A stretch of DNA of 42,356 bases from Magnetococcales bacterium (GTDB lineage Bacteria; Pseudomonadota; Magnetococcia; Magnetococcales; Magnetaquicoccaceae): contig JADGAY010000008.1 in assembly GCA_015231775.1 (NCBI GenBank), positions 1 through 42,356 on the forward strand. Direction: 5' to 3'. Both the position numbers and the translations under genes were made by a program. The notes under the pieces were generated by a model. That model searched no databases and had not been told where the DNA came from. It saw only the letters and a list, made by a program, of their open reading frames with translations. Shown in pieces: positions 1 to 42,356 of this stretch (position 1 is its first letter; every line of letters starts with the position of its first letter).

Positions 1-48
1 CCCTACACTAAACTATTTGGGGGTCGGTGTCTCGTCTACATTGGCACA

Positions 49-328
49 GAGGGCCCCTGGTGGGATCCAAGGGCAAAGCCCTCGGGACTTGTGCCTTTCG
101 CGCGCTCTTCACGATAAGCGATTTTTCGCAAAGCGAAAAATCGCGCAAGCGCGCGGCTTCTGTCCCCTTGTCGTTGCCACGAAGTGGTAACGACAAGGGG
201 ACATTGGTTCACGAGAGAGCAGCCGCCTGCCGCAGCTTGTTTTGGCGATGCTTGCCAGTTTGTAAAAGAAAATCGCGCCAGCCTTGGAAGAGGCGTCGTT
301 TTGCGGTTTTGGAAAAACGACGCCTCTT
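49..328. repeat. Cluster of short perfect or near-perfect inverted repeats (hairpins) in non-coding DNA
   Basis: GGGC-AAA-GCCC (71-81); GCGATTTTTCGC-AAA-GCGAAAAATCGC (118-144); GTCCCCTTGTCGTTGCCAC-GAA-GTGGTAACGACAAGGGGAC (162-202, one G/T mismatch); AAGAGGCGTCGTTTT...AAAACGACGCCTCTT (288-328). The ORFs here look spurious. Confidence 0.75.
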
Positions 329-429
329 TGCCTTGCCCGAGACAGGCCACCCCGGTCAGCCATTACCCGCCCCCCCTTCTCCACCCCCCAAAACATGGCA
401 ACGCCAAGACGACCCCCTCCAGGGCCGGA

Positions 430-1194
430 TCAGGCGGTCAGACTCACCGAGGCCGACTGGCTGCTGCTGGTCTGGCGGCTCTGGGCGGCGGAGAGCAGGT
501 ACTGGATCATGCCGAAGGGTGAAACGGAATGGCCCAGGTCGCTCGTCGAGGCGGTGTCGTTGCTGCTCGACTGGCTGGTCATGGCGTCGAGCAGGGATTG
601 GATCTCGGCCTTGCCGATCTTGCCGTCCTGGTCGTTATCGAGCAAATCCAAAAGGGTTTGGGCCGATTCAGCATTGCTTCCCGACGCGCCCACGCCGCCC
701 GCCTGGCCATGACCCTCGGCCTTGATCGCCTCCATGTCGGCCATCAACTCCTCCAGACTCACCTTGCCATCCTTGTTGGTATCCGCCGCGTCGAACCGCT
801 CGGTCAACAGTCCCTGGGCCTCGTCCGAGGAGATCGAACCATCCTCGTCTTCATCCATGCTGCGCATCAGTTCCGTGGCCGACGGTTTGCCACCCGACGG
901 CGGCGGTCCCATCATCGGCTGACCGTTACCGGTCTTGGCCTTGATCTCGTTATGAAAACTCTCCATGGCGGTTTGCAGTTCGTCGCTGGAGATCTTGCCG
1001 TCGCTGTTGGCGTCGGAGGTGGAAAACTGCTCGGACAACGGGCCCTTGGCCTCGGTGGCATCGATGAGTCCATCACCGCTCTGATCCATCTTCTTCATCA
1101 ACGCGGCAGCCGTGGGGGGCTTGCCCATGCCGCCCATGCCCATCATGCCACCCATGCCACCCATACCGCTCATGCCGTTCATCGAGATGTTCAT
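430..1194 (-). CDS. EF-hand domain protein with Met/Gly-rich N-terminus
   Basis: Five EF-hand-like loops (DQSGDGLIDATE, DANSDGKISSDE, DEDEDGSISSDE, DTNKDGKVSLEE, DNDQDGKIGKAE). ATG at 1194 preceded by an AGGAG-type RBS. Confidence 0.85.
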   Translation of the reverse strand: MNISMNGMSGMGGMGGMMGMGGMGKPPTAAALMKKMDQSGDGLIDATEAKGPLSEQFSTSDANSDGKISSDELQTAMESFHNEIKAKTGNGQPMMGPPPSGGKPSATELMRSMDEDEDGSISSDEAQGLLTERFDAADTNKDGKVSLEELMADMEAIKAEGHGQAGGVGASGSNAESAQTLLDLLDNDQDGKIGKAEIQSLLDAMTSQSSSNDTASTSDLGHSVSPFGMIQYLLSAAQSRQTSSSQSASVSLTA

Positions 1195-1469
1195 GCTTGA
1201 CTCTCCTTGATTGATTTTTGAGGTTCTCGCCTCCCTCCCCGGACGTGGATCATCCGAGCTTCGGTCAAGGAGCATAGTCAATAAACGGGTAAGGGTGTGT
1301 CGCGAAAGAGTCAGGAAGTGTAAAGCCCGCTTCCAATCCAAATCGATGGGATTACAATGGACAAAGTGCCATGAACCGACGCCCGGAAGCCCTCCCATGG
1401 GATGGCCGGCATGGCTCGGATTGACCGGCTTGGACCCCTCCGCACCCGCCACCCCCAGGAGACCCTTGG

Positions 1470-2156
1470 ATGATCCGCGTGCTGCTCATCGACGATGACC
1501 GGGAATTGTGTCACATGCTCTCCCGCTACCTGCAGGCCGAAGGGTTCGAATGCCTCTGCCGCCACGATGGGGACTCCGGACTGGATCTGGCCCTGAAAGA
1601 GAGCTTCGACGCCCTGGTGGTGGATGTGATGATGCCACGCATGAACGGCTTCGAACTGGTGCGCCGCCTGCGCGGACGCCGCAACACCCCGGTGTTGATG
1701 CTCACTGCCCGTGGCGAGGATGTGGACAGCATCCTGGGACTCGAGATCGGCGCGGACGACTACCTCACCAAACCCTGCAACCCCAAGGTGCTGGTGGCCC
1801 GACTGCGCGCGGTGCTGCGCCGTGGTCCGGCCAAAAACGATCAGACCACCCTCAAGGTCGATTCCATCACCCTCCACCCCGGCAGCCGCGCCATCCAGGT
1901 CAACGACCACCCGATCGAGTTGACCGGCGCGGAGTTCAACCTGTTGCAAATACTCATGCGCCACGCCGGCGAGGTGGTCTCCAAGGAGCACCTCTGCCGC
2001 CAGGCTCTGGGCCGTGATCTCTCCAGCTTCGATCGCAGCGTGGATCTGCACATCAGCAACCTGCGCCGCAAACTCGGTCCCGCGGAGGACGGCTCGGCAC
2101 GCATCGTCACCGTGCGCGGCGGTGGATACCAACTGGCGGCACGCAACCGGGAGTAG
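1470..2156 (+). CDS. OmpR-family response regulator (CpxR-like)
   Basis: REC domain (VLLIDDDRELC..VVDVMMPRMNG..LTARGED..LTKPCNP) plus winged-helix C-terminus (SSFDRSVDLHISNLRRKL..RIVTVRGGGYQL). AGGAG RBS. Confidence 0.93.
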   Translation: MIRVLLIDDDRELCHMLSRYLQAEGFECLCRHDGDSGLDLALKESFDALVVDVMMPRMNGFELVRRLRGRRNTPVLMLTARGEDVDSILGLEIGADDYLTKPCNPKVLVARLRAVLRRGPAKNDQTTLKVDSITLHPGSRAIQVNDHPIELTGAEFNLLQILMRHAGEVVSKEHLCRQALGRDLSSFDRSVDLHISNLRRKLGPAEDGSARIVTVRGGGYQLAARNRE

Positions 2157-2161
2157 AACGC

Positions 2162-3604
2162 ATGCGCTTTTTCTGGAAACTCTTTTTCTCGTTCTGGCTG
2201 GTGGTGTCGCTATTGGGCGGAGGCTTTTTCTGGGGCGGACACCATCTGCGCGGCATCCTGGAACCGCTGTTCGATGCCCACCTGGACGACCTGATGCAAA
2301 AACGCCGCGAGGTGGCCACCCTGATCGTCAACCAGGGGATCGCGGCGACACGCCTGCACCTGAACACCACGCCGGGACTCGAGGAGATCCTGGTTCTGGA
2401 CCGGAACCATCAGGATATCCTCTCCCGTCCGGTTCCATCGCATCTCCGGCATCCTCGACCGGACCCGGAGTTCCGTCCCCCTCCCTCACCTCCTCCACCC
2501 GATGGGACGTTCCCGGACCGCTTCCGGGCACCTCCCCGCGGACCGCGCGAACCCCCGCCCCATTGGAATCTCGACGTGACCGATCCGGATGGAAACCCAT
2601 ACCGGCTCATTTTCAGCCGCCAGACCTCCCCCTGGACGTTGTTGCTGCGCGAATATCCCCTGTTGCCCCTGTTGCTGCTGTTGATCAGCGGCGTGGTGGT
2701 CTTTCCCCTGGCCCGGCACTTCACCCGACCGGTCGGACTGCTGCGCGGAGCCGCCCTGCGGTTGGCCGATGGCGATCTGACCGCCCGCGCGCCGGTGGCG
2801 CGCCGTCTGGTCTCCGACGAACTCGACGACCTGGCCGGGGATTTCAACTTCATGGCCGCACGGCTCGAAACCCTCTTCCACGGCCAGAAACGGCTGCTCC
2901 AGGATGTCTCCCACGAGTTGCGCTCCCCCCTGGCACGCATGCGCGTCGCCCTGGGATTGATCGAACAGAAAAATGACGGCTTGGACGAGGAGCACGAGGA
3001 GGCCCTGCAACGACTCGCTCGGGAGTTGGAACGGCTGGATGGACTGATCGGACAGGTGATCCGCGTGTCACGTCCGGAACAACCCGAACAGATGCCGCGC
3101 GACACCTTGATCGATCTCGGCGCGCTGGCGGAACAGGTGGTGGAGGATGCCCGTTTCGAACACGGCGTGGAGAGCCCGGTGCTGGCGAGCCAACTGCTGG
3201 AGCCGGCGTTGCTGTGGGCGGACGGAGAGGCGTTGCATTCGGCGGTGGAGAACGTGGTGCGCAACGCCATGCGTCATGCCCCCCGCGACAGCGAGGTAAC
3301 CCTGCTGCTCTCCCGGCATGGGGCATGGGTGCGCATCCTGGTCCAGGACCACGGTCCCGGCGTGCCGGAAGCGGATCTGCCGCGCATCATCGAGCCGTTT
3401 TTCCGGGTTGAAGAGGCACGGGATCGGGCCAGCGGCGGTCACGGTCTGGGATTGGCGATCGCCGCGCGGGCGATCCGGGATCACAAGGGAAAACTGACGG
3501 TGCGCAACCGCGCGGCAGGGGGACTGGAGGTGGAGATCGACCTGCCGGTGGAGCCGTTGCCACCGTGGGAGGAGGAGATGGAGAGGGATTCCAACGCGGG
3601 TTGA
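2162..3604 (+). CDS. Sensor histidine kinase (CpxA-like) with Pro-rich periplasmic segment
   Basis: Two TM segments, HAMP, LLQDVSHELRSPLARMRVALG H-box, HATPase (DHGPGVPEADLPRIIEPFFR..GGHGLGLAIAARAI). Lies 5 bp after the response regulator. Confidence 0.93.
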   Translation: MRFFWKLFFSFWLVVSLLGGGFFWGGHHLRGILEPLFDAHLDDLMQKRREVATLIVNQGIAATRLHLNTTPGLEEILVLDRNHQDILSRPVPSHLRHPRPDPEFRPPPSPPPPDGTFPDRFRAPPRGPREPPPHWNLDVTDPDGNPYRLIFSRQTSPWTLLLREYPLLPLLLLLISGVVVFPLARHFTRPVGLLRGAALRLADGDLTARAPVARRLVSDELDDLAGDFNFMAARLETLFHGQKRLLQDVSHELRSPLARMRVALGLIEQKNDGLDEEHEEALQRLARELERLDGLIGQVIRVSRPEQPEQMPRDTLIDLGALAEQVVEDARFEHGVESPVLASQLLEPALLWADGEALHSAVENVVRNAMRHAPRDSEVTLLLSRHGAWVRILVQDHGPGVPEADLPRIIEPFFRVEEARDRASGGHGLGLAIAARAIRDHKGKLTVRNRAAGGLEVEIDLPVEPLPPWEEEMERDSNAG

Positions 3605-3608
3605 AGCC

Positions 3609-3652
3609 GCGCGGGTCTGGTGGGGGATCAGGCGCCCCCAGCAGACCCGCGC
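3609..3652. terminator. Strong hairpin between convergent genes, likely bidirectional terminator
   Basis: GCGCGGGTCTG-g-TGGGGG / CCCCCA-g-CAGACCCGCGC stem with 8-nt loop, exactly between the stops of the kinase and the MORN gene. Confidence 0.6.
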
Positions 3653-3662
3653 AAAGATGACG

Positions 3663-4370
3663 TCACTCCTTGGCGCCACTCTTGGCAGGCACCGAACCCT
3701 TCTTGGCCGCATCCTTGGATGCGCCGGCGTTATCTTTCTTGGCGGCCTCTTTCTTGGCCTCTTTCTTGGCCTCTTTCTTGGCCTTCTTCTTGGCTTTCTT
3801 GTCGGCTTTCTTGTCGGCCTTCTTGTCGGCCTTCTTGTCAGCCTTCTTGTCAGCTTTCGAATCCTTCTTCGCATCCGTCTTGGTCACGGCAGGCTTCTTG
3901 GCGGCATCCTTCGGGGCCTCCTTGGCGGCGGGCTTCTTGGCGGCATCCTTGGGCGCCTCCTTGGCGGCATCCTTGGCGGCATCCTTCGGGGACTCCTTGG
4001 CCGCATCCTTCGGCTTCTCGCCGTTCTTGGCACCCTGGGTGAACTTGCCCTTGCCGCTCATCTGATTGTTGGCGAACTCGCCCACATACTTGTCACCATT
4101 GGGATAGACGAAGGTGCCCTTGCCATCCATCTTGTTGTTCTTGTACTCACCGGTGTAGACGCTGCCGTCCGGGTAGGTGAACTTGCCCTGGCCGTGAATC
4201 TTGCCATTCTTGTACTCACCGACATACTTGCTGCCATCCGAATAGATGTAGGTGCCCTTGCCGTTGACGCAATCCCCGGTGACGCACCGCTCCTGCTGGG
4301 CCTGCGCCGATGACAAGGCGCCAAAAATCATGAACACGGCCAAACAGGCTCCCAAGAAAGATCTCTTCAT
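3663..4370 (-). CDS. Secreted MORN-repeat protein with Lys/Ala-rich histone H1-like tail
   Basis: Signal peptide MKRSFLGACLAVFMIFGALSSAQA; MORN repeats (YVGEYKNGKIHGQGKFTYPDGSVYTGEYKNNKMDGKGTFVYPNGDKYVGEF); tail KADKKADKKADKKADKKAKKKAKKEAKKEAKK. Confidence 0.85.
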   Translation of the reverse strand: MKRSFLGACLAVFMIFGALSSAQAQQERCVTGDCVNGKGTYIYSDGSKYVGEYKNGKIHGQGKFTYPDGSVYTGEYKNNKMDGKGTFVYPNGDKYVGEFANNQMSGKGKFTQGAKNGEKPKDAAKESPKDAAKDAAKEAPKDAAKKPAAKEAPKDAAKKPAVTKTDAKKDSKADKKADKKADKKADKKADKKAKKKAKKEAKKEAKKEAAKKDNAGASKDAAKKGSVPAKSGAKE

Positions 4371-4541
4371 GTGTGTTGCTTCCCTTGGTTGACATGAATA
4401 ATGAATAAATGCCGTGGCTGTTTCAACCGGCCTGGAATACGATTCAGAGGTCGAGACGCCGCGCGGCGAACGAAAACGAGTTCTGAATTTCCATAATATG
4501 CCACTCCCCCCCTGGTTGCCAACCCTTTTTCTTGGCCCCGG

Positions 4542-6593
4542 TCAACTCTTGAGGATCATCGCCTTCAAACGGATCAGATCGGAACGCTTGCCCAGACAGA
4601 CCAGCAGATCATGGGAGGCGAAGCGGTAATCGGGCGGCGGATTGAAGAGCAATTTCTCGCTAGGTCGCTGCACCGCCATCACATTGCAGGAGAATCCGCT
4701 TCGAATCGCCGAGGAACCCAGATGGATCCCGTGCAACTGGGATCCGGGCGGAATGCGTACCGATTCGGTCTCCAGTTCAGCCAGGGAACGGGCGCTCCTG
4801 GCGTGTTGTCCCAACTCTTCGCCGAGGGCTTCGATCTGCTCGAGCGACCCGAGGCAGATCAACACATCCCCCACCCCAAAACGCATCGCCGGTCGCGGGG
4901 TGAACTGCACATTCGTCCCTTGGGTGGCCACGGCCACCACCATCAAATTGAACCGCTCGCGAATATGGGCCTCCTGAAGGGTCACCCCCTCCAGGATCGA
5001 ACCCGCATGCACCACGAACTCGGCCAACTCCTGACCCTCGATGGGGTTGCTGGTCGCCTTCATCGCCGAGGCCCGTTTCAGACGGGCCAGATCATCCCGC
5101 TGTCCCAGGCAGATGATCACGTCACCAGCCTTCAAGACATGGCTGGCCTGGGGGTTGTAGGTCATCCCCTGCCCCTCGGAGATGATCCCCACCACGATCA
5201 CGTCGAAGCCGTGGCGCAGATCCGAATCCCGCAGGGAGGAGCCCACGAAGATCGATCCGGCGCGGATGTTGATCTCGTCCATCTCGAAATCGGAGTGGGT
5301 CTGATCCAGCGCCAGACTCAAGAACTGCAACGCGCCAGGTCGCAGGGCGGTCTGGGCCATTTGATGTCCGGCGTTCTGGAACGGCAACACCACCCGATCC
5401 GCGCCCACCCGCTGCAAGCGCTGCTCGGAGCTGTGCTGATTGCCGCAGGCCACCACGAAACACTTGGCGTTGATCTCGCGCACGATCAGAATGATGTAGA
5501 CGTTGGTCGCCTCGTTGAGGATGGCGATGATCACCCCGGCGGCCCGTTCCAGCCCCACCCGGGTCCAGGTCTCTTGCAGCGTGACATCCCCCTGGATGGC
5601 GATCCACCCGTCACGGATTGCCCGATCCACCTTCTGTTGTTCCATGTCGATGGCCACGAAAGGTTTTTTTTCGTTGTGCAGACTCTGACAGGCCACGATT
5701 CCCAGGGCATCGAGTCCGCACACCACGAAGTGGTTCCGCAACCGTTCGATCTGCCGTTCCATGTGAAACTCCTTGAGGTTGAACAAACGGTCCGTGAAGA
5801 CCGTCACCACCAGCGAGGTCATGAGCACCGTGACCGACATGCCGGTCAAAACCCCCACCGAGGCGATGATCCGTCCCACCTCGGTGACCGGGGCGATGTC
5901 GCCATACCCGACGGTGGTGATGGTGATGATCGCCCAATAGACCGCCGCGCCGAGGGTCGGCACCTTGTCGTTGACCCCGTGTTCGGCCAGGAAGAAGGCC
6001 ACCGCCACGGTTCCCCAGATGACGACACCCGCCAACAACAGCGACACCATCTCGTAGCGTCGCTCGCCCATGATGCTGGTGACAAAGGCGATGCGGCGCG
6101 AATAACGAAAGAATTTGAGCAGTTGGATGACCCGGAACAGCCGAAAAAACCGGAAGGTGGGCAGAATGGCCAACAGATCGATCAGAGCCAGGGGATGAAC
6201 CATCCAGCGCAGTTTGTTGAGGATGGCGTGATACAGGCCGTCGAAGATCTCCCCCAGGCGCGAGGGGCGATAGACCCGTCGCCGGTAACGCCGCAACGCC
6301 TTGCGGTAATCGTCGTGCAACGACGTCGCGGTCCACCAGCGCAACAGGTATTCGCACACGAAGAGATAATAGAACAGATGATCCAGAATGATGAAAAATC
6401 CATGATGCGCCCAGACATCGTGTTCCGGATCCTGCTCATGATGCGCGTTGACGATCAACACCCCGAGCGACAAGATCAACATGGCCATCATGAAGAAGTG
6501 ATACCAGCGACGATACGGACAGGCTGGATCCTCCATGATCCAATAGACGGTCTGCTTGATGCGTCGATAGGGGGTTTGCGGTTCTTTGCTCAT
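4542..6593 (-). CDS. Voltage-gated-like potassium channel fused to RCK_N (TrkA-N) and three RCK_C (TrkA-C)-like domains
   Basis: Selectivity filter ITTVGYGDIAPVT; TrkA-N HFVVCGLDALGIVACQSL; three similar C-terminal repeats, each ending DVIICLG / DVLICLG / DLLVCLG. Start MSKEPQTPYRR at 6593. Confidence 0.88.
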   Translation of the reverse strand: MSKEPQTPYRRIKQTVYWIMEDPACPYRRWYHFFMMAMLILSLGVLIVNAHHEQDPEHDVWAHHGFFIILDHLFYYLFVCEYLLRWWTATSLHDDYRKALRRYRRRVYRPSRLGEIFDGLYHAILNKLRWMVHPLALIDLLAILPTFRFFRLFRVIQLLKFFRYSRRIAFVTSIMGERRYEMVSLLLAGVVIWGTVAVAFFLAEHGVNDKVPTLGAAVYWAIITITTVGYGDIAPVTEVGRIIASVGVLTGMSVTVLMTSLVVTVFTDRLFNLKEFHMERQIERLRNHFVVCGLDALGIVACQSLHNEKKPFVAIDMEQQKVDRAIRDGWIAIQGDVTLQETWTRVGLERAAGVIIAILNEATNVYIILIVREINAKCFVVACGNQHSSEQRLQRVGADRVVLPFQNAGHQMAQTALRPGALQFLSLALDQTHSDFEMDEINIRAGSIFVGSSLRDSDLRHGFDVIVVGIISEGQGMTYNPQASHVLKAGDVIICLGQRDDLARLKRASAMKATSNPIEGQELAEFVVHAGSILEGVTLQEAHIRERFNLMVVAVATQGTNVQFTPRPAMRFGVGDVLICLGSLEQIEALGEELGQHARSARSLAELETESVRIPPGSQLHGIHLGSSAIRSGFSCNVMAVQRPSEKLLFNPPPDYRFASHDLLVCLGKRSDLIRLKAMILKS

Positions 6594-6816
6594 GGGATAC
6601 GTGGAGTTTCCTTCCAGGCGCCAAGGTGTCATCCATCTTTGTATCCCATGGCCATGGAAAGCGTCAACCACCCGCGCGGAGGGCTCAATCAGAATGATGT
6701 TTCAATTAATTTCCACTTGCATTTTCAGGGATAATCGTTCAATAAACCTGTAACCCTTCCTTTTTCGATCCGAGGCATCCCCAACCCAAAATCCTTTTCC
6801 AGACAGGCCACCACGG

Positions 6817-9294
6817 ATGCATATTCCTTCCACGCTCCAGCCCTCCATGCGCACGATCGATCGCCTGGCGCTGGCCGCGCTGTTGGGATGGAGCTGCATG
6901 ATCGCCATCGTGTTCGCCCTGACGCTCTCCCAGGAACAGAATCACCTCCTCGACCAGGCCCGCCTGGAAGGGATCACCCATCTGAACAAGGATCTGTCGT
7001 TTCGCCAATGGGCCACCTCCCATGGCGGGGTCTACGTCCAACCCAGCGAAGCCACCCCCCCCAATCCCTACCTGCAAGTCCCGAATCGGGATCTCAAAAC
7101 CGTGGAGGGGATGAATCTCACCCTGATGAACCCGGCCTACATGCTGCGGGAGGTGATGGAACGCTACGCCGAGACCTACGGCGTGCGCGGTCACATCACC
7201 AGTCTGAAACTCCTCAACCCCGACAACGCCCCGGACCCCTGGGAAAAAGAGACCCTGCAAGCCTTCGAGCGTGGGACGTACCGGGAACGGACGGAACAGG
7301 CGGAAATCGACGGCAAACCCTATCTGCGCATCATGCGCGCCATGGTGATGGAACCGGGGTGCTTCAAGTGTCACGAGGCGAGCGGGGTTCCGGTCGGCGG
7401 CATTCGCGGCGGCATCAGCACCGCCGTGCCTCTGACCCCTCATCTGGAGGGGTTGGGGCGGTTTCAGACCACGCTCCTGATCGGTCTCGTGCTGGTTTGG
7501 ATGGCCGGCGCGCTGGCGTTGTGGTTCGCGCGGGGCCAGTCGCGCCGCTTTCTCATCGCCCAGGCCGAAGCCAACGCCGCCGTGGCGGAACGCGAGGCCC
7601 GCTTTCGTGGTCTGTTCCTCGACTCCCCCGCCGCCTTGTGGGAGGTGGATCTCTCGGCGCTCAAACAGCATCTGGATGCGCGCCACCCCGGCCTCGGACA
7701 CGTCACGACCACCATCGCCGCCGAATGCGCCCAACACGCACGCATCATCCGCGTCAACCAGGCCACCCTCGATCTGCTGCGCGTCCCTTCCATGGAGGCG
7801 ATGCTGGCAACCCCACTCCAACAGTTCTTCGATGCCCATGGCCTGGAGACCTTCAGCCAGGCTCTCGGCGCCTTCTTGAACGGTGCCACGCGCTTTGCCA
7901 CCGAAACCACCCAGGTCACCTTTCAGGGACAGGTGATCTGGATTTCGCTCTCCATCTCCCTCTCCCCGAACAGCGAGGAGAGCTGGCAGAGTTTCTACGT
8001 CTCGATGATCGACATCACCCAACGCCATCAGGTGGAACACCTGCTGCGCGACGAACTCGAACGCAACCGTCATCTCACCTGGGCCCTCGATCAGGATCTG
8101 GCCCGGCGCAAACGTGACGAGGAGCTGATGCGTCAGGCCAAGGAGGTCGCGGAGAACGCCAATCGCGCCAAGAGTGAATTCCTGGCCATGATGAGCCACG
8201 AAATCCGCACCCCCATGAACGTGGTGATCGGCATGGGTGACCTGTTGCTCGAATCCGGGGTGCGGGAGGAGCAACGGGAGTTCGTGACCCGACTCCAGGA
8301 GGCGGGCACCAATCTGCTGGAGTTGATCAATCAGATCCTGGATCTCACCAAGATCGAGTCCGGTCATCTGACCTTGATCGAGGAACCGGTGGTCTTCGGC
8401 GCCATGGTGTGCGAGGTGGCGGGGATGCTCAAGGTGGTCGCCGAGGGCAAGGGGTTGGAGATGCACTGCGCGGTCTCCCCGGAGCTGCCACCCGTCATGC
8501 TGTTCGATCCGCCGCGCCTGCGGCAGATCCTGTTCAACCTGCTGGGCAATGCCATCAAATTCACCGATGCGGGACGGGTGACCCTGAACTGCGAGGTCGA
8601 TCCCGACCGGCCCGGATGGATGCGCATGATCGTCCAGGATACCGGCATCGGCATCAGTCCGGACAAGCGGCAGCTCATCTTCGACCCCTTCACCCAGGTG
8701 GACAACAGCATGACCCGCCGGCATGGCGGCAGCGGCCTCGGGCTGACGATCGCCCGTCGTCTGGTCTCCTTGATGAACGGCGAAATCACCCTGGAGAGTC
8801 AACCGGGCCATGGCAGTTCGTTCCGGATCTCCCTGCCCGCGCGCCCGGCGACCGATCACCCCCACGCGCGTCTCGAACCCAACGGCGCCCTCTCCAGCAC
8901 CAACGCCCACTGTCCGGCGCTGCGCATTCTGCTGGTCGAGGACTCCGAAGACAATCAACTCCTGATCACCGCCTTCCTGAGAAAGAGCCCGCACCACCTG
9001 ACCATCGCCGTCAACGGCGAGGAGGCGGTGGCGATGGTTCAGGCCGATATGTTCGATCTGGTGTTCATGGATGTGCAGATGCCGGTGATGGACGGCTACA
9101 CCGCCACCCGCCGGATTCGCGCCTGGGAAGAGGAGCAAGGACGGTCACGCCTGCCGATCATCACCCTGACCGCCCATGCCCTGGAGGGCGAGGCGGAACG
9201 CAGCCGCCAGGCCGGGTGCGATCTCTATCTCTCCAAGCCGATCAAGAAACAGCGATTATTGGATGTGATCGCCCAGTTCGGGCTCAGGAATTGA
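6817..9294 (+). CDS. Membrane hybrid histidine kinase with N-terminal DUF3365/Tll0287-like c-heme sensor domain, PAS, HisKA, HATPase and REC
   Basis: N-terminal TM, MVMEPGCFKCHEASG (CxxCH heme c motif), second [21 protein letters not shown]-box, ATPase motifs, C-terminal REC (ILLVEDSEDNQLL..LVFMDVQMPVMDG). Confidence 0.88.
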   Translation: MHIPSTLQPSMRTIDRLALAALLGWSCMIAIVFALTLSQEQNHLLDQARLEGITHLNKDLSFRQWATSHGGVYVQPSEATPPNPYLQVPNRDLKTVEGMNLTLMNPAYMLREVMERYAETYGVRGHITSLKLLNPDNAPDPWEKETLQAFERGTYRERTEQAEIDGKPYLRIMRAMVMEPGCFKCHEASGVPVGGIRGGISTAVPLTPHLEGLGRFQTTLLIGLVLVWMAGALALWFARGQSRRFLIAQAEANAAVAEREARFRGLFLDSPAALWEVDLSALKQHLDARHPGLGHVTTTIAAECAQHARIIRVNQATLDLLRVPSMEAMLATPLQQFFDAHGLETFSQALGAFLNGATRFATETTQVTFQGQVIWISLSISLSPNSEESWQSFYVSMIDITQRHQVEHLLRDELERNRHLTWALDQDLARRKRDEELMRQAKEVAENANRAKSEFLAMMSHEIRTPMNVVIGMGDLLLESGVREEQREFVTRLQEAGTNLLELINQILDLTKIESGHLTLIEEPVVFGAMVCEVAGMLKVVAEGKGLEMHCAVSPELPPVMLFDPPRLRQILFNLLGNAIKFTDAGRVTLNCEVDPDRPGWMRMIVQDTGIGISPDKRQLIFDPFTQVDNSMTRRHGGSGLGLTIARRLVSLMNGEITLESQPGHGSSFRISLPARPATDHPHARLEPNGALSSTNAHCPALRILLVEDSEDNQLLITAFLRKSPHHLTIAVNGEEAVAMVQADMFDLVFMDVQMPVMDGYTATRRIRAWEEEQGRSRLPIITLTAHALEGEAERSRQAGCDLYLSKPIKKQRLLDVIAQFGLRN

Positions 9295-9315
9295 ATGGGC
9301 CCGAATGGTCTGCAT

Positions 9316-11061
9316 TCAACCGTTTGACGTCTCCACGACAACGGTTTGATGGGTCAACGCGTGGAGCGCCTCCAGCAACTTCTTTTTGTTGACCGGCTTG
9401 GTGAGATAACGATCACACCCGGCCTCCCGACTGCGTTCCAACTCTCCCTCCAGGGCATGGGCCGAAAGGGCGATGATCGGCACGGGAGAGCGCCCCAACG
9501 ACCGCTCCCACGCCCGAATCCGCCGCGTGGCGGTGTAACCGTCCATGCGCGGCATCTGCACATCCATGACCACCACGTCGAACGACGCCTGTTGAACCTG
9601 CTCCACGGCCATCAGCCCATCCGGAACCATGATCACGTGGCAGGAGGTTTTCCTGAGATAACCCGCGAACAGAATGCGGTTCTCCTCCACATCCTCGGCC
9701 AACAGGATGCGCAGACCGCGGGTCTGCGTCTCCAGCGCCTCGTCCAGGACCACATCCCGAAACGCCGGGAGTTCAGCGCTCCGCAACGGGAGCGTGAAAA
9801 AGAAGGTGCTTCCCTGCCCCACCCGGCTCTCCACCCACAGCCGCCCCCCCATCCGCTCCACCAGATTCCGGGAGATGCTCAACCCCAAACCCGTGCCCCC
9901 ATACCGTCTCGTGATCCCCGCATCGGCCTGGGTGAATGGATCGAAAATCGTCCGCATCTGCTCCTCGGCAATGCCAACCCCGGTATCGGCCACCTGAAAC
10001 AGCAGCATCTCCGGCTCGCGCGGATCACGACCCAAACGCACTTCCACCCTGCCCTGTTCGGTGAATTTGATCGCATTGCCCAGCAGGTTGATGAGCACCT
10101 GTCGCACCCGGCTGTCGTCACCCATGATCGCCGCTGGGATTTCCGCGACCACCGCGACCTCCATGACCAACCCTTTCTGCTCGGCGACCACCTGCATCAG
10201 ATGGGTCGTCTCCTCCACCACCTGACGGGGCGAGAAAGGCCGCTCATCCAATTCGATGCGGCCTGCCTCGATGCGCGAGAAATCGAGAATGTCGTTGATC
10301 ACGCCCAACAGAGCCTGTCCCGAATGAAACATGGTCTGGGTGAAACAGCGTTGTTCGGCGTCGAGGTCGGTCTCCAGCAACAACTCCGACATGCCCAGCA
10401 CCACATTCATGGGGGTACGGATCTCATGGCTCATGGCGGCCAGGAAATCCCCCTTGGCGCGCGCCGCCTTTTCCGCCTGCTCCTTGGCGTGACACATGGC
10501 CTCTTCCGCGTGTTTGCGCTCGGTCAGATCCAAGACGGCCATGAGCCACATCAACGGTTGCTCGTCACCACTCCCGGGAAACACCGAACTGGACAAACGG
10601 GCATGCACCGGGGTTCCCGACCGGATGTTCAGAGTGACCTCACATACCTGCAATGCCGATGCATCCAGAAGCCGCCGCCGATGCTGATAGAACCGATCCT
10701 GATCATCCCGAACCACGAACTCATGGAAGGTGCGTCCGGTCACCAGAGCCTCCTCCTCCCCCAGCAGAGCCAACCCGGCCTGATTGACCTCCCGGATCAC
10801 CCCTTTCCGGTCCAGAATGAAATAACCGATGGGTGCGCAGGAAAACAGCGCGGTATACCGGGCATGGGAACGCTCCTGTTCCAACCGGGCACATCGCAGC
10901 TCCTCGTTCTGCATTTCCAGTTCGATCTGATGGACTTGCAGTTCGTGCAGCAGGTGCTGCTGCTGTTCCATGGAGAGCGTGTCCGTGGAGCGTGGATCCA
11001 GTCTCCAGAGTGCCAAGGCGCGCTCACGCAAGGATCCATGGAATGTCGCGTTCCGTGTCAT
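9316..11061 (-). CDS. PAS-domain hybrid histidine kinase with REC domain
   Basis: PAS ([21 protein letters not shown]), [24 protein letters not shown]-box, HATPase ([19 protein letters not shown]), REC ([26 protein letters not shown]). Confidence 0.92.
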
Positions 11062-11081
11062 GATCGTTATTCCTTTGTGAT

Positions 11082-14000
11082 TCAGGATATGACCAACACC
11101 TTGTTCTTGATCAGTTCACTGATATCAATGAGCGCAATGGTGACACCGATCCGATTGCCCGAGAGATCCAACAACGGTTCAGCCGACACGGTGCACGTCA
11201 TCAACCCCTCGCCCATGGGGAAGTCGATCCGCTCCTGATCCCCCTGGCCCTCTTCCAGCACTTTGTGTTTCAACGCGAGCAACTGACGCATGCCCGGATT
11301 GTCGGCGATTTCGTCGTCGCGCTTGCCCATGCACGCCTCGGTCTTGAAGAAAATGTGCGGATTGTAAACCCAGGTATAGCGCAACTGCTCATCCACGTTG
11401 GCGACCATGATACCCAAGGGGGAACTCTTCAGGGCCACCTTGAAGCGCTCTTCACTCAGCAGCAGACTCTTCTGCATGATCTTGATCTGGGTGATATCGA
11501 TAAAGGCGATGACAACCCCCTCGATCATGTTATCCACCGTGCGGTAGGGGCGCACCCGAATGGAGAGCCATTGCCCTTCGCTGGTTTGGCTCTCGAATTC
11601 CACGGGAATCAGGGTATCGAGAACCTGTTGCGCGCTGGCGGAGAGATCGCAGCCTTTCAGGTTGCTCACCAGATGTTTGATCGGACGGCCAACATCACCC
11701 GGAATCAGGTGAATGAACCGGGTGGCGGATGGGGTGAAACGGACGACCTTGAACGCATCATCCAGAAAGATCGTGCCGATTTCGGTGCTGGCCATCAAAT
11801 TGACCATATCGTTGTTGGCCTTGGCCAAGGTATTGAGCTTCTCCTCATATTCGGAATTCACCGTGATCAGCTCTTCATTGACCGATTGGGACTCCTCCTT
11901 GGCGGTTTCCAGCTCTTCGTTGGCGCTTTGCAGCTCCTCGTTGGCCGCCTGAAGCTCTTCGTTCATGGACTTAAGCTCTTCGTTGGTGACCTCCAGCTCT
12001 TCGATGGTGGTCTGAAGATACTCCCGGGTGGATTTGAGTTCCCGCTCCAACTCCAGCAACCGGGATCCCTTCTTCTTTTTGGAGATCACCCCGGATGGCC
12101 GGTTTTCCAGGACGTGGGAGAGCGGACCCGCCTCCTCGAAGATCACCCATGACCACCCTTTCATGGTGTCGGGTGAGAGGATGGGCTCCACGATCAGGTT
12201 GACCACATGGCCGGCTCCGTTGGACTTGATGCGGATCGCCTCCTGGGAGACCCGTTTCTGGGTGGTCTTGACCTTGCGCAGGGCCGAGGCCAGTTCGATG
12301 GTCAACCCATCCCGCGCCAGCCGCATGATATTCCAGTTGGCCTCCCCCGAAACCGCCTCCAGATAGCGTCCGGTCTTCCCGTGGATATACATGACCTCGT
12401 ATTGATCGTTGACCATCAGACAGGTAGGCGCGTGGTGGGCCAACAGATGCTGCTCGGTCAACTCCTTCAATCCAAGCATCTGTTTGGCGGCACGGTTGGC
12501 GCTTTTCTTGTCGATGACGGGTTTGCGCGGATTGGCGCCGCTGGGGACAAACAAAGTCTTGACCATCGAATTCACCTGAGGTTTGTGCTGAAAGATCTTC
12601 CATTTCCGATCCAGGATCCCATGAACGGCCACGGCTTCGCTGGTGGTCTCCGAGGTTCCCAACATCAAGAACCCGTTGGGATTGAGGGCATAGTGGAAAA
12701 TGGCATGGACTTTTTCCTGCAAAATCGGCCCCATGTAGATCAACAGGTTCCGACAACTGATCAGATCCAGGTTGGAAAAGGGGGGATCCTTGATCACATT
12801 CTGCACGGCGATGATCAACATATCCCGAATGCTCTTCTTGACCCGGTAGTGGTTCCCTTCCTGGATAAAAAAACGCCGCAACCGGGCCGTGGACAGATCG
12901 TTGGCAATGGTATCCGGGTAACGTCCGGAACGGGCGGTTTCGATGGCCCGTTCATCGATGTCCGTGGCAAAGATCTGCACCGGATAGGTTTGTCCCAACC
13001 TGTCCATCTGTTCGTGGAGAAGCATGGCGATGGAGTAGGCCTCCTCGCCACTGGCGCATCCCGGCACCCAGATGCGGATGGGTTGGCTTTCGAGGCGGCG
13101 CTCGAACAGTTTTGGAATCACCTTTTCCGCCAGAACCCCAAACGCATCCGGATCACGAAAAAAATTGGAAACCCCGATCAACAAATCCTGGAAAAGCCGC
13201 TTCACTTCGCCTGGATTGGCCTTGAGATAGGCGACATAGAGGCCGATCTCCACGATCTGCTGGATCGACATGCGCCGTTCCACCCGTCGCAGGATGGTGT
13301 TCTCTTTGTACAGGGAGAAATCGTGTCCGCTCTGTGTCTGGAGCAGCATGAAAATGGTTTTCAGGAGTTCCGGATCGGCTTCAACCCGCCAACGGGGGGA
13401 CTCGCGGGAGGTTGGCAAGACGTGACCATGACGCGCCTTGCAGGCAAAAAAATTCTTGAGTGCCAACGGCATTTGATCCGGGGGCAGGATCAAGTCGGAC
13501 AGGCCGGTCTGGATGGCGCTGCGCGGCATGCCGTCGTATTTGGCGCTATCTGGATCCTGCACCACCACCAGTCCGCCGGCCTCCTTGATCGCCTTGAGTC
13601 CCAGGGTGCCATCCGTGCCGGTGCCCGAGAGGATCACGCAGACCGCATGATGCTGCTGGTCTTGGGCCAGGGAGCGAAAAAAATGGTCGATGGAGCCGCT
13701 TCTGGCCTTGATGCCAGGCAGATCGACCAGGTGCAAAACGCCATCACGCAGTTCCAGATTGTGGTTGGGAGGGATGACATGGACGGTGTTGATGGCGATG
13801 CGGAGGTTCTCGTGCACCGGCAAGACGGGCATGGTGGTGTAATTCTGAATCAACGAGGGCAGGATGCTCGGGTGACGGGCATCCATATGCTGCACCAGGA
13901 CAAAAGCCATGCCCATGTCCGGGGACAGATTGGTGAAAAAGGCATGGAACGCCTCAAGCCCACCCGCCGAAGCCCCGATGCCGATGACGGGAAAACGCGT

Positions 14001-14162
14001 CTCGTCCACATCCGGGCTTGTCTCCTCCCGATGCGGCGACGCATGCCCGTCAGGGTCGGGAAGTTCCGTGGCCTCATCAAGGCTGGCGGCCATGCCAGGG
14101 GTCGCGAACGTTGGCGCCACGGAACTCGGAGAGAGTTGAATGCGTTGTGATTTCCTGGCCAT
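11082..14162 (-). CDS. CheB-CheR fusion with coiled coil and PAS domains
   Basis: CheB ([35 protein letters not shown]), CheR ([44 protein letters not shown]), heptad coil ([32 protein letters not shown]), PAS domains. Confidence 0.92.
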
Positions 14163-14249
14163 GGCAAACCTCGTTCAGACAAGCCGTAAACGACCGTCTC
14201 AGCACCTTCTATCCGGGCCGACGACAAAAAGGATTGCAACAAGGTGTTA

Positions 14250-14270
14250 TTGTCACGCTATGCGTGACAA
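14250..14270. promoter_or_regulatory. Perfect palindrome, candidate operator upstream of the cheB-cheR fusion
   Basis: TTGTCACGC-TAT-GCGTGACAA: 9-bp arms, 3-bp spacer, in the intergenic region about 90 bp upstream of the ATG at 14162. Confidence 0.5.
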
Positions 14271-14845
14271 ACTGGGATGACATTTACAAAATTAAGTTGT
14301 ACTAATCGACAAACATAAAACCTTATACTTATTATAACCTTCAAAAGCAACACTTTACGCCACCAAAGAACGCCATGGTTTACCCGTTACAAACAAAACA
14401 GAGGGCCGTCCAACTTGGCCATGTAGACAGCTATCAATAAAATATTATACAATTTCGATAGTTTCTTGTCACGGGAATAAACTATGAGGTATAAATTATA
14501 GCTATAATATTACACACTACTTTTACGTTCATTTTTCAACCCAGATTGCGAAAAGGCTGATCACTTGATAATACAGCCCGATTATTTAGATAATCATTCA
14601 CAATTATAATGATTTTTATAGTATTAATTACTAATCTCAATTGACCCTGACACGCACAAACCTCTGTTCAGCTTCCCCTTAACGGATGCTTGATAGTGCT
14701 TACCATGAACCTTGGTGTGTGCTATCCTGGACAAGCTTGTATCCTGGGGAACACCCTTTTCACCCCCCACCCGTGAACCTTCCCCGCGGGAGTTCCACGG
14801 CAATCATCGTCCACCCTGGTGTAACCGATCCCCCTGGAGGCCAAC

Positions 14846-15439
14846 ATGTCCGAAACCGTGACGCTGAGCGATGTCTGGAAAGCTTTTCAAGAGACCGATC
14901 GACGCCTCCGGGAGATGCGCGAGGAGACGGACCGGACATTGCGGGCCATGTTCGCCGAGACCGATCGCCAATTCAAAGAGACCGATCGCCAGATGCGGGA
15001 GACCGATCGCAAACTGGATCGGCTGGGCGGACGTTTGGGAGAGTTCGTGGAGGGGCTGGTCGCCCCGGCTTGCGAAACCCTGTTCGCGCAACGCGGCATC
15101 CCGGTCCACAAGGTGAGTCGGCGCGTCGTGGCCAAGCTGACCAACGGACGGATGATGGAGATCGACCTGTTCGTGGTCAACACCGACGCCGTGGTCCTGG
15201 TGGAGGTCAAAAGCAAGCTCACCGTTGACGATGTACGCGAGCATGTGACCCGCCTGGAAGCGTTCAAGGAGTTCTTCCAGGAGTATGCCGACAAACGGAC
15301 GATTGGCGCGGTCGCGGCCATGGTGATCGAGGAGAACGTCAGCCGATTCGCCATCAACCAGGGGCTGTTCGTCATCGAACAGTCCGGCGACACCCTGCGT
15401 TTGGCCAACGGGGATGATTTTAAGCCGAAGAGCTGGTAA
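14846..15439 (+). CDS. Coiled-coil protein with C-terminal PD-(D/E)XK nuclease-like fold (DUF3782-type)
   Basis: ETDRQFKETDRQMRETDRKLDRLGG coil followed by MEIDLFVVNTDAVVLVEVKSKL (D..ExK). GGAGG RBS. Confidence 0.75.
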   Translation: MSETVTLSDVWKAFQETDRRLREMREETDRTLRAMFAETDRQFKETDRQMRETDRKLDRLGGRLGEFVEGLVAPACETLFAQRGIPVHKVSRRVVAKLTNGRMMEIDLFVVNTDAVVLVEVKSKLTVDDVREHVTRLEAFKEFFQEYADKRTIGAVAAMVIEENVSRFAINQGLFVIEQSGDTLRLANGDDFKPKSW

Positions 15440-15574
15440 CCCCCAACCCGCGACCGGTGGGGAATTCCATGGCCGGGTTCGGCTGCCGGGCAGATACCCA
15501 ACAGCCACTCAAGCATGGGTAAGATCCGCGCACCCAAACCCTCAGAGGCTGTTTGGCATTTGCCAATCCACCTC

Positions 15575-16204
15575 TCACGCCAGAGGGAACAACTCCCGAT
15601 AGCGCTCCAGAAACCGGGCCTTGGCCTCTTCCGGCGACCATCCGGCCAGCGCCACATCGGGGAACGGCGCGGGCAGACCGTGCCAGGGGGACGGCTCCGG
15701 GGCCATGAAGGTGGCCTTCTCGTTGGCCAGCAACCGCCAGTCCGCCTCCTTCACCCGTGCCGACGGCAACCCGGTCAAACCGAAACGGACGGCGATCACC
15801 CCGAGCAGACGCTCCTCCCAGGGATCGAAATCCGGCAACACCCGCTTGAGCGGCTTGGGAAGGTCCGAAAGATAGGCCTCGGCGGCATCGTGCAGCAATC
15901 CCCACCGGGCATCCGGCTCTTCCACCAGTCGGGAGACCCATACCGAATGCTCGGCCACCGAATAGAACCGCCGACAGTGGCCGTTGAACCGACACAGCAT
16001 CCCCAGAGAATGGGCGATATCCTCGATCTCGACCTCTTCGGGGCGACCATCCAATGGCCAGAACTGCCGCCCGGTATAGGTCTGGATCCACGCCCCGCCG
16101 CGTGCCGCCGCATCGTTTTGTTCCACCGTCTGGACCGCGGGACTCCCGAAGAGCGGTTCACGGTCGAGGGGTGCGGGGAGGCTCCCCCCATCAGCCACGT
16201 TCAT
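15575..16204 (-). CDS. HD-domain phosphohydrolase (YfbR-like)
   Basis: FYSVAEHSVWVSRLV..WGLLHDAAEAYLSDLPKPLK. Confidence 0.85.
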   Translation of the reverse strand: MNVADGGSLPAPLDREPLFGSPAVQTVEQNDAAARGGAWIQTYTGRQFWPLDGRPEEVEIEDIAHSLGMLCRFNGHCRRFYSVAEHSVWVSRLVEEPDARWGLLHDAAEAYLSDLPKPLKRVLPDFDPWEERLLGVIAVRFGLTGLPSARVKEADWRLLANEKATFMAPEPSPWHGLPAPFPDVALAGWSPEEAKARFLERYRELFPLA

Positions 16205-16400
16205 GCTCCCGATCGAACATCAAATTCGGGTTGGCCGGGTCCAGGATCTCCTCGTCCACCGGACGACCCGCCAGCATGCGCGTCAAGGAGACGGTCACAG
16301 GTCGCCTCAAGCCGCTGGGAAGCGCCTCCCCCGACTCCTTTCCCAGCCGATCCTCCCTGTTTTCCATCTCCGGATTGGCGTTTCTCTTGGTTTGCGTCAT
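16191..16400 (-). CDS. Hypothetical small protein (69 aa)
   Basis: MTQTKRNANPEMENRED...MFDREHERG; overlaps the start of the HD gene by 14 bp; G-rich RBS-like sequence upstream. Confidence 0.5.
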   Translation of the reverse strand: MTQTKRNANPEMENREDRLGKESGEALPSGLRRPVTVSLTRMLAGRPVDEEILDPANPNLMFDREHERG

Positions 16401-16475
16401 AATCACCCCCATGGTGTGCGCGGTTCGATCCTGCCTCGTCTTCGACAACTCTATCACAACGGTTCCAGGTTCAGC

Positions 16476-17996
16476 ATGGCGGAAATCGTCCTGACCACCT
16501 TCAACGCCCGCTTTTCCCACCCGTCCCTGGGATTGCGCTATCTCATGGCCAATCTGGGCCCCTTGCGCGAGCGTGCCTGCCTGATGGAGTTTGACCTGGA
16601 AAAACGTCCCGAGGAGGCTTTGGAGATCCTCCTCAAGGGGTCGCCCCGCATCATCGGCTGCGCGGTGCAGGTCTGGAACCATGCCCTGACCCGGCACCTG
16701 GCCACGCTGCTCAAACAGGTGCGACCCGAGGTGTTGCTCGTGCTCGGCGGCCCGGAGGTGACCCATCTTCCCGAGGATCACCCCCTGGTGCGTCTGGCCG
16801 ACTACCGCATCCTCGGCGCGGGCGAGTTGATCTTTGGCGCCCTCTGCCAGGCGATCCTGGCCGGGAATCCCCCTGCCACCCGCGACCTGGTCGCACCCGA
16901 CATCGATCCCGCCGCCATCGCCCTGCCCCACGCCGAATACGACGCCACCGACCTGGCCCACCGCTACCTGTATGTGGAATCCTCCCGCGGCTGTCCCTAT
17001 CGCTGTTCGTTCTGCCTGTCGGCCAACGACGCCCAGGTGCGCCGCTTCCCGATCACCCCCTTTCTGTCCGGACTGGAGAGCCTCATCGCCCGGGGGGGAC
17101 GCCATTTCAAATTCGTGGATCGCACCTTCAACCTCGGAGAGCGGCACGCTGGCGCGATCCTCGATTTTTTCCTGGCCCACCTGACCACCACCCCGGATCT
17201 CTTCGTCCACTTCGAGATGATGCCGGACCACCTCCCCGAGGGGCTCAAACGCCGTCTGGCCGCCTTTCCCGCCGGCGCGCTGCAACTGGAAGTGGGGGTG
17301 CAATCCTTCGAACCAGCGGTGCTCACCGCCATCGATCGCCATCAGGAGAACCAGCGGGTCGAGGAGAACCTGCGCTGGCTGCGTGATCACACCCAGGCCC
17401 ATCTGCACACCGATCTGATCGTCGGTCTGCCGGGTGAGTCCCCGGAACGGTTCGCCGCCGGGTTTGACCGACTCCGCGCCCTGGATCCCCACGAAATCCA
17501 GGTCGGGATTCTCAAGCGACTGCCCGGCACCCCGTTGGCCCTCCACACCCCCGCCGACTTCCGCTTCGACATGGAGCCGCCCTACGAACTGCTGGAGAAC
17601 GAACGGTTCGACTTCTTGACCCTGCGGCGTTTCAAACGGTTTGCCCGCTATTGGGATCTGGTCGGCAACTCGGGTCGCTTCCGGGCAACCCTGCATCTGG
17701 CCTTTGAGAATCGCTCCCCCTTTGACACCTTCCTGGCCTTCTCGGACTGGCTGCACGCCACCACCGGGCAGACCCACCAGTTCGCCCTGCCCCGTTTGAC
17801 CCAACTGCTGGAAGCGGGCCTGGGAGCGGTCACCGGGATCGATCCGGCCCGCCTGTCAAAGACCCTGGAAGTCGATCAACGTTCCATGCACAATACGGCC
17901 AAAAAAACGGCGATACCGACTCCGCCGCGACAGATGCGCCATCTGCCATCCCCCTATCCACCCTCAACCCTGGAAAAAAAGGAGAACCCACCATGA
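16476..17996 (+). CDS. B12-binding-type radical SAM protein (DUF4080-like)
   Basis: N-terminal cobalamin-binding-like region (LLVLGGPEVTH), radical SAM CxxxCxxC in SSRGCPYRCSFC, C-terminal DUF4080-like region. Start MAEIVLTTFNARFSHPSLGLRYL. Confidence 0.87.
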   Translation: MAEIVLTTFNARFSHPSLGLRYLMANLGPLRERACLMEFDLEKRPEEALEILLKGSPRIIGCAVQVWNHALTRHLATLLKQVRPEVLLVLGGPEVTHLPEDHPLVRLADYRILGAGELIFGALCQAILAGNPPATRDLVAPDIDPAAIALPHAEYDATDLAHRYLYVESSRGCPYRCSFCLSANDAQVRRFPITPFLSGLESLIARGGRHFKFVDRTFNLGERHAGAILDFFLAHLTTTPDLFVHFEMMPDHLPEGLKRRLAAFPAGALQLEVGVQSFEPAVLTAIDRHQENQRVEENLRWLRDHTQAHLHTDLIVGLPGESPERFAAGFDRLRALDPHEIQVGILKRLPGTPLALHTPADFRFDMEPPYELLENERFDFLTLRRFKRFARYWDLVGNSGRFRATLHLAFENRSPFDTFLAFSDWLHATTGQTHQFALPRLTQLLEAGLGAVTGIDPARLSKTLEVDQRSMHNTAKKTAIPTPPRQMRHLPSPYPPSTLEKKENPP

Positions 17997-18178
17997 CCGA
18001 ACCCGCCAAGGAGAACGTCCTGTCCGCCACCAACATCGCCAAGGAGTTGGGGGTGTCGGATGCCAAGGTCAAGAAGGCGATCAAGGATCTCGGGATCGAG
18101 CCCGCCTCCAAGCGCGGCGTCTGCTGCTTCTATGCCCGCGACGAGATCGGCAAGATCAAGGAGAAGATCGGCGCCTGA
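17993..18178 (+). CDS. Small helix-turn-helix-like protein (61 aa)
   Basis: MTEPAKENVLSATNIAKELGVSDAKVKKAIKDLGIEPASKRGVCCFY...; start overlaps upstream stop (ATGA); AAAGGAGAA RBS. Confidence 0.7.
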   Translation: MTEPAKENVLSATNIAKELGVSDAKVKKAIKDLGIEPASKRGVCCFYARDEIGKIKEKIGA

Positions 18179-18202
18179 ACCACACACCCAGCCGACCGGA
18201 CC

Positions 18203-18224
18203 CGCGTGGGGGCACCCCCACGCG
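18203..18224. terminator. GC-rich hairpin between convergent genes, likely terminator
   Basis: CGCGTGGGG-gcac-CCCCACGCG perfect stem between 18178 and 18254. Confidence 0.5.
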
Positions 18225-18253
18225 CGGCCTCCCCTGGCCGGGACGACCGCCGA

Positions 18254-19564
18254 TCAGCGGGTCGGATAGCGCCGCGCCATGAACACGAACAGCAGCAGAC
18301 CCGGAATGGCGGCAAAGGTGGTGATGAGAAAAAAGTCCGTCCAGGCGATGCGCTCCGCGATCCAACCGCCGCTGGAAGCCAGCAGGGTGCGTCCAAAGGC
18401 CATGAACGAGGAGAGCAGGGCATACTGGGTGGCCGTGTAGGCCACATGGCAGAGCCGGGAGAGGTAGGCCACGAAGGCCGAGGTACCCATGCCGCCGGTG
18501 ACGTTCTCCACCGCGATGGTCACGGTGAGCATCGGCAGGGAGTAACCGACCTCGGCAAGCAGCACGAACATCAGGTTGGAGACCATTTGCAGGATCCCGC
18601 ACACAATCAACGCCTTATTGATACCCAGACGTTCCGTCAAAATTCCGCCCAACACCCCGCCGACCAACACCGCCACCAGGCCGAAAAGTTTGGTGACATT
18701 GGCGATCTCGATCTTGGAAAAGCCCATCTCCAGATAGAACGGACCGCTCATCACCCCAGCCAGGGCATCGCCGAATTTGTAGAGCAGGATGAAGAGCAGG
18801 GTCAACAGCCAGCCGCGCCGACGCATGAACTCGGCGAAGGGGGCGATCACCGCGCGCCGCAACCAGGATACCACCCTGCCGCGCCTCCCGGTGGCCACGG
18901 ATGGCGCGGGAATCCCCTCCGCCACCGGGCGCACGGGCTCGGGATTGAACAGCATCACCAGCATGCCGATCCCCATCAGGCCGGCCATCACCGCGTAGGC
19001 GAAAAACCACCCCCAATAGGTGGCCAGATACAGCCCCCCGGCCCCGGAGACCACCATGCCGAGACGATAACCGAGCACGCTCATCGCCGCGCCGGCGCCG
19101 TACTGACGCTCTTCCAGGATCTCGACCCGGTAGGCGTCGATGACGATATCCTGGGTGGCCGACCAGAAGGCGACGAACAGCGCAAACCAGGCGGTCCAGA
19201 ACGGATCGCCTGCCGGATCGCTCGCCCCGAGGCCGAGGATGCTGGCGATCAACGCCAATTGGGTCAACACCGCCCAGCCGCGTCGTTGCCCGAGACGGGT
19301 GGTGAAGCCGGGCACCGGCATGCGATCGACCAGCGGCGACCAGAGGAACTTGAAGGTGTAGGGGGTTCCCGCCAGGGCGAACAGGGCGATGGAACTCTTG
19401 CTCACCCCGGCCTCGGCCAGCCATAATGAGAGGGTGCCGACGGTCAGGGCCAGCGGCAGGCCGCTGAAGAAGCCCAACAACAGGATCACCAGCACGCGGG
19501 GTTCCCGATAGATGGCAAACGCCGACCAGAAATGGCGCAGCCCCCCTGATGTGGATGATGGCAT
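18254..19564 (-). CDS. MFS transporter, AmpG muropeptide permease-like
   Basis: REPRVLVILLLGFFSGLPLALTVGTLSLWLAEAGVSKSSIALFALAGTPYTFKFLWSPLVDR and multiple TM segments. Start at 19564. Confidence 0.87.
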   Translation of the reverse strand: MPSSTSGGLRHFWSAFAIYREPRVLVILLLGFFSGLPLALTVGTLSLWLAEAGVSKSSIALFALAGTPYTFKFLWSPLVDRMPVPGFTTRLGQRRGWAVLTQLALIASILGLGASDPAGDPFWTAWFALFVAFWSATQDIVIDAYRVEILEERQYGAGAAMSVLGYRLGMVVSGAGGLYLATYWGWFFAYAVMAGLMGIGMLVMLFNPEPVRPVAEGIPAPSVATGRRGRVVSWLRRAVIAPFAEFMRRRGWLLTLLFILLYKFGDALAGVMSGPFYLEMGFSKIEIANVTKLFGLVAVLVGGVLGGILTERLGINKALIVCGILQMVSNLMFVLLAEVGYSLPMLTVTIAVENVTGGMGTSAFVAYLSRLCHVAYTATQYALLSSFMAFGRTLLASSGGWIAERIAWTDFFLITTFAAIPGLLLFVFMARRYPTR

Positions 19565-19668
19565 GCGGGACTCCCGATTAACAAGCGACGAGGATGCGCC
19601 TAAGCGCCGGCCACGATGATAGCAGCCGGCGTGGTTTCGACAAGGCCTGATCGACAAGGGGAACACCG

Positions 19669-20091
19669 ATGAGTCATGCCCATGTGGCCGGGATTCTGAG
19701 TCGTCTGGACCGCCGCACCGCCGATCGGCTGCTCGGGTTTCTGGAGAGCCGGGAGTCCGAACTGGCGCAAACGATTCGGGAGGGGATGGTGCTGTTCGAG
19801 GATCTGGCCACTCTGGACCGGCGCGATCTGGAGACGCTGCTGCACGAGGTGACAGACGAGAGCCTCGCCATGGCCTTGCGCGGCGCCGATGCGGCGCTTG
19901 TGGAGCGATTCAGGGGCAGTGTGTCGCGAAGTCAGGCCGAGGTGCTGCGCGAGGCCCTGGCGTTCGACCCGCCCGTCCCCCGTGCGCGGGTGGAACGGGC
20001 CAGGCGGGAAATTCTGGAGACCGCGCGTCTCTTGCAGACGCGCGGTCGTTTGATGCTTCCCTCGCGGGGTGAACCGATGATCGGTCAGTGA
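19669..20091 (+). CDS. Stand-alone FliG C-terminal-domain protein (140 aa)
   Basis: ESELAQTIREGMVLFEDLATLDRRDLETLLHEVTDESLAMALRGADAALVERFRGSVSRSQAEVLREALAFDPPVPRARVERARREILETARLLQTRGRLML matches the FliG pattern (ELAEKIRERMFVFEDLVxLDDRxLQxLLREVDxxxLALALKGAxEELREKxxxNMSxRAAEMLREDLExxGPVRLxDVExAQxxIlxxxRxLexxGxI). AAGGGG RBS. Confidence 0.85.
   Translation: MSHAHVAGILSRLDRRTADRLLGFLESRESELAQTIREGMVLFEDLATLDRRDLETLLHEVTDESLAMALRGADAALVERFRGSVSRSQAEVLREALAFDPPVPRARVERARREILETARLLQTRGRLMLPSRGEPMIGQ
20019..20047. repeat. Perfect 12-bp inverted repeat inside the 3' end of the fliG-like CDS
   Basis: GACCGCGCGTCT-cttgc-AGACGCGCGGTC. Confidence 0.7.
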
Positions 20092-20942
20092 CCGTGCGCC
20101 GCCTTCGGCAAGGGCATCGGATCGCTGTCCAATCCGCCATGGGGGCTGTCCTGGGCCCCTTCGAGAATCCCACCCACCCTCGGGCTGCAACCGCTGTAGA
20201 GCGACGGATCCAATCCCACCGCCTTGACCCGCTCCTTGATCACCAGGGCCACCCCGTGACCGGTCAGCGGCTGTCCGGAGATGCGACCATGACGGTTGAT
20301 CCCCTGGAACACCGCCCCGCTCACGATCCCCGAGGCCACCAGCCACGCCTTGAGCGCGGTCACCGGGCAGGTGGAGGAGTCCGTGCCGTGGGGAATCATC
20401 ACCAGGCGACCGGTGCTAAGACTCAACTCCATGCCGCCGGCCCGTTCGCGAAGGTTCTCCACCGCCAGGGTGGTCAACTCCGAGCGCCGAAGTCCGCCAG
20501 AAAAACCAACCAGGATCAACGCCTTGTCACGCAGATCCTTCAGGCGCCCCCCCATGACGTTCAACACCGCCGTGGTCTGGTTGGAGGTCAGGGGCGCCAC
20601 GCGACGCTGCTCGCGTCCGTGCTTCTGCTTGATCCCCTTGAGCACCGCGTTCACCAATTCGGTTTTGGTCGGATCCTCCAACCCTTGCGCCGAGTGGGCT
20701 TTGCCGAGGGAGACCCGCCAACGGGCCAACGTCGCGAATTTGTGACTGTTGGCATGCTCCACCAGGTAGTTCGCCACCATCTTCTCGTGGGCCGGAATAA
20801 CGCCACCCCAGTCGATGAAGCGACGCAGATCGCCCCAGTAGGCAGCGCGGGTGGCGTCCGTCAGGGTGGATGCCTGGGCAAAGGCCTTGATCTGAGGATC
20901 AAGGGAAGGCACCTCATGAATGGTGTGGGGAAAATCGCCCAT
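20085..20942 (-). pseudogene. Tyrosine recombinase/integrase, truncated or degenerate at the C-terminus
   Basis: SAM-like N-terminal domain, ArgI box GFSGGLRRSELTTL, TGRLVMIPHG; the HxxR box appears as GCSPR and no catalytic Tyr follows before the stop. The stop overlaps the fliG-like stop tail-to-tail. Confidence 0.75.
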
Positions 20943-21059
20943 CAGCTAAGACTCCCATGGATTCCGATAATGCATTAAGATCATGATTCGCTTGCCGGAA
21001 TCGAGGGTCTTACCGAAGAACCGCTTCCACTCCCACCGAAGAGATTCTTTTCTAGCGCC

Positions 21060-21752
21060 TTATTTGACAGGCTCTCCGGATCGACCCTCGCCGGACACGC
21101 TAGAGGTTGAGCAATTATTGGACCAAGTTTTTTCAAGCCTTCGAAATCGTTCCCACTCCCCTGGGAAGTCCACATCCCAATGACCGGGAATCTCCCCCCA
21201 TGACCATCCCAAACGGCGAAAAACCCGACGTGTCTCCTCCGCGACCCGCTCCGTGCCCCACGGCATGGCGGCAAACAGATCCATGTGAATACGCCGCAAA
21301 GCGAGCGCCACGTATCCTCCATCCAAGGCTGGAATCAGCACCGCATCATGGCTTGACAAAAGGCTTTCCGTGTGATCGAGGGTTGCCCGGTCCAGGGATG
21401 CGGCATCCCCGCCGACCAGCAGAATCCCCTCCGCCTCGGCCAGTCCGGCGTGGACGATCGCCGTCAAACGGACCCCGAGATCACCTTCGGACTGAACGCG
21501 CACCTGACTGTCATCGGCGAGGGTGTCAAGAAAGGGTGAGGATACGGGAGAGGTGGTCCAGAGACGAAACAGCCGTTCCGAGGAGGAATCGGCACACCAG
21601 CGACGCAGAATCCCGGCGACATGCGTCAAAAGAACCGCATGGGCCTCGGCAGCCCCCTCGGCGCCCAGGGCGGGGATCAAGCGGGTTTTGCAGCGGCCCG
21701 GTTCCGGATGACGCCCAAGAAGATTGACCGACAGCCGCACCTTCCGTGGCAT
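21060..21752 (-). CDS. DUF2064 / TIGR04282-type GT-A glycosyltransferase
   Basis: PEPGRCKTRLIPALGAEGAAEAH..GILLVGGDAASLDRATLDHTESLLSSHDAVLIPALDGGYVALALRR..WDVDFPGEWERF. Confidence 0.83.
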   Translation of the reverse strand: MPRKVRLSVNLLGRHPEPGRCKTRLIPALGAEGAAEAHAVLLTHVAGILRRWCADSSSERLFRLWTTSPVSSPFLDTLADDSQVRVQSEGDLGVRLTAIVHAGLAEAEGILLVGGDAASLDRATLDHTESLLSSHDAVLIPALDGGYVALALRRIHMDLFAAMPWGTERVAEETRRVFRRLGWSWGEIPGHWDVDFPGEWERFRRLEKTWSNNCSTSSVSGEGRSGEPVK

Positions 21753-21763
21753 GAACGTGTGGT

Positions 21764-22726
21764 TCAACCGCTCGAAGCGCGACCCTTCATGAAATCGCGC
21801 ACGGTTTTCATGAACTCGGGCAGTTTGCGCATCGCGTTGATCTGAGCCAGATTCTCCCGGTGCGGTCCGCCCCACCAACCCGACCAGGTGGCCCCGGCGG
21901 GCACATCCACGGCCACGCCGGTGGCGGCCCCCACCCGCGCGCCGCGTCCCACCGTGACATGCGGGACCAACCCCGCCTGTCCCGCCAGCACCACCCCATC
22001 CTCGATGCGGCAGGAGCCGGCGATCCCCACCTGACTGACGATCAGGCAGGCCCGCCCAATCTGGACGTTGTGGGCGATCTGCACCAGATTGTCGATCTTG
22101 GTTCCCGCGCCGATGCGGGTCTCGCCGAACCGGGCCCGATCCACGGTGCTGTTGGCCCCCACCTCGACATCATCCTCAATGCGCACAATGCCCAGATGGG
22201 GGATCTTGCGATGCGCGCCATCCACATACTCGAACCCGAACCCCTCGCCGCCGATCACCGCATTGGCGTGGATCACGCACCGCGCACCGATCAACGAGCC
22301 ATCGTGAACCACCACGCCGGCATGAATCACGCTGTCGGCCCCGATCACCACCCCGGCCCCGATCACCGCCAACGGTCCCACCGCGACCCCGGCCCCGAGT
22401 TGCGCCGAAGGATCGATCACCGCCGAAGGATGCACCCCGCGCAGTTGCAGTTCTCGCTGCCCCAGGAGCAGTCCGACCCGTCCGGCATCCAGCGCCGGCG
22501 CCCGGCTGATGAGAAGCGGCAAACCCGGCTCCGAGGTCGCCTCCTCGACCAGCTCGGGAGGCACCAGCAGGGCCGACGCCCCCTTCACCTCGGCAAGCCA
22601 CTTGCGCGCCGTGACAAACGTCAAGGCTCCGGCCCCGGCGCTCTCCACCGGCGCCACCGTGTCAATCACGACATCCCCGCCGCGCGACTCCAGGCCCAGG
22701 CGATCGGCCAACGCATGCAATTTCAT
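21764..22726 (-). CDS. lpxD: UDP-3-O-acylglucosamine N-acyltransferase
   Basis: Left-handed beta-helix hexapeptide repeats; HANAVIGGEGFGFEYVDGAHRKIPHLGIVRIEDDVEVGANSTVDRARFGETRIGAGTKIDNLVQIAHNVQIG is LpxD-diagnostic. Confidence 0.95.
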   Translation of the reverse strand: MKLHALADRLGLESRGGDVVIDTVAPVESAGAGALTFVTARKWLAEVKGASALLVPPELVEEATSEPGLPLLISRAPALDAGRVGLLLGQRELQLRGVHPSAVIDPSAQLGAGVAVGPLAVIGAGVVIGADSVIHAGVVVHDGSLIGARCVIHANAVIGGEGFGFEYVDGAHRKIPHLGIVRIEDDVEVGANSTVDRARFGETRIGAGTKIDNLVQIAHNVQIGRACLIVSQVGIAGSCRIEDGVVLAGQAGLVPHVTVGRGARVGAATGVAVDVPAGATWSGWWGGPHRENLAQINAMRKLPEFMKTVRDFMKGRASSG

Positions 22727-22751
22727 GGGTTTCACCCCCCAGAATGTTAAA

Positions 22752-23057
22752 TCACAACCCCTCATCGCGCATTTCGCGGATCCGTTGCGCACTTGGTTTG
22801 CGCCACCTGGACATGTCGCGACGAAATTCAGACAACATCTCATTCACGTTCAACACCATCATGCCCTGATTGATCGCCCTCTGACGAATCTCCCACAACG
22901 CCTTGCCAAGCGCACGCTTGCAAACGGAGGGCTCGGATTGGCTCCCAGGAACCTCCGCGCATGTCAACCCGGTGATATCCGGATTCAAGGCGTCGGTCAA
23001 GACGCCAAGTGGCCTTGGCTCCTCGACGACCCGGTTTTCCACGGAATCCTGCGACAT
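22752..23057 (-). CDS. Hypothetical protein (101 aa) with antitoxin-like C-terminus
   Basis: MSQDSVENRVVEEPRPLG...ALGKALWEIRQRAINQGMMVLNVNEMLSEFRRDMSRWRKPS; between lpxD and rodA. Confidence 0.5.
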   Translation of the reverse strand: MSQDSVENRVVEEPRPLGVLTDALNPDITGLTCAEVPGSQSEPSVCKRALGKALWEIRQRAINQGMMVLNVNEMLSEFRRDMSRWRKPSAQRIREMRDEGL

Positions 23058-23088
23058 CGTGCAACGCCTCGACCCGAAGAGTTCAAGC

Positions 23089-24246
23089 CTACACCGAACG
23101 CCCATGCTGGCGGGAATAGAGGCTCACATGGGCCAGAAGCCCCATGGCGATCATCAGGGTCACCATGGAGCTGCCGCCATAACTGACCAGCGGCAAAGGC
23201 ACCCCCACCACCGGCAACAACCCCACCACCATGCCGACATTGACCAACACCTGGATGGCGAAGAGCATGGTGGCGCCCACCACGGTGAGCAGGCCGAACC
23301 GGTCGTTGGCCATTTCGGAGATCAGCAGGGCGCGCAGGATGATCAGGATGTACATCACCAACAGCGTCACCCCGCCCACGAACCCCCACTCCTCGGCCAG
23401 CACCGAAAAGATGAAGTCGGTATGCCGTTCCGGCAGGAAATCGAGCTGGCTCTGACTGCCGGCCATGAACCCCTTGCCCGTCACCCCGCCGGAACCGACC
23501 GCGATCTTGGATTGGATGATGTGATACCCGGATCCCAACGGATCGCGCTCCGGGGAGAACAGGGTGATGATCCGCTGTTTCTGATAGGCATGCAAGCCAT
23601 TCCAGGCCAAGGGCATGGAGGCGCCGAACAGCAATGCCAGGGTGAGCATCACCTTCCAGGAGATGCCGGCCACCACGATCATCGCGAACCCTACGCCGGC
23701 CAGCAGCACGGCGGTGCCGAGATCGGGCTGCTTGATGATGAACACCACGGGCAGGATGATCATCAGAAACGGCACGCCCAGATCCCGCCAACCCAACGAT
23801 CCATTCTTGGCGTGATCCTGGAAATAGCGCGCCAGGGCCAGGATCAGGGCAACCTTCATCAACTCGGAGGTCTGGAGACGAAAAAAACCCACCTCCAGCC
23901 AGCGTCGCGCCCCCATGCCGACGCTGCCCGCGACCATGGTCACGGCCAACAGGATCAGGCTGCCGCTGTAGAACAGATAGGCGAACCGTTTATAGAGACG
24001 CTCCCCGGCCACCAGGGCCACGAAGAGCATGATGCCCAGCCCGAACCCGGACTGGATCACCTGACGCCAGAACAGCCATTGATTATGCTCGCCGCCCACC
24101 GCCGAAAAGAGCACCCCGAATCCCAGACAAATGGTGAGCAGCAACAAAAGCATCAGACTCCAGGGAAAACGCCGCAACCGATCGGCCCATCCCAGGGAGA
24201 CCGCGCCACTACCCCCGTCGAGCAACGGTTTGCCGCCCTCGTTCAT
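23089..24246 (-). CDS. rodA: Rod shape-determining protein RodA (SEDS glycosyltransferase)
   Basis: FxGVGARRWLEVGFFRLQTSELMKVALILALARYF..PDLGTAVLL..GFMAGSQSQLDFLPERHTDFIFSVLAEEWGFVG..GVPLPLVSYGGSSM. Confidence 0.95.
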   Translation of the reverse strand: MNEGGKPLLDGGSGAVSLGWADRLRRFPWSLMLLLLLTICLGFGVLFSAVGGEHNQWLFWRQVIQSGFGLGIMLFVALVAGERLYKRFAYLFYSGSLILLAVTMVAGSVGMGARRWLEVGFFRLQTSELMKVALILALARYFQDHAKNGSLGWRDLGVPFLMIILPVVFIIKQPDLGTAVLLAGVGFAMIVVAGISWKVMLTLALLFGASMPLAWNGLHAYQKQRIITLFSPERDPLGSGYHIIQSKIAVGSGGVTGKGFMAGSQSQLDFLPERHTDFIFSVLAEEWGFVGGVTLLVMYILIILRALLISEMANDRFGLLTVVGATMLFAIQVLVNVGMVVGLLPVVGVPLPLVSYGGSSMVTLMIAMGLLAHVSLYSRQHGRSV

Positions 24247-24293
24247 GTCGTGCCCCCGTCGAACAACGGTTTGCCGCCCTCGTTCATGTCGTG
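24212..24293. repeat. 41-bp direct tandem duplication at the mrdA/rodA junction (17/18-like near-identical; one mismatch in 41)
   Basis: cccccgtcgaGcaacggtttgccgccctcgttcatgtcgtg (24212-24252) and cccccgtcgaAcaacggtttgccgccctcgttcatgtcgtg (24253-24293). Confidence 0.95.
24243..24287 (-). CDS. 14-codon mini-ORF MNEGGKPLFDGGTT overlapping the mrdA stop and the rodA start
   Basis: ATG at 24287-24285 overlaps the mrdA TGA (ATGA); its TGA at 24245-24243 overlaps the rodA ATG (24246-24244). Read directly on the minus strand. Confidence 0.6.
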   Translation of the reverse strand: MNEGGKPLFDGGTT

Positions 24294-26095
24294 CCCCCGT
24301 ATTTGGAGAAAAACCGCTCCAGCACCCGTTTGGCCACCGGCGCCGCCGCGGAACCGCCATGTCCGCCATGTTCGACGATCACCGCCACGACGATGCGCGG
24401 TCGATCCACCGGCGCCAGACAGACATACAAGGCGTGATCCTGCAACTTTTCATTGGTGGTCTTGATGATCTGACCACTCTTTTCCCGTTTGTGGCGGGCC
24501 ACCTGGGAGGTGCCGGTCTTGCCCCCCGAACGCACCCCCTCCAGCCGGCTTTTGTAGGCGGTGCCGTTTGGATCGTGCACCACCCCCTCCAGACACTGCC
24601 GCATGATCTCCATGTGATGGGCGGAAAAGTAGTTGCGCGTCACCACCTCGGGCTCCTGACCCGGCTGGAGTTTGCGCAGCAGGGGTCGATAGACCGTTCC
24701 CCCATTGGCCATGCACGACACCATCACCGCCAGTTGCAACGGGGTGGTCAACACATACCCCTGACCAATGCCGGTGATGTAGGTTTCTCCCGGAAACCAG
24801 GAGGATTTGAAAATCTTGCGTTTCCAGGTGCGCGACGGGATCAGGCCTGGCCGCTCCCCTTCCAGATCGATGCCGGTCAAACCACCCAACCCCATCTTGC
24901 GCGCCTGACGCTCGATGGCATCGATGCCAAGCCGCTCGGCCAGCTTGTAAAAATAGACATCGCAGGATTGGGTGAAGGCTTGATGCAACGCCACGTTGCC
25001 ATGTCCATGCCGCCGCCAGCAGTAGAAACGCTGCTCCTCCTTGAGCAGAAAGCCGCCGCAAGGGACCGTTTCCCGCGGGTCGAGCTTGCCGGATACCAGA
25101 CCCGCCATGGCGGTGACGATCTTGAAGGTCGAGCCGGGCGGATAGTGTCCCTGCACCGCCTTGTTGATCAACGGTCGATTCGGATCGTTCATCACCTCCT
25201 GCCACTGGGCGTGGGTGAAGCCGCGAATGAACTGGTTGGGGTCGAAGGTGGGGGTGCTCACCATGGCCAGAATCTCGCCGTTGTTCGGATCGATGGCCAC
25301 CACCGCGCCCATCTCGCCACCCAACGCCTCCTGGGCCTCCCGTTGCAGATCCATGTCCAGGGTGAGTTGCAGATCCTCCCCCGACTCCGGCGGATTGCGA
25401 TGCAGTTCGCGCACATGGCGTCCCACGGCGTTGACCTCCATCTCCAACACCCCTTCGCGCCCGCGCAGCGTCTCCTCGAAACGCTGCTCCACCCCGCTCT
25501 TGCCCACCAGATCCCCGGAGCGAAAACTGACTCTCGAAAACCGCTTGCGATCGTTGTCGCTCGGTTCGCCGAGATAGCCCAGGATATGACAGGCCAGGGC
25601 ATCGAACGGATAGGAGCGTACCGACTGGCTTTGCAGATCCACGCCGGGAAATTCGTGGATGCGCACCTCGATGCTGCCCACCTGCTCCCAGGTCAGATGG
25701 GATTTGACCCGCAACGGCAGAAAGGAGCGCTGTTTGCGCGCCATCTGCAACAGGTGTTTGATCTCCTCTTCGGAGAGTTCGATGTACCGGCTCAATCGCT
25801 TGAGGAGCATGCGCAGCGAACCGGAAAGCTCCGGGATCACCACCACCTCGTAATCAGGGCTATTCTCGACCAGCAGGCGGTTTTCGCGATCGAAGATCCG
25901 TCCGCGTTGCGCGGAGATCGGCTTGAGGCTGATGCGGTTGTCCTCGGCCAGGGTCCGATACTCCCCGCCGCGCATCACCTGAAGATGGAACAGCCGCGCG
26001 CCCAGAAAGAAAAAACCCAGGCCCAGCCCGCCCCCAACCAGCAGCAGACGACGGCGCGCATCGCCGCGAAACTGTTCGCGGTCATCGTCGAGCAT
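24284..26095 (-). CDS. mrdA: Penicillin-binding protein 2
   Basis: PBP dimerisation domain, YPPGSTFKIVTAMAGL (SxxK), SCDVYFYKLAERLG (SxN-like), RSGGKTGTSQV (KTG). Confidence 0.95.
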   Translation of the reverse strand: MLDDDREQFRGDARRRLLLVGGGLGLGFFFLGARLFHLQVMRGGEYRTLAEDNRISLKPISAQRGRIFDRENRLLVENSPDYEVVVIPELSGSLRMLLKRLSRYIELSEEEIKHLLQMARKQRSFLPLRVKSHLTWEQVGSIEVRIHEFPGVDLQSQSVRSYPFDALACHILGYLGEPSDNDRKRFSRVSFRSGDLVGKSGVEQRFEETLRGREGVLEMEVNAVGRHVRELHRNPPESGEDLQLTLDMDLQREAQEALGGEMGAVVAIDPNNGEILAMVSTPTFDPNQFIRGFTHAQWQEVMNDPNRPLINKAVQGHYPPGSTFKIVTAMAGLVSGKLDPRETVPCGGFLLKEEQRFYCWRRHGHGNVALHQAFTQSCDVYFYKLAERLGIDAIERQARKMGLGGLTGIDLEGERPGLIPSRTWKRKIFKSSWFPGETYITGIGQGYVLTTPLQLAVMVSCMANGGTVYRPLLRKLQPGQEPEVVTRNYFSAHHMEIMRQCLEGVVHDPNGTAYKSRLEGVRSGGKTGTSQVARHKREKSGQIIKTTNEKLQDHALYVCLAPVDRPRIVVAVIVEHGGHGGSAAAPVAKRVLERFFSKYGGTT

Positions 26096-26588
26096 GGGTT
26101 TCCTCCAGCCAGGTGCGATGGATCATCACCAGGAAATGGATCACCAGGGGGGCGATCAGCATGGTGGCCACGGGACGCCCCAACAACAGGTGCCAACGCA
26201 CCGCCATGCCCCATTTGAGCATGGCCAGACCGAGTTGAATCCCCTCGGCGAGCAACACGAAGATCGGCACCACGAAGATCAGATAGGTGAAATCGATGGA
26301 GCGGATCAAGCGTCCCAGGCGTCCGATGATGAGGATCAGCAGGATATTGGAGATGGCGTTCAATCCCAGGGGCGCGCCGGAGATCACATCCACCAGCAGT
26401 CCGGCCAGCAGGGCGAGGATCGGACCACAACGATCCGTGCGGTACAAACGCCAGTAGAACAGACAGATCAATACCAGATCCGGACGCAGGACCGACCAGG
26501 CATGAAACGGCAGGGCCATCTCCTGGAGCACCGCCGCCATGAAGATGGTCATGGCCGGAAGCCCGGAGATGAGCAGGGAGACCATCAT
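26082..26588 (-). CDS. mreD: Rod shape-determining protein MreD
   Basis: Small polytopic protein (RPDLVLICLFYW..ILALLAGLLVDVISGAPLGLNAI) in canonical position between mreC and mrdA. Confidence 0.9.
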   Translation of the reverse strand: MMVSLLISGLPAMTIFMAAVLQEMALPFHAWSVLRPDLVLICLFYWRLYRTDRCGPILALLAGLLVDVISGAPLGLNAISNILLILIIGRLGRLIRSIDFTYLIFVVPIFVLLAEGIQLGLAMLKWGMAVRWHLLLGRPVATMLIAPLVIHFLVMIHRTWLEETHARR

Positions 26589-26609
26589 GTCCTTGGGATG
26601 GACCTCGAA

Positions 26610-27467
26610 TCAGGGGAGAGGTTTGTTGTCAGCCGGCTTGACGGCGCGGGGCAGGAGCAGGTTGGCCTCCTCGATGCGACCGAAATCGACCGTGGGTTGC
26701 ACCGTGGCCTCGCGGAACAATCCTTCGTCACCCGGCTCCAGGGAGAGCACCTTGCCCACCACCAACCCTTTCGGAAAGATGCCGCCGGTGCCGGAGGTGA
26801 CCACCACGTCGCCGACCACCACATCGGCGTCCTTGGGGAGGTACTCCAGGGTCATCTGGGTGTCGTTCTGGCCGGCGCAGACCGCCTTGACGCGGGAGCG
26901 CTGGATCAGGACCGGCACGCGGGAGTTCAGATCGAGCATGGAGAGGACCAGGGAGGCGTTGGCCGAGGCGCGCACCACCCGACCCACCAGACCCGAAGGA
27001 ACGGTGACCGGTGCGTTGACGATCACGCCGTCCTGACGCCCGGCGTTGACGATGAAGGAGCGGGCGAAGGCCGAGGAGGAGTCTCCGACCACGCGCACGG
27101 CCAAGGGTTGGAAATCGGGATCCGAGCGCATCTGCAACAAGGACTTGAGCCGATGGTTCTCTTTCTCCAACTCCTCGAGACGCACGCCCAGGGGACGGAG
27201 ACGTTCCAGCTCGGCCTTGTATTGACGATTTTCCCGGTCCAGGCGGGCCAACTCCGAAAGTCGGGCCTGAAACCCCTCGATGGTGGAGACCGGACGGGTG
27301 AGGAAGGCCTGGGCGGTTCCGGCCAGTTGCAACAGCCCCTCGCGCATCCCGTGGCGATCCCCCACCGACCCTCCAGCCATCAGCAGCAGAAAAAGGGCGA
27401 TCACCAGGGTGAGGAAGACCGAAATGGCATGTCGAAATTCGCGAAAGATGCCCAGCAGTGCCGTCAT
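26610..27467 (-). CDS. mreC: Rod shape-determining protein MreC
   Basis: N-terminal TM, coiled coil, SFIVNAGRQDGVIVNAPVTVPSGLVGRVVRASANASLVLSMLDLNSRVPV..GTGGIFPKGLVVGKV. Confidence 0.95.
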   Translation of the reverse strand: MTALLGIFREFRHAISVFLTLVIALFLLLMAGGSVGDRHGMREGLLQLAGTAQAFLTRPVSTIEGFQARLSELARLDRENRQYKAELERLRPLGVRLEELEKENHRLKSLLQMRSDPDFQPLAVRVVGDSSSAFARSFIVNAGRQDGVIVNAPVTVPSGLVGRVVRASANASLVLSMLDLNSRVPVLIQRSRVKAVCAGQNDTQMTLEYLPKDADVVVGDVVVTSGTGGIFPKGLVVGKVLSLEPGDEGLFREATVQPTVDFGRIEEANLLLPRAVKPADNKPLP

Positions 27468-27500
27468 GCCACGTCCTGGTCGGATGGAGATAAGGCGCTA

Positions 27501-28592
<1,092 letters not shown>

Positions 28593-28671
28593 TCAGCCAT
28601 TGACCCGACATCGCAACCGCCACATCCTAACGGTGCAACCCGGTGATTGTCACCCCAGCAAGGCACGTTCC

Positions 28672-31374
28672 ATGACCACGACACCGCATTTCGAAAAAGA
28701 GGAGATCCTGGACCTCACGGCCCTGGATCAGCAACTGGGGGCCATCCACGATGGCCGCTCCCCCCTGACGGACGAACAACGGGCGGCGATTCTGCCCCTG
28801 TTGCGCACCGCCATTAAATCAGGACGCGATCAACTCCATCAACACCATCTGGCCGGCGCGACCGGACAGTACATCGTCCAGGGACACACTTTTCTGGCGG
28901 ATGCCATTCTGCAACGCATCCACGCCCTGGCGGTGGCCGGCGACACCAGCCAGGAACCATTCTGCCTGGCGGCCACAGGCGGCTACGGACGGCGCGATCT
29001 GGCCCCCTTCTCCGACATCGACCTGTTGTTCATCGTCCCGGACGAGCATGCCACGCAACCGCCTCTGGTGGAGAAGATGCTCTACATCCTCTGGGACATC
29101 GGCATGGATGTGGGTCATGCTGTCCGTACCGTGGAGGAGTGTCTGCAACAGGCGCGCCAAGAATTACAGATTCTGACCTCCATGCTCGAATCACGTTTTC
29201 TCGCTGGAAATCATAAGCTTTTTAACCACTACCGCACAACGCTCCTCAACAACGCCCTGCTTAACGATCCGTTGAGTTTCCTGCGCGCCAAGCTTTTGGA
29301 ACAGAGCAAGCGTCACGAACGGTTCGGGGCATCGCTATACTATCTGGAACCCAATATCAAGGAAAATCCCGGTGGCCTGCGCGATCTGCACACCTTTGCC
29401 TGGATCTCCAAATACCGCTATCAGGTGACGCGCATCCAGGAGCTGATCCCCATGGGGATCATCACCGAGGAGGAGTTCGAGAACTTCAAGCGCTGTCGCG
29501 CCTTCCTGCGCCGGGTGCGCAACGCCCTGCACTACCGCGCCGGACGACGGGACGATCGGCTCACCTTCTCCTATCAGGTGGCCATCGCCCAGGAGTTCGG
29601 CTATCAGGACCAGCCGGGCATGCTGGCGGTGGAGCGGTTCATGCGTCGCTATTACCGGGTGGCGCGTCGGGTGGGACATCTCTCCTGGATCTTTCTGCGC
29701 AAGTATCAAGACGAGCATCGCGAAGTGCTCGACTGGGACCGCCGCCACCTGGAGGACGCCTTCGAGGTGATCGGCGGCAAACTGAGCCTCACCACCCCGG
29801 AAGCGCTCCAGGAAAAACCGATCCGCATCATGCGGCTGTTCGAGGTGGCGCAACGCAATCTGCTCTCCATCCACCCGGACACGATGCGTCTGATCACCCA
29901 GAATCTCTCGTTGATCAACCGGAGTTTCCGCGCCGATGCCAAGGTCACGGCGGTGTTTCTCTCCATGCTCAACGGCAAGCGCGCGGTGGCCTGGGTGTTG
30001 CGGCGCATGAACGATGCCGGCGTCCTGGGACGCTACATCCCGGAGTTCGGACGCATCATCGGCCAGACCCAGCACGACATGTATCACGTCTTCACCGTGG
30101 ACGAGCATACCATCCTGGCGGTCGAGTCGTTGCGCCACATCAGCTCGGGCAAGTTCTCCCAGGAACTGCCGATCGCCACCCAGCTCATGCAGAAACTGAA
30201 CAATCCCGCCCTGCTCTATCTGGCGGTGATGTTCCACGACATCGCCAAGGGGCTGGGTCCGAACCACCACATCCGCGGCGCGGAGATCGCCCGCAAGATC
30301 TGCGAACGGATGGAACTCCCCCCCAACGACATCGAGATGATCGCCTGGCTGGTGGAGAACCATCTGATCTTCTCCCGCACCGCCTTCCGCCGCGATCTCA
30401 ACGACCCGGAGACCCTGGCCTCGTTCGCCAAGCAGATCGGCACGGTGCGAAAACTCAATCTCCTGGTGCTCCTCACCGTCGCCGACATCCGCGCGGTGGG
30501 TCCGGGGGTGTGGAACCAGTGGAAGGGCAATCTGTTGCGTCAACTCTACGAACGGAGCCTCGACACCCTGGACAAGGGGATCATCTTCACCCCCGAGGAG
30601 ATCGCACGTCGTGCGGAGATCCTCAAAAGCGCCACGTTCGAAATATTGGCCAAGGAGCACGCGCCAGAGCTGGTTCGGCGCCATCTGGACCGCTTCTATC
30701 CCGACTACTTCACCCACTACGCCCCGGAGATGCTCGCCGAGCACTTCGTGGCCTTGAAGGATGTCGAGGATCAACCCCTGGTGATCGTCTTCAAGCAGGT
30801 GACCAAGATCAACGCCACCCGCATGCTGGTCTACACCCCGGACCATCCGGGTCTGATGGCGCGCATCTCCGGGAGTCTGTCGGCCTCGGGGGCCAATATT
30901 CTCTCCGCGGACATCACCACCACCAAGGATGGCATGGCCCTGGACACCTTCGTGATCCAGACCCAGAACGGCGAGCCGATCGAAACCCCGGAACGGCTGG
31001 GACGGATCGAATCGACCCTGACGCGGGTGCTGGAAGGGAAACTGCGCCCGAGCGCGCTGCTGGCCAATCCACCGGCGGGATTCCGACGCAAACCGTTCGA
31101 CATCTCCTTCTCCATGGAGGTGGACGACTCCCTGGACACCTTCACGGTGGTGGAGATCACCTCCCTGGACCGACCCGGCCTGCTGTTCGCGATCACGCGG
31201 GTGTTGCAGACCCAGGGCGTGCAGATCCGCGCCGCCAAGATCGCCACCTACGGCGAACGGGTGGTGGATGTCTTCTATCTGCGCGACATGTTCGGCCTGA
31301 AACTCGACCCGCGCCGCCTGGCGACCGTCGAGAAAATGCTGCGCGCGGCGGTGGACAAGCTCGAACAGCCGTGA
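28672..31374 (+). CDS. glnD: Bifunctional [protein-PII] uridylyltransferase / uridylyl-removing enzyme
   Basis: GGYGRRDLAPFSDIDLLF nucleotidyltransferase motif; HD domain (AVMFHDIAKGLGPNHHIRGAEIA); two C-terminal ACT domains. Confidence 0.95.
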   Translation: MTTTPHFEKEEILDLTALDQQLGAIHDGRSPLTDEQRAAILPLLRTAIKSGRDQLHQHHLAGATGQYIVQGHTFLADAILQRIHALAVAGDTSQEPFCLAATGGYGRRDLAPFSDIDLLFIVPDEHATQPPLVEKMLYILWDIGMDVGHAVRTVEECLQQARQELQILTSMLESRFLAGNHKLFNHYRTTLLNNALLNDPLSFLRAKLLEQSKRHERFGASLYYLEPNIKENPGGLRDLHTFAWISKYRYQVTRIQELIPMGIITEEEFENFKRCRAFLRRVRNALHYRAGRRDDRLTFSYQVAIAQEFGYQDQPGMLAVERFMRRYYRVARRVGHLSWIFLRKYQDEHREVLDWDRRHLEDAFEVIGGKLSLTTPEALQEKPIRIMRLFEVAQRNLLSIHPDTMRLITQNLSLINRSFRADAKVTAVFLSMLNGKRAVAWVLRRMNDAGVLGRYIPEFGRIIGQTQHDMYHVFTVDEHTILAVESLRHISSGKFSQELPIATQLMQKLNNPALLYLAVMFHDIAKGLGPNHHIRGAEIARKICERMELPPNDIEMIAWLVENHLIFSRTAFRRDLNDPETLASFAKQIGTVRKLNLLVLLTVADIRAVGPGVWNQWKGNLLRQLYERSLDTLDKGIIFTPEEIARRAEILKSATFEILAKEHAPELVRRHLDRFYPDYFTHYAPEMLAEHFVALKDVEDQPLVIVFKQVTKINATRMLVYTPDHPGLMARISGSLSASGANILSADITTTKDGMALDTFVIQTQNGEPIETPERLGRIESTLTRVLEGKLRPSALLANPPAGFRRKPFDISFSMEVDDSLDTFTVVEITSLDRPGLLFAITRVLQTQGVQIRAAKIATYGERVVDVFYLRDMFGLKLDPRRLATVEKMLRAAVDKLEQP

Positions 31375-31453
31375 GTCCGCGAGTGGTCGGAGTCCCGGCA
31401 CCATGCCTGAATCCCACGCCTTCCGATTGACGGTTGAACGGTCGAGGTGTATT

Positions 31454-31466
31454 GTATGCTACATAC
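31454..31466. promoter_or_regulatory. Inverted repeat upstream of the TA operon, candidate autoregulatory operator
   Basis: GTATG-CTA-CATAC, 30 bp before the antitoxin ATG. Confidence 0.45.
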
Positions 31467-31496
31467 CTACCTTTTTCGTGATCGGGTAAAAGCGCC

Positions 31497-31754
31497 ATGA
31501 GCATCACGACCATCACCAGTCGTCAGTTCAATCAGGATGCCAGCAAGGCCAAGCGTGCCGCGCTGGACGGTCCGGTGTTCATCACCGATCGTGGCCGACC
31601 GGCGCATGTTCTGATGACGTTCGATGCCTACCGGAAGATGTCTGGAGAGGGGGCAACGATCTCCGCGTTGCTGGCCATGCCGGAAGGGGCGGAGGCGTTT
31701 GAACTGGAATGGCCGCGCTGGCATGATGTGGCCCAGGGCGCTGACCTGGCATGA
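31497..31754 (+). CDS. Type II toxin-antitoxin antitoxin, Phd/YefM family
   Basis: TITSRQFNQDASKAKRAALDGPVFITDRGRPAHVLMTFDAYRKM. Confidence 0.9.
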   Translation: MSITTITSRQFNQDASKAKRAALDGPVFITDRGRPAHVLMTFDAYRKMSGEGATISALLAMPEGAEAFELEWPRWHDVAQGADLA

Positions 31755-32167
31755 CCCATCTTCTGGATACCAACGTCATCTCCGAACTGCGCAAGGCGCC
31801 TCACAAAGCCCATGACCGGGTGATCGCCTGGGCGAACCGAATGGATCCGCACGCGCTGTTTCTCTCCGTCATCACGATTCAGGAACTGGAAATCGGCGTT
31901 CAATTATCCGAACGACGGGATCCCGCCCAGGGCCGAATGTTGCGCCAGTGGATGAATCACCAAGTTCTTCCAGCCTTTATCCATCGTATTCTGCCAATCG
32001 ACACGGCAGTCGCCGTGCAAAGCGCGAAACTTCACGTACCGGATCCCCGTCCCATTCGCGATGGCCTGATCGCGGCAACGGCCCTGGTGCATGGCATGAC
32101 CCTCGTGACCCGGAATGTCACGGATTTCGCCGCCACCGGAGTCCGACTGCTCAATCCCTGGGATTGA
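31751..32167 (+). CDS. Type II toxin-antitoxin toxin, VapC/FitB PIN-domain RNase
   Basis: THLLDTNVISELRK..SVITIQELEIGV..DPRPIRDGLIAATALVHGMTLVTRNVTDFAATGV; ATGA overlap with the antitoxin. Confidence 0.93.
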   Translation: MTHLLDTNVISELRKAPHKAHDRVIAWANRMDPHALFLSVITIQELEIGVQLSERRDPAQGRMLRQWMNHQVLPAFIHRILPIDTAVAVQSAKLHVPDPRPIRDGLIAATALVHGMTLVTRNVTDFAATGVRLLNPWD

Positions 32168-32536
32168 GACGGAACGTCCTGTTTTAATCCCGCCCCTTGC
32201 CCAAGTTGGACAAAACCCTCCGCCCCGCCTGACCGGCATGCTCCCATCCAGCTCCTGACACGCCTTCCTTCCTCTATTTAATAACTTATATAATCGACAA
32301 TCCGCGGTCTCGGTTTGACAAATCGGCTCGCCTCGTTCCCCTGTCAAGCCATCCAATTCAGCATCTAGAGTTAAAGATTAAAAAACAACCACTTAACCAG
32401 ACTGATCCGGTTGACGAGCAAAAAATCTTGCACCCGTATCTCACGGCATTTCGCGCATTGCTCCCTTCTATATATATGAAACTGAACAGTTATTTTAAAA
32501 CAACCCCCATGGCACGAATTATGGAAAATCATTGGC

Positions 32537-33376
32537 ATGCCGTGTCGCTCTCCCCAGGGGGGTCTCCTGGTCACTTCGGCGCTTTTCATTTGGATCGTAA
32601 TTGCCATGTCAGCCACGTCTCATGCCCTGTTCGGACGCATCAAGGCCCTCGAGAACCGTCTTGACGCGTTTCTCGATCTGCTCTCCGACTCCAACATCCA
32701 ATTTCGCGCCGGGATCACCTACTTCCTGGAGGCCGGAGGCAGTCACGCCGCCGTGTTCCAACAGAAGCTCAAGGAGATCGGCGCCATTCAAACCAGGGCG
32801 GAGAATCTCAAACGCCAAATCGAGGCAGAATTTCAAGAGTGGGTTCTGATTCCCGAACTCCGCGCCGATCTGGTGGGGTTGATTCATGCGCAAGGCAACC
32901 TGATCGTGCAATTCGGCGAACATCTCCAACACTTTGCCATCGAGAATCCGGTTTTTTCCCTCGAACTCCACAAGGATATCAAACTGCTCGGCGAGCAGGT
33001 CGCCCTGAGCGTCGAATCCTGCGTCATGGCCTCCCGTTCGCTGTTCCACGATCCGGGCTCCGAGCGCGATCACATCCACATGGCCAAACGCCACCATGAG
33101 GAGGCCCACACCATCGCCATGCGCCTGAAAGCCACCATCTTCACCGCAGAGCGGGGACTCGAGCAGAAAATCCATCAACGGACCTTCATCGACCGGATCT
33201 GGCATCTGGCCCTGATGGGCGAACAGGTGTGCGAAACCCTGGCCATGCATGCGTCACCTTCATCACCCTGTTTCTGGTCCCCCATGTTCTCCACCTGCGC
33301 AAGCCGCTTCAACCCGAATTTTCCATCGCGACCGGAGGGTTTCCGAATCGCCAACCGTGGCCCGAGGCCAGTGTGA
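32537..33376 (+). CDS. DUF47/PhoU-like protein (alternative start 32606; possible frameshift near 33250)
   Basis: MSATSHALFGRIKALENRLDAFLDLLSDSNIQFRAGITYFLEAGG...QTRAENLKRQIEAEFQEWVLIPELRADLVGLIHAQGNLIVQFGEHLQ resembles DUF47; the last ~40 residues look out of frame. Confidence 0.6.
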   Translation: MPCRSPQGGLLVTSALFIWIVIAMSATSHALFGRIKALENRLDAFLDLLSDSNIQFRAGITYFLEAGGSHAAVFQQKLKEIGAIQTRAENLKRQIEAEFQEWVLIPELRADLVGLIHAQGNLIVQFGEHLQHFAIENPVFSLELHKDIKLLGEQVALSVESCVMASRSLFHDPGSERDHIHMAKRHHEEAHTIAMRLKATIFTAERGLEQKIHQRTFIDRIWHLALMGEQVCETLAMHASPSSPCFWSPMFSTCASRFNPNFPSRPEGFRIANRGPRPV

Positions 33377-33417
33377 CCCGGGTTTGTGACTCCCTGAAAC
33401 GAAAGAAGGAGAATGCC

Positions 33418-33762
33418 ATGAAATTCACCCCTATCACCGATCTGTTCCTTGACCAGCAGGATGAGGCCTTCACCAACGCGGTGCGCAGCTTCGAACGTCA
33501 GGACTACGCCCAGGCCTTCACCGCCTTCGAGACCCTCGCCAAACAGGATGACCCCCAGGCGCAAATCAATCTGGCGATCATGCTGCGGGACGGCCTGGGA
33601 CGTTCCGCCGATCCGGTCGCCGCGCTGGCCTGGCTGGAACGGGCCGTCTCCCAGGGTGACGAGATCGCCCGTGTCGAGCACACCCTGCTCAAGCAGCGCC
33701 TCACCACCGAACAGGTCGCCAGCGCCTCGTTGCGTTCCACCGAGTTGTTAATCGCCGCCTGA
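33418..33762 (+). CDS. Sel1/TPR-like repeat small protein (114 aa)
   Basis: FERQDYAQAFTAFETLAKQDDPQAQINLAIMLRDGLGRSADPVAALAWLERAVSQGD; AAGGAG RBS. Confidence 0.75.
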   Translation: MKFTPITDLFLDQQDEAFTNAVRSFERQDYAQAFTAFETLAKQDDPQAQINLAIMLRDGLGRSADPVAALAWLERAVSQGDEIARVEHTLLKQRLTTEQVASASLRSTELLIAA

Positions 33763-33888
33763 GCGTCAACCAGGACCGTCCGAACCGACGAAAGCAGTCG
33801 TTGGATCGGACGGTCTGGACCTTGGTTGCCATGCCTGTTTTCGCCATTCACGTCTGTTGTCACAGGACATCACGCATAGATCGAAACC

Positions 33889-36150
33889 ATGAATACACAC
33901 ATCATGACCGAAAAAATGCAAACCTCCTTGCTCCCGCTTATCCAAAACCCACTCACCCGCTTCAAGGGGTGGCAGATTCCGGGTGATGTCTGGGGAGGGA
34001 TCACGGCGATGATGGTCGCCCTGCCCTCGGCGGTGGCGTTCGGTGTCACCATCTTCGGGGTGATCGGACCGGACTTCATCCCCTTCGGCGCCCTGGCCGG
34101 CATCATCGGCACCTTTGCCCTGGGGATCGTCGCCTCGACCCTGGGGGGCACGGACCGGCTCATCAGCGCCCCCTGCGCCCCAGCCGCCGCCCTGTTGTCG
34201 GCATTCGCCCTGGGACTGGTACAACAGGAGACCGCTCCGCTCACCATCGTGCTCATGGTGACCGTGATGTCGATCCTCACCGGCGCCTTCCAGGTGATGA
34301 TCGGCATGCTCAAGGTGGGCAATCTGATCAAATACATCCCCTACACCGTGGTGAGCGGTTACCTGACCGGCGTGGGCATGACCATCATCGGCAGCCAGAT
34401 CCCGAAGTTCTTCGGCGTGACCAGTGGCCTGCCCTGGTGGCAGACCATCCTCACCCCGGCCAACTGGGATCATCGCGCCCTGGCGGTCGGAGCCACCACC
34501 GCCCTGGTGATGGCCTTTGGCCCGAAATTGACCAAGGCGGTACCCGGCACCATCCTGGGTATTTTCGCGGGTTTACTGGTCTATTTCGGTGCCGCGATCT
34601 TTGATTCAAGCCTGTTGATCCTGGAGAACAACAAACTGGTGATCGGCTCCCTGGGTTCGGTGGGTGGGGGGTTTCTGGACTCGATCATGAACCGCTGGCG
34701 CGAAATCGGTGACATGCGCCTGAGCCAACTGGCCAGCCTGTTCGGCAGCGCCCTGACCCTGGCGGCCCTGCTCTCCATCGACACCCTCAAGACCTGCGTG
34801 GTGCTCGATCAGATGACCCGCAGCCGCCATGACTCCAACCGGGAGTTGGTCGCCCAGGGGGTGGCCAACATGTTCTCCTCGGCAGTGGGCGGCGTGGCCG
34901 GGGCCGGCCAGATGGGCTCCACCCTGGTCAACCTGGTGAGCGGCGCGCGCACCCGCATCTCCGGCATCGTCGAGGGGATCTCCGCCCTGGTCGCCGCCCT
35001 GCTGCTCAACTCCTTCATCTCCTGGATTCCGGTGGCATCCCTGGCCGGCATCCTGATCGTGGTCGGCGTGCGCATGATCGACAAGGAGCCCCTGCGGTTT
35101 CTCAAATCCAAGGATACGATCTTTGATTTCGCGGTGGTGGCCGCCGTGGTGATCGTGGCGTTGACCGTCAGTCTGATCGCCGCCTCCGCGGTCGGGGTGC
35201 TGTTGTCGATTCTGCTGTTCGTGCGCGAACAGGTGGGCGGGGCAGTGGTGCGCAATCGCTACTCGATCCATGAATTCCCCTCGCGTCGCGTCCGCTCCGA
35301 GGAGGAGACCCTGGTGCTCGACCAGACCGGCGAACGGGCGGTGGTCTATGAACTCCAGGGCAGCCTCTTCTTCGGCACCACCTATCTGTTCTACTCCACC
35401 CTGGAACCGGATCTGAAGAAGGCCGACTACCTGATCCTGGACTTCCGGCGCGTCACCTCCATGGATGTCACCGCCGCCCATACCCTGCACGTCATCCAGG
35501 AGAGCCTGCACGAACGCGGGGCCACCCTGATCTTCAGCGATGTCCGTTCCGCCCTGCCCAATGGCAAGAACCTGCGCGAGTTCCTCGACCAGACCGGCAT
35601 CACCACCGACGCCAACGCCTTGATCTTCTCCGGCGTCGAGTCGGCCATCGAATGGGTCGAAAACGCCATTCTGGCCACGGACGGCCACAGCGGAAACGGC
35701 GATCATCCGCCCTTGTCCCTCGGCGAGATCGATCTGTTCAAAAGTCACGCCGACGACACCCTCGACGACCTGCGCGGCTGCATCACCGAACGGACGGTCA
35801 AGGCCGGGGATCTGATCTACAAGTTCGGACAGGCGGGGAACGAGATCTACTTCGTGCGCAAGGGGTGCGTGAACGTGCAATCCTATCTGAGCGACAACCG
35901 GCTGCATCACCTCTCCACCATCGGACGGGGGGATTTCTTTGGCGGGTTGTCGTTTCTGGATGGCAAACCGCGGGGCAACGAGGCGCTGGTGGTCGAGGAG
36001 GTGGAACTTTACGTGTTGTCGCGAGAGAATTTCATGATGCTGGCCGAGCGGCACAAGCGGTTGGCGATCAACATTCTCACCGCCCTCACCCGCACCCTGA
36101 CCGTGCGTCTGCGCAACGCGGACAACAAATTGCGCATGCTCTACGACTGA
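33889..36150 (+). CDS. SulP/SLC26-family anion transporter with STAS and C-terminal cyclic-nucleotide-binding-like domain
   Basis: SulP membrane domain (PGDVWGGITAMMVALPSAVAFGV..), STAS (VVYELQGSLFFGTTYLF..YLILDFRRVTSMDVTAAHTL), CNBD (VKAGDLIYKFGQAGNEIYFVRKGCVNV..GRGDFFGGLSFLDGKPRGNEAL). Confidence 0.9.
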   Translation: MNTHIMTEKMQTSLLPLIQNPLTRFKGWQIPGDVWGGITAMMVALPSAVAFGVTIFGVIGPDFIPFGALAGIIGTFALGIVASTLGGTDRLISAPCAPAAALLSAFALGLVQQETAPLTIVLMVTVMSILTGAFQVMIGMLKVGNLIKYIPYTVVSGYLTGVGMTIIGSQIPKFFGVTSGLPWWQTILTPANWDHRALAVGATTALVMAFGPKLTKAVPGTILGIFAGLLVYFGAAIFDSSLLILENNKLVIGSLGSVGGGFLDSIMNRWREIGDMRLSQLASLFGSALTLAALLSIDTLKTCVVLDQMTRSRHDSNRELVAQGVANMFSSAVGGVAGAGQMGSTLVNLVSGARTRISGIVEGISALVAALLLNSFISWIPVASLAGILIVVGVRMIDKEPLRFLKSKDTIFDFAVVAAVVIVALTVSLIAASAVGVLLSILLFVREQVGGAVVRNRYSIHEFPSRRVRSEEETLVLDQTGERAVVYELQGSLFFGTTYLFYSTLEPDLKKADYLILDFRRVTSMDVTAAHTLHVIQESLHERGATLIFSDVRSALPNGKNLREFLDQTGITTDANALIFSGVESAIEWVENAILATDGHSGNGDHPPLSLGEIDLFKSHADDTLDDLRGCITERTVKAGDLIYKFGQAGNEIYFVRKGCVNVQSYLSDNRLHHLSTIGRGDFFGGLSFLDGKPRGNEALVVEEVELYVLSRENFMMLAERHKRLAINILTALTRTLTVRLRNADNKLRMLYD

Positions 36151-36173
36151 TCTTTCCTCCCGAGGGTCATCCG

Positions 36174-36210
36174 ACCCGCTCCGGCGACAAAAAAAGCCGC
36201 TGGAGCGGGT
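36174..36210. terminator. Terminator-like hairpin after the sulP gene
   Basis: ACCCGCTCC...GGAGCGGGT, 9-bp perfect outer stem. Confidence 0.45.
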
Positions 36211-36358
36211 ATGGGGATGAAATATGGGAGCAAATCGTCTGCGACAACCAAGGCCTGGATCCACGGATTTGCGCCTGCATGATTATTTTAATCATTATCA
36301 TCAACCTTTAATTTCAAACAATTCCAAAACAATCATCATCGAACAAGGAGACATCACC

Positions 36359-37054
36359 ATGGGCGGATCCAGCACCACCTTTTCCAAACTCACCAACCGC
36401 GTCTTTCCCCGCATGCCGAACTTCTACGGCCTGATTCTGGAGCAGTGCGAACTGGCCAACCAGACCGCGGCCCTGCTCGAGGATTATGTGCAAACCGGCA
36501 ACAGATCCCGTGCCGACATGATCCTGAAACTCGAACAGGATGCCGACACCCTGCGCCGTCGCAACCTGGATGTCTTGAAGAACGCCTTTGCCACCCCGAT
36601 GGATCGCGAAGACATCTACCGCGCCTACATGACCGTGGATTGCGTGATCAGCCATGCCCACAACATCGTCTCCGAGATGGATACCCTGGGCATCCAGACC
36701 GATCCCTTCATCACCGAAATGATCGCCACCCTGCGCAACGCGGTGGAGACCCTGAGTTCCGGCTACAAGAAGCTCGCCTCCTCCCCGGCGGACTCCGACA
36801 CGGATGCCCAGTTGGTGGGACTGGCCAAGAAGAAGATCGAAAAGAGCTTCCGCGCCGCCCTCGCCAAGCTCTTCGAGGGTGACGAGTATGTGCGGAAGAT
36901 GAAAGAGAAGCAGGAAGGGGCCGAGGCCCAGGCCATGATGTACGTGATGGACATCTTCAAGCGGCGCGAGGTCTATCGCCAGATCTTCGATGCCGCCATC
37001 GACATGGGGGATGCGGGCGAGGTGCTGCATGACATCGTGATCCAGGTCGCCTGA
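36359..37054 (+). CDS. DUF47/PhoU-like phosphate transport regulator
   Basis: FYGLILEQCELANQTAALLEDYVQ..KLEQDADTLRRRNLDVLKNAFATPMDREDIYRAYMTVDCVI; precedes a PiT gene. Confidence 0.87.
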   Translation: MGGSSTTFSKLTNRVFPRMPNFYGLILEQCELANQTAALLEDYVQTGNRSRADMILKLEQDADTLRRRNLDVLKNAFATPMDREDIYRAYMTVDCVISHAHNIVSEMDTLGIQTDPFITEMIATLRNAVETLSSGYKKLASSPADSDTDAQLVGLAKKKIEKSFRAALAKLFEGDEYVRKMKEKQEGAEAQAMMYVMDIFKRREVYRQIFDAAIDMGDAGEVLHDIVIQVA

Positions 37055-37161
37055 TCCCCTGGCGTGACATGGCGCGCCGCGCCATGTCACCGAAGGCCCG
37101 GCTCTCCACCTCATTGCTTAAGAATCGAAGCGCATCCAACCAGGGAGCAACTCGGAGTCAC

Positions 37162-38205
37162 ATGGACACCAGTCTCATTCACACCCTGATGTGGACAACC
37201 ATCGTCGTTGTCCTGATTTTCGACTACACCAACGGCTTTCACGATGCCTCCAACATCGTCGGCAGCATCATCGCCTCCCGCGCCATGACCCCGATCCAGT
37301 CGGTGATCGTGGTGGCCTTCTTTGAAATGCTCGGCCCGTTTCTGGCCGGGACCGCCGTGGCCAACACCATCGGCAAATTCATCACCCTCAGCGATCTGCC
37401 CCCCAACATCTCGATTGTCGTGCTGCTCTGGGGACTGTTCGGCGCGATCTTCTGGAACCTCTTGACCTGGTGGGTGGGGTTGCCCTCCTCCTCCTCCCAC
37501 GCCCTGGTGGGGGGTCTGGCCGGCGCGGTGATCGTGGCCGCGGGTAGCGATCATGTGCTCTGGGGCTTCCAGGAACTGGCCACCAAAGGCCAATTCACCG
37601 GCGTCACCAAGGTGATCCTGTCGTTGATCCTCTCCCCGGTCCTCGGATTCGTCGTCGGATATATCTTCAACAACATCATTGGCTTCCTGCTCACCCCGTT
37701 CAGCCCCAAGGCCAACAACTGGTTGAAGCGGCTCCAGTACGTCAGCGCCGCCAGCCTGGCCTTCTCCCACGGCTCCAACGACGCCCAGAAGAGCATGGGC
37801 ATCATCACCCTCGTCCTGGTGCTCGGCGGCTCCCTGCCCAAGTTCGAGGTGCCCAACTGGGTGATCCTCGCCTGCGCCCTCTGCATCACCATGGGCATCA
37901 TGTCCGGCGGCTGGCGCATCGTGCGCACCATCGGCTTCGGCATCTACAAAGTGCGTCCGCAACACGCCTTCGCCGCGCAACTCACCGCCGGCTCGCTGAT
38001 CTTCGGCGCGGCGCTGTGGGGGGCGCCGGTCTCCACCACCCACATCGCCAGCTCCGCGATCATGGGCGTGGGCACCTCGGAGAAACCCAAGGCGGTCCGC
38101 TGGGCCAAGGCCTCCGAGATCGTCAGCACCTGGGTGATCACCATTCCGGGCTCCGGCGCGGTGTCGGCACTCACCTACTGGATCTTCGCCACCATCGCCT
38201 ATTGA
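37162..38205 (+). CDS. PiT-family inorganic phosphate transporter
   Basis: FDYTNGFHDASNIVGSIIASRAMTP..GLPSSSSHALVGGLAGA..FSHGSNDAQKSMGIITL..GAPVSTTHIASSAIMGVG. Confidence 0.95.
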   Translation: MDTSLIHTLMWTTIVVVLIFDYTNGFHDASNIVGSIIASRAMTPIQSVIVVAFFEMLGPFLAGTAVANTIGKFITLSDLPPNISIVVLLWGLFGAIFWNLLTWWVGLPSSSSHALVGGLAGAVIVAAGSDHVLWGFQELATKGQFTGVTKVILSLILSPVLGFVVGYIFNNIIGFLLTPFSPKANNWLKRLQYVSAASLAFSHGSNDAQKSMGIITLVLVLGGSLPKFEVPNWVILACALCITMGIMSGGWRIVRTIGFGIYKVRPQHAFAAQLTAGSLIFGAALWGAPVSTTHIASSAIMGVGTSEKPKAVRWAKASEIVSTWVITIPGSGAVSALTYWIFATIAY

Positions 38206-38227
38206 AACCTGCCAGAACTGGAAACAC

Positions 38228-38260
38228 ATGGGCAGGGGAGTTGTCGCTCCCCTGGCCCAT
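38228..38260. terminator. Strong hairpin downstream of the PiT gene
   Basis: ATGGGCAGGGGAG-ttgtcg-CTCCCCTGGCCCAT (one-nt bulge). Confidence 0.5.
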
Positions 38261-38456
38261 CTCCAGCTCCCAACCGTGGATGATATTGACATTCAATAAT
38301 AATCCCCCTATCCTGTCTGCTTGGATGGGATGAACAGCGCCCCGCCAACGCCGACTCACACCCCTTTGCCGCGTCCGTGCCACCCCTGGTCCGATTTGCT
38401 CTCCATAAAAAAGACAAGGATACCATCCGGTCCACGCGCTGCGTGACAGGACCACC

Positions 38457-40544
38457 ATGAATCTGTTCCGATTGATCACCCATCACCGAATCGTCATCGG
38501 CATCGCCCTCTTCGGCACCGCACTCTCCCTGCTGGCCTTCGACGCCCTGCGGGCGCAACTCGACCATCACTCGCGACTGGAGTTCCAGTGGCTCTCCCGT
38601 GACCGGGCACAAGCGGTGCAACGCGGTCTGGAGGAGGCAATCCAGGCCGTGGAGCTTCTGGGCGAGCTGATTCGGGTCCACGAACATGGACCCGATGAAT
38701 TCGCACAACTGGTCAAACCCTTTTCCGACCAACACCGATCATTGCACGATCTGGTCTGGATCCTCCCCAAGGTGGTCCAGAGCCCCCAACCCCGCGACCA
38801 CCGCGGCACCTCCCCCTTTCCGCCAGGACACGATTTCCACGCCGACGCGCGGATTCACACGCTCACCACCCGAGCGATGACACACAACGGCACGGTGGCC
38901 ACCACCATCGATCACGCCTTTCCAGACCACGACAACGCGGTGGGAGGCGCCCTGCTGGTGGTGACCCCCTTGAGTCCGGGTGAACGGAGCGAATCCGACC
39001 GACCGACCGAGACGGCGCACTTTCTGCTTGCCGTCTTCGATCTGGAGGTGATCGTCCAACATGCGATCCGTCTGCTGGAACCGCGCGGGGTACAGATCCT
39101 GATTCTGGAGTCCGACGAGCAGGGGAAGAAACGGTTCATCGAATCCTATTTCAGTCGCCTGGATGCCACGCCCCATGATCCGGTGGACGATACCAACTGG
39201 CATGCCTGGCTGACCCGACAGCCGCATCTGGTCAAACAGGAGATCACCGTCGCGGACCGGCGCTGGACCATCATCACCACCCCGGCCAGCCGGCTTTTGA
39301 GCGGCGAGGAGTTTCCGCGGACGCCGTGGATGATTCTGGCCGGCGGTCTGATCATCACCTTGATCTTGACCCTGTTCTTTCTCCATGTCGAAAGCAATCT
39401 CGAAGAGAAGAACCGCCTCAACCAGGAGTTGAAACAGTCGATCCAGAAGCTCAAGATCCTGTTCAACCAGTATCCGGATACCCTCATGAGCGTGGACCAG
39501 AAGGGCACTGTTCTGCTCTCCAACCAACCCGAGCTGAGACGGATGGAGGAGTTGTTCACCCCGGAACAGGCCGAACTGCGTGAATGGCATGTGCAAGCCC
39601 TGCACAAGGTGCACGCCACCGGCGAAATGGACCATTTCCAGTATCCCGACTCCGACACCCAATGGCGGGAGGTCCGTTTCGTGCCGATCCGGGTGGATGG
39701 GGTGATCGCGGAGGTGATGATTCTAAGCGCGGACATCAGCGAAAAACATGCCCAACAGGAACAGGCGCTGCGCTATGCCCGTCTGGCCTCGCTGGGGATT
39801 CTCGCCGCCGGCATGGCCCACGAGATCAACAATCCCAACAACACCATCCAGTTCAACATCGCCACCCTGATACGCGGCTGGCCGGACATGACGGCGGTGT
39901 TGCGCCAATATCGCCTCGAACACGGGGAGTTCGCCGTGGGCGGGGTGCCGGTGGAACAGGCCCTGGAGATGCTGCCGCGACTCCTGGAGAGCATCCTGGC
40001 CAATGCCAAACGGATCACCGGGATCGTCCAGAACTTGAAACACATGGCCAGACCCGATCCCGAAGGACGCCTGTTCCGGGTGGAATTCCACAAGGTGATC
40101 CGCAATGTGGTGTCGATCATGCAGCACCCCATACGCAAGCATACCGACCATTTCAGCGTCGAACTTCCGGATGATCTACCTGATCTTCAAGGAAATCCCC
40201 TGCAGTTGGAACAGGTGTTCATCAATCTGGTGCTCAACGCCCTGGAGTCCCTGCCCAACCGCGCGGCGCGGGTCTCTCTTGACGGCCAGGTGTCCGAGGA
40301 CCGACAATGGATCATCATCCGGGTGACGGATGAGGGATGTGGCATGTCGGAGGAGGCACTATCCAACATGTTCACCCCGTTTTTCACCACCAAGGGGGAA
40401 CAGGGGGGGCTCGGCATGGGGCTGTCGATCGTCTGGGACATCGTGCATCGTCACAAGGGTACCATCGAGACCACCTCCAGACCAAACCAGGGAACCACCA
40501 TTCAAGTCACGCTGCCGGTCAACCATCCACGGCTGGAAACATGA
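38457..40544 (+). CDS. Membrane sensor histidine kinase with CHASE-like periplasmic domain and PAS
   Basis: Two TM segments flanking a ~270-aa sensor region; ILAAGMAHEINNPNNTIQFNI H-box; HATPase (DEGCGMSEEALSNMFTPFFTTKGEQGGLGMGLSIVWDIV). Confidence 0.9.
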   Translation: MNLFRLITHHRIVIGIALFGTALSLLAFDALRAQLDHHSRLEFQWLSRDRAQAVQRGLEEAIQAVELLGELIRVHEHGPDEFAQLVKPFSDQHRSLHDLVWILPKVVQSPQPRDHRGTSPFPPGHDFHADARIHTLTTRAMTHNGTVATTIDHAFPDHDNAVGGALLVVTPLSPGERSESDRPTETAHFLLAVFDLEVIVQHAIRLLEPRGVQILILESDEQGKKRFIESYFSRLDATPHDPVDDTNWHAWLTRQPHLVKQEITVADRRWTIITTPASRLLSGEEFPRTPWMILAGGLIITLILTLFFLHVESNLEEKNRLNQELKQSIQKLKILFNQYPDTLMSVDQKGTVLLSNQPELRRMEELFTPEQAELREWHVQALHKVHATGEMDHFQYPDSDTQWREVRFVPIRVDGVIAEVMILSADISEKHAQQEQALRYARLASLGILAAGMAHEINNPNNTIQFNIATLIRGWPDMTAVLRQYRLEHGEFAVGGVPVEQALEMLPRLLESILANAKRITGIVQNLKHMARPDPEGRLFRVEFHKVIRNVVSIMQHPIRKHTDHFSVELPDDLPDLQGNPLQLEQVFINLVLNALESLPNRAARVSLDGQVSEDRQWIIIRVTDEGCGMSEEALSNMFTPFFTTKGEQGGLGMGLSIVWDIVHRHKGTIETTSRPNQGTTIQVTLPVNHPRLET

Positions 40545-41980
40545 CCAATCCGCTCCAGACGCCCGCGTCGCAACCACCGCTGGTGCTGTTCGTGGACGAC
40601 GAGGCCGACGAACTGCTCGCGACGCGCTATCTGCTCGAGGCCCACGGCATCGCGCCGGTGGCCACCCTCGAAGACCCGAGGGAGGCCCAGGCGTTCGTCG
40701 CCGCCACCCCTCCGGCCATGATCATCCTGGATCTGATCATGCCCCATCTGCCAGGTCAGCAACTGCTCACCCGCCTGGTGCGCGACCACCCGTCCGTGCC
40801 GGTGGTGGTGATGACCGCCTCCCAGGATGTGGAAACCGCCATCGCCTGCATGAAGGAAGGGGCCTTCGACTATCTGGTCAAACCGGTCGAGGAGAGCCGT
40901 CTGGTCTCATCGGTGCGCCATGCCCTGGAGGTGTGCGCCCTGCGGCGTCACATCGGCGTGCTGCGTCACACCCTGCTCAACCAAAAACTCAAACATCCCG
41001 AGGCCTTCGCCAGCATACTCACCCGGCATGGCAAGATGATCTCGGTGTTCCAGTACATCGAGGCGATCGCCGAATCCCCGGAACCGGCCCTGATCACCGG
41101 TGAGACCGGCGTGGGCAAGGAGATGATCGCCGAGGCCATCCATCGCCTGAGCCGACGCCCCGGACGTCTGGTGACCGTGAACGTGGCGGGACTGGACGAC
41201 ACCCTCTTCTCCGACACCCTGTTCGGCCACATGAAGGGGGCCTTTTCGGGGGCGGAGAAGGATCGCGAGGGGTTGATTACCCAGGCTGCGGAGGGGACGC
41301 TGTTTCTCGACGAGATCGGCGATCTGACCCCGGCCTCCCAGGTGAAGCTGCTGCGGTTGTTGCAGGATGGCACCTACTATCCCCTCGGCTCCGACATCCC
41401 CAAACTGAGCCGGGCACGCATCGTGGCCGCCACGAACCGCAACCTGCAACAACTGATGACCAAGGGGAGCTTCCGGCAGGATCTCTTCTTCCGGCTTTCG
41501 AGCCACCCCCTCGAAATCCCGCCGTTGCGCAAACGGGCCGATGATCTGCCTTTGTTGATCGATTTCTTTTTGCAAGAGGCCAGCGCGGCCATGGACAAAC
41601 CGGGACTGCGGGTGCCCGAGGAGCTGTACACCCTGTTGTCGGTGTATCATTTTCCCGGAAACGTCCGGGAGTTGCGCGCCTTGATCTTCAACGCCGTGGC
41701 CAAACACCGTTTTGGGGCGATTCTCTCCATGGAGAGCTTCAAGGAGGTGATTCAGGCCACGCAGCGCTCGCCGCGTGAGAACCTGGACGACGGCGATGGG
41801 GAGGGCGGGAGCTGTCTGGAGATTCCGGGACGGTTCCCGACATTGAAGGATGCGGAGGATTTTCTGATTCAAGAGGCCATGCGTCGCGGCGGGAACAATC
41901 AAGGCATCGCCGCCACCCTGCTCGGCATCAGCCGCCAAACCCTCAACTACCGCCTCTCCACCCGCCGCCGGGAGTCGTGA
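40541..41980 (+). CDS. Sigma-54-dependent response regulator (NtrC family)
   Basis: REC (LVLFVDDEADELL), AAA+ (TGETGVGKEMIAEAIH; GAFSGA; EGTLFLDEIGDL), Fis-type HTH (NNQGIAATLLGISRQTLNYRL). ATGA overlap with the kinase. Confidence 0.94.
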   Translation: MTNPLQTPASQPPLVLFVDDEADELLATRYLLEAHGIAPVATLEDPREAQAFVAATPPAMIILDLIMPHLPGQQLLTRLVRDHPSVPVVVMTASQDVETAIACMKEGAFDYLVKPVEESRLVSSVRHALEVCALRRHIGVLRHTLLNQKLKHPEAFASILTRHGKMISVFQYIEAIAESPEPALITGETGVGKEMIAEAIHRLSRRPGRLVTVNVAGLDDTLFSDTLFGHMKGAFSGAEKDREGLITQAAEGTLFLDEIGDLTPASQVKLLRLLQDGTYYPLGSDIPKLSRARIVAATNRNLQQLMTKGSFRQDLFFRLSSHPLEIPPLRKRADDLPLLIDFFLQEASAAMDKPGLRVPEELYTLLSVYHFPGNVRELRALIFNAVAKHRFGAILSMESFKEVIQATQRSPRENLDDGDGEGGSCLEIPGRFPTLKDAEDFLIQEAMRRGGNNQGIAATLLGISRQTLNYRLSTRRRES

Positions 41981-42117
41981 CAAGGACCGCCGCCTGGAGT
42001 CGTGATACGGCGGGCCGCCCTCCTCGCGTCATCCGTGAGTCGGTGAAATGGATATGCCGCGCCCGAATTCCGGCCCCCGGATTCTGCCACCCATCTTAGG
42101 GTAAGTCCGCATTATCC

Positions 42118-42356
42118 ATGATCAAAATCATCACTACCGCCGACGACTATGGCCTGAGTTCCGGCATGAACCAGGCCATGCACGACCTGTTCGAGAAGGG
42201 TGCCTTGTGTCGCGCCTCGGCCATGGCCACGGGCGAGGCGCTCGAAGCGGGGCTGGCGCGCATCGCCCCTGAACACCGCTCCAGACTCGGGGCGCATCTC
42301 TGCCTGATCGAGGAGCCCCCGGTCTCCCCGCCGGAGCGCATCCCCTCCCTGCTCGC
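42118..42356 (+). CDS. YdjC/ChbG-family carbohydrate deacetylase, 5' end (truncated by window edge)
   Basis: MIKIITTADDYGLSSGMNQAMHDLFEKGALCRASAMATGEALEAGL...LGAHLCLIEEPPVSPPERIPSLL; ADDYG motif; absent from the supplied ORF track because it runs off the end. Confidence 0.8.
   Translation, partial: MIKIITTADDYGLSSGMNQAMHDLFEKGALCRASAMATGEALEAGLARIAPEHRSRLGAHLCLIEEPPVSPPERIPSLL

Follow-up and report, generated by a model that had tools for sequence, protein, structure and literature searches.

A stand-alone FliG C-terminal module in Magnetococcales, a candidate detached rotor subunit

FliG subunits are thought of as fixed parts of the flagellar C-ring, and the second FliG-family protein of Borrelia, FliG1, is itself full length. 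In C-ring nomenclature, D4 of FliG covers residues 196–233 (ARM-C) and D5 residues 243–331 (the torque domain), and the D3 and D4 domains of adjacent subunits intercalate by domain swap (PMC11087270); the ARM-C part interacts with FliG_M and FliM_M (PMC7505661). Borrelia has FliG paralogues (FliG1/FliG2), one of them in addition to the structural protein, and for FliG1 an asymmetric localisation and a role in torque, not in flagellar synthesis, are reported (PMC7225975). The clutches and brakes EpsE, MotI and YcgR lower torque or disengage rotor and stator (PMC10140304), and a FliG domain fused to an MS-ring protein is known outside a normal FliG. In the open-access papers we found no description of a stand-alone FliG-C. 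Magnetotactic cocci swim very fast, and in strain MC-1 the two flagellar bundles are inferred to counter-rotate (PMC7010408).

Here we describe a short FliG-like gene, hereafter the orphan, in a stretch of 42,356 nucleotides (the window) from a Magnetococcales MAG, G000, that is 89% complete. Like FliG1 it accompanies the structural FliG as an additional member of the family, but FliG1 is described as a second fliG homologue (PMC7225975), whereas the orphan is a detached C-terminal half, and from another phylum. If the role that we infer for it holds, it would share with EpsE, MotI and YcgR the lowering of torque or the disengagement of rotor and stator; those proteins are unrelated to it, however, whereas the orphan is made from a rotor part, lacks a c-di-GMP domain and has in Pfam neither the glycosyltransferase nor the PilZ homology that defines them. 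Unlike the MS-ring fusion, it is free.

An intact gene for the C-terminal part of FliG

The orphan gene (19,669–20,091, + strand) encodes 140 amino acids corresponding approximately to Salmonella FliG residues 194–333. It runs intact from an ATG start to a TGA stop, its codon usage (GC3 0.77, GC2 0.48) is typical of a coding gene, and a ribosome-binding-site-like AAGGGG, identified by eye (19,656–19,661, +), lies seven bases before the ATG; the first-pass annotation was right to read it as an intact small gene with a start codon and ribosome-binding site.

Against the Pfam FliG_C profile (PF01706) the product scores 96.6 bits (E 1.3e-27; gathering cut-off 23.3), residues 25–130 covering positions 3–108 of 108, and it is thus a member of the family; the only other Pfam match is a sub-threshold one to MgtE_N. 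Its PDB sequence matches are exclusively FliG (best 3ajc, 2.2e-17), and residues 11–132 align with residues 204–325 of Salmonella FliG (8umd_B). An AlphaFold2 model built from a 17-row alignment has a pLDDT of 86.8; all of its Foldseek matches with E < 0.001 are FliG, and it reaches a TM of 0.84 to Salmonella FliG 8wiw and 8umx. We considered a CW-locked conformer and rejected it: the model gives a TM of 0.84 to CW and 0.64 to CCW structures, but the same segment of the host's ordinary FliG behaves alike (0.81 versus 0.60), so the CW preference is not specific to the orphan.

By the domain limits of PMC11087270, ARM-C (D4) occupies residues 3–40 (19,675–19,788, +) and the torque domain (D5), also delimited by Pfam and Foldseek, residues 50–138 (19,816–20,082, +). 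The alignment places the MXXF hinge at 19,786–19,797 (+; MVLF in the orphan, MFLF in the host FliG) and the torque helix at residues 87–98 (19,927–19,962, +). The orphan is a stand-alone FliG C-terminal module reaching from the D4 boundary through D5. It shares with FliG homology over its whole length, the fold, the D4–D5 order and the hinge, but under the full-FliG equivalog TIGR00207 it scores only 84.9 bits, over positions 203–331, against a cut-off of 226.7; the host's full-length FliG scores 295.1. FliG_N and FliG_M find no match in the orphan by Pfam or PDB sequence search, and 140 amino acids leave no room for them; the protein therefore has neither the FliF-binding domain nor the EHPQR site for FliM.

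These results uphold, by an HMM match extending over the FliG_C profile, the earlier identification of the product as the C-terminal part of FliG, and amend it in two respects. An 'EHPQR-type middle region' had been read into the protein, but EHPQR belongs to FliG_M, which is absent; the FliF-binding domain is missing as claimed, but so is the middle domain, and the suggested binding of FliM is unavailable through EHPQR.

As the same annotation had proposed to check, a full-length fliG is found elsewhere in the genome, on contig C66 of G000 (L049:9123–10214), with FliG_N, FliG_M and FliG_C; FliM is also encoded. Within the window, Pfam scans of about 37 ORFs identify no flagellar structural gene, in agreement with the first impression of an isolated gene. 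The orphan is flanked by a divergent AmpG-like MFS transporter, assigned by Pfam (18,254–19,564, −), and by a convergent tyrosine-recombinase-like gene (20,085–20,942, −) that overlaps its 3′ end by 7 bases. A CheB-CheR-PAS fusion protein is encoded 5.5 kb away (11,085–14,162, −), and a rod-shape cluster (rodA, PBP2, mreD, mreC, mreB; 23,092–28,553) has a gene order known for cocci.

Distribution and descent of the orphan

Orthologues of 138–141 amino acids occur in 17 of the 48 Magnetococcales genomes and in two families: in family f1 they are carried by 7 of 11 genomes of the window's genus (g1) and 6 of 7 of another genus (g2), and in family f8 by 4 of 5 genomes of genus g9. An alignment profile gives these 17 proteins 184–204 bits, and every full-length FliG at most 158. 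A wider scan with the single orphan sequence found no relatives; one with the orphan alignment matched five, all from Magnetococcales MAGs, and among the matches listed from 399 Pseudomonadota genomes, down to about 120 bits, there is no short FliG-C frame outside Magnetococcales. In the tree the 17 orphans form one side of a branch opposite 28 full-length FliGs with support of 98/91 (91/76 in a previous tree that included additional long branches). Because they form one clade apart from the full-length proteins, the stand-alone sequences look like one old paralogue and not the product of repeated truncations. We propose them as a conserved stand-alone FliG-C subfamily of Magnetococcales, with 17 members of about 140 amino acids, in one clade and at a locus separate from that of FliG.

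The orphan is under purifying selection, with dN/dS of 0.15–0.47 in g1, 0.09–0.21 in g2 and 0.13–0.17 in f8, figures that come from pairs with unsaturated synonymous sites, many pairs being near saturation. In f1 the locus is fixed, with the transporter and the recombinase-like gene on either side; in f8 the neighbours are a carbonic anhydrase and an iron alcohol dehydrogenase. Four genomes (G001, G002, G006 and G016) keep the two f1 neighbours, including the recombinase-like gene, around some 100–500 bases without an orphan, and in G007, whose recombinase is the closest relative, different sequence follows that gene; the apparent absences in G001 and G007 may be due to assembly gaps. Since the neighbours persist without the orphan in these four genomes, the simplest history is one in which the f1 ancestor already had the gene and several descendants lost it. 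These patchy losses at a syntenic site, together with the long branch of the window's copy (0.69, the fastest-evolving copy in a fast-evolving g1), are what a decaying relic of a FliG duplication would leave. However, 17 of 17 copies are open and of nearly one length, fall in a single clade and show dN/dS values well below 1; the same evidence rules out the recent degraded copy of FliG that the first-pass annotation had named as fatal to its view, bears out an intact gene conserved in relatives, and leaves the relic, already largely refuted, a very improbable explanation.

The gene is not essential, as it is missing from G002, G006 and G024 despite an intact FliG. Nearly all Magnetococcales have FliG, so co-occurrence of the two is uninformative. 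G001, 100% complete by estimate, has no FliG_C match whatever although FliM is present, which reflects either an assembly gap or a true loss of FliG.

Stator-facing charges and the rotor-free alternatives

The stator-contact residues of Vibrio FliG correspond to the series K264, R281, D288 and D289 in E. coli numbering. In Vibrio, K284, R301, D308 and D309 have been named as these contacts (PMC7505661). At the E. coli sites K264, R281, D288, D289 and R297 the window's orphan reads R/S/E/A/P (R71, S88, E95, A96 and P104), against K/R/E/D/K in 25 of 25 Magnetococcales full-length FliGs compared; the conserved charge set is thus not intact in the window's orphan but largely kept in g2 and f8. Counted over FliG-invariant columns within each orphan group, the five motor charges are kept at 29% in g1, where the remaining D5 charges stand at 66% (Fisher p 2.5e-4), at 83% against 49% in g2 (p 0.001) and at 80% against 42% in f8 (p 0.007), and, in overall conservation, D4 exceeds the torque part in g1 (difference 0.18, permutation p 0.008) and the reverse holds in g2 (p 0.047), all p values for charges and conservation being optimistic because the sequences are related and the Fisher cells phylogenetically non-independent. 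The g1 orphan has selectively lost the stator-facing charges, whereas the g2 and f8 orphans have selectively kept them. In g1, 95% of the FliG-invariant D4 hydrophobic residues are kept, and the hydrophobic residues of D5 match FliG at just 48%; D5 may therefore have a new partner there.

Charges kept in g2 and f8 do not tell docking on the rotor from binding to the stator. They would also suit a decoy that stays outside the rotor and, by binding the MotA cytoplasmic loop through its D5, plugs, stores or stabilises stators. A tie between D5 and the stator side does exist in an f8 relative, G037, where three proteins join a MotA/PomA-like part to C-terminal FliG D5, so that a single polypeptide unites stator and rotor parts (L068:548–1753, +; L069:1935–3683, −, with two D5 copies; L069:143–1915, −, which also has an HD/SpoT-like domain); the MotA part is assigned from NCBIfam matches, not Pfam ones, at E 4e-8 to 3e-12, which fall short of the equivalog cut-offs. 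Yet these fusions are a different gene and carry D5 without ARM-C, and g1 lost the motor charges but kept the rotor-facing ARM-C, which a decoy would find superfluous. We regard this as unlikely.

Alternatively, the protein may have been re-employed outside the motor, where it would serve some other partner as an armadillo-like helical adaptor and have nothing to do with rotation. The absence of flagellar neighbours (the conserved ones are, in f1, an MFS transporter and a recombinase and, in f8, a carbonic anhydrase and an alcohol dehydrogenase) is consistent with this, as is the change of the motor charges and much of D5 in g1. But the neighbours differ between the families and so suggest no shared pathway, and the residues that g2 and f8 selectively keep are precisely the motor charges; such an adaptor seems rather unlikely to us.

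A possible exchangeable part of the rotor

The reading that we prefer, tentatively and at somewhat less than an even chance, is that the orphan is an ancient stand-alone paralogue of FliG D4 and D5 that acts as a detached rotor subunit at the flagellar motor. Given the D3/D4 domain swap and the contacts of ARM-C, a free D4–D5 module is a piece able to dock in trans. We predict that its ARM-C docks on ARM-M (D3) of full-length FliG in the C-ring, much as neighbouring FliG subunits swap domains, and that it would thereby displace or cap the resident C-terminal half and offer its own D5 to the stator. With their motor charges, the D5 domains of g2 and f8 could still engage stators; that of g1 would be electrostatically blank, so that any copy taken up into the ring would reduce torque or uncouple the stators and act as a brake or clutch built from a rotor part, a 'silent cog'. 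The selective loss of stator-touching charges in g1 suggests that the orphan may serve as an interchangeable component for tuning or disengaging the motor.

The 'rotor-mimic or brake' of the first-pass annotation accordingly agrees, as a predicted role, with both the domain boundary and the pattern of charges. In favour of a detached subunit are the start at the D4 boundary and the genome's own full-length FliG and FliM; against it are the lack of a flagellar neighbour and of a recognisable flagellar promoter, the losses from genomes with an intact FliG, the divergence of the g1 D5 and the fast evolution of g1. No FliA-like box is seen upstream of the gene. A GTCAA-N5-TGAC palindrome precedes six of six g2 orphans (L039–L044), once with a mismatch, and lies close to the start codon except in G014, where it is further upstream; it is possibly a local operator or the promoter of the divergent transporter. 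We dropped the idea that it marks a flagellar regulon: its genome-wide counts equal those of a reversed-pattern control, and the other sites inspected look coding.

A chaperone-like cap that holds FliG ARM-M until C-ring closure would also draw on ARM-C, the natural partner of ARM-M, whose hydrophobic residues g1 keeps so well. As such an assembly factor would explain neither why a whole D5 is kept nor why g2 and f8 selectively retain its charges, and most Magnetococcales manage without the orphan, we consider it highly improbable.

Returning to the detached subunit, we think it possible, though on balance doubtful, that the orphan is a free, exchangeable rotor cog: the C-terminal half of FliG would be swapped for a separately encoded one that sets torque or direction, perhaps asymmetrically, and that would be silent in one genus and competent for torque in its sister lineages. 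A conserved, detached D4–D5 gene with a torque surface charged or blank by lineage would amount to a natural experiment in which a motor is tuned by replacing one of its subunits. As an explanation of counter-rotating bundles the orphan is weakened by the profile search of the 48 Magnetococcales genomes, which finds none in G027 (one contig of 4,719,581 bases), which we take to be MC-1; it is thus not their general cause.

Other variants of motor proteins were seen among the relatives. Family f13 has a second, divergent FliG paralogue, nearly full length and on a very long branch (L066:777–1808 in G039; L067:546–1547 in G044), with a weak FliG_N and clear FliG_M and FliG_C domains; a similar match occurs in G047. 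One of the G037 fusions lies on a contig with genes that by eye look conjugation-like, and next to the MotA-FliG_C fusions of that genome a 645-residue protein (L154:3773–5710, −) combines a FliM N-terminus-like LSNEEIEVLL with ankyrin repeats.
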